Assembly: GCA_002721995.1 (NCBI GenBank) | Contig: PBMF01000025.1 | Location: forward strand, 120,964 to 184,963 | DNA from: Chloroflexota bacterium | Lineage (GTDB): Bacteria > Chloroflexota > Dehalococcoidia > Lucifugimonadales > UBA3495 | Direction of reading: 5' to 3' | DNA: 64,000 nt | Shown here: positions 1 to 64,000 of the stretch, piece after piece | How the letters are laid out: each line of letters starts with the position of its first letter | How positions within the stretch are numbered: the stretch's first letter is position 1 | Translations under genes and position numbers: made by a program | The notes under the pieces: generated by a model | Seen by the model: only the letters and a program-made list of their open reading frames with translations | The model's database searches: none | What the model was told of the DNA's origin: nothing

Positions 1-116
1 GGCTGGGGCGTTTTTTGCGCCAGGTCTGATTGACCGCCACGGGTGCGTGTGCTGTAATGCCAGATGCTCTCGTTCCTGCCGGGACGATGGCACACCGCCT
101 GAAAACTGGAGGCCCC

Positions 117-1127
117 ATGAAGTTATTAACCTATGATGCTGGAAATGGCCCCCGCTGCGGCGTCTTGGACGACGGCCAAGTGGTGGACGTTAGCGCTCTG
201 GTCGGCAACGGTCAGGTGCTGCGGGATGTGAAAGCGCTGCTGGAAACGGGAGACTCGGCCATCGACCGGGTCCGCGACGCACTGGCCAAATGCAACGATG
301 CCCAGCGCACCCCCCTGGCCGATGCAAAGCTGCTCTCCCCGGTATTGCAGCCGCCCACCATCAGAGATTTCATCGTCTACGAAGAGCACGCCAGCAACCA
401 GGGCACCCGTGAACCCGCCGAGGTCTGGTACCGCATGCCCGTGTTCTATTTCTCCAACCCACTGTGTGTCTTCGGCACTGATGCCGAGATTCCCTTCCCG
501 GCCGCGTCGGAGCAGTTCGACTATGAGCTGGAGATAGGCTGCATCATCGGAAAGGAAGGCCGGAACGTGTCCGCGGCCGACGCCATGGAGCATGTGGCCG
601 GGTTCACCCTTTTCAACGACTGGAGCGCCCGGGACCTGCAGGTGGACGAGATGGCCTTCGGCCTTGGCCCCGCCAAGGGCAAGGACACAGCGTCGTCCGT
701 GGGCCCCTGGCTGGTTACCACCGATGAACTGGCGCCCTTCCTGAAGGACGGCAGACTGACTCTGAATTGTGAAGTCAGGGTGAACGGCGAACATTGGCTC
801 CGCGACGGCGCCGCCGAGCATGCCTATCATTCCTTCGAAGACATGATTGAACGGGCCTCCATGGACAGCCGCATCGTCCCTGGTGATGTCATCGGCAGCG
901 GGACCGTGGGAGGCGGCTCCATCAGGGAGGCCATCCGCAAGGGCTATGAGTCCGCCCGCTTCCTGGAGCCAGGCGACGTGGTGGAACACGAGGTTGAAAA
1001 CATCGGTGTGCTGCGGGGCACCATCGGCCCCAAGCCCAAGCTGGACCCCAGCTACCGCTACCAGGTCAAGAACCCATCGCCGATGCCCGAGCGGGGAATA
1101 TCCAAGGACTACAAGTACCAGCGCTAA
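117..1127 (+). CDS. Fumarylacetoacetate hydrolase family protein
   Basis: ORF 30..1127; likely start ATG 117 (MKLLTYDAGNGPRCGVL). FAH-fold motifs: FDYELEIGCIIGKEGRNV, FTLFNDWSARDLQ, GSGTVGGGS. Confidence 0.9.
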   Translation: MKLLTYDAGNGPRCGVLDDGQVVDVSALVGNGQVLRDVKALLETGDSAIDRVRDALAKCNDAQRTPLADAKLLSPVLQPPTIRDFIVYEEHASNQGTREPAEVWYRMPVFYFSNPLCVFGTDAEIPFPAASEQFDYELEIGCIIGKEGRNVSAADAMEHVAGFTLFNDWSARDLQVDEMAFGLGPAKGKDTASSVGPWLVTTDELAPFLKDGRLTLNCEVRVNGEHWLRDGAAEHAYHSFEDMIERASMDSRIVPGDVIGSGTVGGGSIREAIRKGYESARFLEPGDVVEHEVENIGVLRGTIGPKPKLDPSYRYQVKNPSPMPERGISKDYKYQR

Positions 1128-1160
1128 CGCCCCTCCAGGCGGGTGTATCCAGGAGGAATC

Positions 1161-1991
1161 ATGGCCGCGGTGAGTTACGACCCAAATGGGGTCTGCGAAA
1201 TAGAAGTACGGGATCTGGAGTACCAGCGGGGTATGTTGGTGCGTGTCTACCGGCCCAAAGGGCCCGGGCCATTCCCTGCCATGTTGGACATCCACGGCGG
1301 TGTCTGGAGTATCGGCGACCGCACCGCCTCAGAGGTCATGGACCAGGCGGTGGCTGAGAGCGGAGTGGTGGTGGCGGCCCTGGATTTCAGGTTGGCCCCC
1401 GACCATGCCTATCCGGCCCAGGTGCAGGACATAAATCTGGGAATCAGGTGGTTGAAGTCCCGGGCCGCAGACTTTGGCGGAGTCCCTGAGACAGTGGGGG
1501 TATTTGGATGTTCCAGCGGCGGTCACAGCGCGTTTCTCTGCGGCATGAGGCCCGGTCACCCGGAGTACGCAGCGCTGGACCTCGCCGGCTCTCAGGTGGA
1601 TGCGACGGTGAAATACGTGGTCGCCGGATGGCCGATCGTTGATCCGTTCGCCCGTTACCAGTACGCCCAGGAGGGCGGCAAGGACAGGCTGGTGGAGCTT
1701 TCCGAAGGGTATTTCCTGACCACCGATGCCATGAAAGAGGGAAACCCGTTTCAGATGCTCCGGAGGGGCGAGAAAGTTGAACTGCCCCCCGCATTGATTA
1801 TCCAGGGTACGGCCGACGAAAACCTGCCCGTGCTGGTCACCGAGGAGTTCGTGACCGCCTATAAAGCCGCGGGCGGAGACATCGATTTGGAGATGTTCCC
1901 CGGTATGCCCCACGCCTTTGGCGTCCAGCCTGGCCCAGAGACGGATCGCGCAGTGGCCCTGATGAAGCAGTTCATCGCCCAGGTGCTCTAG
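1161..1991 (+). CDS. Alpha/beta hydrolase (esterase/lipase, BD-FAE/HSL-like)
   Basis: aggagg RBS just upstream of ATG 1161; DIHGGVWSIGDR oxyanion-type motif, GCSSGGHSA nucleophile elbow, C-terminal GMPHAFG. Confidence 0.88.
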   Translation: MAAVSYDPNGVCEIEVRDLEYQRGMLVRVYRPKGPGPFPAMLDIHGGVWSIGDRTASEVMDQAVAESGVVVAALDFRLAPDHAYPAQVQDINLGIRWLKSRAADFGGVPETVGVFGCSSGGHSAFLCGMRPGHPEYAALDLAGSQVDATVKYVVAGWPIVDPFARYQYAQEGGKDRLVELSEGYFLTTDAMKEGNPFQMLRRGEKVELPPALIIQGTADENLPVLVTEEFVTAYKAAGGDIDLEMFPGMPHAFGVQPGPETDRAVALMKQFIAQVL

Positions 1992-2043
1992 CGGCCGGTT
2001 AGCCTCTCTGCTGCTGGGGCTGGGCCAGAATGCGGTCGCTGAG

Positions 2044-2313
2044 CTATTTGCCGGCCTCTTCACGGGAAGCGAAGGTGGGCTCAAGCTCCATTTGGACCAG
2101 AGCTGATTTGTTGTCGGGCAGCCGTTCTTCCACCAAAGCTGCCACGTGGTTCGCGGCCATACAGATCCTTTCCAAGTCCGGGCGAATGTCCATCTGGCGG
2201 TCCGACTCAACATCCTCCTGGATCAATTAGATGTAGCCGATGATCGAGTGCAGAAAAGTCCTCAGCTCGTGGTTGATGTTGTGTTCGCGGTTTCCTTGTC
2301 GGGGCATGGTCAT
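2044..2313 (-). pseudogene. Stand-alone HisKA (dimerisation/phosphoacceptor) domain protein, interrupted by in-frame TAA
   Basis: Minus-strand reading from ATG 2313: MTMPRQGNREHNINHELRTFLHSIIGYI*LIQEDVESDRQMDIRPDLERICMAANHVAALVEE. The stop (2227-2229) lies in the same frame as ORF 2044..2226. Confidence 0.6.
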
Positions 2314-2686
2314 CAGGCAGCTTTCCTTTCCAGTAGAGATTCGATCTTCGTCAGCAGGCGGAAGAGGTCGATTGGCTTGGTGTCGTATTCGTCGCAGTCC
2401 ACTTCCAGGGCCCGTTCCCGGTCGCCGGCCATGGCATGGGAGGTCAATGCGATCACAGGGATCCCCTTGGTCTCCTTGGAGCCCTTGATGATCCGTGTGG
2501 CTTCCCAGCCGTCGATGTTGGGCAGGCTCATATCCATGAGAATCAGGTCTGGGCAGTCCGATTTGGCTTTGGCCACGCCCTCGCGGCCATCGACGGCGAT
2601 GGTAGTCTCGTAGCCCTTTCGTTGCGACGACGAGTAAGCATGTCGCGGTTCATCTCGTTGTCTTCAACCAGAAGCAGCTTGGTCAT
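2313..2686 (-). pseudogene. Response regulator receiver (CheY-like) protein, frameshifted
   Basis: MTKLLLVEDNEMNRDMLTRR in one frame, continued as KGYETTIAVDGREGVAKAKSDCPDLILMDMSLPNIDGWEATR...KPID in another frame. Shift near 2620-2640. Confidence 0.75.
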
Positions 2687-2689
2687 TGG

Positions 2690-5228
2690 TTCCTCTCTTT
2701 TTCTTCTTGTGTTTCGTTGCGGACGCCCGTGTGGTCCATAACCGCCCACACACCTGGGCGAGATCTGCACTCTCTTTGAAATCTCGCTTACATCCGAGCC
2801 AGTGGGGCTGCTTTCCAGGATTCTCTCCCTCGGTTTTTCGGGCTCAACGCTCGCTTCGGGAGCATCCACCACCGGCCCATCGATGTGGGTGGGCAAGGCC
2901 AACACGAAGGTTGATCCCATCCCCAAGGCGGTGTCCAGGGAAATCGTCCCACCCATCATCTGGCTGAAGCTGCGGCAGAGGCTGAGGCCCAATCCGCTTC
3001 CGCCGTATTTGCGGACGGTTGATGAGTCGGCCTGGGTGAAGGGTTGGAACAGATTTTGGGCGGCGCTGGGTGTCATTCCGATGGTCGGTGTGCATATCCC
3101 CGACTTCGTTGCTCCAATCTACGGTCAATTCGTTGCGGTTCCTCTGGATCAACGTCCCGGAGATGGCCTCCACCTCCTCAATCATGGATGAGACCGCGAA
3201 GTCCTCGATCAACAGTTCCATCTTGCCCGCCTCAACCCTGGCCAGATCGAGGATGTCGTTAACCAGCGTGAGAAGGTGCCTGCCGGAGGCGATGATGCGG
3301 TCTAGGTCAGGCACAATGGCGGTGTTTCCGTCCTCGGTGGCCTCATCGATCAAAAGCTCGCTGTACCCGATCACGGCGTTCAAGGAAGTGCGCGGCTCGT
3401 GGCTCATGTTGGCCAGGAATTGGCTTTTGGCGGCTTCCTCGGCGATATCCCAGGTCTTCTCCAGCTCGAGGGTTCGCTCCAAGACCAGGTTCTCCAGTTC
3501 GTCATGGGCGCGCAGCAGCTCGGTCTGGGCCTCCTGACGTTCGGCGAATATCTGGGCGTTGGCGATGGCGCCGGCCACCTGGTCGGCCACCGCCCGGGCG
3601 ACTGTGGTTTCACTTTCCGAGTAGGGCATTTCTTCCACTGGGGCGAACACCAGGACACCGATCACCCGGTCCCTGGAAAACAGGGGCACTCCCAGCACGG
3701 AGTGGAACCCGGCTGCGGCGATTGGGGAGACGGTGGGATATTTGCCCTCGATGGCGTCTTGGTCTTTGAACGTCTCAACGATGCAGTCGCGCCGCTTGGA
3801 CACAGCACCCACAAAGGTTTTCTCCAGGTCAAGAGTGGTGCCCCGTCTTAGGTAGGGGACGAACTGGTCTGAGACATAGTCGACGCGCTGTTTTTCCTGG
3901 TTGCGGTCCAAGATTGAGACCGCCAGCCAGTCGAACCGGATCACCTTACGCACCTCTTGGGTGAAGGCGCTGTAAACGTCTTCCAGGTCCAGAGTCGATG
4001 TGAGAATCCGGCCGATGGTGGCGTTTACCGCGTTTTGGTCGGCCAGGTGCCTCTGTTGTTCTTCACTCAAGACCAACGCCGCTTCCGCCTGTTCCCGGTT
4101 GGAGATCATCTCATTGAAGGCGGACCCCAGCAGGCCAATCTCATCGTTGGAAGTCGCATCCACCCTGACGGATAGATCGCCCTCTGCCACCTTGTTCGTG
4201 GCCGCAACAAGCACGTTCACGGGATGGGATATCCGCTTGTAGACCAGAAGCGCCCCACCGCACACAAAACTCAGGCCTACGAGCAGGAGCAGCAGGGTGA
4301 CCTTGTTGGTCTGGGAGTCGATGGCGTGGACGGCGTCCTTGGCCTCCATCATCTGGAGATGGACCGGCACCAGGACCTCTTGGGTAAGTATCCGCATCAG
4401 TTCGTCCCTCTTTGTGAGGTACTCTCTCAGGTTGGTCTCGGTCTGGTCGTGGAGGTCCAATAGCTGGGCTACCGTTGCCTCGGCATTGCTGAACAGATCT
4501 TCCAGGTCCTGCGCCAGTTGGTGATCTTCCTCGGTCTCGGCCAGGCCATTGCAGCGCTGCATTGCTGCGTAGAATTCTTAGGAGTGCTGGTCTATGGAAT
4601 CTCGTTTGGCCTGCGATGGGGAGCGGAGATACGCGGCGACCTTACTATTGATCTCCGCTATCGCGGTCTCCATGACCTGGAGTTGGACCAGCTGCAACGC
4701 CCCGCAGGTGGAATGGAGGGCCATATTCTGACCGATGTTGATGGAGGAGAGTGATGCCAGGGCCTCGAAGTCCATCTCTAGAGACATCCACAGGCCGTGC
4801 TTCCTCTCGGCCAGGCCCATTAGCCGCCGGCTGTCCTCCTGGTACCCTAAGGAGACCTCGTCCAGAGGGCCGGAGACCTGGTCAAGCTCTTCCTGGGTGC
4901 CCAGGCGTAAGTATTCCCTTTGGAAACGGCCGAATTGGGACGTGGACTCGGTGATCAGCATTCGAATCTCGGGGCTGGGAGACCGGAGGTATTCCAGTAT
5001 GCCCTTCTCCGTTTCCACTGAGGTTAGCTGCATCTCGAAGGCAACGGTCCGCTTGGGCTCCAGGCTCTGCACGATGTTTTCCGTCTTACGGTCCACGGCG
5101 CCTGCCTGCCAGAATGACATGCCCGCGGCAGCAAAAAAGAGGGCTAGGAAAAGCGCTAGCCCCAACACCAACTTGATTGCAATGGGATTTCGCAATTCCC
5201 AGCCCTTGATGGTCCGTTGGCCGGCCAA
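2690..5228 (-). pseudogene. Membrane sensor histidine kinase (TM, HAMP, GAF, HisKA, HATPase) with an in-frame stop and an internal deletion/frameshift
   Basis: ORFs 4578..5228, 2844..4562 and 2543..3076. DQHS*EFYAAMQRC is one frame across TAA 4578-4580. HAMP (RISHPVNVLVAATNKVAEGDLSVRV), GAF and HisKA (LANMSHEPRTSLNAVIGYSELL) are present. The HATPase is reduced to GIGMTPSAAQNLFQPFTQADSSTVRKYGGSGLGLSL after a junction near 3078-3092. Confidence 0.72.
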
Positions 5229-5381
5229 AGTTTTCGCGGTTTGGCCCCGCAGTGGCCCGAAAGATATCGGAAAATCACAGCGGATGAAGGCCTCTGAGAG
5301 TGGTAGAGGCCTTTTTCGAAGGTATCAACGGGACAGGTTAAGTTCAAGGGCAGAGGTGTGGGGCATGGGCTTGGGGGATGG

Positions 5382-6614
5382 CTATTCCAGCCGGCGTATC
5401 TTGGGCAGGCCAACCGCCGCGGCGAGACTGATTCCGGCCAGCGCCGCGCCGTTGACCAAGAGGGCGCCCTGGGCGCCCAGGGCGGAGGCCAGACCGCCCA
5501 CACCCACATGGCCCATCGGCGCGACGCCGATGCTGAGTACCCAGGAGCCCATGGCCCGACCCCGCTGCTCATCGGGGACGTTGGACTGCATCAACGTCTT
5601 ATACAGTGTGTCCACAGACATGGCGCAGGCGTTGACCGCGGCCAGGACCACGATGAACAAAACCAGGGCGGTTGAGATCGAAAAACCCATAAGCCCCACT
5701 CCGAACGCTCCGGCGATGAGAAACATGAGCAGGCCCTTGCGCCGGAAGTCACGCAGGTTGGCCAGGAGCAGCAGCCCCAGCAGCCCGCCCGCCTGCCTCA
5801 CCGCCGTCAGGTAGCCCAGACCCACCGGCCCCACGTCCAGCACTTCCTTGGCGAAGACCGGCAGCAGGGTCATATGGCTGAAGCCCAGCACTTCGGTGAT
5901 GGAGGCCAACGCCATGAGGACGATCAACACCCGGTTTTGGGCCAAGAAATGGAAGTATCCTGTCAGGTTTTGGAGCACCGGCTCGGGCTGGGGCTGTACC
6001 GTGTTGGTGGAGCGTCCGATTATCAGCAACACCCCCGCCGACCCGAGATAGCTGCCGGCGATGGCCATGTACTGCCAACCGGCTCCTACCGCTTCGATCA
6101 GCGCGCCCGATATGACCGCTCCCACGATGCCACCGGCCTGCATGCTCATCTGATTCAGCGAAAGGCCGTTCAGGGCGTGCTCGGGTCCGACTATGTCATA
6201 GGTGTAGGCCTGGCGGGCGGTCATGGTGAAGGCGAAGGAACAGCCGCCTGCAGCCACCAACGCGATGACGATCCAGACGTTGGGGTCGCCCGCGATCAAC
6301 AACATGGCCATGATCACTGAGACCGCGGTACTGGCCAGGGCGCTGATGATCAAGAACGTCCGCCTTTCCAGCCAGTCGGCGATGGCCCCGGAGAGGACTC
6401 CCAGGAAGAACAGGGGCGCCATGCGCGCGCCGGCCGCCACTCCGACCATGAAAGCGGAGTCGGTGATGTCGAAGACCAGCCAGCCCACGGCCACATATTC
6501 CATGCCCGTGCCCAGGGAATAGCACAGTGTGGAGGCCCAGAAAAGACGGAAGTCGCGGAAGCGCAGGGACACGGCCCAGGCCCAAGCGTGACCGGCGTTG
6601 GTGGAAGGGGTCAT
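5382..6614 (-). CDS. MFS transporter
   Basis: ORF of 410 aa with about 12 hydrophobic segments; GMEYVAVGWLVFDITDSAFMVGVA and SGAIADWLERR as in enterobactin/macrolide-exporter-like MFS. Confidence 0.85.
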   Translation of the reverse strand: MTPSTNAGHAWAWAVSLRFRDFRLFWASTLCYSLGTGMEYVAVGWLVFDITDSAFMVGVAAGARMAPLFFLGVLSGAIADWLERRTFLIISALASTAVSVIMAMLLIAGDPNVWIVIALVAAGGCSFAFTMTARQAYTYDIVGPEHALNGLSLNQMSMQAGGIVGAVISGALIEAVGAGWQYMAIAGSYLGSAGVLLIIGRSTNTVQPQPEPVLQNLTGYFHFLAQNRVLIVLMALASITEVLGFSHMTLLPVFAKEVLDVGPVGLGYLTAVRQAGGLLGLLLLANLRDFRRKGLLMFLIAGAFGVGLMGFSISTALVLFIVVLAAVNACAMSVDTLYKTLMQSNVPDEQRGRAMGSWVLSIGVAPMGHVGVGGLASALGAQGALLVNGAALAGISLAAAVGLPKIRRLE

Positions 6615-6731
6615 AGCGCCATTTCCCTGGGTGCCGTCCTGCTATATACTCGCCGTGCCCAACCGGGCCCGGGCGTGGGGATGGTCAAGTCCGCCTGAAC
6701 TGACTTTGAATTTTGGGAGCCGAAATCTGTC

Positions 6732-7781
6732 ATGAAGTTCGCTCTATTCATTCTGGCATCCTGGGCCGAGCAGGACGCCTCCCACCAGAGCCGCATCTAC
6801 GGCGAGGCCGTGGAGCAGATTCAATACGCCGAGGAGCTGGGGTTCGATTCGGTCTGGATCGCCGAACACCATTCCAGCCGCTACGGGATCTTCCCGACGC
6901 TGATGCCCATCCTGACATATATCGCCGGTCAGACCAAGACCATCAGGCTGGGCGCGGGTGTCAGTGTGCTTCCCTTCTACAACCCTATCTTCCTGGCCGA
7001 AGAGGCCGCCATGCTGGACGTGTTGAGCAACGGCCGCCTGGATTTCGGCGTCGGCCGGGGCTCGGCGGACTATGAGTACGGCAACTTCAAGATCGACTTC
7101 GAGTCGCGGGACACCCGTTTCCGGGAGGTCTTGGACATCATCCTCGGCCTGTGGACCACCGGCGATTTCACCTACCACGGCGAATACTACCAGGTGGACG
7201 GATTGACCATAGCGCCCAAGCCACTGCAAAAACCCCATCCGCCGGTGCACATGGCCGTTTCCCGCACCGCCGCCAGCATCGACGTGGCCGTGGAGCGGGA
7301 CATGCCCGTGCTGACCAGCTTCTTCACGCCCCAGAAGGACACTCTGGACCTCATTGACCTCTACGTGGAACGCTGCGCCGCCACAGGTAAGCAGTCCCGG
7401 CTGGCGGACATGCCCTTCTTCCGGTTCCTGCACCTGTCCGATGACCCGAAGAAAGCGGTGGAGACGCCCAGGGACGCCCTGACCTGGGTGCGGGACCTGA
7501 GCACCTACCGGCGTACGCTGACCCAGGGCGACGAGATAAACGTGGACCTGGACCATTGGAAGACCATCAGGCCCGAGGAGCCGCCCAGCTACGAGTTCGA
7601 TCTGGAGAACAACGTCTACTTCTGCACGCCCGAGGACTGCGTCGGGCGCATCAAGAATCTGAAGGCCAACCACAACATCGACTACTTTGGCGCCGCCTTT
7701 TCCTTCGGCAGTTTGAAACACGCCGATGCCATGGCCAGCATGAAACTGTTCGCGGACCAGGTAATGCCCCAATTTAAATAG
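6732..7781 (+). CDS. Luciferase-like (LLM class) flavin-dependent monooxygenase
   Basis: MKFALFILASWAEQDAS..., FDSVWIAEHHSSRYGIFPTLMPILTYIAGQTKTIRLGAGVSVLPFYNPIFLAEEAAMLDVLSNGRLDFGVGRG. Confidence 0.92.
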   Translation: MKFALFILASWAEQDASHQSRIYGEAVEQIQYAEELGFDSVWIAEHHSSRYGIFPTLMPILTYIAGQTKTIRLGAGVSVLPFYNPIFLAEEAAMLDVLSNGRLDFGVGRGSADYEYGNFKIDFESRDTRFREVLDIILGLWTTGDFTYHGEYYQVDGLTIAPKPLQKPHPPVHMAVSRTAASIDVAVERDMPVLTSFFTPQKDTLDLIDLYVERCAATGKQSRLADMPFFRFLHLSDDPKKAVETPRDALTWVRDLSTYRRTLTQGDEINVDLDHWKTIRPEEPPSYEFDLENNVYFCTPEDCVGRIKNLKANHNIDYFGAAFSFGSLKHADAMASMKLFADQVMPQFK

Positions 7782-7833
7782 GGGCCGCCGTCTCCGGCAG
7801 CCCCTATCAAGTGTTCACCCGAACGGCGTTGGC

Positions 7834-8964
7834 TTACTTGAACTTGGGGATGACCTTGTCGCTCAAGATGCGTATGGAATTCATCACCACGTCACGGGGT
7901 ACCGAAGACGTCCAGTTGGTCTCGAACATGATCTCATCGGTGCCGTACTGCTCGCGGAGCACCTCGATCTTGTCCACCACTTCCTCCGCGGTCCCGAAGA
8001 GGTTCACTTCTTGGGTGGTCTCGGGGCTGGCCGACCCTGCGTCGGTGCTCCCGATGCCGATCCGGCCATTGAAGTAGCGCCTGGCCAGGTCCAGCAATAT
8101 CTCGCTCTGCTCGTCGGCCTTTTCCTTGGTATCGGCCAGCAGGGTGGGAATGCGCACCACGGTGGTCGGTTCGCCGGGGTGTCCGGCCTCCTTCCAGGCC
8201 TGGCGGTAGCTGGCTACGTCCTTCAGTTGTTGGGTGGTGCCGCGTAGATTGTGGGTGGAGCTTCCCGCGCCGATGGCGATCTTATAGCCCATCTTTCCCA
8301 TGGGTATGAAGCTTTCCTGACTGTCCACCGGCAGGACCATGGGAGGATAAGGCTTCTGGTAGGGCTTGGGGATGGATAGGTACGGTTCGTAGAACGGAGG
8401 ATAGTTGTAGTACTTCCCTTCGAAACCGGAGAAGTGGTCCTCCGTCCAGAGCTGCTTCATGACTTCCAAGAACTCATAGAAGTAGTCACGGCGCTCGTCG
8501 GAGCCCCGGGAGCGGGCGCCGGCGCCGTAGTAGAAGCGGCCCTTGCTGACCTGGTCGATGATGGAAATCTGCTCGGCGACCTGGAACGGGTCGTCCAACA
8601 TCAGATTGTCGAAGGCGTACCTCTCATGGGGCAGGGCCCTTTCTGAGAGCTCCTCGCCCTCCAGCTTCATCAACGGACGGTGAATCGAGGAGCCGATGCG
8701 CAGGTTCTTGGTCCTCGCGGCGATCACCGCGGAAAGCATCAACACCTGAGGGTCCATGCTGGCCTGGGTGGAGAAATGCCCGCCGCCGAGCCAGATGTAG
8801 TCCCAGCCCGCGGCTTCGATGGTATCGACCTGCTCGAAGTTCTTGTCGTAGGCTTCCGACTCCAGGAGTTCGCCGCCGTCGTATTCTGGGTCCCAGGGCA
8901 CCTTTCCGCCGGAATAAACGGCGTTCCAGGTGTCAAACAGTCCAAAATCCATTGTTCCTGCCAT
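7834..8964 (-). CDS. Luciferase-like (LLM class) flavin-dependent monooxygenase
   Basis: MDFGLFDTWNAVYSGGK..., WDYIWLGGGHFSTQASMDPQVLMLSAVIAARTKNLRIGSSIHRP, ISIIDQVSKGRFYYGAGARS. Confidence 0.88.
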   Translation of the reverse strand: MAGTMDFGLFDTWNAVYSGGKVPWDPEYDGGELLESEAYDKNFEQVDTIEAAGWDYIWLGGGHFSTQASMDPQVLMLSAVIAARTKNLRIGSSIHRPLMKLEGEELSERALPHERYAFDNLMLDDPFQVAEQISIIDQVSKGRFYYGAGARSRGSDERRDYFYEFLEVMKQLWTEDHFSGFEGKYYNYPPFYEPYLSIPKPYQKPYPPMVLPVDSQESFIPMGKMGYKIAIGAGSSTHNLRGTTQQLKDVASYRQAWKEAGHPGEPTTVVRIPTLLADTKEKADEQSEILLDLARRYFNGRIGIGSTDAGSASPETTQEVNLFGTAEEVVDKIEVLREQYGTDEIMFETNWTSSVPRDVVMNSIRILSDKVIPKFK

Positions 8965-9008
8965 GCTGTCACTCCATCCTTGATTTTCGAATTGGGTCCA
9001 GCGATCTG

Positions 9009-9449
9009 CTAGGCTTGCTGGGCAAGCTCTTCAATCGTGGGTTCGGGCATACCGGCGGCCCAGGTTGGGTCGCGCAGCTCCAATTTGTTGCCGCTGGGGT
9101 CGTAGAAATAGAGTTCCCGGCCGGTGAAGAATCCCTGGGCGCGGTGCACCAGGGTGTCGATGGGCACCTGGCGGTCCAAGAACAGTTTACAGGCCTTCTT
9201 CAAGGTCTCGGTGCTCACGGTGAATGAATGGTGCACGTGCTCTTCGGATTGTAGAGCAACGTCCACGGGGTTCTTCCGCTCGCAGAGGAGGATGCTATGC
9301 TCGGCGACCTTGAAACAGGTCATCCGCGAGTTGCCCAACCGGCCCACATGCTCCAGACCCAGGAACTCGCCGTAGAACTCCTCGGACTCCTCCAGGTTGT
9401 TCACCGGGATGGACCAATGGGTAACGTCTTCCACGCTGAGAAGCCCCAT
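9009..9449 (-). CDS. VOC family (glyoxalase/bleomycin resistance/dioxygenase) protein
   Basis: VTHWSIPVNNLEESEEFYGEFLGLEHVGR...GRELYFYDPSGNKLELRDP. Confidence 0.88.
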   Translation of the reverse strand: MGLLSVEDVTHWSIPVNNLEESEEFYGEFLGLEHVGRLGNSRMTCFKVAEHSILLCERKNPVDVALQSEEHVHHSFTVSTETLKKACKLFLDRQVPIDTLVHRAQGFFTGRELYFYDPSGNKLELRDPTWAAGMPEPTIEELAQQA

Positions 9450-9469
9450 GTCAGCCTCCTCCAGATCCT

Positions 9470-10285
9470 CTAGGAGCTGAGGTATTGGAAACTGGATTCC
9501 AGGTTTTCAAAGACCTGGTCATCCGAGGGTATCTCCATGATGGCCGCGCCGTTGTAGCCCTTGGCATCCAGGATGTCCCGCATCTTGAGACAGTCCAGGT
9601 CGCCCTCGTCCACGCTGGGGTGGGTCTCGCCGCCGCGAAGCTGCTTGAAATGGACGATCTTGATCATGTCCAGGGGCAGGGCATCCAACTCGGCCAACGG
9701 GTCCGAGTCCGGGAATTGCCGCAGTTGGTTGGTGGGGTCGGGACAGAGGCCCAGGCCCTGTCCGGCGTCCGCCGCGACCATGCCGCGCACTGTCTCGATC
9801 AACATGGCCATGCTGCGGATGGGCTGCTTGGAGTTCTCCATCGACATGATCACGCCCTGCCGGTTGGCCTCGGTGATGAGTCCGGCGAGACCCAGGGCTG
9901 CTTCCGGGATGTCATTGGGTGTCTCCCAGGCGGCATCGAAGGACGCCGGGTCCACCACCCGCAAGTGGGGCTGGGAGGCGCCCACCAGCTTGGCGCCGGC
10001 AAGCGCGGCCTGGAAGCCGTCGCCCAGAGGGTCGATCTTCTCGGACAGGCAGGGCAGGGCCATGGCCAGGTCGAAGGTCAGGTTGGGGTATTCCTGGACC
10101 ACCTCTTTCAGGCCGTCCAAGTTGGGCCGCCAGTCGGGCCCTTCGCCGCTTTCGCACTCGCCCAGACAGGTCTGGCGCAGCTCGATGTGCTTGGCGCCCT
10201 TCTCCACCGCCTGGCCCACCAGTTCTTTCATCGTGGACGAGGGCAGCTGCTCCCGCCACGAGTTGGTTATCGCACCGTAAATCAT
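9470..10285 (-). CDS. Sugar phosphate isomerase/epimerase-like (xylose isomerase-type TIM barrel)
   Basis: VEKGAKHIELRQTCLGE, NRQGVIMSMENSKQPIRSM, LGLCPDPTNQLRQFPDSDPLAELDALPLDMIKIVHFKQLRGGETHPSVDEGDLD. Confidence 0.75.
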   Translation of the reverse strand: MIYGAITNSWREQLPSSTMKELVGQAVEKGAKHIELRQTCLGECESGEGPDWRPNLDGLKEVVQEYPNLTFDLAMALPCLSEKIDPLGDGFQAALAGAKLVGASQPHLRVVDPASFDAAWETPNDIPEAALGLAGLITEANRQGVIMSMENSKQPIRSMAMLIETVRGMVAADAGQGLGLCPDPTNQLRQFPDSDPLAELDALPLDMIKIVHFKQLRGGETHPSVDEGDLDCLKMRDILDAKGYNGAAIMEIPSDDQVFENLESSFQYLSS

Positions 10286-10294
10286 GGTGGTCTC

Positions 10295-10684
10295 CTAGAC
10301 CAGCACGCCGAACCCGGACACCGTGCAGATCTCGATACGGTTGCCGTCCAGGTCGTTGAGATAGAAGGCCCGTTGGCCGTCGTTCCTGGTCTGGATGTCG
10401 GTGGTCTCGATGTTCTTGCTGTGGAAGTACTCGAAGGACGCGTCGATGTCGTCCACTTCAAAGGCGGTATGGTGGGACGGGGCCGAAGGGGCGTCCACAT
10501 TCTCGATGATGTGGATCATGGCGCCGCTGGGCAATTGCAGCCAGTAGAGGTGGTCGCCGTTGACCATCTTGGGAATCTGTTTCACACCCAAGATATCCTC
10601 GTACCACTTGAGCGCGGCGTCCTTGTCCTTCACGTTGTAGGTGATGTGGTTGATATTCTTCAGCCGGATGTTTTCTGCGAGCAT
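10295..10684 (-). CDS. VOC family glyoxalase-like protein
   Basis: INHITYNVKDKDAALKWYEDILGVKQI...GQRAFYLNDLDGNRIEICTVSGF. Confidence 0.9.
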   Translation of the reverse strand: MLAENIRLKNINHITYNVKDKDAALKWYEDILGVKQIPKMVNGDHLYWLQLPSGAMIHIIENVDAPSAPSHHTAFEVDDIDASFEYFHSKNIETTDIQTRNDGQRAFYLNDLDGNRIEICTVSGFGVLV

Positions 10685-10885
10685 CGGGCCCTCCGTGGTT
10701 CCAATTTAATGCGGGATTTCCGGGCATTATAATCGCCCACGGCGGAGAAGCGAAACATCGGGGGTGATTCCTTTTTGAATCGTCTGCCTGGCGGTGGACG
10801 TTTTACCGGTTGCAACGGTAATATTCCCCCCAATAATTGTCGTCAGCAACGGTCAGGGTGAGGGCGCTGACGGAGGATAGGACGC

Positions 10886-11989
10886 ATGAAGGCATCCATG
10901 TTCGCTGCGATGGGCTATTCCCAACGGGCCAACTTCCCCGCCACCTGGCCGGTCCCACCGGCCTACGACGACCCCGCCGTGGCCATGCAGAGCTACCGGG
11001 ACGGCATGGAAGAGTGTGAATTCGCCGAGGAGATGGGCTTTGACTGGCTCAGTTTCTCGGAGCACCACTACTCCGGCCGCATACTCACCGGCACCCCCGC
11101 CGTCGTGGCCGCCGCCGTGGCCGAGCGGTGCAAACGCATCAAGATCGCCATCCTGGGTCATCTGCTTCCTCTAAATAACCCCGTACGCGTCGCCGAAGAG
11201 GTGGCGCTGCTGGACAACCTGACCGAGGGCCGTCTGGTCGCCGGCTTTCTCCGCGGCACTCCCAACGAGGACCAGGTCTACAGCGTCAACCCCGCCGAAG
11301 GCCGCGCCCGGCTCTTGGAGGGCATGGACCTGATTCTGAAGGCCCTCACCGAACCCCAGCCATTCTCCTGGGAAGGGCGCTATTACCAGTTCCGCACGGT
11401 ATCTGTCTGGCCTCGGACGGTGCAGCAGCCGGTGCCGCCGGTGATCGTGGGCACGAGGAGCGACGACACCATCCGCTACGCCGCGGAACACCGGCTCGGT
11501 CTCGGCGTGTCCTTCCTTCCTGTGGAACAGACCCGGGTGATCACCGACAAGTACCGCGCCTGGTGCGAGGAAGCGGGCTGGACCCCCGGGCCGGACGACA
11601 TCGTCTACCGGGGCAGCATCTACGTGGCCGAGACAGACGAGCTGGCCAACGAGTGGTACGAGAGTCTCATGGAGTCCCGGCCCGGCCCGAATATACCGAT
11701 GCGCCGGACGGTGGCGGAGGCCATACAGGCGGCTAGGTCCGGCAACGTCTTCGACCTTCGGGGTGTGATTGCCGGCAGCCCAGAGGGCGATGTGGTGGGC
11801 AACTCCCTGGGTATCAACTTCCTGGGGGGGCCGGACACCGTGGCCAAACAGATCAAGGAATTCCACGACCGGTGCGGTGTGGGCGTGGTGGACATGCCCT
11901 TCCAGCAGAACAATGTGGACCACAAGGGCGTGTTGAAGGAGATTGAACTCTTCGGGCGGGCGGTCATTCCCCAGCTCCGAGAGTTTTAA
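10886..11989 (+). CDS. Luciferase-like (LLM class) flavin-dependent monooxygenase
   Basis: ECEFAEEMGFDWLSFSEHHYSGRILTGTPAVVAAAVAERCKRIKIAILGHLLPLNNPVRVAEEVALLDNLTEGRLVAGFLRG. Confidence 0.92.
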   Translation: MKASMFAAMGYSQRANFPATWPVPPAYDDPAVAMQSYRDGMEECEFAEEMGFDWLSFSEHHYSGRILTGTPAVVAAAVAERCKRIKIAILGHLLPLNNPVRVAEEVALLDNLTEGRLVAGFLRGTPNEDQVYSVNPAEGRARLLEGMDLILKALTEPQPFSWEGRYYQFRTVSVWPRTVQQPVPPVIVGTRSDDTIRYAAEHRLGLGVSFLPVEQTRVITDKYRAWCEEAGWTPGPDDIVYRGSIYVAETDELANEWYESLMESRPGPNIPMRRTVAEAIQAARSGNVFDLRGVIAGSPEGDVVGNSLGINFLGGPDTVAKQIKEFHDRCGVGVVDMPFQQNNVDHKGVLKEIELFGRAVIPQLREF

Positions 11990-11991
11990 TC

Positions 11992-12768
11992 ATGGCTCCC
12001 AAGGAAAAGCAGGTAGAGGTAGACGGCTTTAGCATCCGTTACTGGGAGGCGGGTCAGGGCAGGCCGGTTGTGACGTTGGATAGCACGGGCTGGAGACAGA
12101 CCGCTCTCCACGATGCCCTCGCCACGAGCTACCAGGTGGTTTCTTTGGAACTCCCTGGCACCGGGGATTCGCTGGCCAACACAACCTCCCAGTCCATGAA
12201 GGACCTGGCCGCGACTGCTGCCAAGGCTGTGTCGGCCATCACCTCGGAGAAAATCACCCTCATCGGAACGTCCTTCGGCGCCAGTGTGGCGCTCTGGCAG
12301 ACGTTCGCAGCCCCCGAGCAAACGGAAGCCCTGATATTGGTCTCTCCCCTCGTCATCGGACCTGAGACCGCTCCAGCCGCCGATTCTCAAGAAGCCCACC
12401 GGTCCATGTTCGCCCACCCTGAGAACGCCGGGAAGTATACGCCGGTTTCCCAGGAGGTTTTCGCCAAGGAACAGGCGTTGGCGGACCGGCTGGCCTACGG
12501 AGTCCACGACGCACAGGCGGAGTCTCAGATGGGAGATATTCACTGTCCCACGCTGGCGGTATTCGGCGCCAAGGACCGCTTGGTGTCTCCCGAATCAGCC
12601 CGGGTCTACCGTGAAAAGATACCCAACTGCAACATCGCCATTGTCTATGACGCGGGCCACTGCATCATTGGGGAGCGTCCGGAGGCCCTGATCAACTCCG
12701 TCACCGACTACGCGGAACATTGGGAGACCTTCATCGTCGGCCACTCCACCACACTGATCAACCCCTGA
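11992..12768 (+). CDS. Alpha/beta hydrolase
   Basis: Starts 3 nt after the preceding LLM stop. GTSFGASVALWQTFA nucleophile elbow; IHCPTLAVFGAKDRLVSPESARVYREKIPNCNIAIVYDAGHCI. Confidence 0.88.
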   Translation: MAPKEKQVEVDGFSIRYWEAGQGRPVVTLDSTGWRQTALHDALATSYQVVSLELPGTGDSLANTTSQSMKDLAATAAKAVSAITSEKITLIGTSFGASVALWQTFAAPEQTEALILVSPLVIGPETAPAADSQEAHRSMFAHPENAGKYTPVSQEVFAKEQALADRLAYGVHDAQAESQMGDIHCPTLAVFGAKDRLVSPESARVYREKIPNCNIAIVYDAGHCIIGERPEALINSVTDYAEHWETFIVGHSTTLINP

Positions 12769-12794
12769 TTCCCGTCGAATCCGGCGCGACAAAA

Positions 12795-12832
12795 GAAAGA
12801 GGCCTCGGCAATGCTCGCCGGGGCCTCTTTGC
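12795..12832. terminator. Bidirectional rho-independent terminator between convergent genes
   Basis: aaagaggcctcggc-aatgct-cgccggggcctcttt inverted repeat with flanking A and T runs. Confidence 0.75.
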
Positions 12833-12851
12833 GATTCCGGGTTGGCCGGTT

Positions 12852-13331
12852 CTAGGTGGCCTGCACCAGGTTCTCGGCGATGGCCTGGGGACGTAGGTCG
12901 GCATTGGCATCGACATGGGCCTTTATGCGGTCGATGGCAGATCGGACCATAGCGGGGTCGAGGAGCTTGCCCGCTTCGCTGTGGTCGGCCTCCTCCAAGA
13001 AGGCCTTTCCGTTGTCCTTGATCTGGGAAAGGGCCCAATCGACCTGGATGTTGACCCGGTCCACATCGTCGGGGAAATCCACATGGGAGTTGCCGGGGGA
13101 GCCGAGCTTGTCATAACCACCGCGATGCCAGTGGCCGGGGGTGTCATGACAGTCGAACCTGACGATCTCTTCATTGCCGACGTCAACACCGATGGTCGGG
13201 CCACCGTAGCCGATGCCCTTGATGTTCAGGATCCTTAGGGGCCAGACGTATACCGAAACCTGCCCGTCTTGGGACAAGGGGAGTGACAATACTTCGCCGC
13301 GATAGGTCTCGCCGGGTCGCTTGGACGCCAT
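12852..13331 (-). CDS. Conserved-looking protein of unknown function, His-rich centre
   Basis: MASKRPGETYRGEVLSLPLSQ start with ggaggaa RBS; central FDCHDTPGHWHRGGYDK...NSHVDFP. No family recognised. Confidence 0.65.
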   Translation of the reverse strand: MASKRPGETYRGEVLSLPLSQDGQVSVYVWPLRILNIKGIGYGGPTIGVDVGNEEIVRFDCHDTPGHWHRGGYDKLGSPGNSHVDFPDDVDRVNIQVDWALSQIKDNGKAFLEEADHSEAGKLLDPAMVRSAIDRIKAHVDANADLRPQAIAENLVQAT

Positions 13332-13519
13332 AGGAAATTCCTCCGAGTTTCGTTTGTTCGCGATTTCAGGTCGCAGGGTTTCCCAAAAATAGCACACTTG
13401 CCCTGACTCGCAAAATCAAAAACACCGATGTTTGTTATCAAAGGGCCGGGTTACTGGTCTATGATGGGTCAACTTTTTCAGCCGATTGCTTACGCATCCA
13501 TTGTCACAGGAGGCCTTTG

Positions 13520-14873
13520 ATGCTGACCGCCGAGCAGAACGAGAGAATCACACGTGTAGGGCCCGGCACTCCCATGGGTGAGTTGATGCGCCGGTACTGG
13601 ATCCCCATCCGCCCCCTGGCCCAACTCCTGGATGAAAAGGTCATGCCGGTCCGGATCCTGGGCGAGGACCTGGTCCTGTTCCGGGCCAAGAACGGTGACA
13701 TGGGCCTGGTCGGCGAGTATTGCCCCCCACCGCATGGTCCAGCTCAAGTACGGCTTCCCCGGCGAGAACGGCATCCGCTGCTGCTACCACGGCTGGATGT
13801 TCGACGGCACCGGCCAGTGCATCGACACCCCCATGGAGGCCAAGGGTGGCACCTTCAAGGACCAGATAAAGATCACCGGATATCCGGTCAAGGAACTGGG
13901 CGGACTGGTCTAGGCCTACATGGGACCCGACCCGGCCCCCCTGCTGCCGCCGTGGAGCCTGTTCGTCTTCCCCAACGCCATCCGGCAGATCGGTGTGGCC
14001 GAACTGGCCTGCAACTGGCTGCAGTGCCACGAGAACACCGGCGACCCGACCCACAGTGCCTACCTCCACGGCCACTACTTCAAGTTCCTCCTGGAGCAGG
14101 AGGGCAAGCTGGACGAGCGGGCCGGTGACGAAACTACACACACCCTCTACGGGCGCATGAAGCTGGAGGAGGGCATCGAGTCCCTCTGGGTGAACGGCAC
14201 CGAATACGGGATGGAGAAGGGTCTCAACTACCTGAAATCCCTGGGCGCCGCCGAGGACCATCGGTCCCGGCATTCCACGGTGATCTTCCCCTTCTACACC
14301 CAGACCGGCGGGCCCAACCGGCCCCGTCAGGAGTATCAGATCCGGGTGCCCATAGACGACACCAACACCTACCACATCAACTACGGCTGCTACATCGCCC
14401 CGCCCGAGATTCCCCTGGAGGAGCAGGAGACCATTCCCTGGTATCAGGTGCCACTGTACCACGACGACGGCCGGCCCATGCTGGACTTCGTCCTGGCCCA
14501 GGACGCCCACGCCTGGATATCCCAGGGCCCGATCACCGACCGCACCAAAGAACACCTGGGCCGCACCGACGTGCCCATAGCATTCATGCGCCGTCAATTT
14601 GAGGAGCAGATGGCCATCGTAGAGGACGGCGGCGAGCCCATGAACGTCTTCCGCGATCCGGCCACCATGCCCGACCTGATCCATGGCGGAAAATGGGACA
14701 TGAAGGACTCGGCGGTCATCGGCATCCGCCGGGGTGTCTCCAATTTCCGCACCGCCTATCACAAGGGCTACGGCATCGACGACGCCGACCGCTACGGCCC
14801 GGCCATGCCCCAGATAATCGACATGATGCGGCGGATAGAGGAGTTGGGAAACTCCCCCACCCCCGGTGATTAG
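13520..14873 (+). pseudogene. Rieske [2Fe-2S] aromatic-ring oxygenase alpha subunit (phthalate-dioxygenase-like), frameshift plus nonsense codon
   Basis: Frame 1 gives MLTAEQNERITRVGPGTPMGELMRRYWIP...GLVGEYCP, then frame 2 gives CPHRMVQLKYGFPGENGIRCCYHGWMFDGTGQC..., then TAG 13911-13913 in GGLV*AYMGPDPAPLLPPW, continuing in-frame to 14873 (ENTGDPTHSAYLHGHYF, etc.). Confidence 0.85.
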
Positions 14874-14900
14874 GCCGATAGCAGAAAGGCAACTCGAATC

Positions 14901-15033
14901 CGTAGGGGCAGGTTTCCAACCTGCCTCGTTTCATTGCAGGATTGTTCGGTGGGATGTGCCAGGTCCCGGTACATTCGTGTTCCAGTGAGGTGCGTTATTG
15001 CGAGGCCAGGGCGGGTTGGAAACCCGCCCCTAC
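14901..15033. repeat. REPIN-like element: two inverted copies of a palindromic REP-type hairpin
   Basis: Left arm cgtaggggcaggtttccaacctgcc; right arm ggcgggttggaaacccgcccctacg (reverse complement cgtaggggcgggtttccaacccgcc). Each arm is itself a hairpin (ggcaggtt-tcc-aacctgcc; gcgggtt-gga-aacccgc). Confidence 0.75.
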
Positions 15034-15134
15034 GCCGTGGCGTATCGGCTACACAGGCACAGGCACAGGCCAGGCTGGGTTACGTGCTATTATTGGGCCG
15101 CCAACCAATTACTGGACATAAACGGAGGACCACC

Positions 15135-16151
15135 ATGGCCCCTGGAGGCAATGACTGGCTCGCCCAGACCCCGGAAGAGACCCTGGAGCCGGAGATTCCC
15201 ATCTGCGACCCCCACCACCACCTGTGGGTCTCCCGCCCGGAGCCGGAGCATTACCAGCAATACCTGCTGCCCGAACTGGCGGCCGACCTGACCAGCGGAC
15301 ACAACGTGCGCTCCACCGTGTTCATCGAGGTGCGCGCCGGCTACCGGACCGACGGCCCCGACGAGATGAAACCGGTGGGCGAAGTTGAGTTCATCCAGGG
15401 CATCGCCGACGAGGCCGCCACCGGCAGCCACGGTCCCGCCAAGGCAGCCGCCGCCATCATCGGCCATGCCGACCTTAAGCTGGGTGAAGGCGTCCGGCCC
15501 GTGCTCGAAGCCATGCGGGAAGCCAGCCCCAACCGGTTCCGGGGCGTGCGCCATTCCGTGGGATACGATGAAGCCCCCGAATTGGCCAACCGGGACATCA
15601 AGGGCGCCCTGGGCACCGATGGCTACCGTGCCGGCGGCAGGGTGCTGGCCGACATGGGCCTCATCCTGGAGAACTCCCTCTACTTCCACCAACTGCCGGA
15701 ACTGGCCGAGTTCGCCAAAGCCGTGCCCCAAGTGACCATCGTGTTGAACCACATCGGCGGTCTGCTGCGGGTGGGCCCCTATGCCAACCGGGACGACGAG
15801 GTTATCCCCCAGTGGCGTGCAGGCGTTGAAGAAGTGGCTAAATGCCCCAACATAGTCATGAAGCTGGGCGGCGTCGGGCAGCTCAGGTACGGTTACTACT
15901 GGCACGACCGCGAGACGGCCATCGGCTCCGAGGAATTGGCCGGACAGCTAAGCCCGCTCATGGAGCACTGCATCCAGCAGTTCGGCCCTGACCGCTGCAT
16001 GTTTGAGAGCAATTTCCCGGTGGACAAGATCTCCTACTCCTACAACGTCATCTACAACGCCTTTAAGCGGCTGTCAAAAGGTTATTCCGCCTCGGAACGG
16101 GTGGCAATGTTCCATGACACCGCTGCCCGCGTCTACAACATAAACGCCTAG
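15135..16151 (+). CDS. Amidohydrolase family (PF04909-type, TIM-barrel) metal-dependent hydrolase
   Basis: RBS ggagg before ATG 15135; ICDPHHHLWVSRPE metal motif; TIVLNHIGG; CMFESNFPVDK. Confidence 0.9.
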   Translation: MAPGGNDWLAQTPEETLEPEIPICDPHHHLWVSRPEPEHYQQYLLPELAADLTSGHNVRSTVFIEVRAGYRTDGPDEMKPVGEVEFIQGIADEAATGSHGPAKAAAAIIGHADLKLGEGVRPVLEAMREASPNRFRGVRHSVGYDEAPELANRDIKGALGTDGYRAGGRVLADMGLILENSLYFHQLPELAEFAKAVPQVTIVLNHIGGLLRVGPYANRDDEVIPQWRAGVEEVAKCPNIVMKLGGVGQLRYGYYWHDRETAIGSEELAGQLSPLMEHCIQQFGPDRCMFESNFPVDKISYSYNVIYNAFKRLSKGYSASERVAMFHDTAARVYNINA

Positions 16152-16167
16152 CCACAGGAGCAATGAA

Positions 16168-17343
16168 ATGCCGGTGAGCGACGGAAACGAAGTAAGGCCC
16201 TTCACCATCGATGTGGCGGATGACGTACTGGCCGACCTGCGCCAACGCCTGGCCGACACCCGCTGGCCCGATGAGATTCCCAACACCCAGTGGGACTACG
16301 GCACCAACCTGGCCTACCTGGAGGAACTGGTGGAGTACTGGCGCACCGGGTTCGACTGGCGGGCCCAGGAGACCAAGCTCAACAACTTCAGCCACTTCAA
16401 GTCCCAGGTGGACGGTCTGGATATTCACTTCATCCACGAGCGGGGCAAAGGCCCCGATCCCATGCCCCTGATAATCACCCACGGCTGGCCCAGTTGCTTC
16501 TTCGAGATGACCAAGATCATCCCCCTGCTGACCGACCCCGCTTCCCATGGCGGCGACGCGGCGGACTCCTTCGATGTGGTGGCGCCGTCCCTGCCCGGAT
16601 TCGGGTTTTCCGACGCCGCCCGCGACCGGGGCATGGAAGTGCAGCGTGTTGCCGGGATGTGGAACAAACTCATGACCCAGAACCTGGGCTATCCCAGGTT
16701 CGCCGCCCAGGGAGGCGACATCGGCAGCGGCGTTACGGCCCGGCTGGGTTTTGCCCATTCCGACACCCTCTACGGCATCCACCAGACTTCCATCACCCGG
16801 CCCACACCCTATCTGGGCGAGGGTTCCAAGCCCATCACCGAGGCCGAGCAGGCCCACATCGACCAGCGGGCCAAGTGGTTCCAGGACGAAGGTGGCTACA
16901 ACCACATCCAGGGCACCAAGCCCCAGACGCTGGCCTACGGGCTCAACGACTCACCGGTGGGTCTGGCAGCCTGGATCGTGGAGAAATACCGGATGTGGAG
17001 CGACTGCGGCGGCGACGTGGAAAAAAGGTTCACCAAGGACGAACTCCTGACCATAGTCACCATCTACTGGGTGACCCAGACCATCAGCTCGTCCACGCGG
17101 ATGTACTACGAGAACCAGCACAACCTGTGGGTTATGGAGAAGGACCAGAAGGTGCCGGCGCCCGCCGGAATGGCCCTATTCCCCCAGGAGATCGCAGTGC
17201 CGCCCAGGGAGTGGGGAGAGCGTTCCTACGATATTCGCCAGTGGAACTACATGCCCAGGGGCGGCCACTTCGCTGCCCTGGAAGAGCCCCAACTCCTGGC
17301 CGAGGAGGTCAGGGAGTTCTTCCGTCCTCTGAGAGAGGGTTAG
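16168..17343 (+). CDS. Epoxide hydrolase (EHN N-terminal domain, alpha/beta hydrolase fold)
   Basis: RPFTIDVADDVLADLRQRLADTRWPDEIPNTQWDYGTNLAYLEELVEYW (EHN), ITHGWPSCFFEM, FAAQGGDIGSGVTARL, MPRGGHFAALEEPQLLAEEVREFF. Confidence 0.93.
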   Translation: MPVSDGNEVRPFTIDVADDVLADLRQRLADTRWPDEIPNTQWDYGTNLAYLEELVEYWRTGFDWRAQETKLNNFSHFKSQVDGLDIHFIHERGKGPDPMPLIITHGWPSCFFEMTKIIPLLTDPASHGGDAADSFDVVAPSLPGFGFSDAARDRGMEVQRVAGMWNKLMTQNLGYPRFAAQGGDIGSGVTARLGFAHSDTLYGIHQTSITRPTPYLGEGSKPITEAEQAHIDQRAKWFQDEGGYNHIQGTKPQTLAYGLNDSPVGLAAWIVEKYRMWSDCGGDVEKRFTKDELLTIVTIYWVTQTISSSTRMYYENQHNLWVMEKDQKVPAPAGMALFPQEIAVPPREWGERSYDIRQWNYMPRGGHFAALEEPQLLAEEVREFFRPLREG

Positions 17344-17365
17344 ATCACTGGCTATCCGCCGCGCT

Positions 17366-17773
17366 CTACGGAATGGAGGACACTGGCGGTATGGTGAACT
17401 TGAACGTGAAGGACGAATCGATCTTGGAGTCCGCGGTCCGCACGTAGAAGTTGTGGAAGCCGGTGCTGTCGTAGGTGTGCCGGGTCGTGCGGGTGAGGGC
17501 GTCTTGGTTGGCTTCCATCAGGTACTCCTGCTTGTCCGCGTCCCACAGTCCCAGAACATTGCTGTCCGTACTGCTCAGGTGGACTTAGAGTTGGAGACCT
17601 TCCCGTACGTTGATCCGAAAATTCTCGGATTTACCGCCCTCTTCTATCTCGTTGGATTCATCGGCCACGCCTTCCACGACGGCCCCGAAAAAGACCTCAG
17701 TACTGGATGCGTCGCAGGCGGCAAAGACTATGACCAGCAGACCCGCCAGGACGGGTACAAGTAGCTTTTGCAT
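17366..17773 (-). pseudogene. Small lipoprotein A, interrupted by in-frame TAA
   Basis: MQKLLVPVLAGLLVIVFAACDASSTEVFFGAVVEGVADESNEIEEGGKSENFRINVREGLQL*VHLSSTDSNVLGLWDADKQEYLMEANQDALTRTTRHTYDSTGFHNFYVRTADSKIDSSFTFKFTIPPVSSIP. Lipobox-like AAC; stop at 17585-17587. Confidence 0.7.
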
Positions 17774-17881
17774 CTTCCCAATTCAATCAAGGGGTTTCCT
17801 TCCACTCTAAACCTGTCCGGCCTTAAGGTTAAGCCGCGGCCCGTATCGGCCCGGAGTTGCCGCCTTGGAAAGAGTGAGGGC

Positions 17882-18271
17882 CTATCTGGGAGACCAGATC
17901 TTGAAGGTGAATGGCGAGGGTACGTGGGGTGCGGGAGACTGAATGAAAAGTTCCTGCTTGCCACCTTCGGAGAACACGTAGGGCACCGAACGGGTCGTGA
18001 CGGATGGGCTGACCTCGATGATGTAGTCGCACAGGTCCGGACTCCGGACTCCAGACACCGACAACATCGCCGTCCAGGGCAGTCAGGTCGAAGAAATATT
18101 GGAATCCTTCCCGGACCTCAACCACATAGGTCTGGGATTTCCAGTCTTCATCCGTCTCATCGGACTCGGTAATGGTGCCCGATATCAACTCTCCCAGTTT
18201 GATCTCGGTGGGCCGGCACCCAACCATGGCCGGAACAGCGTGCAGGCCAAAAGGGTCAAAATGGTCTTCAA
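17882..18271 (-). pseudogene. Small lipoprotein B, paralogue of lipoprotein A, frameshifted by a 7-bp tandem duplication and an N-terminal indel
   Basis: CRPTEIKLGELISGTITESDETDEDWKSQTYVVEVREGFQYFFDLTALDGDVVGVWSP (frame 1), then DLCDYIIEVSPSVTTRSVPYVFSEGGKQELFIQSPAPHVPSPFTFKIWSPR (frame 2). ccggact is duplicated at 18037-18050. Confidence 0.72.
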
Positions 18272-18405
18272 CAGTCTCTCTAATAAAGAAGGCTGCTAAC
18301 ACTGTAACTTGATTTTCTGGTTCATCGAAAGCCGGTTGATTCCTGTTTCGGTCAATCCTATACTTCTCCCGCCCTGGTTAAGACAACGCCAAAATCCCTG
18401 GGGTA

Positions 18406-19263
18406 ATGATGGTCACATTCGAACAACGGGTCAGCACATTTAGGTCTGAGGCCAAGCGGTTCCAAGAGTATTTGAAGGGCCTCCCGGAAGACGCCTGGGA
18501 CAAGCAGAGCGCCTGCGACGAATGGAAAGTGGCCGACGTGGTGGCCCACCTGGTGGGGAATTCCGAGTTCTATGCCCGGACCGTAACCCAGGGTCTCCAG
18601 GGAAATTCATCTCCGCCGGAAGGCCGGCCCGAGGCTGGAACGGGACACCCGTCGATCAGCTCCGCCTCCCTGGCCAAGTCATCCATCGAAGCCCGGGAGC
18701 GGCTGGGCGACCAGCTCCTGGCCACTTTCATCGAGAAAGACGACGCCCTGGGCGATATCCTGTCTGGCCTCAGTCCCGAAGACCAGGCCAAGCCCTGCTA
18801 CCACCCGGGAAGCATAGTGCCCGCCGGAAATTTCGTGGACCTTCGGTTCAAGGAGATAGTCCTCCACGAATGGGACATAAGGTCCGGCATCGAGGACCAG
18901 GTAACCCTATCGCCCAACAGCCTTGAGTCCATCGTGACCCTTATATGCGAGTCCTTCGCCTCCGGTTCGGTACGCTGGGCGTTCTGGGCGGGGAAGCCAT
19001 TGGAAAAGCCGGTACGGTACCGTTTTGAGGTGAAGGAACCGGTGCTGATCACCGCCGGAATCTTGGTCAGGGGAGACGCATTCCGACTGGAGCTGTCCGC
19101 CCTGGGGCCGGCTGATGTGACCTTCCGCTGCGACACCAACACCTTCGCCCTCATGATGTACGGGCGTATGCCGGTCCAGGCAGCGGTGGAGAGCGGCCAG
19201 CTAGAGGTGGAAGGCGACGCTCAATTGGCCGCCCGCTTCGGCCAGTGGTTCAAAGGCATCTAG
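18406..19263 (+). CDS. Maleylpyruvate isomerase/DinB-like (TIGR03083-type) family protein
   Basis: EAKRFQEYLKGLPEDAWDKQSACDEWKVADVVAHLVGNSEFYARTV; FKEIVLHEWDIRSGI; C-terminal sterol-carrier-like domain. Confidence 0.85.
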   Translation: MMVTFEQRVSTFRSEAKRFQEYLKGLPEDAWDKQSACDEWKVADVVAHLVGNSEFYARTVTQGLQGNSSPPEGRPEAGTGHPSISSASLAKSSIEARERLGDQLLATFIEKDDALGDILSGLSPEDQAKPCYHPGSIVPAGNFVDLRFKEIVLHEWDIRSGIEDQVTLSPNSLESIVTLICESFASGSVRWAFWAGKPLEKPVRYRFEVKEPVLITAGILVRGDAFRLELSALGPADVTFRCDTNTFALMMYGRMPVQAAVESGQLEVEGDAQLAARFGQWFKGI

Positions 19264-19270
19264 GCGCGGT

Positions 19271-19768
19271 TCACTCCGGTGGGGCCAGCCGCTCCAGGGG
19301 CTCTCCGGTCAGCCGGTAGGTAAGCCAGCCGTTCACTTTACGGGCGCCCAGGTTCTCGTAGAACCCGATGGCCGGTTCGTTCCAGTCCAGTACCGACCAC
19401 TCCATCCTGGGGTAGCCCCGCTCCTTGGCCAGGGCGGCGCCGTAGGCCATCAATTGGCGCCCCACGCCGTGGCCCCGCCATTCGGGAAGAACGAAGATGT
19501 CTTCCAGGTAAAGGCTGTTGCGCCCCGAGTAGGTGGAGTAGTGCCGACAGAAAACCGCCATTCCCACCGGTCCGCCATCATCATGGTCGGCGAACACCGC
19601 CTCCGCGTTGGCGTCGGGGCCAAAGAAGGACTCGTGGAGGTTTGCCTCGGTGGCCACAACCTCGTCCGATAGCCTCTCGTAGTCCGCCAGTCCCCTGATG
19701 AATTGGAGTACCAACGCCACGTCTGCGGCTGTGGCCGCGCGGATCTTGATCTTGCTTTCACCGGGCAT
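19271..19768 (-). CDS. GNAT family N-acetyltransferase
   Basis: IRAATAADVALVLQFIRGLADYERLSDEV...LYLEDIFVLPEWRGHGVGRQLMAYGAALAKERGYPRMEWSVLDWNEPAIGFYENLGA. Confidence 0.92.
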   Translation of the reverse strand: MPGESKIKIRAATAADVALVLQFIRGLADYERLSDEVVATEANLHESFFGPDANAEAVFADHDDGGPVGMAVFCRHYSTYSGRNSLYLEDIFVLPEWRGHGVGRQLMAYGAALAKERGYPRMEWSVLDWNEPAIGFYENLGARKVNGWLTYRLTGEPLERLAPPE

Positions 19769-19771
19769 GTA

Positions 19772-20890
19772 CTACCCCACCCGGTAGCGGTTCAGCAGGT
19801 CCATATTCAGCTCGTAGCCGATACCCGGTCGGTCGGGGACCGTCACAAAGCCGTCTTCGTCGGGCTTCAAGATGGGCTGGAACATCTCGGCCCGCAGCGG
19901 GTCCACGGCCACGGGATAGTACTCCAGGAACTCGCCGTGGGGGATGGCCGCCGCCAGGGGCAGTTGTAATTCCTGGCAGCCGTGGGGCGCGATGGACACC
20001 CCTCGTTCCGCCGCCAGGTCAGTGATGTCCTTGGCCACATCGTAGCCGGGTACGATGGCCACATCCACGTTCAAGATGGATGCCCCCAGGTGGTCCAGCA
20101 GTGTCTTGAAATGGGCCAGGTGATAGCCGTTCTCCCCGGTGGCGATCTTCACGCTGGAGGCATCGGCCAGCTTGCCGTGACCCTCGTAGTCGTGGATGGG
20201 CAGGGGTTCTTCGAACCAGTAGACGTTGTACTGGGGGAGTTGACGGGCGAACTCCAGGGAGGTGTCCAGGTCCAGTGCGCAGTTGGCGTCAACCATCAGG
20301 GTGATGTCGTCGCCGATGGCCTTGCGGGAGGCCTCCACCCGGCGCATGTCTCCGGCAACGCCCACGTTGGGGTCGCCGATCTTGATCTTCACCGCGGAGG
20401 CGTGCATCTCCTCGACGTTGAAGCGCACCTCCTCTTGCAGTTCCTCCAGGCCCTTGCCCTCGGCGTAGTAGCCGCCGGCGATGTAGGTGCGGATGCGGCT
20501 CTGCGCCCCGCCCAGCATCTGGTGGATGGACTGGCCCAGGGCCTTGCCCTTGATGTCCCAGCAGGCGATGTTGATGGCCGCCAGCACCTGGGTATGGATT
20601 CCTCCGATGCCCAGTATCTTGATCAGCTTCTCGCCCAGGTCGGCGGCGATGGAGCGTGTGTCCATGGGGTCGCGGCCGATGAGCAAGGGGCGGAAGTAAT
20701 CGGCGTAGCCGGGGAACAGGTTCAGGGGGCGTTCGGCGGCGGTGCCGCCGTTCCAGCCGTAGCCGGTGATGCCCTCGTCGGTCTCCACCGTGATCTTGTG
20801 GAGCCGGCCCGGCCCGTAGAAATGTCCTCCGTTCCAGATGCCGGGGCGCTCCCACTCAAATACTTCGCTCTTGATGTCGGTAATCTTCAT
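19772..20890 (-). CDS. Mandelate racemase/muconate lactonizing enzyme family (enolase superfamily)
   Basis: MKITDIKSEVFEWERPG..., AVKIKIGDPN, ITLMVDANCALDLDTSLEFARQLPQYNVYWFEEPLP, KIATGENGYHLAHFKTLL. Confidence 0.92.
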   Translation of the reverse strand: MKITDIKSEVFEWERPGIWNGGHFYGPGRLHKITVETDEGITGYGWNGGTAAERPLNLFPGYADYFRPLLIGRDPMDTRSIAADLGEKLIKILGIGGIHTQVLAAINIACWDIKGKALGQSIHQMLGGAQSRIRTYIAGGYYAEGKGLEELQEEVRFNVEEMHASAVKIKIGDPNVGVAGDMRRVEASRKAIGDDITLMVDANCALDLDTSLEFARQLPQYNVYWFEEPLPIHDYEGHGKLADASSVKIATGENGYHLAHFKTLLDHLGASILNVDVAIVPGYDVAKDITDLAAERGVSIAPHGCQELQLPLAAAIPHGEFLEYYPVAVDPLRAEMFQPILKPDEDGFVTVPDRPGIGYELNMDLLNRYRVG

Positions 20891-21089
20891 ATCGGGCTGA
20901 TTCTTCCTCAGGTTCGGGTTGAGGGCGTTACGGCACGTCCATCCGCCGCAGGCGCCGCACGCTCAGCAACCAAAATACCACGGTTACGGCAGACGCGCCG
21001 ACTATGGGCCTCGCCGGTCATTGACTTGCTTCCCATCTCAGACCATAGTGCACCAAAGCTATCTAGGCGCAGATACAGGAGGCGGAGTT

Positions 21090-22061
21090 ATGGCGACACT
21101 GGTGACCGGCGGCACGGGTTTCGTGGGGGCAAACATCGTTAAAGACCTGGCGGACAACGGGCACCAGGTTGTGTGCTTCGATCTGAACGGCCCCGATGAC
21201 CTGATGCACGATTATGTGGGCCGGGACTCGTCCAAGGTGACCTACGTCCAAGGAGACGTGGTCGATCCGGAGTCGGTGGCGCGGCTGGGCAGCGAGCATT
21301 CCATCGACAAGATTATCCACGCGGCGGTCTACACCGTGAACCGGCTGCCCCTGGAGACCCAGCGCAGCCGCGACATAGTGGCCATCAACGTGGAGGGCAC
21401 CGCCAATTTGTTGGAACTGGCCCGTACCCAGCAGGTGACCCGTTTCGTCTATGTCAGTTCGGGCGCGGCCTATGGCTCGGCACTGCCCCGCAACCAGACG
21501 ATGAATGAAACGACGCCGCCGGCCCCGGACAACCTCTACGGCATCACCAAATTCACCAGCGAGATGCTGACACGGCGCTACGGTGAGTTGCACGGACTCT
21601 CCACCGCCAGCGTCCGGCTCAGCACCCCCTATGGCCCAATGGAACGGGTCACCGGCCACCGGGCAGTAATGTCGGTGCTTTACGAATGGACGGGCCAGGC
21701 CGTGCGCGGCGAGGGCATCACCCCCCATGACATGGGCGACGGCCGGGACTATATCTACATCCCCGACATCGCCGACGGTCTCCGCACGGTCTTGGACGCT
21801 CCGTCTCTGCCCCACGGTCTCTACAATCTGACCACCGGGATATGGGTGACCTTCCAGGATATTCTCGACCAGGTTGTGGCGCTTTCGCCGTCGGCACAGG
21901 TGACCGCGCCCGCCGCCGATGAGGATACGGACAGGTACGGCCGGGGACCGCTCTCGGGGCACCGGCTGTTTGAAGACCTGGGCTGGAAACCCAAGTACGA
22001 CTTGAAATCGGGGGTCGCCGCCTATCTGGACTGGCGCAAGTCCGCCAATTTCCTGGACTGA
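21090..22061 (+). CDS. NAD-dependent epimerase/dehydratase (extended SDR)
   Basis: ATG 21090 after caggaggcgg; MATLVTGGTGFVGANIVKDL Rossmann motif; YVSSGAAYGSALPRNQ; NLYGITKFTSE (YxxxK). Confidence 0.92.
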   Translation: MATLVTGGTGFVGANIVKDLADNGHQVVCFDLNGPDDLMHDYVGRDSSKVTYVQGDVVDPESVARLGSEHSIDKIIHAAVYTVNRLPLETQRSRDIVAINVEGTANLLELARTQQVTRFVYVSSGAAYGSALPRNQTMNETTPPAPDNLYGITKFTSEMLTRRYGELHGLSTASVRLSTPYGPMERVTGHRAVMSVLYEWTGQAVRGEGITPHDMGDGRDYIYIPDIADGLRTVLDAPSLPHGLYNLTTGIWVTFQDILDQVVALSPSAQVTAPAADEDTDRYGRGPLSGHRLFEDLGWKPKYDLKSGVAAYLDWRKSANFLD

Positions 22062-22147
22062 GCCGCGCGACTTTTGACAAAAATCTGGCGTCCCAATAGC
22101 ATTGGCGCCACAGAGAGCAACCACATTTTTAACGGAGGGAACCAGCC

Positions 22148-22597
22148 ATGGAAGCAACAGGAATCTCGCACATAGCCGTCTGCGTCAGCGATATGGAAAA
22201 ATCGTTGGCCTTCTACCGCGACATCCTGGGTATGAAGGTATCCAAGGATGAGATTCAGGACACCAGCACGGGCGGCCTGACCCACACCTACAAGCACAAG
22301 CGCAACACCCGCCGCACGGTTCATATCGGCTGGGGCGCCGAACCCTTCCTGGTGATGACCAGCCACCCAGGCGACCAGGCCGACGGCGGCCCCATCAAGC
22401 TGGACCAGGTGGGCGTCAGCCACCTGTCATTCACCGTGAAGGACGTGCGCGCTCTGGCGGACGAACTCATCGCCAACGGCGTGGAGATCGCCGGCGGCAT
22501 CGAGGCCTTCGCCGACGCCCAGGGTAACGTCCGCACCTTCTTCGCCTTCGACCCCGACGGCATCCTGGTGCAGTTCGACAACGGCGTCGAAGCCTAA
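22148..22597 (+). CDS. VOC family glyoxalase-like protein
   Basis: GISHIAVCVSDMEKSLAFYRDILGMKVSKDEIQD...FFAFDPDGILVQF. Confidence 0.92.
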   Translation: MEATGISHIAVCVSDMEKSLAFYRDILGMKVSKDEIQDTSTGGLTHTYKHKRNTRRTVHIGWGAEPFLVMTSHPGDQADGGPIKLDQVGVSHLSFTVKDVRALADELIANGVEIAGGIEAFADAQGNVRTFFAFDPDGILVQFDNGVEA

Positions 22598-22796
22598 CCT
22601 CAAAGGACCACCCGCGACAAAAGGGACGCCGGGAACCATTTCCGGTGTCTCTTTTGTCTTTTCGCCGCCGCCCCTGCCTGATGCAATTGCACTAGGCGGA
22701 TGGTCCATACGCATCTGTCCGCTTCATTCACGCCTCCCTACACTTGGAAATTAGTAGCTGGAACAAGCTCTATGAGCAGGTATTTTGGGAAGGAGA

Positions 22797-23984
22797 ATGA
22801 TGGCAGAGCAGAATATCATGGCCGACCACAGGATGAAGTTCGGCGTGTTCATGGCGCCCTTTCACCGCATCGGCGAAAACCCTACTCTGGCCTTGGACCG
22901 GGACCTGGAACTACTCCAGTGGCTGGATGTGCTGGGGTACGACGAGGCCTACATCGGGGAGCACCACAGCGCCGGCTGGGAGACCATCGCCTCGCCGGAG
23001 GTGTTCATCTCCACGGCTGCCGAGCGCACCCGGCACATCAAGCTGGGCACCGGGGTGATCAGTCTCCCTTACCACCACCCGTATATGGTGGCCAACCGCA
23101 TGGTGCTTCTGGACCACCTGACCAAGGGGCGGGTGATTCTGGGCGTCGGCCCCGGCGCCCTCACCTCGGACGCCGTAATGCTGGGAATCGAACCGGCCCG
23201 GCAGCGGGAGATGATGGACGAGTCCTTGGACGTGATCATGCGTCTGTTCACCGAGACCGAGCCCCTGTCACATCAGAGCGATTGGTTCACGCTGAACGAG
23301 GCCACCCTGCAGCTCAGGCCCTACCAGCAGCCCCACATCCCCGTGGCCGTGGCCTCTGCCCAGTCACCGGCCGGACCCAGGCTGGCAGGCCGGCACGGGG
23401 CGGCCATGATCTCCCTGAGCGTACCCCGGGACACGGTCAGGCGCACTAGCCTGGCAGAGCTGTGGGCCATCGCCGAGGAGACGGCGGCGGAGAACGGCAA
23501 GACCGTCCGCCGGGAGGACTGGTAACTGGTCATTCCCTGCCATCTGGCCGAGACCCGGGAACAGGCCATTGAAGATGTTAGAGAGGGCGGCGGCCGGTTG
23601 ATCAAAGAGTACTTCGGCGGGATTCTGGGCAACGATACCCCCGACGTCCCACCCAACGAGGTGGTGGACTTCATGGTGGCGAACCACCAGTGGATCGTGG
23701 GGACGCCCGATGACGCCGTCGCCGCCATCAATAGACTGCAGGAGATAAGCGGCGGGTTCGGTGGGTTAATGGTCCTGGTTGCCGACTGGACGACCAGGGA
23801 TAAGGTACTTCACAGCTACGAGCTCCTGGCACGTTACGTCTTCCCCCACTTCCAGGGCACGTTGGCCGGCATCAAGACCACCGCCCGTTGGGCCAGCGAG
23901 CGGAAAGAGGTGATGCAGGGTGGCCGCCTGGCCGGTTTGAAGCGGGCCGACGAGCTCTACTATGATGGGAAAAACCGTAACTAG
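22797..23984 (+). pseudogene. Luciferase-like (LLM class) monooxygenase interrupted by in-frame TAA
   Basis: MKFGVFMAPFHRIGENPTLALDRDLELLQWLDVLGYDEAYIGEHHSAGWETIASPEVFI...VRREDW*LVIPCHLAETREQAIEDVREGGGRLIKEYFGG...; the stop at 23523-23525 is in the same frame as ORF 23598..23984. Confidence 0.85.
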
Positions 23985-24034
23985 AGTCTCGCCGGGCACT
24001 CCCCTGAGACGCTAGGGTGTGGTCCTGATCAGCC

Positions 24035-25444
24035 TTGAACACCCGGGGCCTGCATCGGGGTCCGGGTGTTTTGTTGCCCTTTGGATTGGACAGGTCTTCA
24101 GAAGGGCGTTACCATTCTTCAGGCCCTCTGGCACGCCTACGGCCAACCCCCACCTTCCAAAGGCGGTCTCCAAGATTTGATGGCGTACAACCCGTCTCCC
24201 CGGTCTTTTTAGAGTTGAGGCTCGCCGTAAAACTTGGCGGGGCTGCCACTCCCCTCTCGTTACTCCGCCAGCGCAATTTCGGGCTGGTCTGGTCAGCCAT
24301 AACCCTGGCACACCTGGGCGCTCAGATGGAGACCCTGGTGGTGGTCTGGTACGTGCTGAATCTCACCGATTCCCCTTTCTTGGTGGGTCTCACCGCCACA
24401 GCCCGGTTGGGGTTCAATTTCCTGGCCCTCTTCGCCGGGGCCACTGCAGACCTGGTCCCCAGGAGAATCCTTCTTGCGATTGTCCAGTTCATCATGGCCG
24501 GCCTGTCGGTCATCATGCTGACCCTGATAGCCACCGGCTTGATGGAAGTGTGGATGGTATTCGCCATAACCCTTGCGGTTGGTCTGGTGCGCATATTCCA
24601 GATGCCGACAGCCCAATCCCTGGCGGTGGACAGCGTGGAACCGGAACGCACCTCCAACGCCATCGCTCTGGCCAGCGCCGGCATGAATATCGCCCTTCTG
24701 GCCGGGCCGCTGCTGGGAGGAATCCTTTTCGACCTGGTCGGCCCGGACGGCGCCTACGTGCTGGTTGCCGGCTTCTATGGAGTGAGCGGACTGGCGGCGC
24801 TGGGCGTCGGCAAGACCCGGGTGACCGTGCCGGAAAAACGGGAATCCGTCCTCTCCACCGTGAAACAGGGCTTGAAATACGTGAAAGGGGAGCAGCTCCT
24901 CTGGGCGGCATTGGTGGTGGCCGTCATCATCAATATCACGGGCTTCTCCTTCCACACCACCATGCTGCCCATATTCGCCCGGGACGTGCTGGACCGGGAT
25001 TCGGTGGGCCTGGGGATACTGATCTCGTGCTTTGGCGGCGGGGCATTGATCGGCTCGGTCATCTGGGCGTCGATACCCAACCTGCGTCACGCCGGAATCC
25101 TGTGTGTCCTGTCGGTCATCGGCTGGCACGGCACGATGATAGTGTTCGCCGCCTCCACGAACTTTGTCCTTTCCGCCGGCATCTTGGTGCTCACCGGGAC
25201 CATGTTCTCATCCACTCTGGTGCTGATACTGACGGCGTTGATGCAGACGGCGATGCCGGAATACAGAGGCCGGATCATGGGCCTCCGGACTCTGGCCATC
25301 TACGCCCACGCCTTTGGGAGTCTGGCCGCGGGAGCGGTCGCAGGCTGGGTTGGGGCGCCGGCCACTGCCACCATCAGTGGTTCCCTGGGTATCGCGATGG
25401 TAATCACCCTGGCCCTCATCGCTCCCAAGTTCCGCCGGTTCTAG
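24035..25444 (+). CDS. MFS transporter (the true start is probably downstream, near 24200-24260)
   Basis: SLLRQRNFGLVWSAITLAHLGAQMETLVVVWYVLNLTDSPFLVGLTATARLGFNFLALFAGATADLVPRR; multiple hydrophobic helices. Confidence 0.85.
   Translation: MNTRGLHRGPGVLLPFGLDRSSEGRYHSSGPLARLRPTPTFQRRSPRFDGVQPVSPVFLELRLAVKLGGAATPLSLLRQRNFGLVWSAITLAHLGAQMETLVVVWYVLNLTDSPFLVGLTATARLGFNFLALFAGATADLVPRRILLAIVQFIMAGLSVIMLTLIATGLMEVWMVFAITLAVGLVRIFQMPTAQSLAVDSVEPERTSNAIALASAGMNIALLAGPLLGGILFDLVGPDGAYVLVAGFYGVSGLAALGVGKTRVTVPEKRESVLSTVKQGLKYVKGEQLLWAALVVAVIINITGFSFHTTMLPIFARDVLDRDSVGLGILISCFGGGALIGSVIWASIPNLRHAGILCVLSVIGWHGTMIVFAASTNFVLSAGILVLTGTMFSSTLVLILTALMQTAMPEYRGRIMGLRTLAIYAHAFGSLAAGAVAGWVGAPATATISGSLGIAMVITLALIAPKFRRF
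24036..24076 (+). terminator. Rho-independent terminator
   Basis: aacacccggggcctgcatcggggtccgggtgttttgttg. Confidence 0.6.
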
Positions 25445-25458
25445 GCGTTTCTGGTGGT

Positions 25459-26163
25459 CTAGACCATCGCCCAGAGCGGTACGGAGGACGATTCTTTCCT
25501 CACCCTGACCGCCGTAGCCCTGGCGTTGGGTTCAAAGGTTTCCAGCAGCCGCCAAAACCTGTCCGAATGGTTGAGCTGCCGCACGTGGCAGAGCTCGTGG
25601 ACCAACACATACCTGGCCATATCCTCAGGGAGAAAGAGGAGGTTGCGGTTGAGGCTGATGGATTTCTCTGCCGAGCAGCTGCCCCATTTGGTCCTTTGGC
25701 GCCGGACACCCACCCGGGTGAAGGGCAGCCCGAGTTCGAAACTAAGGTTGTTCAGCCACGGGACCAGCGTCTCTTTGGCCCGTTTCTGGATCCATTGGTT
25801 CAGGCCATCGGCCACTTCCTGGGGCGCGGATGACGGCCCGCTGACCAACAGTTCCCCGGGATCTTTTTCAGTGACACGCAGCTTGCCGTCGGAGGACTGC
25901 CGGTAGCTAACCCGCCAAGACTGGTTCAGGAGACGGAGTTGGATGTTGTCCGGTCTTTTCAGCTCTTTGACCGGGCCGACTTTCTCCAAAGTCCTCACGA
26001 TCCAGTCCAGTTTGGAATGGACAAGACCGGGGATGTCAGAGCGGCGGAACCGGACCGGGACCACGACTTCCACTCCGGCATGGGACGACACCTTGATGGT
26101 GACCCTTCTGGCCCGTTTATTCGGGCGTACGCTGTATTCGGGTAGCCGCTCAGCCTGACTCAT
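25459..26163 (-). CDS. M48/SprT-like zinc metallopeptidase (YgjP/DUF45 family)
   Basis: RRQRTKWGSCSAEKSISLNRNLLFLPEDMARYVLVHELCHVRQLNHSDRFWRLLE (HELCH...H motif). Confidence 0.9.
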   Translation of the reverse strand: MSQAERLPEYSVRPNKRARRVTIKVSSHAGVEVVVPVRFRRSDIPGLVHSKLDWIVRTLEKVGPVKELKRPDNIQLRLLNQSWRVSYRQSSDGKLRVTEKDPGELLVSGPSSAPQEVADGLNQWIQKRAKETLVPWLNNLSFELGLPFTRVGVRRQRTKWGSCSAEKSISLNRNLLFLPEDMARYVLVHELCHVRQLNHSDRFWRLLETFEPNARATAVRVRKESSSVPLWAMV

Positions 26164-26183
26164 CTCCCCTGATCACCCCACAA

Positions 26184-26216
26184 AAAAGGCGGCCAATCGC
26201 CGATTGGCCGCCCTAA
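26184..26216 (-). terminator. Rho-independent terminator (minus strand)
   Basis: Near-perfect inverted repeat ggcggccaatc-gcc-gattggccgcc followed on the minus strand by TTTTTT. Confidence 0.8.
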
Positions 26217-26238
26217 AATCTCGCTCCAGTACCGGGTC

Positions 26239-26676
26239 CTAGTAGTGGCGGAGCTCCACCACGTTGTCGTCTGGATCATAGATGTAAAGGGATATGCCGT
26301 CTCCGTGGGAGCCCCAGCGTTTGCCGGGCCCTGCCTGTATCCCGACGCCCATGGCCTCGAACTTGGCTTTCAGCTCTTCCATGTTGGTGGGCTCTATGAC
26401 CATGCAAAAATGATCCTGGTTTTTGATTCCGTCCCTGGGGATGGGTTCCTGGTCCGACCCAAAGAAGTCGATAATGGTATCGGCGTTGATCCGTGCGGAT
26501 GGGAAGCGGATTTCTCCAGACCGCCATTGCTCCACCCGTTCGGCTTTGAGGCCCAAGACTTCCGTATAGAATTTTAGAGAGGCCTCCACGTCCTTGTTCC
26601 GCAAGACTATATGGTCCATCTCTGTGATCTTGACCAGCGCTTGGGTTTGCACTGATGTCTGGGTGTCTGTGGCCAT
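26239..26676 (-). CDS. VOC family glyoxalase-like protein
   Basis: ITEMDHIVLRNKDVEASLKFYTEVLGLKAERVEQW...ISLYIYDPDDNVVELRHY. Confidence 0.92.
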   Translation of the reverse strand: MATDTQTSVQTQALVKITEMDHIVLRNKDVEASLKFYTEVLGLKAERVEQWRSGEIRFPSARINADTIIDFFGSDQEPIPRDGIKNQDHFCMVIEPTNMEELKAKFEAMGVGIQAGPGKRWGSHGDGISLYIYDPDDNVVELRHY

Positions 26677-26910
26677 TGGAGCCTCCTAAGTGCACTTCAA
26701 TTTGTCAGGTTTGGGGTAAGTATACATGCCGAATGGGCCGAGCAACACAGGCTGGGGCCTCCGTCCGCAGGCATCAGGCGAGCCCTGTCATGGGTTTTTC
26801 ATGCGAATTTATATCGTTTCCTTTACTTTTCGCTTTGTCCGGATGTGATAATCATATTCCGTTGGGGAATTTGCCATCACCGGATCGAATAGTATAGCGT
26901 TGCAAGGGTT

Positions 26911-28856
26911 TTGATCGACATATCAGAGGAATACTCCAGGCTTCTTGACGCCCATTGCCAAGTTGGTGATGCGGCGTCCCTTTCCCAGGCGTTGCAATCG
27001 GGCATGCAGTTCGCGGCTCAGAGCCTCTCCCCCTGTGAGGTCGCCAGAGTCCACCAGCGAGCCGTCGATAGCTTGCGCCCAGAAACACCTGTGGAGATGG
27101 AAAGGGCCGCCGCTTTTTGGCTGAACTTTTTGTTGGGTATGCCACCTCCACCAGGCAGATCGCCGTTGAAGCGGCGCACCGGCGTGACGACCGTGCGCGG
27201 TACGCCGAGATTCTTGAGGCCATGCAGCATATCGCCGAGATCATGTCCGGCAGGGATTCCTTCGTTGAAAAATGCAGCCTGGTTCTTGACGTGTTGATCG
27301 ACCTGGTCCCGGCCGACCTCCTGACCCTCCGCAGGCCTGGCCCCGATGGTAATGGCATGGAACTTGTCAGCTATGCTTCAAGCCCTGGTTTTGGTTACGT
27401 ACCGCCAGAGTAAGTCACCGACCCCAATCTGATTTCGTACCAGGCCTATTGTGAAGACACCATTAAATTTCTCAACAATTATGCCGAGGTACCCGAAGCG
27501 TTCTCAGGGTCCGTAGAGATCGGCGTTCAGTCTTCCGCCTTTCTTCCCCTGATTTCCCGAGGCAACCCACTGGGCTTGATCTACATCATCTCCAAAGAGC
27601 GGGACCATTTCACTCCGGAAAGGGTGCAGCTGTTGTCCACCATCAAAGACGGCCTGGGTGTGCTCTTTGAGAACGCGGACCTGAACGACAAGATCAGCGA
27701 AGAGCTTTCCCAGCGCCGCCAGACCCAGTCTGCTTTGGCCGAGAGCGAAGCCCGTTTCAGGGCCTTGGCCGGAAGCGCAGCCGATATCCTCTGGGAAATG
27801 GACCTGGGCGGGACCTATACCTACTGCAGTCCCAATGTCAGGGGGGGCACCGGTTACGGGCCTGAAGAACTGACCGGTAGGTCCCATTACGAATTCATGC
27901 CCGCCGACGAAGCAGAACGAGTGAGGGATGCTTTTTCCATTCTAGCCGGTTCGGGCGGCGATATTTCGTTGATGGAATACATTTTCATAGCCCGAGACGG
28001 GCGTAACTTGACCATGGAGCGGAACGGGGCCGCGGTGCTGAAAGAGAACAAAGAGTTGACCGGTTACAGGGGAATCGACCGCGACATCACCGGCCGGATC
28101 GCCGTTGAGGAAAATCTCCGGGAAACATCGTGTCTGGCGTCGATCGGAGTGCTGGTCGCGGGAGTGGCTCACGAGATCAACAACCCCTTGACTTCGGTGA
28201 TGCTCTACTCGGAACAGGTCCTGTTGGAAGAGATACCTGACAACATCCGCAAGAACGTGGAAACCGTTAACCACCAGGCGCTGCGGATGAGCAGAATCGT
28301 CAAGAGCCTTCTAGATTTCGCCCGGTATTCCAAGCCTGAAAGCAGAGAGACCAATATCGCCTTGATGTTGCACAGGGCGATCGAACTGAAGTCTTATCAC
28401 CTTGATTTGAAAAAAGTTACGGTGAATGACGAACGAATCCCGGTGAACCCGGAAGATTCGCCTTTGGCCCTACTGGATGAGAATCAGATAATTCAGGTGG
28501 TCTTGAACCTGTTGAACAATGCGGAACACGCCAGCCTTGTGGGAGACCAGCCTCCACAGGTCTCAGTTGGCATCACCGTGTCGGATGGTCAGGTGACCAT
28601 TGGTGTGGAAGACAATGGACCTGGGATCCCCGACGATGTCCTTCCCAAGATCTTCGACCCCTTCTTTACAACCAAGGAGATTGGCCAGGGAACGGGACTG
28701 GGCCTCAGCGTGTCCCAGGGGATTGTGCGGAATCACGACGGAGAGATATGGGCCAGCAACCTCCCCGAAGGAGGGGCCGGGTTCTACTTCAAACTCCCTA
28801 TCATTCCCCGTAAGAGCCGTGCCCCGGTTCCGCCAGACGGTCCCGTGCGACCGTGA
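26911..28856 (+). pseudogene. GAF/PAS sensor histidine kinase, with frameshift and in-frame TAA in the N-terminal half
   Basis: N-term MIDISEEYSRLLDAHCQVGDAASLSQALQSG...ERAAAF shifts frame at a T-run (27114-27118) into LAELFVGYATSTRQIAVEAAHRR. TAA 27411-27413 (YVPPE*VTDPNLISYQAYCEDTIKF) is in-frame with PAS-HisKA (GVAHEINNPLTSVMLYSEQ)-HATPase ([37 protein letters not shown]). The 27576..28856 part is intact. Confidence 0.8.
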
Positions 28857-28929
28857 AAATCCGCCCCTTCCCGGTTATTATTAAAAGGTCGCGCCCCATT
28901 TTATTTCGAACCGGGAGTCTCCTCCGCCC

Positions 28930-30816
28930 ATGCCTCTGGTGTCCGCCTCGAATCTCGCCGTCCACTACGGTGTGGAGATAATATTTTCCGCCATCAACCT
29001 CGACATCAATGAAAGGGCCCGGATCGGTATCGTAGGCCCCAACGGGGGCGGCAAGACCTCCCTCCTCCGAGTGCTGGTCGGTCAGCAAGATGCCAACGAA
29101 GGCCGGGTGGTCCGTTCCAACGGGCTTCAGGTCGGCTACGTACCCCAACACCCGGGATCCACCAGCCACGGCACCCTCCGTGAAGAGGTCTTGGCGGGCT
29201 TCCAGCACCTTAGAGACCTGGAGCAAGAGCTGGAAACTGCGTCCCAGCGGCAGGCCTCCTCCTGCGGCGACGCCGAAGAAGCGGGGCGGGCCTACGCCGC
29301 CCTTTTGGAGCGGTACGAGTCTCTGGGAGGATATTCCTACGAACGCGAAGCGGAGCGGATGGTGGACGGCCTTGGCCTGAAATCCGAAACCCTGGACTCG
29401 CCGGCAGCATCGGCCAGCGGCGGCGAGCGCACCAGGGCCGCCCTGGCCAAGGCGCTTCTCGGCAGTCCCGATCTGCTGGTCTTGGACGAACCCACCAACT
29501 ACCTTGACCTGAAGGGCGTCACCTGGCTGGAACGCTATCTGTCCCATTTCGCTCCGGCGGTGGTGGTGGTGTCCCACGACCGTTATTTTCTGGACCAGAT
29601 GGCCACCCAGATATGGGAATTGGACCACGGACGGCTCAACACCTTCCCTGGTAATTTCACCAAATACCGGACGCTGAAGGCAGAGCGGGACGCCCGCCAA
29701 TTGAAGGAATACGAGGCCCAGCAGGAATTCATAGCCAAGGAACAGGAATTCATCGACCGCTACCGGGCCGGACAACGTTCCAGGGAGGCCAAGGGCCGGG
29801 AGACCCGTTTGGCCCGTCTGGAACGCATTGAGCGACCCGATATCGACCGCACCATCAATCTGTCCAAGGCCACCGCCACTCGCACTGGCCAGGCGGTGCT
29901 CACATCCAAAGGACTGCAGGTCGGTTACACCGACGGCGGTGAGACCGTAAAACTGCTGGACGTCCCCGACCTAAGACTGGAACGGGGCTCCCGTACGGCG
30001 GTGATCGGCGACAACGGTACCGGCAAGTCCACCTTCATCAAGACCGTGTTGGGTGAAGCGCCACCTTTGGGCGGTTCTGTCGGCCTGGGCATGGGCGTCA
30101 AGATCGGCTACTACAGCCAGGGCTTGGACACCCTGGCTGACGAGCACACCGTGTTGGACTCTTTCCTGGAGATCAAGAACTTGCCCTTTGAGGAGGCCCG
30201 GTCCTACCTGGCCCGGTTCCTGTTCCAGGGGGAGGATGTGTTCCGCGAAGTCGGGGTCTGCAGCGGCGGGGAGAAGAGCCGGCTGGCCCTGGCCCGTCTC
30301 CTGATCACCGAGCCCAACCTGCTGGTCCTAGATGAGCCCACCACCCATTTCGATATCCATAGCAGGGAGGCTATGGAGGCGGTCTTGATGACCTACCCGG
30401 GCACCATTTTGCTGGTGTCCCACGACCGGCAATTGGTTTCGCTACTGGCCGAGACGCTGCTGGTGACCGGCGGAGGGAAGATAGACCACTTCCTTGGGAC
30501 ATTCGCGGAATGGACCCGGGCCAAAGAGGAGGCGGAATCCGCCGCCGTGGAAGCAAGGGCCAGAGAGCGTTCCAAACAGACCACCATTCCCAAGTCTGCC
30601 GGCGCCGCCAAGAGCCCCAGGCGCCGCAACCCGGCAGCCCCGGTCATAGACTTTGAAGGTCTGATCATCGAGCTGGAGGACCGGCTGAAGGAGCTGGAGA
30701 CCCAGCTTCAAGAGGCAACTATGGGTCAGGACCTGGAGGAAATGACGCGGTTGGCCGAAGAACACGCCCAGACCCAGGCGGAACTGGACCAGAAACTGGA
30801 GGAGTGGGAAGAGTAA
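28930..30816 (+). CDS. ABC-F family ATP-binding protein
   Basis: Two ABC modules: GPNGGGKTS / SGGERTRAALAKALLGSPDLLVLDEPTNYLDL and GDNGTGKST / SGGEKSRLALARLLITEPNLLVLDEPTTHFDI; linker; C-terminal coiled coil. Confidence 0.95.
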   Translation: MPLVSASNLAVHYGVEIIFSAINLDINERARIGIVGPNGGGKTSLLRVLVGQQDANEGRVVRSNGLQVGYVPQHPGSTSHGTLREEVLAGFQHLRDLEQELETASQRQASSCGDAEEAGRAYAALLERYESLGGYSYEREAERMVDGLGLKSETLDSPAASASGGERTRAALAKALLGSPDLLVLDEPTNYLDLKGVTWLERYLSHFAPAVVVVSHDRYFLDQMATQIWELDHGRLNTFPGNFTKYRTLKAERDARQLKEYEAQQEFIAKEQEFIDRYRAGQRSREAKGRETRLARLERIERPDIDRTINLSKATATRTGQAVLTSKGLQVGYTDGGETVKLLDVPDLRLERGSRTAVIGDNGTGKSTFIKTVLGEAPPLGGSVGLGMGVKIGYYSQGLDTLADEHTVLDSFLEIKNLPFEEARSYLARFLFQGEDVFREVGVCSGGEKSRLALARLLITEPNLLVLDEPTTHFDIHSREAMEAVLMTYPGTILLVSHDRQLVSLLAETLLVTGGGKIDHFLGTFAEWTRAKEEAESAAVEARARERSKQTTIPKSAGAAKSPRRRNPAAPVIDFEGLIIELEDRLKELETQLQEATMGQDLEEMTRLAEEHAQTQAELDQKLEEWEE

Positions 30817-30966
30817 TCCACCCTGCCCTTAGAAGGGAAAAGAAAAAGCCCCGGTCATGAGTGTTGCCGGGTCTTTTTCTTCTTCGGGATGGTGCTGGGC
30901 CCGGGCGCAAAGAAGGCCCCGGAGATTTCGTCCGGGGACTTTTGGTGTCGTAGGATGGTGGGTAAT

Positions 30967-32064
30967 CTAGCGCGGGGGAGTGGTGTACTGGCGAATCTCG
31001 GCAACCCGCTTGTACTGGGATGGCCAGACGCCCTGCCCGTCCAACTCCGTCTGGGCCTGGATAGGCCAGTAGGGGTTGCGGAGCAATTCTCTGGCCAGCA
31101 GGACCACGTCGGCATCGCCGTCTTCCAGAATCTTCTCCGCCTGAGCCGCTTCGGTGATCAGGCCCACCGCGCCGGTGGTTACCTCTGCCTCGCTCCGGAT
31201 GCGGGCTGAGAACTGGACCTGGTAGCCGGGGTAGGGGGTCAGCTTCTGACCCTCGGAATTGCCGCCGGAGGAGCAGTCAATCAAGTCCACGCCCTCGTCC
31301 TTGAGCCAGCGGCTGAACTCCACGCACTCGTCCACGTCCCAGCCGTTCTCCATGTACTCGGTGGCCGAAACCCGGACAAAGAGGGGCATGGAGTCGGGGA
31401 TGGCGTTGCGGACCGCCCTGGTGGCCTCGAGAGCGAAGCGGGCTCGGTTCTCCAGGGAGCCGCCGTACTGGTCCGTGCGTTGGTTGGAGAGGGGAGAGAG
31501 GAACTCGCAGCCCAGATAACCGTGGGCCATGTGCAGTTCGATGACCTTCATGCCGGCGTCCACCGACAGCCGGGCTGCGTTGGCCCAGTCTTCGACCATC
31601 TCGCCGATGTCTTCAACGGTGAGCTCCCTGGGTACGCCCCAGTCCTCGCTGTAGGCGATGGCGCTGGGGCCGACTATCTCCCAGCCGCCGTTGCCCTCGT
31701 CCAGGTACTGGCCGCCCTCCCAGGGCTTGTCGTGGGAGGCCTTGCGGCCGGCGTGGGCCAACTGTATGGCGGGGACGGACCCGTTGGAGGCGATGGCGTC
31801 CACCACCGGTCCCAGGGCTGCCACATGGCTCTGGTCCCAGATGCCCAGGTCCCACGGGGTGATGCGTCCGTCGGGCCGGACTGAAGCCGCTTCCAGCATG
31901 ACCAGACCGGCGCCGCCCACAGCCCTGGTGCCGTAGTGCAGGGGGTGCCAGGAGCTGGCCCGGCCGTCTTCGGTCTCTGAGGAGTACTGGCACATGGGCG
32001 CCACGAAGACGCGATTAGGGATCTCTTCGCCCCGGATGGTGATGGGTGAGAATAGCTTACTCAT
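30967..32064 (-). CDS. NADH:flavin oxidoreductase, old yellow enzyme family (YqjM-like)
   Basis: MSKLFSPITIRGEEIPNRVFVAPMCQYSS (ATG 32064), HAGRKAS, HMAHGYLGCEFLSPLSNQRTDQYGGSLENRARF, ADVVLLARELLRNPYWP. Confidence 0.95.
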   Translation of the reverse strand: MSKLFSPITIRGEEIPNRVFVAPMCQYSSETEDGRASSWHPLHYGTRAVGGAGLVMLEAASVRPDGRITPWDLGIWDQSHVAALGPVVDAIASNGSVPAIQLAHAGRKASHDKPWEGGQYLDEGNGGWEIVGPSAIAYSEDWGVPRELTVEDIGEMVEDWANAARLSVDAGMKVIELHMAHGYLGCEFLSPLSNQRTDQYGGSLENRARFALEATRAVRNAIPDSMPLFVRVSATEYMENGWDVDECVEFSRWLKDEGVDLIDCSSGGNSEGQKLTPYPGYQVQFSARIRSEAEVTTGAVGLITEAAQAEKILEDGDADVVLLARELLRNPYWPIQAQTELDGQGVWPSQYKRVAEIRQYTTPPR

Positions 32065-32324
32065 GGCTCTCCTAGTCTCAAAATAGTTGCCGGATGGGGT
32101 CTGGACTATCCACAAAAAAGACCCCAGCTGTCGCTGAGGCCCATATTAGGTGTACTGGAGGTGTTAACCGAGCTGCTATTCCCAGGGAAATAATCGTTAG
32201 GAAAAACGTCGGGCAAAAAAATAAGCCCCGTCATTTCTGAGGAACTTGGGCAGTATTGTAGCATTTATTTTCTTGGCCTGTCAATACTTTGGGCGTGGAT
32301 TCGACAAATACATGCAGAAACGTC

Positions 32325-32931
32325 CTAGGGGGAAGGATCGTCCAGGGCTGGCCGGTATTCCTCGGTGGTGTCCAGGTCGAGGAATGATTGGGTGGCGTTG
32401 GGGAGATGTCGGAATATGTCCTCGTCTAACTGGGTGACCTCGCACTGGGAAAGCAGGGCCCTCAGTGAAGTGGAACCCTGCTCAAGGAGCGCTTCCGCCC
32501 TGGGCAGACAGCTTTGGCTGTAGAAGGCGTGCAGATATTGGAGACGGCCTCCGTTCTCGGGGACAACGGCGTCGCAGTCGCCCAGGTGGGCGGCCATCTC
32601 CTGGACTACCGCCGGCTGGATGAAAGGCATATCGCAGGCGGTGACGAAACACCAGGGCGCGCCGCTGTGGGCCAGGCCCCGAGCCAGCCAACCAGGGGAC
32701 CGTGCAAGGGCCGGTCGTCCGTGAGTATCTCCGCGTTGGCGCTCGTAACCAGAACCGGTTCACGGGCGATCACCAGGACACGGCGAAACATGGGCGCCAA
32801 GACACCTGCCACGGCGTCCACCAGGGTTGTGCCCCGGAAGGGAAGCGTGGTCTTGTCCGAACCCATGCAGCGGCTGTCGCCCCGGCGAGTACGATAGCGT
32901 CCAACTCCGGCAGAGCGGGTTTGCCGGACAC
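32325..32931 (-). pseudogene. mobA: Molybdenum cofactor guanylyltransferase (MobA-like) with at least two frameshifts
   Basis: ALPELDAIVLAG (frame 1) | DSRCMGSDKTTLPFRGTTLVDAVAGVLAPMFRRVLVIARE...DDRPLHGPLVGWL (frame 2) | LARGLAHSGAPWCFVTACDMPFIQPAVVQEMAAHLGDCDAVVPENGGRLQYLHAFYSQSCLPRAEALLEQG (frame 3). Confidence 0.75.
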
Positions 32932-32937
32932 GGACGC

Positions 32938-33266
32938 CTACGCCAGGTTGCGAGGCACGAAGCTCATGGTCTGCTTGAACTCGGACTCTCCCGTCTTGGT
33001 CACCAGGCCTTTCCCCAGCTTGTACCGGTAACGGTTGTTGATCGGGTCGGTCTGACCCGGCGTCACCGAGTTGGCCGCCATGTCCAGACGTCCCTGGCCG
33101 AACAGGAAGTAGCTGCAGGTCACTCCGACCGCCAGCACCAAAGACGCCCCCCCAGGGCCATCAGCGCCAGGAAATTCCGCCGCGACATACCCGCCTTCTT
33201 GGCCACGTCCCAGGTTTCCTGGTCCAGGCGCTCCCATTCGCTGGGCCTGTGTTGTTTATCTTTCAT
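32938..33266 (-). pseudogene. Small Tat/TM-anchor protein downstream of an AioB-like gene, -1 frameshift in a G7 run
   Basis: MKDKQHRPSEWERLDQETWDVAKKAGMSRRNFLALMALGG | GASLVLAVGVTCSYFLFGQGRLDMAANSVTPGQTDPINNRYRYKLGKGLVTKTGESEFKQTMSFVPRNLA; the C7 run (plus strand) at 33147-33153 is one base short. Confidence 0.65.
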
Positions 33267-33305
33267 CACTACACCATGTGAGTCGAATTATTCTGGGTCG
33301 TTGGG

Positions 33306-33842
33306 TCAGATGTTGCTGGCGTACCCGTAGATCAGGCCGGTGACGCCGGTGGCGTAGATTTCATCACCCCGGGCCTCAAGGGTTATTTGGGGCAAGCTCT
33401 GGGTGGCCTGGCCCAGGATGAGCAGCCCGCCCTTGGAGAGATCGAACCGGCTGTAATGACAGGGACACGGCCCCAGCATCTTGTGTTCCTTGTTGTAGAG
33501 GCCCATCAGCGGACAGCCCATGTGGGAGGACAGATAACTGAATGCCACGATGTCTTGTTCCGGGCCCACTCCGCCGGTGGCTGGCGTGCCCAGTTTCACC
33601 AGAAAACTCAGTTGCTCTTCTTGGGGATACCGGAAGTCCACCGGCTCACCTTCCACCAGTGCGGAAACTTTGCCGATCATCGATTCGGTATAGGACTGGG
33701 ACAACAGCTGCACCCCCGGTGAGAAGGCATCGAATACCCGGTCCAGTCCCACTGGAAACGCCAGCACCCCGAGTCCGCCGGCGACCACCGCCGACGACTT
33801 TAGAAAGTCTCTCCGTGACTGGCTGCTCTTCTTAGGGGCCAT
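33306..33842 (-). CDS. Rieske iron-sulfur protein, arsenite oxidase small-subunit (AioB)-like, with Tat signal
   Basis: SQSRRDFLKSSAVVAGG Tat motif; SYLSSHMGCPLMGLYNKEHKMLGPCPCHYSRFDLSKGGLLILGQATQSLPQITLEARGDEIYATGVTGLIYGYASNI matches the AioB C-terminal pattern. Confidence 0.8.
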   Translation of the reverse strand: MAPKKSSQSRRDFLKSSAVVAGGLGVLAFPVGLDRVFDAFSPGVQLLSQSYTESMIGKVSALVEGEPVDFRYPQEEQLSFLVKLGTPATGGVGPEQDIVAFSYLSSHMGCPLMGLYNKEHKMLGPCPCHYSRFDLSKGGLLILGQATQSLPQITLEARGDEIYATGVTGLIYGYASNI

Positions 33843-34057
33843 TATTTACCTCGGCTTAGCAAGGATTAAGACGTGTACGCTCGAAAAATTATACGTGGAA
33901 TGGCGGGGCTGACTACCGCCAAACGGCCCCCTATATTGAGGCTGTTTTGGCACAAGAAATTAGGGCCGTTCTTGCCATGACAACCGCCCAATGTTTATGA
34001 TGCGGCCCCGGGACGAGGGAGTTTCATACTCGAACCAGATAAGAAGATGGAGGCCCC

Positions 34058-34894
34058 ATGACGACGTTGGAAGAGAAGGGAAACAGGCTGGAAGGCAAGG
34101 TGGCCATAGTCACGGGCGCCGGCGCCACCGGCAGCGGCGAGTTTGTGGGTATCGGCCAGGCCATCTCCCTGCTCTTCACCCGCCAGGGCGCCAAGGTGCT
34201 GCTGGTTGACCGGGACGAGAAGAACGCCCAGATCACGCTGTCTCAGATAAAGGAAGAGGGCGGCGACGCCAGCATCTTCGCGGGTGACGTCACAGACCTG
34301 GACTCCTGCCGCGAGATGACCGAGGCCGCCGTCAACAACTTCGGCAAGTTGAACGTCCTGGTGAACAACGTGGGCATCAGCGGCCCCGGTTCCGTCACCG
34401 ACGTGGAAGAGGACTTCTGGGACACGGTCATGGACGTGAACCTGAAGAGTGTCATGCTGACCAGCAAGTTCGCCATCCCCGAGATGATCAAGGACGGCGG
34501 TGGTTCCATAGTTAACCTGTCTTCCATAGTGGGTCTGCGGGCGGGAGGCGGACGCCCCAGCCACCCCTACGCCGCCTCCAAGGGCGGAATCTTGGGCCTG
34601 AGCAACTCCATGGCCGTCCATTACGGGCGGGACAACATCCGGGTGAACAGCATCGCCCCCGGCCACGTCTACAGTCCCATGGTGGCCCGGCACACCTCCG
34701 ACGAGCTGCTCAACCTGCGCCGCCGGGCCGGTCCCCTCGGTTTCGATGGAACCGCCTGGGATGTGGCCTACGCCATCGTATTCCTGGCTTCCGATGAGTC
34801 CCGCTGGATCTCCGGCGTGACCCTGCCAGTGGACGCCGGTCTCCTGGCCGCCACACCCTTGGCCATGTACCCCTACCTGAAGGACCCGGAGTAG
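34058..34894 (+). CDS. SDR family oxidoreductase
   Basis: LEGKVAIVTGAGATGSGEFVGIGQAISLLF; NVLVNNVGISG; SIVNLSSIVGL...YAASKGGILGLSNSMAVHYGRDNIRVNSIAPG. Confidence 0.95.
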   Translation: MTTLEEKGNRLEGKVAIVTGAGATGSGEFVGIGQAISLLFTRQGAKVLLVDRDEKNAQITLSQIKEEGGDASIFAGDVTDLDSCREMTEAAVNNFGKLNVLVNNVGISGPGSVTDVEEDFWDTVMDVNLKSVMLTSKFAIPEMIKDGGGSIVNLSSIVGLRAGGGRPSHPYAASKGGILGLSNSMAVHYGRDNIRVNSIAPGHVYSPMVARHTSDELLNLRRRAGPLGFDGTAWDVAYAIVFLASDESRWISGVTLPVDAGLLAATPLAMYPYLKDPE

Positions 34895-34911
34895 CCCCGG
34901 TCTAATCAGAG

Positions 34912-35694
34912 TTAGCGGGAGCGGAATATCTCGTTGGCCAGGTCGATGGCCGAACGCACGGCGGGCAGGCCGCAGTAGAAGGTGGCGTGGATGAACACCT
35001 CCACGATCTCCTCCTCGCTCAGTCCGACGTTCAACGCTCCCCTGATGTGACTGGCCAGTTGGGCCTCCTTGCCCAGGGCTGTCAGCGCCGCCATGGTGCA
35101 GATGGAGCGGCTGGGCAGGTCGAGGCCCGGCCTGTTCCAGATCGAACCCCAGTAGTATTCGGTAACCAGTCGGTTGAACTCTCCTTCCGCCTCGGTGACC
35201 GGCCCCTGACCGCCACCGGAGGGCCCCATGTATTCGACCCGCCGGGCGACTCCCCTTTCGTAGAGGTCGTCGGGCGTCTCGGTGTTGTCGAAGACCGGCT
35301 GGGGGGTGTAGTCCACTCCCCGCTCGTCGAATATCTGCTTGGCGATGGCCAGGGCGTCCAGAGTAGCCGGCACCCCGCTGTAATAGGAGGAGTGCATCAG
35401 CACCTCCACGATCTCCACCGGCGTCAGGCCCAGGTTCAGGGCGTTGCCCAGGTGCCGTCTTACCTGGTTGTCCCGCTTGAGCACGGTCAAACAGGTCAGG
35501 GTGACCATCTCCCGCTGGGTGTCCTTCAACGCCGGCCGGTGCCAGATGCTGCCGAAGAGAAACTCCCCCGCGATGCGCTGCAGGTCCGGTGCGATGTCCC
35601 AGGCGCTGGGGACGGAACCTCCGCTGAGTACTCCCGCGCCGAACTTTGTGCGCGTCTCGATGCCCTTTTGAAACCTCTCGTCCAAGGTAGTCAT
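34912..35694 (-). CDS. Carboxymuconolactone decarboxylase family protein (two tandem CMD domains)
   Basis: HLGNALNLGLTPVEIVEVLMHSSYYSGVPATLDAL and HIRGALNVGLSEEEIVEVFIHATFYCGLPAVRSAIDLANEIF. Confidence 0.92.
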   Translation of the reverse strand: MTTLDERFQKGIETRTKFGAGVLSGGSVPSAWDIAPDLQRIAGEFLFGSIWHRPALKDTQREMVTLTCLTVLKRDNQVRRHLGNALNLGLTPVEIVEVLMHSSYYSGVPATLDALAIAKQIFDERGVDYTPQPVFDNTETPDDLYERGVARRVEYMGPSGGGQGPVTEAEGEFNRLVTEYYWGSIWNRPGLDLPSRSICTMAALTALGKEAQLASHIRGALNVGLSEEEIVEVFIHATFYCGLPAVRSAIDLANEIFRSR

Positions 35695-35847
35695 GACCCC
35701 TCCATTAGTAGATGGCTTAGATGGCTCTTCTTGATCGACCAGTGCATTGTAGGTTCACATAACGGCCACGCCAACCCTGGGCTGTGGTACCCTGATAGCC
35801 AAATCAGGGACATTCCCACTTTTCGGGTTTTTCTAGTGAGGTAAGGC

Positions 35848-37137
35848 ATGGAACTCCGCAACGCAGTAATCGTCGATGGCGTCCGTTCACCCTTCGCCAG
35901 GGCCACCAGGGGCAAACTGGTGGCGACCAGGCTGGACGAGGTCGGCGCCCAGGTAATCAGAAGCCTGTTGGACCGGAACCCCAAGGTAGATGACCGCATG
36001 GTCGAGGACGTGGGTCTGGGCAACGTACTGGGCAAGGCCGAGTTCGTGGACATGGGCCGGGTGGCCCGCCTCGCCGGACTGCCGCCCGAGGTTTCCACCT
36101 TCAACTCCAACCGCCAGTGCGGCTCCAGCATGGAGACCCTGCACCGTGTGGCCCAGTCCATCATGGTGGGCGCCACCGACTGCGGCATCGCCTTGGGGGC
36201 TGAACGCATGGAGCGCACCATCCCCGGCGAAGAGGGCCCCTTCACCAGGATCACCGAGCCAACACCCCTGGAGTTCACCAAGGAACAGCGGGACATGTCT
36301 CCCGACCACTATGACAACTTCTCGGTGCCTTTCCCCGACTTCATCCTGGACTCCCCCGCCAAGGTGTCCATGCTGCAGACGGCCCAGAACGTGGCTGAGG
36401 TCTATGGCCTGACCCGCGCTGACCTGGACGAGTACGCCGTGCCCAGCCATCGCAAGGCCGCCGAGGCCTATGAAGTGGGCCGGTTCAAGGACGAGATCGT
36501 TCCCCTGGAAGTGGAACAGCCGGTCTTCGACGATGAGGGAAAGTGGCTGCCCCACGAGCGGGGCGAGATGATCGCCTTCGACCAGGACGAGTGTATCCGG
36601 CCCGGAACCAACTTTGAAGCCCTGATGAACCTGAACCCCATCCCCGGCGTGGTGAGCTACGGCGGCAATGAGATAATCATCACCCCCGGCAACTCTTCGC
36701 CCACCAACGACGGCGTCAGCGCCATCCTGGTGATGAGCGAAGAGAAGGCCCTGGCGTTGGGCCTGGAGCCCCTGGCCCGTATCGTGGGCTTTGGCGTCGC
36801 CGGAGTGAAACCCCAGCTCATGGGACTGGGTCCGGTGCCATCCACCAACAAGGCCCTGAAATACGCCGGTCTGACCATGGACCAGATAGACCGGGTGGAG
36901 TTCAACGAGGCCTTCGCCGCCCAGATCATACCCAGCGCCCGGGAGCTGGGCATCCCCATGGAGAAGCTGAACGTGAATGGCGGCGCCTTGGCCATCGGAC
37001 ATCCCCTGGGAGCCACCGGTGGACGCTTGGTGCTGTCCCTGGCCCACGAGCTGCGCCGCTCCAATTCCAACTACGGTCTGGCCACCCAGTGCATCGGCGC
37101 CGGCATGGGTATCACCACCGTGCTGGAGCGCCTCTAA
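35848..37137 (+). CDS. Thiolase family protein (acetyl-CoA acyltransferase)
   Basis: NAVIVDGVRSPFARA; NRQCGSSMETLHRVAQSIM; VEFNEAFAAQIIPSARELG; NVNGGALAIGHPLGATGGRL; CIGAGMGITTVLE. Confidence 0.96.
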   Translation: MELRNAVIVDGVRSPFARATRGKLVATRLDEVGAQVIRSLLDRNPKVDDRMVEDVGLGNVLGKAEFVDMGRVARLAGLPPEVSTFNSNRQCGSSMETLHRVAQSIMVGATDCGIALGAERMERTIPGEEGPFTRITEPTPLEFTKEQRDMSPDHYDNFSVPFPDFILDSPAKVSMLQTAQNVAEVYGLTRADLDEYAVPSHRKAAEAYEVGRFKDEIVPLEVEQPVFDDEGKWLPHERGEMIAFDQDECIRPGTNFEALMNLNPIPGVVSYGGNEIIITPGNSSPTNDGVSAILVMSEEKALALGLEPLARIVGFGVAGVKPQLMGLGPVPSTNKALKYAGLTMDQIDRVEFNEAFAAQIIPSARELGIPMEKLNVNGGALAIGHPLGATGGRLVLSLAHELRRSNSNYGLATQCIGAGMGITTVLERL

Positions 37138-37170
37138 GCGCCGCCGAAGCCCAGACGGACCAGCCGAATA

Positions 37171-37208
37171 TTCAAGGCCCCGGGTCAAATCCCCGGGGCC
37201 TTGTTTCG
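37171..37208 (+). terminator. Rho-independent terminator after thiolase
   Basis: caaggccccggg-tcaaat-ccccggggccttgttt. Confidence 0.75.
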
Positions 37209-38081
37209 TTAGGGCCAGCGAGAAAAAGTGTGCAAAAGGTGTGCGTTTCGGCCCAATCTCCAGGCGTGAAGGGAATTGTTCCAGGCGTGGACCGAAAACC
37301 GTGTGTATTTCATACGAGTTGCGGATAGTGTGCACCTTGGTATATTTCCCAATAACCCAGCGTTATGTCGTGGGGGGCGAAGCAGCAAGGATTCGACAGC
37401 AGTTGATGCCAATCAGGACAAACAACCGGCGGGACACAGGGTTCTTTGAACCGAACACCAGGTCCGTCACATCCTCGACCTACCTGGTTTCCGCCAGCGT
37501 TCCGGTGGTCCACTCCTCGGTTGCAATGGTTGATCTTGCTGCTTGCGCGGATATGCCTGCCCGATGTTCGGGTCAGACCGGATATGTTCGGAACAGTGAA
37601 AACTCCGACTATACGGTGGGTGGGGCCGATAATTGCTGGAGTCTGGCCGTTGGTCCCGGCCTTAAGGATTCCAGGGGTTGGTCTCATCCTACGTGGGCTT
37701 TCTGCCCTTTGCCGCCGGGATACAGGAGTCTGAATGCGGTTTCGCGGCGCCTCCTTCTCCTGTCCCGGCTCCCCCATCAACCGGTATAGGGGCCGTGCCC
37801 ATGACGTTGTGGGCGGCCATCCACACCGGGAGCGCCCGGTGTGTCGATTTTTCCGGTATTGGCAGTGGTGGAGACGTTTTTTCTACCGCCTCACACCACC
37901 AACACGAGATAGCCTAAATACCGGGTTTAGTTACCTCTTCACCTTACCAGAGGGAACGAACAGAGGCCCTGGGTCCTGCAGACCGGGGCCTTTGTTTTAT
38001 TTTGGGGACAGCGATTTCCAGGTGGAAATCGGGTTATACTCTGACCGTCTTCCCAGAACCAGACCAGACAGGAGTTGACCC

Positions 38082-39284
38082 ATGGCCTCCACCCAACCCC
38101 AGACCCAATCCCCCGCCCAACCAATGGGCGTGCTGGACGGTGTGCGCGTCCTGGAACTGGCCCGATGGCAGGCGGCGCCCAGGGGTGGCATGATCCTGCG
38201 CGACATGGGCGCCGAGGTGATCAAACTTGAATGGAGCAAGTCCAGCGACCTGCGCAATTCCGGCCCATTCGTCGGGGATATGAGCGTCCAGTTCGCCGCC
38301 TACAACAGGGGCAAGAAGAGCGTCACCTTGAACGCCCGCCACCCCGAGGGCAAAGAACTGTTCTACAAACTGCTGGAGCACTCGGACGTGGTGCTGGAGA
38401 ACTTCCGCCCCGGGACAGTCGACCGGATGGGTTTCAGCTACGAGAAGATGTGCGAGATCAAACCGGACATAATCCTGGCCTCGGTCTCGGGCTTCGGCCA
38501 GTTTGGCCCCTACCGGGACCGCCAGTGCTTTGACCCCATCATCCAGGCCATGAGCGGCATCGGACACCAAACGGGGCGGGGCTTCGACCAGCCGGTGATG
38601 GCTGAGGGGCCCATCATGGACCGCACGGCCGCCCTGCACGCCACCATCGGCATCCTGGGCGCTCTCCGGCACCGCGACCGCACCGGTGAGGGCCAATGGC
38701 TGGAGGTCTCCATGCTGGACGGCGGCATCACCCTGGAGGAAGTGGCCCTGGCCATGTGCCACGAAACGGGGACCAACGACTTCACCCGCGCCGGTTCGTT
38801 CATCAAGTGCAAGGACGGCTACGTGTCCACCGGTGCGGCCCGCGCCGGAATGTGGGAACGCATGCTGAAGGTGATGGGCTACGACGACCTGTCCGACGAG
38901 CCAGAGTTTGCCGCGCCCATGTTCGCCACGGACAAGGCGGAGATACGCATGGAACTGCTCCACCTCTGGTGCGAGGAACGGACCGCCGATGAAGTGGTGG
39001 ACGCCCTGGTTGAAGCGGATATACCAGTGGGCAAGGCAATGAGCATTCCCGAGGTACTGGCCGACAAACACCTGTGGGAACGGGAGGTGATGATGGAGGA
39101 GACCATGCCCGGCGGCAAGAATATCCTGGTGCCCGGCCCGACCATCATCAAGTATTCAAAAACGCCCACCACCGCCGGCCCCATTCCCCAGTACGGTGAA
39201 CATAATAAAGAGGTCTACGGCGGCCTCCTGGGCCTGGACGACCAGGAACTGGCCCGGCTGGCGGCAGAAAGCGTGATCACCTAG
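38082..39284 (+). CDS. CaiB/BaiF family (type III) CoA-transferase
   Basis: GVLDGVRVLELARWQAAPRGGMILRDMGAEVIKLEWSKSSD; NRGKKSVTLNARHPEGKELFYKLLEHSDVVLENFRPGTVDRMG. Confidence 0.95.
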   Translation: MASTQPQTQSPAQPMGVLDGVRVLELARWQAAPRGGMILRDMGAEVIKLEWSKSSDLRNSGPFVGDMSVQFAAYNRGKKSVTLNARHPEGKELFYKLLEHSDVVLENFRPGTVDRMGFSYEKMCEIKPDIILASVSGFGQFGPYRDRQCFDPIIQAMSGIGHQTGRGFDQPVMAEGPIMDRTAALHATIGILGALRHRDRTGEGQWLEVSMLDGGITLEEVALAMCHETGTNDFTRAGSFIKCKDGYVSTGAARAGMWERMLKVMGYDDLSDEPEFAAPMFATDKAEIRMELLHLWCEERTADEVVDALVEADIPVGKAMSIPEVLADKHLWEREVMMEETMPGGKNILVPGPTIIKYSKTPTTAGPIPQYGEHNKEVYGGLLGLDDQELARLAAESVIT

Positions 39285-39311
39285 GGACCCAACGGGCGCC
39301 GGCCAGTTCTT

Positions 39312-40244
39312 CTAGCCCACCCGGACCACCAGCACCGGGTCTCCAGAGTGGGAGACCACTCGGCCGGTGACGCTGCCCTGGGTCCAGCGTGCCGGCCCCG
39401 AACGCCCGTGGGTGGTCATGGCCACCAGGTTGTCGGGTGTCTCGTGGGCCACATCCACTATCACATCGGCGGCTGGGCCCTTCTCTATCCGGTGCTCAAC
39501 AGACGCCACGCCGTGCTTGCGCAGCGAACCTTCCAGCCCCACCAGATAGTCCAGCGCCCGGTTCCCCGCCTCTTTGGCCATCTCCTCGAAGTGTTGGAAC
39601 TTCATTCCCGGCGGACCGTCGGCGTGCTGGTAGCCGGCGATGTCCTGTAGTTCATTCTCGGAAGCTCCGGCCCGCAACAGGGTCACCTTTAATTCCATGG
39701 CGTTGGCCAGAGCCGTCACGTGGGGGATCACCTGCTCGGCCAGGGAAGAACCGTCCACCGAGACGATGATGGTCTCCAGTTTGGTGTCGGGTTCGGGGTC
39801 TCCCTCACTTCGGCCGCGCACGATCAGCATGGGGTTCTTGGTGGCGTGCAGCACGCGGTCGGTGACGCTGCCCATCAGCCACCGGGTCACTCCGGAACGT
39901 CCGTGGGTGGACATGGACACCAGAGATTTGGGCGTCTTCTCCGCCTCTTCGATGATATGGGGAGCGGCTTCGCCCTCGAACGCCTCGCAGGTGATTTCCA
40001 GCCCAGGCGGCTCCATCTTCAATCGGACTCCGTTCAGGTAGTCCATGACCTCGTCGTGGACGCCGGCCATGATGTCGCTGCGGTAGAGGCCGTGCACGGG
40101 GTCGGTGAGTTCTTCGGAAACCGTGGCGAACACCCGCATCAGATGGATGGGCACGCCCATTCCGTGGCTGATCCGAGTGACGAAGGGTAGGACCTGTTCT
40201 GCCAGGGGTGACCCGTCTAACGGTACAAGAATGCGGTCGTACAT
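39312..40244 (-). CDS. Universal stress protein with two UspA domains
   Basis: MYDRILVPLDGSPLAEQVLP...SMSTHGRSGVTRWLMGSVTDRVLHATKNPMLIVR; second half IIVSVDGSSLAEQVIP...AMTTHGRSGPARWTQGSVTGRVVSHSGDPVLVV. Confidence 0.95.
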   Translation of the reverse strand: MYDRILVPLDGSPLAEQVLPFVTRISHGMGVPIHLMRVFATVSEELTDPVHGLYRSDIMAGVHDEVMDYLNGVRLKMEPPGLEITCEAFEGEAAPHIIEEAEKTPKSLVSMSTHGRSGVTRWLMGSVTDRVLHATKNPMLIVRGRSEGDPEPDTKLETIIVSVDGSSLAEQVIPHVTALANAMELKVTLLRAGASENELQDIAGYQHADGPPGMKFQHFEEMAKEAGNRALDYLVGLEGSLRKHGVASVEHRIEKGPAADVIVDVAHETPDNLVAMTTHGRSGPARWTQGSVTGRVVSHSGDPVLVVRVG

Positions 40245-40513
40245 GACCTTGTCTCCTCTTACATCTGCAGCGGCGTCCGTTCAGGCGAAAAAATGCGTCC
40301 TGCGGACCGCCCTGCGGCGAAACCGAGTCCGGGATTGGGGAGTCCCAGACCCCGCGTATAAGAGTTTGCCGTACCGGGGGTAGCTTCTACTATAGCGCGT
40401 TTGTGAAAAACGTGGGGAGTGCCCACCGGACGGGTTACGGGGTTCTGACCGGTCCAAAGTAGTGGTAGACTCTCGGCCAGACGGCCCAACCTAGATACCG
40501 ATACGGAGGAGAT

Positions 40514-41071
40514 ATGGCGCGTTTACCCGTAGTTACCAGTGACATGGTTCCTGAGGAATTCCGTGAGGCCTTTGCCGAGGTTACCGCCCCAGCCGGCGGG
40601 GCCATCACCGGAGGGCCCGGTTCTTTCACCATCAACAGCCCGGAGATGGCCAAGCGGCGCAACCACCTGACCAGCTATCTCCGCTACGAGACAACCTTCC
40701 CCAAGCGGATACTGGAACTGGCTATCATCAACACCGCCCGGGCCATGGACTGCCAGTACGTCTGGAATGCCCATGCCCCCGCGGCGCGCCGTGAGGGTGT
40801 GGCCGACGCCCTGGTGGACGCCATCCGGGACCGCAAGCCCCTGCCGCCCATGGCCGCCGACGAAGAGGCCATCATCAACTACGGCAACGAGTTCTTCAAG
40901 GACCACAAGGTGAGCCAGGCCACCTTCGACAAAGCGCTGGAACAGTTCGGCGCCCAGTACCTGGTGGAACTGACTACCCTCATGGGCCACTACGCCCAGA
41001 CGTCCTTCTATCTAAACGCCTTTGAGGCAGAACTGCCCGACAACGTCACGGAGCCCCTGCTGCCCGTTTAA
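40514..41071 (+). CDS. Carboxymuconolactone decarboxylase/AhpD-like family protein
   Basis: RILELAIINTARAMDCQYVWNAHAPAARREGVADALVDAIRDRKPL; YLVELTTLMGHYAQTSFYLNAFEAELP. Confidence 0.88.
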   Translation: MARLPVVTSDMVPEEFREAFAEVTAPAGGAITGGPGSFTINSPEMAKRRNHLTSYLRYETTFPKRILELAIINTARAMDCQYVWNAHAPAARREGVADALVDAIRDRKPLPPMAADEEAIINYGNEFFKDHKVSQATFDKALEQFGAQYLVELTTLMGHYAQTSFYLNAFEAELPDNVTEPLLPV

Positions 41072-42166
41072 TTATCCGGTGGCCACCGCTTGGCCCTTGT
41101 CCGAGGCCAGGCGGATGTTGTCGATGAGCCGGTGCAGGTCCACAGCGGTATCGAAGGTGGGGTAGTCGGCTGCGTTGCCGCGGATGGACTCGCCGAACTG
41201 AAAGTACAGTTGGCCCACGTTTCGTGGAGCGCCTGCCGGCATGCCCTCCAGCACGTTCACGTGCTTGTCGGGGACGGCGATGTCCTTGAGTTCGTCGTCG
41301 CCCTGGGCGCCCTGCAGGTAGACCTCACCCAGTTGGGGCGAGTCCTCGGACGTGGCCACCAGGGTGCCCTTCCGGCCGTATATCTCCATGCGGTAGCCGC
41401 TGCCGGCAAAGGGATTGCTGGCCACGTGGACCGAGACAACCGCGCCGTTGGCCAGCCGGCCGCTGACTATGATGTTGTCGGGTGCCGTCACGTCCAGCAT
41501 CTTCTGGGTGTCGGTCTCGTACCACTGGTCAACCTGGGTGGATACCACCGACGACACCTGGCTGAATTCGCCGGCGACGAACCGCAGGGCGTCTATGGAG
41601 TGCCCGGCGGCGATGGTCAGAGTGGTGGCTCCCAGCTCGTCGTCCCGCTGCCAGGTGCGGCCGGAGACCCGTTCCAGCACCCCGCCCCGGATGAGCCTCA
41701 TGGAGCATGACGTGACTGCGCCCACGTAACCGTCCTCCACCAACTCTTTCATGTGCAGGATGGCCGGAGCGGCCCGGGCCTGGAGGCCCACCACCACTTT
41801 GACTCCCTTGGTCTTGGCCAGTTCGGCCAGTTCAGTGGCCTCCTCGATGGTTTTGCCCAGAGGCCACTCGGTGAACACGTGCTTCCCGGCGTTCAGCGCG
41901 TCCTTGGTGATCTGGTAATGGGCGGGCACCCGCAGCACCACCGCCACGGCATCTATCTCCGGATGCTCCAGCATCCTCTTGTAGTCGTCGAAGGCCAGCC
42001 GGGCACCGTACTGCTTCTTGGCCTCCTCGGCAGTCTCCATGCGGGTGGTGCAGACCCCGGTGAGTTCAAACTCCGGACTGGCCGTTATGGCCGGTAGGTG
42101 TGAGCGGTGGGCCCAACCCACGGTGGGGCTGGCGCCGATTATTCCCAGACGTATCTGATCAGCCAT
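41072..42166 (-). CDS. Gfo/Idh/MocA family oxidoreductase
   Basis: IRLGIIGASPTVGWAHRSHLPAI; KHVFTEWPLGKTIEEATELAELAKTKGVKVVVGLQAR. Confidence 0.95.
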   Translation of the reverse strand: MADQIRLGIIGASPTVGWAHRSHLPAITASPEFELTGVCTTRMETAEEAKKQYGARLAFDDYKRMLEHPEIDAVAVVLRVPAHYQITKDALNAGKHVFTEWPLGKTIEEATELAELAKTKGVKVVVGLQARAAPAILHMKELVEDGYVGAVTSCSMRLIRGGVLERVSGRTWQRDDELGATTLTIAAGHSIDALRFVAGEFSQVSSVVSTQVDQWYETDTQKMLDVTAPDNIIVSGRLANGAVVSVHVASNPFAGSGYRMEIYGRKGTLVATSEDSPQLGEVYLQGAQGDDELKDIAVPDKHVNVLEGMPAGAPRNVGQLYFQFGESIRGNAADYPTFDTAVDLHRLIDNIRLASDKGQAVATG

Positions 42167-42194
42167 CTTTCTGCTCCTAACTTTTCACTATTCT

Positions 42195-42857
42195 TTAATC
42201 GTGCTTACCCAGCTCGAAGTTGCGGACGTGCTCCGGCACCTCAAGTCCCGCCAGGTTCTTGGGGTCCGGTTCCGGGGCTTCCAGCACCTGCTTCATGGGC
42301 AGCACGCCGGCCCAGATGGGCAGCTCGTAGTCTTCATCGTCGTCCACCGGCGGGCCCGTCCGGATCTTGGCCGAACCCTCGTCGATGGGCATGGAGAACA
42401 CGGTGGTCGCCTTCACCTCCTTGTCGGTCATGGGCCGCAGCGTCTCCCAGCGTCCGGGAATCAGGTTGTCCACGAACTTTTTCAGGTGCTCGTCCTTGTC
42501 TTCGTCGCTGATCTGGGTCGCCTCCCCAAAGAGCATCACCGACCGGTAATTGGCCGAATGGTGGAAGGCCGAGCGGGCCAGTACCAAGCCATCAAAGAGG
42601 GTAACAACCATACAAACTTCTTTGCCCACGATCTGACGCAGGAACCGGCTGGCCGAGGACCCGTGCCAGTAGATGGTGTCCCCGTCCCGCCACTGGAATG
42701 TGGGGGTCAGATAGGGACGGCCGTCGATGATGTAGGACATGTAGCACATGGGAGTGGCGTCGATGATGTCGTTGACCACCTCCCGGTCGTATTCCGCCCG
42801 GCGGTGGTTGCGCACGAGCTTGGTCCGGGGCGTCTGTCTCAGTTCCTCTTTGGGCAT
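42195..42857 (-). CDS. Pyridoxamine 5'-phosphate oxidase family (FMN-binding split barrel) protein
   Basis: RRAEYDREVVNDIIDATPMCYMSYIIDGRPYLTPTFQWRDGDTIYWHGSSASRFLRQI. Confidence 0.88.
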   Translation of the reverse strand: MPKEELRQTPRTKLVRNHRRAEYDREVVNDIIDATPMCYMSYIIDGRPYLTPTFQWRDGDTIYWHGSSASRFLRQIVGKEVCMVVTLFDGLVLARSAFHHSANYRSVMLFGEATQISDEDKDEHLKKFVDNLIPGRWETLRPMTDKEVKATTVFSMPIDEGSAKIRTGPPVDDDEDYELPIWAGVLPMKQVLEAPEPDPKNLAGLEVPEHVRNFELGKHD

Positions 42858-42887
42858 TCCTGACTCCTTTCCATGGCCGAATGGCCT

Positions 42888-43688
42888 TTAGGCGCTCTCG
42901 GCCTGTTCCTTCAGCTTGTCGAAATACAATTGGGGCAGCTCCCGGTAATCGGTCATCAACGAGCCGAACCCCTCAATGATGTCGTCCATCTGGTTGTCCC
43001 GCATGGCGTACCAGTAGGTGGCGGTGTTGATGGCGATGACCGGTTTGTTCAGCCATTTCTCGGCCTCGGCGGCCATGCGGGCCATGCCCAGGTTGGTGCC
43101 AACCTGCACCAGCACCTCGGCGTCGGACTTGTTCAGTTCGATAAGCCCGTCCATCATCTCCCGCTCGGTGGTCTGGGCGATGGCGGCGGGGCCGGGGCAG
43201 CAGAGTCCCTTCAGTACCACCACGTCGAACCCGCAGTCGTTGAAGAACATGGTCACGTTCTCGTCGGCCACCGGCCAGTATGGGGTAAGCACGCCAATCT
43301 TCTTGATGTCGCCATAGCAACGGATGGCGGCCTGGCAGGCGTCGGAGCCCATCGCCACCCTCCGGTTGGTCAGTTCCATCATGTGGGCCTTGAGCTCGTT
43401 GGACTGGCTCAGTCCGCCCCAGAAGGTCTCCGAGGACATGCCCATAACCAGGTAGTCGGGGTTGCAGGTCATGACCCGCAGCAGGGCGTTGTCCCATTCC
43501 AGACGGATGGCGTCCATCAGCTTTTCAAAGTCCTCGTTGCTGGCCAGGGGCTCATCGGGCACCCAGATGCGGGACATGTGGTTGGTCACGCCCCTGGGGC
43601 GCATCTCGTCGAACTCGGGCTGAACGGAGGTGTTGGTCGAGGGCGCGATCACGCCCCAATTCGCCCTCCATCCCAGTTTATCTGGCAT
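42888..43688 (-). CDS. Maleate cis-trans isomerase/arylmalonate decarboxylase (Asp/Glu racemase superfamily)
   Basis: GVIAPSTNTSVQPEFDEMRPRGVTNHMSRI; MGMSSETFWGG; KKIGVLTPYWPVADENVTMFFNDCGFDVV. Confidence 0.88.
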   Translation of the reverse strand: MPDKLGWRANWGVIAPSTNTSVQPEFDEMRPRGVTNHMSRIWVPDEPLASNEDFEKLMDAIRLEWDNALLRVMTCNPDYLVMGMSSETFWGGLSQSNELKAHMMELTNRRVAMGSDACQAAIRCYGDIKKIGVLTPYWPVADENVTMFFNDCGFDVVVLKGLCCPGPAAIAQTTEREMMDGLIELNKSDAEVLVQVGTNLGMARMAAEAEKWLNKPVIAINTATYWYAMRDNQMDDIIEGFGSLMTDYRELPQLYFDKLKEQAESA

Positions 43689-43842
43689 CTGGAAACTCCT
43701 ATGGGCCGGCTGCCAAGGTTAGTAGATTCTAGCAATAATCAGCGCCCGTCGTTTTCTCTGAGGTGCGCCCGATGAGAAAATGGCGTAAAGTCTTGGCAAT
43801 CTCTGCCCGTATTCGGCAGTTATAAGCTCCATAGAGGACGCC

Positions 43843-45081
43843 ATGACCAACAGCAACGCCCCGGCCAAGGACACCCTTTCCCAAGCCTCCTCCCTGGCCA
43901 TCGAGGGGGCCCGCTCCGAGCTCGTGGACCTGGCCCTGGACATCCACGCCCACCCCGAGCTGAACTACCAGGAGAAGCACGCCGCCCAGGTGCTGTCCGG
44001 CACTCTTGAGAAACACGGGTTCCAGGTGGAGCGGGGAGTAGGAGGCGTGAAGACCGCCTTCACTGCGTCACTCCCCGGCCAGACCGGCGACGGCCCCACC
44101 GTGGCGGTGCTGGCCGAGTACGACGCCCTGCCCGAGATTGGCCACGGATGTGGACATAACCTCATCGCCATGGCCGCCATCGGAGCCGGACTGGGACTGA
44201 AAGCCAACTTGGGCAGCCTGCCCGGCAGGGTGATGGTCATCGGCACCCCCGCTGAAGAGGGCGGCGGCGGGAAGATCCGGATGTTGGATGCCGGGGTCTT
44301 CCAGGGAGTGGACGCCACACTCTCGTCCCACCCGTCCTCCAACCGCACGGTCATCCCCACCGACATACCCATGGACGAAAGTTGGAGCCTGGCCATGGTG
44401 GGCTATCGGTACATCTTCCACGGCAAGGCCGCCCACGCCGCAGCCGTGCCCCACGAGGGCATAAATGCTCTGAACGGGGTCATCCACCTGTTCACGGGCA
44501 TCGACGCCCTGCGCCAGCATCTGCGGGAGGACACCCGAATCCACGGCGTGATAACAGATGGAGGCCGGGCACCCAATGTTGTCCCGGAGTACGCCGCCGC
44601 CAACTTCATGCTCCGTTGCCGTGACCGCGACTATCTCAGCGACGTCATCGTTGGCAGGGTGCGCCAGGCCGCCGAGGGCGCCGCGGCGATGACCGGCTGC
44701 CGTCTCGAAGTGGAAGAGTTCTATCCCTTTTACGAGAACGTGCGGCCCAACGCCGTCATCGCCGAGCTGCTCCAGAACAATGCCGGATTTGCCGGTCTCA
44801 AGTTGGATGAGCCATTACCCGGACGCCAGGGCAGCGCGGCGTCCACCGACTTTGGCAACGTTAGCCAGGCCATGCCGGCCTACGAACTGCGGTACGCTGT
44901 AAGCGAGCAGCCGGTGCCGTCACACTCCAGGGAGATGGCTGAAACAGCCACTACCCAGCACGCATTGGACGCGGCGCTGACAGTGGCCAAGACCATGACC
45001 CTCACCGCCTGCGACCTGCTGCTGGACCCGGCCCTGCTCCCGGCGGCGCGGAAGGAATTTGAGGAACGGGGCCGGGCCTAG
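43843..45081 (+). CDS. M20 family amidohydrolase/peptidase
   Basis: LALDIHAHPELNYQEKHAAQVL; TVAVLAEYDALPEIGHGCGHNLIAMAAIGAGLGLK; GTPAEEGGGGKIRML. Confidence 0.95.
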   Translation: MTNSNAPAKDTLSQASSLAIEGARSELVDLALDIHAHPELNYQEKHAAQVLSGTLEKHGFQVERGVGGVKTAFTASLPGQTGDGPTVAVLAEYDALPEIGHGCGHNLIAMAAIGAGLGLKANLGSLPGRVMVIGTPAEEGGGGKIRMLDAGVFQGVDATLSSHPSSNRTVIPTDIPMDESWSLAMVGYRYIFHGKAAHAAAVPHEGINALNGVIHLFTGIDALRQHLREDTRIHGVITDGGRAPNVVPEYAAANFMLRCRDRDYLSDVIVGRVRQAAEGAAAMTGCRLEVEEFYPFYENVRPNAVIAELLQNNAGFAGLKLDEPLPGRQGSAASTDFGNVSQAMPAYELRYAVSEQPVPSHSREMAETATTQHALDAALTVAKTMTLTACDLLLDPALLPAARKEFEERGRA

Positions 45082-45125
45082 CCTGCGCCAGCATGGGACC
45101 CAATCCCAATAAAAGGTGAAATAAT

Positions 45126-45938
45126 TTGGAGTACCGAAAACTTGGCAATCTTGACGTTTCCGTGATCGGCTTGGGCACACTCCGCGCCTTCGACGTAACC
45201 GACGAGGCCGACCTGGCCCAGCGCGGACAGATAATCGACAACCTGTTGGCCAACGACATCAACTTCATTGATTCAGCGGCCATGTACGGCGCCGCGGAGG
45301 CCGCGGTTGGTGCCACCATCAAGGGTAAAAGAGACAAGTTCTACCTGGCCACCAAGGTCAGGATTGAGGGCAAGGAACCGGGGGAACAGCAGATTGCCAG
45401 GTCATTCGCCAACTTTGGCGTGGACTACATAGACATCTTCCAGGTGCACAATCTGATCGACACCCAGACCCACCTGGCCACCCTGGAGCGGCTGAAAGAA
45501 GAGGGGAAGATTGGCATGATCGGCGTCACCGCCATGGTGAACGAGGCTTATCCCGAGGTCATGGACATCATGTGCTCCGGCCGTATCGACACCGTGCAGA
45601 TTCCCTACAACGTGGTCCAGACCGAGGTGGAAGAGGGTGTGTTGCCCCTGGCCGAGGAATTGGGGATCGGCATCATGGTGATGGAACCTCTCAAGAAGGG
45701 CCGTTACGTTAAAGAACTGAAGGGCGAGCCGGACCTGGCGCCGCTCAAGGAATTTGGCATCAAGACCTGGGCCCAAGCCCTGTTGTCATGGGTGGTGTCA
45801 AATCCCCAGGTGAGCATCACCATCCCGGCGACCTCCCGGCCGGAGAGGATTCAGGAGAACGCGCTGGCCGGAAATCTTGGGACCATGCCCCAGGAGCTTC
45901 GCGACTACGTCAGGGAAGAGACACTACGCCTGCTCTAA
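45126..45938 (+). CDS. Aldo/keto reductase (TTG start)
   Basis: MEYRKLGNLDVSVIGLGTLRAFDVTDEAD...NFIDSAAMYGAAEAAVGATIKGKRDKFYLATKV; NPQVSITIPATSRPERIQENA. Confidence 0.95.
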   Translation: MEYRKLGNLDVSVIGLGTLRAFDVTDEADLAQRGQIIDNLLANDINFIDSAAMYGAAEAAVGATIKGKRDKFYLATKVRIEGKEPGEQQIARSFANFGVDYIDIFQVHNLIDTQTHLATLERLKEEGKIGMIGVTAMVNEAYPEVMDIMCSGRIDTVQIPYNVVQTEVEEGVLPLAEELGIGIMVMEPLKKGRYVKELKGEPDLAPLKEFGIKTWAQALLSWVVSNPQVSITIPATSRPERIQENALAGNLGTMPQELRDYVREETLRLL

Positions 45939-46127
45939 CGATAATTCGAGCCTGCAATAACTAAATCAGTTATCCATTCATACAGTATTCTCACAAAAGA
46001 CTGCTGGAATCAAACCATTGGGGAGTTATGCTTGGATTGAGTAGGATGCGCTAGGGGTTTCGATTATCGGAATCTTATTCTTACTCACGACTGGGTCTTG
46101 CTCCCCTTGAGACCAGTCCAAACAAAG

Positions 46128-46164
46128 AGCGCCACCGAAAGTTGGGTGGCGCTTTTTGTTTTTC
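46128..46164 (+). terminator. Rho-independent terminator
   Basis: agcgccaccgaaagttgggtggcgctttttgttttt. Confidence 0.8.
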
Positions 46165-46189
46165 CCATCACCCTTTACGTGTCAGATGA

Positions 46190-46226
46190 AAAGAGAGGCC
46201 GCCCGTTCCGGCGGCCTCTCTTTTCG
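46190..46226 (+). terminator. Rho-independent terminator (second of a tandem pair)
   Basis: agagaggccgcc-cgttcc-ggcggcctctctttt. Confidence 0.8.
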
Positions 46227-46404
46227 CGTGATGTCCAAGCAGCAATTGGGTTAACACAGAAATAGTACACCACGCTAATAGATTCGATTCATTGGCCCAA
46301 TACCATCCAACCATCGTCCCAGTCGTCCTTGGTTGTCAGATCCATGATGACGTTCAAGCTGGAAGATTCCCCACCAGCAATGCTGGTTTAAGGATAAGCG
46401 TTGT

Positions 46405-47457
46405 ATGAGTAATAGGACCGTTCCTCGTATCAGCTCCCTTTTTCCAATCGCTGTGGCGATTATCGCCGGCATGGCCCTCCTTTGGTGGAGCGGCGGAATC
46501 GCCCACGCCGAAACACCTGAAACCTGCGGCGCCGACACCGTGGTTACCCTCTACGCCGGTCAGACCATAGACGCCGGCACCGTGACCGTCGGCAACGACG
46601 AGTATAATCTGTACGTAACCTTTTCCGCCCAGAACGGCTGGCTGCTCAGTGAGACCCATCTTCATGTAGCAGACACAGAGGAAGCCGTCCCTCAAACAAA
46701 GAAAGGCAATCCAAAGGTTGGGAATTTCGCTTACCAGACCCAACACGATCCCGCGGCACAGGAATTCACCTACACCATCGCCAAAGCGGACCTTGCTTTT
46801 GACTCCACCGATTCCCTGGTAGTCGCCGCCCACGCAGTGGTGGTGCAGCTGGACTCAGAGGGCAACGAAATCGAGAATGAGACCGATTGGGCCGACGGCG
46901 ACCGGTTCACCAACCGGAGACGCTGGGCCACCTACTTCGGCCATACCTGGCAGGAGTGCGTCACGGTCCTTGGGCCGCTCACCAGCGGCGCTACCGAGAC
47001 CGCCTTTGCTTTCGGCGGGACCCTTGCTACCTGCTTTTTGGATATCGATCAAGACAATGATGGCAACGGCGACTTCAACCGCTGGGGCTGGACCAACGGC
47101 GGACTCGCCCCCGGAATGTACTCCTTCGAGATCTACGCCGGCGCTGGCCGGTGCGACCTGAGCAAGGGCGCTTTCGTGGGAATGCTGACTGTCTTTTATG
47201 ACGGCGCGTCAGCCTTTGTGTCCTACGACCTCTTCCATCCCTATGTGTTGGAGGAGACCCACTTGTATATCGGGTCGGACATTCTGGCCGAGGACGTGAA
47301 CGGTAACCCAACGGTGGCGCCGGGACAGTACCCGACCATCCACGACAACCTGGGCGGAGTGGGCTCCGATTCCTACACCGTTACGGGGCTTTCCGGAGCC
47401 ATCAACGTTGTGGCCCATGTCACCGTAGCCGGGTTTGAATATTTTGCCGGGTTCTGA
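46405..47457 (+). CDS. Secreted protein of unknown function with duplicated beta-rich domain
   Basis: Signal peptide SLFPIAVAIIAGMALLWWSGGIAHAE. Repeated pattern YNLYVTFSAQNGWLLSETHLHVAD...FTYTIAKADL...LVVAAHAVV and AFVSYDLFHPYVLEETHLYIGSD...DSYTVTGLSGAINVVAHVTV. Confidence 0.8.
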   Translation: MSNRTVPRISSLFPIAVAIIAGMALLWWSGGIAHAETPETCGADTVVTLYAGQTIDAGTVTVGNDEYNLYVTFSAQNGWLLSETHLHVADTEEAVPQTKKGNPKVGNFAYQTQHDPAAQEFTYTIAKADLAFDSTDSLVVAAHAVVVQLDSEGNEIENETDWADGDRFTNRRRWATYFGHTWQECVTVLGPLTSGATETAFAFGGTLATCFLDIDQDNDGNGDFNRWGWTNGGLAPGMYSFEIYAGAGRCDLSKGAFVGMLTVFYDGASAFVSYDLFHPYVLEETHLYIGSDILAEDVNGNPTVAPGQYPTIHDNLGGVGSDSYTVTGLSGAINVVAHVTVAGFEYFAGF

Positions 47458-47546
47458 TCTTTAGACAGTCTCCGGTTTTCAGATGGATATCAATTCTTGA
47501 ACCGGTCCTAGTTTGCTCTACCCTAGGACCAGGTTCGCACTCTTCA

Positions 47547-47585
47547 AAGAAGAGGCCCCTCGTACACCGAAGGGCCTCTTTTATC
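47547..47585. terminator. Bidirectional terminator between convergent genes
   Basis: aaagaagaggcccctcgtacaccgaagggcctctttta. Confidence 0.75.
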
Positions 47586-47612
47586 TCTTAAATCTGTGGT
47601 TAATCACACCGT

Positions 47613-48365
47613 TCAAGGCTGGCCCAGCTTACCCAGGTACTCCTTGAATAATTCCACGGATTTTTCCTCGGGCACGCCCATGAAATACCGTAGTCCCTGG
47701 GTGTACTGATGTATCTCCTGGGGGTGGACTGGGACCCGGTCGCTGGGACCGGAAACACGGTAGAGGCCATCGGCCCAGTCTTGGAGGCTGGTGTAAAGGG
47801 AGTCTTCGATTATCAGGGCGTCCTGCCGTTCAACGTCGTTTCTGAGGACCCAACGGGCGAACACGAAGGGCAGCTGGGTCCACCTGGTCCATTCTTCGCC
47901 CAGGTCGTAGGTATGGGGATAGTCCCGCAACCCGCGCCGGTAGCGCAGTCCCAGGTTGCCCACCAGCAGCCGGGCATCATAGGAGTCGTCATCGCCGACA
48001 TAGGCAGCCGGCGTGATTCCATGCTTCACCGTCAACAGCACCTGCAGCAACTTGACCGCGGTGGGGGCTTCATCGGGGACGGCGATGCTGGCCCCGCCAA
48101 GCTCTTCGATGGGGACCTTGGAGTGGAGCTTCACGCTAACGGCGGCAACGACGGTTGCTATGCAAAATCCCGAGACGGTGCGCAAACCATCGTCCAGGTC
48201 GAAGGTATCCACCAAGGGCACCAGACCGCCCTGCAAACGCCCGTCCATGATGGCCGTGATAATTTCGCTGGGCAGCAGTTCCTCGACTTCGATCCCCCGT
48301 TTGTCCATGTCAAAATACATGGGCTCGGAGCTTAGATATGGAGTGCGGCCGACTCTGTTGGGCAC
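47613..48365 (-). CDS. MqnA/MqnD-type (menaquinone biosynthesis/periplasmic-binding-like) protein, chorismate dehydratase-like
   Basis: RVGRTPYLSSEPMYFDM...LPSEIITAIMDGRLQGGLVPLVDTFDLDDGLRTVSGFCIATVVAAVSVKLHSKVPIEELGGASIAVPDEAPTAVKLLQVLL; resembles PF02621 (VitK2_biosynth). Confidence 0.65.
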   Translation of the reverse strand: MPNRVGRTPYLSSEPMYFDMDKRGIEVEELLPSEIITAIMDGRLQGGLVPLVDTFDLDDGLRTVSGFCIATVVAAVSVKLHSKVPIEELGGASIAVPDEAPTAVKLLQVLLTVKHGITPAAYVGDDDSYDARLLVGNLGLRYRRGLRDYPHTYDLGEEWTRWTQLPFVFARWVLRNDVERQDALIIEDSLYTSLQDWADGLYRVSGPSDRVPVHPQEIHQYTQGLRYFMGVPEEKSVELFKEYLGKLGQP

Positions 48366-48400
48366 GTCTCAACACCGGTTAGAGTTTATTGAAGATAAAT

Positions 48401-48423
48401 AGGGCCTCGAATTTCGAGGCCCT
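48401..48423. terminator. Short near-perfect palindrome (possible terminator/processing hairpin) between NHL and MqnA-like genes
   Basis: agggcctcgaa-t-ttcgaggccct; no strong T-tract. Confidence 0.45.
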
Positions 48424-48471
48424 ATGGTTAGCTGTTAGAGGGCTGCGTCAGCCCAAAAGTGGATGCCTGAC

Positions 48472-49500
48472 TTACAGGCGGGGACCAGCGAAGGTCGGGG
48501 ACTGGGTCTTGTAGACCTGGATGCGGTTCCTGGCCGACTCGGGCACGAAGATGTTGCCCTCGTCGTCGACGGTGACGCCCGTCGGTCCCCAGAAGTCCTT
48601 CTCGCGCTCCAGACCTTGGGCCCGGTCCCGTTCGCCCCACATCTCTGCGTTGGCGTCCAGCTTGTCCTTGGCCCACTTGGAGATACCGGCCTCGCCGGTC
48701 TTCAGACCGACAAAGTTGCCGTCTTCGTCGAAGATCTGGAGACGGTTGTTCAGCCAGTCGGCGACGTAGATCACGCCGTCCCGGTCCACGGCCACACCGG
48801 TGGGACGGTCGAACTGACCTTCCTCGGAACCGGATTCCCCAAACTTCATGAGGAACGTGCCGTCGGGGCTGAACTTCTGGATACGGTCGTTTCTCCAGTC
48901 CGCGATGAAGATATCGCCGTGACTGTCGATGGTGATGCCCCAGGGCATATTGAACTCGCCGTCGCCGCTGCCGTAGCTGCCGAACTTGGCGATGAACTTG
49001 CCGTCCTTGGTGAATTTCTGGACACGGTGGTTATTGCTGTCCACGATGTACAGGTTGTCGTCGGCGTCGAAGGCCATGCCCGAAGGCCGGTCCAGTTCGC
49101 CGTCGCCGCTGCCCGTCTTCTCTTCCCACTTGCCCAGGTACTCCCCGTCCTTGGAAAAGGAGGAGATCCGGTTCAGCCACTCGTCGCTGATGAACAGGTT
49201 TTCGGCCTTGTCCAGCGCGATGGAGGTAGGCCAGACCAGGGAGCCGTCTTCCATGTTGAATTCGTGGGGCCCCTGATAGTTGATGCCCCTGGCGAAGGTG
49301 GAGATGAATTCCTCGTCGGTGGTGCAGACGGTTACCCGCACGCCCTCCGGACGGAATTCCGTACCACGGCATAGGACATACATGATGCCCTCTTTACCCC
49401 GGGCCACGTAGACCGGATAGTTGAAGCCAGGGCCGAACTGTTCGCCACGGCCGATGGTCTTCGTATATTGCACGCTGATGTGCGAAATCTCTGTAGTCAT
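48472..49500 (-). CDS. NHL-repeat beta-propeller protein
   Basis: Repeated GSGDGELDRPSGMAFDADDNLYIVDSNNHRVQKFTKDGKFIAKFGSYGSGDGEFNMPWGITIDSHGDIFIADWRNDRIQKFSPDG units. Confidence 0.93.
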   Translation of the reverse strand: MTTEISHISVQYTKTIGRGEQFGPGFNYPVYVARGKEGIMYVLCRGTEFRPEGVRVTVCTTDEEFISTFARGINYQGPHEFNMEDGSLVWPTSIALDKAENLFISDEWLNRISSFSKDGEYLGKWEEKTGSGDGELDRPSGMAFDADDNLYIVDSNNHRVQKFTKDGKFIAKFGSYGSGDGEFNMPWGITIDSHGDIFIADWRNDRIQKFSPDGTFLMKFGESGSEEGQFDRPTGVAVDRDGVIYVADWLNNRLQIFDEDGNFVGLKTGEAGISKWAKDKLDANAEMWGERDRAQGLEREKDFWGPTGVTVDDEGNIFVPESARNRIQVYKTQSPTFAGPRL

Positions 49501-49543
49501 ATCTTCCCCAGAGAGTTAGATTTTGCTGATGCGAGGGTCTGAC

Positions 49544-50683
49544 CTAGACGAAGGCCAACTTCTCGAACTCGCCGTTCACGATGGGTTTGGAATCCAGGCC
49601 CATCCAGTCTTCCAAGATGGTCGCGTAGACGCTGCGGAAATCGGTGTTGAACTGCAGGTCGCCGTCGTCCAGCTTGTCGGCATCCAGGGAAGGATATTCC
49701 CCGTAGAGTCCGCCCTTGACCTGGTCGCCGATGATGAAGCAGTGTCCGCCGGCTCCGTGATCGGTGCCGGAACCGTTGTCCTTGACCCGGCGGCCGAACT
49801 CGGTGAAGACCAGGAGCAGCACGTCTTCACCGGCGTTGTGCTCTTTCAGGTCGTCATAGAAGTCGCCGACGGCCCGGCTGGTCTCGGTCCAGAGCCGGGT
49901 GTGGGCGGCCATCTGGCCGGCATGGGTGTCGAAGCTGTTGAAGGGGGCCGTGGTGTACAGCACCCTGGTGCCAAACCCAGCCATGTGGGTCTGGGCGATA
50001 TTCCGCATGTACTGGCTCACCGTATCGGCACCGTATTCCACGGTGGAGGAATACATACCGGGGGCGGCGCTCAGGATATCGGCGCCCTTGAGGGCGTCCA
50101 GTCCGGTGTGGGCCAGGTAGTCCATGACCGGGCCGGTGCCGATCATCGGAGAGTAGACCTTGGAGAAGACATCGAGGGCCTTGGTCCGCTGGTCATCATC
50201 GTCGATGCCGGTGAGGACGCCGTAGGTCTCCAGGTTTCCGACCGATGCGGCCGCAACGCCGGGAGCAACCAGGGCCCTGGGAAGTCCACGGCCGAAGTTA
50301 ACGGCGGTAAGTACGTTTTCACCCTTGGGGTCCAGGTCCCGGACCACGCGTCCCAGCCAGCCTTCGTCGCCGACCTTTGCCGGTTCGCAGGTGTGCCAGA
50401 TGTCCATGGACCGGAAATGGGACCGGCTTCCCGTGGGGTAGCCGACACCCTGGACGATTGCCATATGACCCTCGTCATACAGCTTCTTCATGGGACTCAT
50501 GTTGGGGTTGAAACCGATCTGGTCGTCGATCTGAAGGACCTGGTCTTCGGGCACCACGACGTTGGTCCGGTTGTCGTAGTATTTCGGGTTGCCGTAGGGG
50601 ACCACCGTGTTCAGGGCGTCATTCCCGCCGGCCAACTGCAGTACAACCAGTACCGGATCTTTCTTCGTTGATGTCATATTCAA
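49544..50683 (-). CDS. DUF1501 family protein
   Basis: PVLVVLQLAGGNDALNTVVPYGNPKYYDNR...FRSMDIWHTCEP...LLVFTEFGRRVKDNGSGTDHGAGGHCFIIG. Confidence 0.93.
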   Translation of the reverse strand: MNMTSTKKDPVLVVLQLAGGNDALNTVVPYGNPKYYDNRTNVVVPEDQVLQIDDQIGFNPNMSPMKKLYDEGHMAIVQGVGYPTGSRSHFRSMDIWHTCEPAKVGDEGWLGRVVRDLDPKGENVLTAVNFGRGLPRALVAPGVAAASVGNLETYGVLTGIDDDDQRTKALDVFSKVYSPMIGTGPVMDYLAHTGLDALKGADILSAAPGMYSSTVEYGADTVSQYMRNIAQTHMAGFGTRVLYTTAPFNSFDTHAGQMAAHTRLWTETSRAVGDFYDDLKEHNAGEDVLLLVFTEFGRRVKDNGSGTDHGAGGHCFIIGDQVKGGLYGEYPSLDADKLDDGDLQFNTDFRSVYATILEDWMGLDSKPIVNGEFEKLAFV

Positions 50684-50749
50684 TCTCCGGGGCTGCCCGG
50701 CCGTTGTCCCAACGTACCCGGGCAGCGATTTTCGATTTATTGGGCCGGT

Positions 50750-52156
50750 CTAGGCGAATAGATACTCGGTGGTCGCCACAATGGACTGGAGCATGGTTGC
50801 CACCTGGTTCGGGAAGGCTTCGGAATCGGTCCGAATCTCCCCTTCGCCGGCGGCCAGTTCCAGCAGCTGCTTACGGGTCTCGTCGGCCAACTGATAGGCG
50901 CCCAGGTTCTCCAGACAACCGTCAACCAATTGCTCGGCGGACAGGACGGGTCCCACGCTGCTCAAGCGGCTGATGATGTCTTTGACGCCGGTGTGGCTGG
51001 TGTTGCCGACCTGGTCCGCCGTGAAGTTGATGCGCTCAACCAGCGTACCTGAGTCGATCCACTCACGGCCCGTGTGCCAGCCCTCGACGGTGGGCGGGTT
51101 CAGCAGGTCCTGGCCCATGAACCGGATGTTCATGGTCATCATGTCCAGACCGGGCCTGGGGAACTTGAAGTCTCCCACCAGTTTGAGGGTGCCGACCACG
51201 GTTTCCGCCGGGCTCTTCACCTTGGCGAACTTGGCATTCTTGAACCAGTCCGACTTGAAGAGGACCCGCAGCATCGAGGTGATGTTGTAGTTGGAGCGGA
51301 AGTACTCGTCTTCCAGTTCCTTGATGGCAGCCATGTCCTGGGGAGGGGTGTCCTTCCAGGCGGGCACCTGAACGTCGTCGGCAACGAAGAAGTTATAGAG
51401 GTGGCGGGCCACGAAACGGGCGGTGGCCGGCTGCTTCACGATAATGTCGATGATGTCGTCACCGTCGAAGTTGCCGGTCTCGCCCAGGAAGGTCTTTTCT
51501 TCGTCATCATGGTCGCGGGGGTCGAACATGAACTTGGCTTCGTACTTGCCGTAGGGGTAGCGGGGGATGGAGTTGGTCACGGTCCAACCGGTGAAGGCGC
51601 GGGCCGCTTCCTTTACGTCGTCCTCGCTGTAGTTGAAGCCGCCGTCCATGCCGACGCCCAGAGAGAACAGTTCCAGGAGTTCCCGGCCCCAGTTCTCATT
51701 GATGGCGCCCTTGTGGCTCATGCAGTTGTCCAGATAGAAGACCATTGCCGGGTCGCGGGCCAGGCCCTTGAGCAGGTCGTGGAAGCTGTTCATCCCGGTG
51801 GTCCGGAACATTTCCAGCTCCAGGAACTGCTGGCGGGGATATTCACATTTGGCGTGGCCGGTGACCAGCACACAGTGCCAGAAGAGGGCGATCTTCTCCT
51901 GCAACGGGCGCTTGGAGTTGATCATGCGGAAGGTCCACTCTTCTTGTTGTCCTTCCAGGCCGGCCTGGGAGAGCCAGTCCGTCTTGTAGCGCATCATGAT
52001 GTCGCGCTCCATGGGAGGCTGGGACTCCGGGTCAAGTAACTCCTCTACGGTGGCGTCATATCCTTTGGCGGCTCTGGCTTGCAGCTCTTCCAACGGAGCG
52101 CCAAAACCGGCGCGGCGCATGAGGTGGGCCATTAAAGAGATATCTTGATCAGACAT
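50750..52156 (-). CDS. DUF1800 family protein
   Basis: LMAHLMRRAGFGAPLEELQA...LQEKIALFWHCVLVTG...GAINENWGRELLELFSLGV...YSEDDVKEAARAFTGWTV. Confidence 0.95.
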   Translation of the reverse strand: MSDQDISLMAHLMRRAGFGAPLEELQARAAKGYDATVEELLDPESQPPMERDIMMRYKTDWLSQAGLEGQQEEWTFRMINSKRPLQEKIALFWHCVLVTGHAKCEYPRQQFLELEMFRTTGMNSFHDLLKGLARDPAMVFYLDNCMSHKGAINENWGRELLELFSLGVGMDGGFNYSEDDVKEAARAFTGWTVTNSIPRYPYGKYEAKFMFDPRDHDDEEKTFLGETGNFDGDDIIDIIVKQPATARFVARHLYNFFVADDVQVPAWKDTPPQDMAAIKELEDEYFRSNYNITSMLRVLFKSDWFKNAKFAKVKSPAETVVGTLKLVGDFKFPRPGLDMMTMNIRFMGQDLLNPPTVEGWHTGREWIDSGTLVERINFTADQVGNTSHTGVKDIISRLSSVGPVLSAEQLVDGCLENLGAYQLADETRKQLLELAAGEGEIRTDSEAFPNQVATMLQSIVATTEYLFA

Positions 52157-52389
52157 TTGTTTCCTCCCGACTCAACAGTTTGTTGAAATTCCCTAGGGAA
52201 ATGTTCGGCGGTTTAAGGCTGTTTCTGCACCGATATCTACGGTTTACGACGCTGTGCGCCGGATTCCGTGACATTCGGTCTGGCACGCCTGTTCACGCAC
52301 CGAATCTTATTGGGAATAATATTCCCCACCCAGTTAATCGTCAATATAAGAGCCGGGGATCTATTCCCAAGACCGTTGGGTATTTTGAC

Positions 52390-52992
52390 CTATGCAGGAC
52401 CTTTGTTGACGCTGATGCCCAGCTCGGCATGCAGGTCTTTTATGGTCTCGGCCCTGGAACGCTGGGGCTTGCGCACCCGACGGCCAATGGGCTCGTTCTC
52501 GATCTTCGGAATCATCTTCATTGCCACGAAGACCGGTCCCTCGGCCTTCATGATGCTTTCAATGTTGTTGGTGAACTCTTCCAGGTTGTCGAACTGGAAG
52601 GTGGACGCATAACCGGCTTCCCTGGCCATACCGGCATAGTTGATATCGGAAGCGTTGGGCACCGGCTGACCGCCAGTGGTGGCGTAGCATTCGTTGTCCA
52701 TCAGGAAGTGGTAGAAGTTCTTGGGCTTCTTACCGGCGATGGTCCCCAGGACGCCCATGTTCATCTGCAATGCGCCTTCGGAGTCGAAGAGCACCACCTT
52801 CTCGTCGGGCTGGGCCAGGGCGAAACCCAGGGATGCGGAGTTGGTCTGCCCCATGGCTCCCTGGAGCGTCAGGTCCCGGCTTTTGTCCTCGGAGACTTCG
52901 CTCCAGTCCCGGCCGGACGTTCCGGTTACCAAGACTATGGCCTTGCCCCGGTGCGGCTGAAACGCCCGGAACATATCTGCTGAGTCGAACAT
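52390..52992 (-). CDS. Sulfopyruvate/phosphonopyruvate decarboxylase beta-subunit-like, TPP-binding
   Basis: GAMGQTNSASLGFALAQPDEKVVLFDSEGALQMNMGVLGTIAGKKPKNFYHFLMDNECYATTGGQP; adjacent to the alpha-subunit-like gene. Confidence 0.82.
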   Translation of the reverse strand: MFDSADMFRAFQPHRGKAIVLVTGTSGRDWSEVSEDKSRDLTLQGAMGQTNSASLGFALAQPDEKVVLFDSEGALQMNMGVLGTIAGKKPKNFYHFLMDNECYATTGGQPVPNASDINYAGMAREAGYASTFQFDNLEEFTNNIESIMKAEGPVFVAMKMIPKIENEPIGRRVRKPQRSRAETIKDLHAELGISVNKGPA

Positions 52993-53066
52993 CGTGCACC
53001 TCCAGTGCGGAAGGTTTTATTCGTTGTTGGTCTGTTTGGTGGTACGGCTTGGATGAAGCCGGGAGC

Positions 53067-53588
53067 TTAAGTCCGGTTGAAGCCGTGGTATTCGTCGCCG
53101 ATGAGGACGGCAACGGGCCGGCTCTGTTCCCGGGCTTCTTTGAATGCCAGGGAGATGCGGTCGGCGTCGCCTTCCTGCTCCACCAGGTAGTAGTTGATTC
53201 CCATGGCGTGCAGGAAAGTCTCGGTGTATTTGGCAGCGGAGTCGGTGACCAGGCCGTGGCGGGTCCAGCCCCGGTAGCCGATCATCATAACCATGGGGAA
53301 CCCGGCGTCCAGGGCCATGCCCCGGATGGAATCGCCGGACTCCATCATGCCGGTGTTCTGGATGACACAGACCGGCACCTTGCCGCCGACGATCAGTCCC
53401 AGGGCGATGGCGAAGGTCTCACCCTCGCGGGAGGTGGGGACGATGTCCAGCCAGTCCTGCTGCTTCATTAATTCATAGAGGTAATTGGTTTCGCTGTCGG
53501 GGATGGTGACGATGTGGGTGACGCCGTTCTTTTTGAACTCGGCCACCAACGTTTCGGGTCTTAGCAGTGCTGCCTGTTCTTGGACCAT
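53067..53588 (-). CDS. Sulfopyruvate decarboxylase alpha-subunit-like (TPP enzyme PYR domain)
   Basis: MVQEQAALLRPETLVAEFKKNGVTHIVTIPDSETNYLYELMKQQDWLDIVPTSREGETFAIALGLIVGGKVPVCVIQNTGMMESGDSIRG. Confidence 0.85.
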   Translation of the reverse strand: MVQEQAALLRPETLVAEFKKNGVTHIVTIPDSETNYLYELMKQQDWLDIVPTSREGETFAIALGLIVGGKVPVCVIQNTGMMESGDSIRGMALDAGFPMVMMIGYRGWTRHGLVTDSAAKYTETFLHAMGINYYLVEQEGDADRISLAFKEAREQSRPVAVLIGDEYHGFNRT

Positions 53589-53843
53589 GGGCCGTTCCTC
53601 CCTAGTGGGTCTACGTGTGGACCTGGGTATGGTTCCGGGGCCGTGCCGGTACTGGACGGCCACTAAATATAGGCTTTGCCGGGGCGTCTTTTGGGCGCCT
53701 CATTATATTAATCAATCAATCTCTCAGTCAATCTTGGCGTGACCGTTCGTCCTGTCCTGTTGAGATTGCGTGTAATATAAACGCCCAAGCCCCAGACTGG
53801 TTCTTCCCATCCCCTCGGATCTGCCGGGCGACAGGGTTTTTAG

Positions 53844-55160
53844 ATGCTTCTTGCGTCCCGTTTACGGGATACATTCCCCTTTTACTACGGGTGGGTTGTG
53901 GTCGGTGCGGCGAGCACGGTTGTTTTCGCCCGCATGGCCCCGGCCATCACCACGCTGACCGTCCTGATCTATCCGATGTCCCAGGAGTTGGGCTGGAACC
54001 GTACTGTCATCTCAGGTGCGGTCAGCGCTGGCGCCATCGCTTCTTTGGTGCTATCCCCGGTGGTCGGTTGGGCGATCGACCGGTTCGGCGCCCGGCCCGT
54101 ATTGGTGATCAGCGTCCTGGGTCTCAGTGCTGCCATGCTGTCTTTGGCCTGGGCCGTGATTCCCGTGACCTTCTACGTCGCCTTCGCCGCGGCCAGGGTG
54201 GTATTCCACACCTCCGCCCCCAACGGCGCCAGCACGGTGGCCTCACGCTGGTTCATCAGGAAGCGGGGCCGGGCCATCGGGGTGGTTTTCGTTTTCGGAG
54301 CGGTGGGGGGGATTGTATTCACCATGTTGGCGTCACTGGTGGTGGACAGCTACGGGTTGAAGGCCACCTGGATCACCATCGGAGTCATGCTGCTGGTGAC
54401 ATCCGTCGCGCCGTCCCTGTTTCTCGTGGCCGAGCGTCCAGAGGATGTGGGTCTTCTGCCCGACGGCCTCTCACCGGCTCCTGGACCATCCTCAGAAAGT
54501 ATCCCCCAGCCGCCGGCCGCTGTTGCCGGAGGGCAACCGTCCCGCTTCGATGATATTTCCTGGTCGTTCGGTGAGGCGGTCCACACCAAGACCTTTTGGC
54601 TGCTGGTGTTCTTTGGCTTCGCCATTTTCTTCGTGCATACCAGCATCGGCGTTCACATGGGGGCCTATTTCAGAGACGTGGGACTGGGCCCAACCGACGC
54701 CGCCCTGGCGGTGAGCCTCAGTTGGGTAGTATCGGCGGTGGGCAGTGTTATTTGGGGTTGGGTCTGCGACCGCATGGATATCCGTTACGCCTATTCAGGC
54801 ATGTTCTTCGTTCAGGCGGGGAGCACTCTCTACCTGATATTTGTGACCGGGCCCGCCGGTGTGTTCGTGGCCGCCGCCCTGTTTGGGATCGTCTCGTCGG
54901 GGTCTAACGTGCTGCCGGCGATCATGTTTGCCGACTACTTTGGCCGCGACTCTTTGGGTAAAATCAGGGGCCTGGGCGAAGTCGGTGTGCTGCTCGGCCA
55001 GGCAACGGGTCCAATCATCGCCGGGCTGCTCTTCGACCTGCAGGGAGACTACACGACCATTTTCATCGTATTCGTCGGCCTGGCCCTGGGATGCAGTATC
55101 CTAGTGTCAAAGGCACGGAAGCCTGTGAAGCGGAGCCAACAAGCCGTGGGCGGAACCTAG
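53844..55160 (+). CDS. MFS transporter (tandem copy 1)
   Basis: MLLASRLRDTFPFYYGWVVVGAASTVVFARMAPAITTLTVLIYPMSQELGWNRTVISGAVSAGAIASLVLSPVVGWAIDRFGARPVL. Confidence 0.95.
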   Translation: MLLASRLRDTFPFYYGWVVVGAASTVVFARMAPAITTLTVLIYPMSQELGWNRTVISGAVSAGAIASLVLSPVVGWAIDRFGARPVLVISVLGLSAAMLSLAWAVIPVTFYVAFAAARVVFHTSAPNGASTVASRWFIRKRGRAIGVVFVFGAVGGIVFTMLASLVVDSYGLKATWITIGVMLLVTSVAPSLFLVAERPEDVGLLPDGLSPAPGPSSESIPQPPAAVAGGQPSRFDDISWSFGEAVHTKTFWLLVFFGFAIFFVHTSIGVHMGAYFRDVGLGPTDAALAVSLSWVVSAVGSVIWGWVCDRMDIRYAYSGMFFVQAGSTLYLIFVTGPAGVFVAAALFGIVSSGSNVLPAIMFADYFGRDSLGKIRGLGEVGVLLGQATGPIIAGLLFDLQGDYTTIFIVFVGLALGCSILVSKARKPVKRSQQAVGGT

Positions 55161-55190
55161 GACACCCAGGCGCAACAAGAGAAAACAACC

Positions 55191-56498
55191 TTGCTTTTAG
55201 CAAGTAGACTCAAAAACGTATTCCCCTTCTATTATGGCTGGGTGGTGGTCGGAGCCTCCGGTACGGCCGTCTTCGCCCGGATGGCGCCCAACATCACCAC
55301 CCTAACCCTTTTCATTTACCCCATGTCCCAGGAGCTGGGTTGGAGCCGCACACTCATCAGTGGTGCGGTGAGCGCCGGCGCCCTGGCGGCCCTCGTCCTG
55401 TCGCCGGCCATCGGTTGGGCCATCGACCGGTACGGAGTGCGGACGGTGCTGGCCATCAGCATGGTGGTCCTGGGACTCTCCATGACCTCAATGGCCTGGG
55501 CCACGGTCCCGGTCACCTTCTACGTCGCCTTCGCCACCGCCCGGGTGATTTTCCACACCCCTGCTCCCATCGGGGCCAGTACCGTGACCTCCCGCTGGTT
55601 CATCCGGAAACGGGGCCGCGCCATAGGAATAATCTTCCTCTGCGGGGCCGTCGGCGGTCTGGTTTTCACCATGCAAACGGCGTTGATGATTGAGCATTTC
55701 GGCACCAAGGCAGCCTGGCTCAGTCTGGGTCTTGTGGTATTTGCCGTGTCCGTGGCGCCATCGTTGTTCCTGGTGGCTGAACGGCCGGAGGACATTGGCC
55801 TGCGCCCCGACAACGACCCGGAACCGGCGATAACAGGCAACGAACATGAACCCCAGCTAGCGGAGAAGATGGCGGATGACGATTCCTGGACATTGGCCGA
55901 GACCCTCAGGTCCAAAGCGTTCTGGATACTGTTCTTCATGGGCATGGCCATGTTCGCCGTGAATACTGGGACCAACGTGCACATCGGCGCCTACTACCGG
56001 GACAAGGGCCTGACCCTGACCCTCGCGGCGGTGGCCATCAGCTTCAGCTGGCTGATATCCGCCTGCGGAAGTGTCATTTGGGGTTGGATACTGGAGAAGA
56101 TGGAGGCCCGCTTCGCCTATGCCATCGTTTTCTTGATCCTGGGTGTCAGCACTCTATACCTGCTCACCGTGAGCACCGTTGCAGGAGCTTTCGGCGCTGC
56201 GGCGTTGATCGGCTGTGTGTCCGCCGGTTCCAACGTCATAATCTCGGTGATGTATGCTAATTACTTCGGTAGGAACGCCCTGGGGAGGATTCGGGGCATC
56301 GGTGAAACGGGAGTGCTTATCGGCCAGTCTGCCGGTCCGCTGCTGGCCGGAGTGCTGTTCGATTCCCGGGGCAGTTACACCTTAGTATTTCTACTCTTCG
56401 GCGGTTTGGCCCTCGCTTGCAGCCTGATCGTGCTGACGGCCAGAGTGCCGGTCCGCCCGCCCCGGGCGGCTGCCGTGTCCAGTGTGGGGGCAATCTGA
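55191..56498 (+). CDS. MFS transporter (tandem copy 2, TTG start)
   Basis: MLLASRLKNVFPFYYGWVVVGASGTAVFARMAPNITTLTLFIYPMSQELGWSRTLISGAVSAGALAALVLSPAIGWAIDRYGVRTVL; clear paralogue of copy 1. Confidence 0.95.
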   Translation: MLLASRLKNVFPFYYGWVVVGASGTAVFARMAPNITTLTLFIYPMSQELGWSRTLISGAVSAGALAALVLSPAIGWAIDRYGVRTVLAISMVVLGLSMTSMAWATVPVTFYVAFATARVIFHTPAPIGASTVTSRWFIRKRGRAIGIIFLCGAVGGLVFTMQTALMIEHFGTKAAWLSLGLVVFAVSVAPSLFLVAERPEDIGLRPDNDPEPAITGNEHEPQLAEKMADDDSWTLAETLRSKAFWILFFMGMAMFAVNTGTNVHIGAYYRDKGLTLTLAAVAISFSWLISACGSVIWGWILEKMEARFAYAIVFLILGVSTLYLLTVSTVAGAFGAAALIGCVSAGSNVIISVMYANYFGRNALGRIRGIGETGVLIGQSAGPLLAGVLFDSRGSYTLVFLLFGGLALACSLIVLTARVPVRPPRAAAVSSVGAI

Positions 56499-56516
56499 TA
56501 CCAAAGGTCCGCTGTC

Positions 56517-57860
56517 ATGGCTGATAACAACGAAAAGCAGATGCTGTTGGTGGCCTTTCTACAGGCCTCCAACTGCTCCAACTACACCGGCTCCTGGCGG
56601 CATCCCGAGACTGCGCCAGAGTTCCTGGACCTGCGTTTTTACCAGGACATCGCCGAGACCCTGGAACGGGGCAAGTTCCACCTGGTTTTCATCGACGACC
56701 GCCTGGCCATGCCCTCTCGGCTGGGGGACTCCTTCGCCGAGGCAGTGGAGAACGGCGTCCGGGTGGTGAAGCTGGACCTGGTCCCAATCATCACTGCCAT
56801 GGGGCTGGCCACCCAGCATCTGGGCCTGGGGGCCACTTATTCGACCACCTACTATTCGCCCTTCCACGTCGCCCGTTTGTTCGCCTCCCTGGACCATTTC
56901 ACCCAGGGCCGGGTCGCCTGGAACGTGGTCACGTCACTGAACGACTCCGAGGCCCAGAACTTCGGCGTCTCCGAGCACCAGGGCCACGACGACCGCTACG
57001 ACGTGGCTGACGAGTTCATGCGCGCCGCCTTTGACCTGTGGGACTCATGGGAGGACGGGGCCGTCCTGCTGGACAAGGACTCGGGCCGGTTTGCCGATGC
57101 CAGTAAGGTACACCGGGTGGATCACGAAGGGGAGTACTTCCAGGTGCGCGGCCCGCTGACCGTCCCCAGGCCGCCCCAGGGGCACCCGGTGCTGGTGCAA
57201 GCGGGCCAGTCCGAACGGGGCCGCCAGTTCGCCTCCCGCTGGGGTGATCTGCTCTTTGTGATCTACCCCACTCCCGAGGCCTGCAAGGCCTACCGGGACG
57301 ACCTGCGCGGGAGGGCGGAGTCCGAAGGACGGGACCCCGAATCAGTGAAGGTGGCCCCGGCGGTCTACGTGGTGGTTGACGAGACCGAGGAGAAGGCGGC
57401 CGAAAAACTGCGGCAGATCGAGGACCTGGCCGAGCGGGTGGATTCCCTTGCCCTGCTCTCCGAGGTCTTCAACTACGACTTCTCCCAACACCCCGTGGAC
57501 CAACCCCTCTCCGACGAGACCTTGGCATCCATGACCGGACTGCGGGGTTTCCTCGACCGGGTGATCCAGCTCAGCGGCACCAAGAACCCCAGCGTAAACG
57601 ACTTCATCCAGTGGTCGGGCCGGGGCACCCTGCGGGAGCTGCCCTTATTCACCGGCACGCCGGCCCTGGTCGCCGACCAGATGGAAGCCTGGTTCCAGGC
57701 CGGTGCCTGTGACGGGTTCGTGCTGGCCGCCACCCATATGCCCGGCGCCTACCGGGACTTCGTAGACCTGGTGGTGCCCGAACTACAGCGCCGCGGCCTG
57801 TTCCGTAGCGACTATACCCCGGGCACCCTGCGCGACAACCTCGGTCTAGCCAGGCCCTGA
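56517..57860 (+). CDS. NtaA/SnaA/DszA-family FMN-dependent monooxygenase (LLM)
   Basis: NCSNYTGSWRHPETAPEFLDLRFYQDIAETLERGKFHLVFIDDRLAMP; VAWNVVTSLNDSEAQNFG; VDHEGEYFQVRGPLTVPRPPQGHPVLVQAGQSERGRQFASRWGDLLF. Confidence 0.95.
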   Translation: MADNNEKQMLLVAFLQASNCSNYTGSWRHPETAPEFLDLRFYQDIAETLERGKFHLVFIDDRLAMPSRLGDSFAEAVENGVRVVKLDLVPIITAMGLATQHLGLGATYSTTYYSPFHVARLFASLDHFTQGRVAWNVVTSLNDSEAQNFGVSEHQGHDDRYDVADEFMRAAFDLWDSWEDGAVLLDKDSGRFADASKVHRVDHEGEYFQVRGPLTVPRPPQGHPVLVQAGQSERGRQFASRWGDLLFVIYPTPEACKAYRDDLRGRAESEGRDPESVKVAPAVYVVVDETEEKAAEKLRQIEDLAERVDSLALLSEVFNYDFSQHPVDQPLSDETLASMTGLRGFLDRVIQLSGTKNPSVNDFIQWSGRGTLRELPLFTGTPALVADQMEAWFQAGACDGFVLAATHMPGAYRDFVDLVVPELQRRGLFRSDYTPGTLRDNLGLARP

Positions 57861-57870
57861 CTGCCACGGG

Positions 57871-58190
57871 TTAGGCGACGTAATTCACCACCAGGACCGG
57901 CCGGTTTTGCTCCGTGTCGTGGTTTCGGCTGTCGAACCTCTTGGCGGACCGGGACTGGGACTCGTCGCCCAATAGCAGCCAACCGATGTTGCCCGCCGGG
58001 TCGTCCAGCCAGCCCTGAACGTCGGTGACCAATCGGTCGGTCGACTCCCAGGTGTAACTGCCGGCGCCTTTCACGGTGACGGTACTGCTTGCATCGGCGA
58101 CGAAGTCACCGCCCGGCTTGTCCCAGTCCAGCGACTGGAACGCCCGCTAAGTCCAGGTCGGCGCTCCTTATATTGCTACGTATCCAATAA
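57871..58190 (-). pseudogene. C-terminal remnant of a DNRLRE-type extracellular domain protein
   Basis: GAPTWT*RAFQSLDWDKPGGDFVADASSTVTVKGAGSYTWESTDRLVTDVQGWLDDPAGNIGWLLLGDESQSRSAKRFDSRNHDTEQNRPVLVVNYVA; TAG at 58147-58149; no upstream domain. Confidence 0.65.
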
Positions 58191-58329
58191 GACTTACGGA
58201 TCAAAATCCCGACTTAGTATCATCAGATCGACTTGGGAACCTTGGATCTTCGCCGCTGCCAGGCACGGCACCTTAGCCAACCGTTTCGGCATCATACCAG
58301 AAGACCCAAGGGGCCTCTTTCGCGGTCCG

Positions 58330-58357
58330 CCGGTGGTTCTTCACCGGTGGTTCTTCA
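58330..58357. repeat. Exact 14-bp tandem duplication
   Basis: ccggtggttcttca repeated twice head-to-tail. Confidence 0.9.
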
Positions 58358-58422
58358 TATGTATAATGCTAGAATCCTGCCCGTGACGGGCGGGCAGATT
58401 CTCGATTAGGACGGACTCAGAT

Positions 58423-58842
58423 ATGGCCGAGGTTGACAACCGTATTGAGCTCGACTGGGACGCTTTGGAGGTCGGCGAGACCTTCGAGAAGTTCGAATAC
58501 GTGCTCACCCAGGAAATGATAGATACCTACAGGAAAGGGGTAATGGACCCGGAGGCCAGTTTCCCCACCATCGCCCACAAGGTGGACGTGCGCCAGTACA
58601 ACGCCAAGTACACCGATGCCGGGTCGGTCAATGCCCGCTGCGCCTTCCACTGCTACAACTCCCCCGTGGCCGGCAAGAAATTGACGGTGACCGCTTGGAT
58701 CGCCGACAAGTACCTGCGGCGGGGCAAGAACTACATCGTCACAGAGGCTGTCTCGGTGGACGAGGACGGCCGGCTCATCGACCGGGTTATCACCCACGAG
58801 CTGAAGCAGCCGTCGGAGGTGGGCAAGAAATGGGGCGGGTAA
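58423..58842 (+). CDS. MaoC/hotdog-fold dehydratase-like protein, subunit 1
   Basis: LDWDALEVGETFEKFEYVLTQEMIDTYRKGVMDPEASFPTIAHKVDVRQYNAKY; paired with the next hotdog gene. Confidence 0.7.
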   Translation: MAEVDNRIELDWDALEVGETFEKFEYVLTQEMIDTYRKGVMDPEASFPTIAHKVDVRQYNAKYTDAGSVNARCAFHCYNSPVAGKKLTVTAWIADKYLRRGKNYIVTEAVSVDEDGRLIDRVITHELKQPSEVGKKWGG

Positions 58843-59285
58843 TCAGAGGCTACAAAGAGGGCGACGAGATAACGCCCCTGGTCAAGGAGATGACCCAGGA
58901 GGCTATCAACCTGTTTGAGGGCAGCGCCGGCAATACCGGGCCTTCCCAGTTCACCGACGAACATTCGGCCAAGGAGGTGCTGGGTACCAAGGGCACCGTG
59001 GCGTCGGGCCGCATGTCCCTAACCTTCGCCATCGAGATGATGCGCCGCCACTTCGGCGCCGACGTCTTCGACCACACGGGCGTGGTCGACCTGCGTTTCC
59101 TGCGGCCGGTGCGCCCCGGCGACACCATCACATTCTCCGGCACGGTCAGCGGCACCAGCCGGGAGGCCAACGGTAGCAAGGTGTCCGTGGACATCGGGGT
59201 CAAGAACCAGCGGGGCGACACCACGGGCGTTGGGCAGGGGAGCGCCATCGTTCCCAACGCCTACCTGCCTGCAGAAGATCTGTAG
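58830..59285 (+). CDS. MaoC-like dehydratase, subunit 2
   Basis: ATG 58830 overlaps the previous ORF by 13 bp. MGRVIRGYKEGDEITPLVKEMTQEAINLFEGSAGNTGPSQFTDEHSAKEVLGTKGTVASGRMSLTFAIEMMRRHFG...LRFLRPVRPGDTITFSGTV. Confidence 0.88.
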   Translation: MGRVIRGYKEGDEITPLVKEMTQEAINLFEGSAGNTGPSQFTDEHSAKEVLGTKGTVASGRMSLTFAIEMMRRHFGADVFDHTGVVDLRFLRPVRPGDTITFSGTVSGTSREANGSKVSVDIGVKNQRGDTTGVGQGSAIVPNAYLPAEDL

Positions 59286-59307
59286 TTTTCGGGCATCACG
59301 GGAATTC

Positions 59308-59344
59308 AAAAAGGCCCTGGGTCATTCCGACCCGGGGCCTTTTT
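59308..59344. terminator. Bidirectional terminator between convergent loci
   Basis: aaaaaggccctgggtcattccgacccggggccttttt. Confidence 0.8.
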
Positions 59345-59393
59345 ACGTTTCTCGACTAACGCTGGGGATACCGCCGGGGATATCGATGGAATG

Positions 59394-60541
59394 TTATCCC
59401 CAACGGGGAGTCTCGTCCGGGTTGACGCCCAAGGCGGTCTTGCCGACGAATTCCATGGTGAGAGCGTTGTTGGCTGGGTGAATCCTGGCCAACCGGGCTT
59501 CGCGCCAGAGCCGCTCGAACCCGCTCTTTTTGAAGATGCTGAACCCACCCATGGTCGCGTCGACCACCCGCCAGGTGCCTTTGGCGGCGTGGCGCTTGGT
59601 AGCCGTCAACTTCAGGGCCAGTTGTGGCAGTGGTCAACGCCGTTGGCCCAGTCCTCGGCGGTGCAGTAGATGTAGGCCCCTACGGCCTCCATCTCGATGA
59701 CCATCTCTGCGATTGCGTGCTGCACCTCTGGGTGGTAGGCCATGGCGCGGCTAATGGCCATCGACTTCTTGGTTTGGACCGCCGCGATGGTCTCGCCCAG
59801 GACGAGCTGGGCATTGCCGTAATAGACGTTGGAGAACCGCAGGAGTGCCCAGGCGAAGATGCCCAAGACAAACAGGTCCGCGCCACCGGCCCCGGCGTCA
59901 ACAACCCTGGTGATGTACTCATCGGACACGAACGCGCCTTAGAGAATGGTGTCCTGGCTTTGGGTGGCCCTCATGCCCACAGTGTCCCAGGTCTCCTAAA
60001 TCCTGTACCCGTCGCTGTTCCGGGGCATGAATGCGTGGACGATTTTGGGGGCGTTGCGATCAGAGGAATCCATGCCATGTATGCCCAGGAACGTCCAGAC
60101 CGGACTCAGGCTGTCGAACATCTTGTGGCCGGTGAATTTGTAGCCGCCGTCCGATTTTTCCGCGTTGGTGCTGGAGAGCAACAACGGCAGGTCGTTGCCG
60201 CCCTCGCCGTGCCCGGTGGCAAAGATATCGCCGTTGGCGGCGGCCTTCAACATCCATTCGGTGGACGTGTCACCGCGGCGCCAAACATCTGCGGCGAGGC
60301 CGGTCCAATAGAAGTGCATGTTCGCGGCCAGAGCGGTAGCAGCGGCGTGGTAGGCCAGACGCCGCTGCTCCTGGCAGACCTCGGCCAGATTCATCCATAG
60401 GCCGCCCAACTCCTTGGGCACCGCCGCCAGCATGTAACCCGCCTCTTTCAACTCCTCGAAGAACTTGTTGTCCCGGTCGTTTTCCATGCAGCGCTGCAAA
60501 AGGGCATCGGAAAGGACAGAGTTCGGGTTGGTGGTGGTCAT
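59394..60541 (-). pseudogene. Acyl-CoA dehydrogenase family protein with two in-frame stops and one frameshift
   Basis: KFFEELKEAGYMLAAVPKELGG...GDIFATGHGEGGNDLPLLLSSTNAEKSDGGYKFTGHKMFDSLSPVW...NSDGYRI*ETWDTVGMRATQSQDTIL*GAFVSDEYITRV...TAEDWANGVDH (shift) LALKLTATKRHAAKGTWRVVDATMGGFSIFKKSGFERLWREARLARIHPANN. Confidence 0.88.
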
Positions 60542-60681
60542 TTTGTTTCTCCCAGTGGACGTGGGTCCCGTGAGTTGTTACCGCAACATAAATCGCGTCC
60601 GGAGATGAGACTGGAAAGTAAACCTGTGCGGAAGCGCGGGATGTTCGCGCGAGGCCGAGTGGCGGTCGATCGGCCGTCCGG

Positions 60682-61455
60682 TTAGTCGTCGGTGGAAAAA
60701 TATTTACCGGGTGTCACGCCAAGGGAGCGGCGAAACATGGAGATGAAGGCGCTGGGATTCTCGTAGCCCACTTCCAACGCCACGGTTGTGACGGGCTCTC
60801 CCGAAGCCAGACGCATCAGCCTTTCCAATAACCTGGCCTGCCGTTGCCAATGTCGGAAAGTCATTCCTGTCTCAGCCAAAAACAGCCGGGCCAAAGTCCT
60901 GGGGCTGGCTCCCACAACAGGTCCCCAGTCCTCAAGGGTCGTTGAGTTCTCGGGGTGTTCTCGGAGGGCCGTGGTGATCTGACGAGCCCTGGGGGCCCAC
61001 GGCTCAGGCAGGTGAAGAGGCTCGACCGGGAGACGGCGGACCTCGTCCAAGATCAGGTCCATGATCCTGCCAGTCCGGCTCGCCGGCTCGTAGAGCTTTG
61101 GGGAATCAACCGCTCCCAGGATAAGCTCCCGTAACAGGGGAGAAACCGCGACAACCCCGCACTCTTGGGGTAGCCCATCCACTGAGTTTTCCCGCACGTA
61201 CACGCTCCGCATGGAAACGGGTCCGGAAGACTAGATCTGGTGCTCGGTCTTGGCCGGTATCCATACGCCCCGGTGTTGAGGCACCACCCAGCTGCCGGTA
61301 TCGGCGGTGACCTTCACCACGCCGGCGCAGGCATAGACCAGTTGCGCTCTGCCGTGGCAGTGGCGGTCCGAGCGGTAGCCACCGGGATACTCCGAAGCCC
61401 GCACCACTACATCGCGGTCGATTTCTTCGCCAAATGCGTCGTGTACAGCGTCCAT
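60682..61455 (-). pseudogene. AraC family transcriptional regulator (cupin + HTH) interrupted by in-frame TAG
   Basis: YRSDRHCHGRAQLVYACAGVVKVTADTGSWVVPQHRGVWIPAKTEHQI*SSGPVSMRSVYVRENSVDGLPQECGVVAVSPLLRELI...GASPRTLARLFLAETGMTFRHWQRQARLLERLMRLASGEPVTTVALEVGYENPSAFISMFRRSLGVTPGKYF; TAG at 61231-61233. Confidence 0.88.
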
Positions 61456-61577
61456 ATGTTGTGTTGTTTCAGGTATTTCTTGGCAGGATACCGCCAGATT
61501 GTACTTTCCCTGCTGGGTATACTCAACTCTGATCCGATCCCATCAACTCTCCCGATCCAAACCAGCAGAGAATAACG

Positions 61578-62807
61578 ATGGCAAGTATTGATGCGGCCTC
61601 CGGCGCGACCAAAGATGTGCGGCTGACGGCCCGGGTGATGGTGACGGCCCTGGCCACCGGCCACGTGGCCTTCCACTGGATCCTGCAGAGCTTCGTGGTG
61701 GTGCTGCCGGAGATTCAGCGGACCTTTGGCCTGAACGGTGTGGGAGTGGGCGGCATTCTGACCATGCGGGAACTGGCCTCCGGCTTGGTGGCGTTGCCAG
61801 GCGGAGTTGTGGTGGATGTGGTGCGCCGTTGGTGGGGGCCGCTTCTGGCGGTATGTGTCGGGGCATCGGGCCTGGGCTCGCTGCTCATGGGAATCTCCCC
61901 CGCGTATCCGCTTCTGCTCTTGGGAGTGGCTGTGGTGGCCATCTCCCACTCCCTATGGCATCTGCCCGCCGCGGCTTCGCTTTCCCACCATTTTGCCGAA
62001 CGGAGGGGGACCATGCTGGCCTTCCACGGTGTCGGCGGCAGTATCGGCGACGTGGCCGGCCCGCTGATCACCGGAGCGCTCCTCTTGGTACTGGGCTGGC
62101 GGGGAATTCTCAGCGTCTACGCGGTGGCGCCCATATTCATGGGATTCATGGCTGTCTGGGCGTTCCGTAACATTGGCGACGTGAAATACGAAGCCAGCAA
62201 GGAACTGGACCTGGCCGGGCGCGTCGCCATGACCAAGACCCTGCTGAAGAGCAACGTTTTATGGGGATTGACCATCGTTCGCGGTCTCCGCTCCATGGCC
62301 CTGGTGGCGTTGGTGACCCTGCTCCCCCTGTACCTGGGCAACGACCTGGACCTGGGGGTTTTCAACCGCGGCTTCCACATCGGAATGCTGATCGCGGTGG
62401 GGCTGCTGGCCAAGCCGGCGGCCGGATATCTGTCCGACAGGTTCGGGCGGAAACAGCTCCTCGTGCCCGGGCTCGCCTGGTCCTGTGTGATGTCTTTGGC
62501 GCTGATAGTGTTTGACGACGGTATAACACTCACCATCGCCATTGGGCTATTGGGACTCTTTTTGTACCCGGACCAGCCCATTCTCACCGCCGCCGTATTC
62601 GACGTGGTCGGGCGCGAGGTAGCGACCACCGGTCTGGGAGTGGTGTCCTTCGCCAGCTTCCTCATGGCGGCGACTTCATCGCTGATAGCGGGGGCCATCT
62701 ATGAGGTTGCCGGCTTCGAGGTGGGCCTGTACTACATCGCCGGTCTCTTTGCCCTTGCCGCGGTCATATTCGCCGTTCTTCCCTTGTCCCGTCGGATAAG
62801 CGAATAG
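61578..62807 (+). CDS. MFS transporter
   Basis: TLRSMALVALVTLLPLYLGNDLDLG-type helices, AAGYLSDRFGRKQLLVPGLAW, multiple hydrophobic segments. Confidence 0.92.
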   Translation: MASIDAASGATKDVRLTARVMVTALATGHVAFHWILQSFVVVLPEIQRTFGLNGVGVGGILTMRELASGLVALPGGVVVDVVRRWWGPLLAVCVGASGLGSLLMGISPAYPLLLLGVAVVAISHSLWHLPAAASLSHHFAERRGTMLAFHGVGGSIGDVAGPLITGALLLVLGWRGILSVYAVAPIFMGFMAVWAFRNIGDVKYEASKELDLAGRVAMTKTLLKSNVLWGLTIVRGLRSMALVALVTLLPLYLGNDLDLGVFNRGFHIGMLIAVGLLAKPAAGYLSDRFGRKQLLVPGLAWSCVMSLALIVFDDGITLTIAIGLLGLFLYPDQPILTAAVFDVVGREVATTGLGVVSFASFLMAATSSLIAGAIYEVAGFEVGLYYIAGLFALAAVIFAVLPLSRRISE

Positions 62808-63123
62808 GGCTGGACCAGGAGAATGATTGCGCCCCCGGCTGGAGAGACTGGGGGAGCGTTTCGCGGGAGGGCGATCGTAAAACCCCGGAGGAGGGGGCGG
62901 TTTGTCCAGTATTTAGGCGGGCTTCTGCAATGTCAGAAACGCAGATACTAGACTAAACGCTGACAAGACATAACCCAAGTTGTACCCGGGTCATGTTGTG
63001 TGGGCTGAATGGCCCACCGGGCAGCCCAGTTTGACTGGCCAAAGATGGCTCAGAAAAGACTGAGGCCCGCCTGTCAGGACTGTGTCCAACAGGCGGGACC
63101 CTGTTTATCGTAGTGCCGGGTGG

Positions 63124-63966
63124 TCAGGAGATCAGCCTGGCGCACTCGTCAATGATGGGTGTGACCTTGTCTCGCTCTTCCGAAGGCAGGGAGAAGATCA
63201 CCCGGTCCACGCCGGCGTCCCGCAGACGGCCGATCAGTTCCGGGTCGGGCCGGACGCCGAAACTGGTGATGTTCAGAGAATTGGGGTCTCTGCCAGCCTC
63301 CTCCGCCTGTTTCTTCAGCAGCACGATCTTCTCGCCCAGGCTGGCCCCTCCGCCACGGCCTCCGATGGGCATCCAGCCGTCGCAGTACTCCACCACCCGG
63401 TCGAAGGTGGTGGGGCCGTCTCCGCCCATGAGGATGGGCGGGTGGGGCCGCTGTACCGGTTTGGGGTAGGCCCACATCTTGTCGAAATCCACGTGGTTGC
63501 CGTGGAATTCGGCCTCCTCTTGGGTCCATATCTCTTTCATGGCCAGGATATTCTCGCGGAGTATCCGCCAGCGCCGCCGGAAATTGGTCCCGTGGTCTTC
63601 CATCTCCTCGGCGTTCCAGCCGCCTCCGATGCCGAAGATGAATCGGCCTCCAGAGAGCATGTCCAGGCTGGCGATTTCCTTGGCCGTCACGATGGGGTCG
63701 CGCTCGATCATGAGACAGATACCGGTGCCCAGATTGATGTTTTTGGTCACGCTAGCGGCGGCGGTGAGGGCCACGAATGGGTCCAGGGTGTGCCAATAGT
63801 CCCTGGGTAGTTCGGGCCCGCCGGGCCAGGGACTGATGCGGCTGGCGGGGATGTGGGTATGCTCCGGTACCCACATGGACTCAAACCCCCGGTCCTCCAG
63901 CATTTTGGCCAAGTCATCCGGACGGATGGAATAGTCGGTCGAGAACATCATTGCGCCGTAGTCCAT
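63124..63966 (-). CDS. LLM class F420/flavin-dependent oxidoreductase
   Basis: DLAKMLEDRGFESMWVPEHTHIPASR...TKNINLGTGICLMIERDPIVTAKEIASLDMLSGGRFIFGIGGGWNAEEMEDHGTNFRRRW; PHPPILMGGDGPTTFDRVVEYCDGWMPIG. Confidence 0.95.
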   Translation of the reverse strand: MDYGAMMFSTDYSIRPDDLAKMLEDRGFESMWVPEHTHIPASRISPWPGGPELPRDYWHTLDPFVALTAAASVTKNINLGTGICLMIERDPIVTAKEIASLDMLSGGRFIFGIGGGWNAEEMEDHGTNFRRRWRILRENILAMKEIWTQEEAEFHGNHVDFDKMWAYPKPVQRPHPPILMGGDGPTTFDRVVEYCDGWMPIGGRGGGASLGEKIVLLKKQAEEAGRDPNSLNITSFGVRPDPELIGRLRDAGVDRVIFSLPSEERDKVTPIIDECARLIS

Positions 63967-64000
63967 ATCGCCTCACTCACAAATGGGCGGGCAAGCAGCC

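Follow-up and report, generated by a model that had tools for sequence, protein, structure and literature searches.

A GTAG-tagged REPIN in the genome of an uncultured Chloroflexota bacterium whose assembly contains no detected RAYT gene

The closest described systems are the REPINs of Bertels & Rainey 2011 (PMC3116915), the GTAG-tagged REPs of Di Nocera et al. 2013 (PMC3733652) and the TnpA-REP transposases of subclass 2.4 (RAYT group 4) of Quentin et al. 2018 (PMC6006769). GTAG-tagged REPs comprise 24 families, and Chloroflexi are already among their hosts; hybrid dimers of different GTAG families have been described, and REPtrons have been deleted from some REP-bearing species (PMC3733652). 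In subclass 2.4, REPs were reported in 2018 to lie in frame within the transposase genes themselves (PMC6006769), and the chemistry of mobilisation is known from the literature on other TnpA-REP proteins (PMC8266576). Here, an element of this type is described in a window of 64,000 nucleotides (the whole stretch of DNA that was analysed) from a metagenome-assembled genome of a Chloroflexota bacterium (G000; 2.57 Mb, 50 contigs, 88.1% complete, 5.67% contamination).

The element (positions 14902-15033, 132 bp) lies between two genes transcribed in the same direction: it begins 29 bp past the stop codon of a Rieske oxygenase gene, and its end is approximately 100 bp short of the Amidohydro_2 gene start. 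In the register of its family, the left REP (14902-14926, plus strand, GTAG tag at 14902-14905) carries the hairpin GGGGCAGGTT-TCC-AACCTGCCT, and the right REP (15009-15033, minus strand, GTAG tag at 15033-15030) carries GGGCGGGTT-TCC-AACCCGCCC and matches the family consensus, GTAGGGGCRGGTTTNNAACCYGCCC, exactly. Both are 25 nt long, with GTAG ahead of a 9-10-bp stem and a TCC loop of 3 nt, so that GTAG at the 5' foot of the palindrome, the defining feature of the GTAG REP superfamily, is present in each arm and lies outermost, in a head-head arrangement. The spacer between them (14927-15008) begins with CGTTTCATTGC. A preliminary description of this DNA had reported two inverted palindromic repeats, each folding on itself, around some 80 bp, and both statements were borne out: the arms of the inverted repeat (14901-14925 and 15010-15034, 25 nt, 84 nt apart) are 92% complementary, the spacer between the REPs measures 82 nt, and each arm has its own hairpin (14907-14914/14918-14925 and 15009-15017/15021-15029). 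Either arm folds by itself, and the entire element folds into one long stem that is markedly more stable than its shuffles (RNA fold -70.2 kcal/mol, z = -6.3; DNA fold z = -4.0). No Rfam family matched the window at gathering thresholds, and a local search of the window found no exact pair besides this one. The same description had placed the doublet between a Rieske pseudogene and the amidohydrolase gene; the position is right, but the term pseudogene is unproven, since the gene is split by a single apparent frameshift, at six consecutive C (13722-13727), and in a metagenome-assembled genome this is indistinguishable from a sequencing error. The congener homologues of this gene read through.

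Genome-wide, a degenerate REP pattern with at most three mismatches gave 73 raw matches in the source genome and none for a reversed-pattern control. Because many palindromes match on both strands, the raw matches were reduced to 59 distinct, non-overlapping REP sites on 29 different contigs, a reduction made inside fetched stretches scanned with at most five mismatches (patterns were run at one, two or three mismatches in searches and at up to five in scripts, the thresholds varying during the work). The base preceding GTAG is C in 48 of these sites. Twelve head-head doublets, defined as a plus site followed by a minus site with starts less than 140 bp apart (a cut-off picked after the spacings had been seen), take in 24 of the 59 sites; their start offsets are 125, 109, 111, 129, 110, 112, 110, 107, 77, 112, 111 and 111 bp. 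Nine of the twelve thus have starts 107-112 bp apart, while random placement of 59 sites would, by a hand estimate, yield well under one such pair. Mean mismatch is similar in paired arms (0.96) and other sites (1.14). These counts, spacings and orientations answer the check proposed in the preliminary description, for which a unique motif, or one occurring mostly as singletons, would have spoken against a REPIN; neither was found, with 24 of 59 sites in doublets and at most 12 more near a second hairpin, leaving about 23 of the 59 that under the thresholds applied have neither kind of partner. Taken together, the folds and the genome-wide counts demonstrate that the doublet in the window is not a chance arrangement.

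The two arms of the element differ at position 9 of the REP, the left being of an A subtype (CAGG) and the right of a G subtype (CGGG), a difference previously read as compensatory change. The genome-wide comparison did not support that reading: eight of the twelve own-genome doublets, the one in the window included, have A in one arm and G in the other, and in the congener G002 the same form was found in 14 of 14 doublets obtained by fetching 18 stretches, which were partly selected around A-type arms and from which at least one G-G pair (contig C26, starts 220 bp apart) was left out. The left arm in the window is of the same subtype as the left arm of the G002 REPINs. Since the difference is common to most copies, it marks two REP subtypes and is not a compensatory mutation that arose at this copy.

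A second hairpin, REP-B (GTGGTTCGACAGGCTCACCATGAGCGG), which is unrelated to the GTAG REP (REP-A), has 22 matches with at most three mismatches in the source genome. Within 140 bp of 12 REP-A sites lies an inverted REP-B-like match (at most six mismatches), offset by 66-74 bp in 10 of the 12, the weakest of these matches, with six mismatches, being doubtful; by eye, GTAG is kept at the REP-B end in only about three of the 12. Candidate pairs, most with offsets near 70 bp, include C45:43044-43449, C7:129680-129780 and C20:105-200 of the source genome. It is conceivable, though on balance doubtful, that these form a second doublet class of true hybrid REPINs, with a GTAG REP opposite a REP-B hairpin usually about 70 bp away. 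If so, a single transposase may act on two kinds of end, or working elements may arise by recombination between two REP families.

To examine whether such doublets are mobile, syntenic loci were compared between the source genome and its congeners. On contig C43, where both flanking genes are conserved, a doublet is absent from five of the six congener loci with both flanks in the fetched DNA (L182, L184, L185, L186 and L187), while G001 (L183) has one in the corresponding gap; on contig C20, two doublets of the source genome have no counterpart in any of seven congener loci. Congener orthologues of the genes on either side of the tested copies are about 80% identical. For the copy in the window, a search of the congeners yielded no clean empty site. 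The equivalent gap of G001 and G002 contains one gene more, and its GTAG palindrome, next to the Rieske gene, is a different one; the insertion boundaries of the window copy are therefore unreadable. The extra gene lies on the minus strand between the Rieske and amidohydrolase genes and is short-chain-dehydrogenase-like (a name given from reading the sequence); it is missing beside the REPIN in the window (15034-15083).

Spacers were also compared. The doublets of G002 have homologous spacers (mean pair score 14.9, as against -6.9 for shuffled sequences, sd 0.4), and a profile built from 11 of them, three divergent ones having been dropped after the alignment was viewed, matches the window element end to end (43.9 bits, E = 1.1e-12), whereas a spacer-only profile gave no match to the window copy. 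Among the 12 own-genome doublets, spacers score 1.6 on average (shuffled, -5.2) and their interiors, after a 12-nt trim set once, -2.5 (shuffled, -5.4), indicating a likeness above that of shuffled sequence, much of it at the spacer ends. At its start, the window spacer is similar to the left end of the spacer in other copies, and its remainder has no demonstrable homology. The homologous G002 spacers and the presence or absence of doublets at two syntenic sites indicate that the doublet as a whole is the mobile unit.

The preliminary description had noted that no RAYT gene lies in the window, which holds, and had suggested a genome search for a Y1_Tnp (PF01797) RAYT gene. That search returned no match in the assembly; a profile of four RAYTs likewise matched nothing, and no other Y1_Tnp protein was found in the assembled source genome. 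The usual partner of a REPIN, a RAYT encoded in the same genome, was thus not detected in G000; because loss of the REPtron from REP-bearing species has been published (PMC3733652), this leaves the status of the element as a REPIN intact. With the four-RAYT profile, RAYTs were found in 25 of 99 genomes (the source genome among the 99), including the congeners G002, G006 and G007. In G002, an identical REP lies about 100 bp upstream of the RAYT gene, in frame within it and just downstream; in G007, the same REP lies upstream and a slightly changed copy (GTANGGGCGGGTTTCCGACCCGCC) within the gene. The arrangement known from subclass 2.4 REPtrons, cognate REPs in the flanks and an in-frame REP between the HuH and Tyr motifs, is therefore found in G002, and in G007 with the changed copy. 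The congener RAYTs carry the motifs PNHVH, WQ and YIxxNP, in agreement with the published table for subclass 2.4 (PMC6006769); they score above the cut-off of Pfam Y1_Tnp, match NCBIfam REP_Tyr_transpos at E ~1e-19, with a score that falls short of the 80-bit curated cut-off, and have, by sequence, a TnpA-REP (PDB 4er8) as their sole match among solved structures.

About half of 30 RAYT loci contain an internal GTAG...CTAC or GTAG palindrome between the HuH and Tyr motifs; such palindromes are often the same as the flanking copies, and their core differs from RAYT to RAYT. In the RAYT genes of related genomes (L036-L065), these in-frame palindromes occupy one place and have lineage-specific cores. 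They were considered as a new phenomenon, which was rejected because exactly such REPs are described for subclass 2.4 (PMC6006769). One core was followed across genomes: GCAGCATGCTGC occurs in seven of the 99, including all three that carry it in a RAYT (G047, G078 and G097, two of which are of one genus), with counts that include the copy inside the RAYT gene, and this distribution supports a putative cognate link between a RAYT and its internal palindrome core. Exact REP matches amount to 58 of 84 listed in G002, where a RAYT was found, and, where none was found, to 16 of 73 in G000 (at a laxer threshold) and 33 of 50 in G001. Given the exact matches of the RAYT-less G001, these figures lend no support to a simple dependence of REP quality on the presence of a RAYT. 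Exact REPs also occur in scattered phyla (Chloroflexota, Proteobacteria, Geobacter, Cyanobacteria, Planctomycetes and others), often as one copy per stretch listed.

Altogether, the element in the window is very probably an ordinary GTAG-type REPIN, moved in trans by a RAYT of subclass 2.4 (group 4) that is now lost or unassembled. As such it would be a non-autonomous mobile element, two inverted GTAG-tagged palindromes around a spacer; in single-stranded DNA, such as that of the lagging strand, each arm would fold into a hairpin whose foot is GTAG. By analogy with its relatives, a RAYT/TnpA-REP (REP-associated tyrosine transposase, HuH family) would recognise this hairpin, cut, and re-join the element elsewhere; the cutting and joining chemistry proposed for this particular REP follows that of other TnpA-REP proteins. 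The repeat family, the doublet architecture and its spacing, syntenic presence and absence, and RAYT-REP linkage in two congeners are all directly supported, and of the earlier proposal of a REPIN mobilised by a RAYT, the REPIN architecture stands. As no RAYT was found anywhere in the assembled source genome, mobilisation by such an enzyme is inferred from related genomes; that one of subclass 2.4 (group 4) moved the window copy is suggested by the congener sequences. For the same reason, the REPs are probably what remains of a population whose RAYT was lost, or else the RAYT gene is in the unassembled portion of about 12%. Counting against the overall reading are the RAYT-less assembly, a window spacer that by itself has no recognisable homology, the sites that are unpaired, and the lack of a clean empty site.

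Other explanations fit parts of these data. An ancestral, immobile regulatory RNA or DNA hairpin, whose long stem downstream of the Rieske gene would end or stabilise the upstream mRNA, accords with the very stable RNA fold, with the position between the Rieske stop and the amidohydrolase start, and with the GTAG palindrome of different sequence that follows the same gene in G001 and G002. However, the stem is not followed by a U-run, most congeners lack the same element at other syntenic sites, and raw REP matches range from 0 to 626 per genome within one family, so an immobile hairpin is an improbable account; a secondary, co-opted regulatory role is possible. Far the most raw matches among the 99 genomes, 626 (305 forward, 321 reverse), occur in G014, a 3.4-Mb genome of the same family.

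Inverted-repeat ends at a preferred spacing would fit a MITE of another transposon family, with a DDE transposase and terminal inverted repeats, that happened to hold palindromes; yet each arm here is itself palindromic, unlike typical MITE ends, and the GTAG-tagged hairpin ends are identical to those flanking the G002 RAYT gene, which makes this origin very unlikely. The contamination of the assembly might raise the suspicion of an assembly or binning artefact (repeat collapse or foreign contigs), but the spread of REP sites over many contigs, the abundance of the same REP in congeners and the congener orthologues of the flanking genes leave it scarcely credible. The identification as a REPIN is supported by the GTAG head-head doublets, their copy number and spacing, presence and absence between genomes, and the REPs around and inside the congener RAYT genes.

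The element is a genuine, ordinary REPIN that opens no new mechanism; all of its parts, REPs inside RAYT genes included, were described earlier (PMC3733652, PMC3116915, PMC6006769), and the lineage, the fixed A-arm/G-arm heterodimer and the possible hybrid pairs are new but minor details. It extends the known RAYT-REPIN system to an uncultured Chloroflexota genus, whose members with and without a detectable RAYT could serve to measure, by comparison, how REPINs decay once a RAYT is lost. Like the REPINs of Bertels & Rainey 2011 (PMC3116915), these elements are dispersed inverted REP doublets with a spacer and a preferred spacing, with REPs near RAYT genes, here in congeners; unlike them, they are fewer (59 sites, 12 doublets), pair two arm subtypes and reside in an assembly without a RAYT. 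The GTAG foot, short loop and head-head (HH) dimers are those of the GTAG-tagged REPs of Di Nocera et al. 2013 (PMC3733652). The congener RAYTs, in turn, resemble TnpA-REP subclass 2.4 (RAYT group 4) of Quentin et al. 2018 (PMC6006769) in their NHVH, WQ and YIxxNP-like motifs, their flanking REPs, their in-frame REPs between the HuH and Tyr motifs and their 'double foot' GTAG...CTAC palindromes; nothing essential differs, the congener members being those of an uncultured Chloroflexota lineage.
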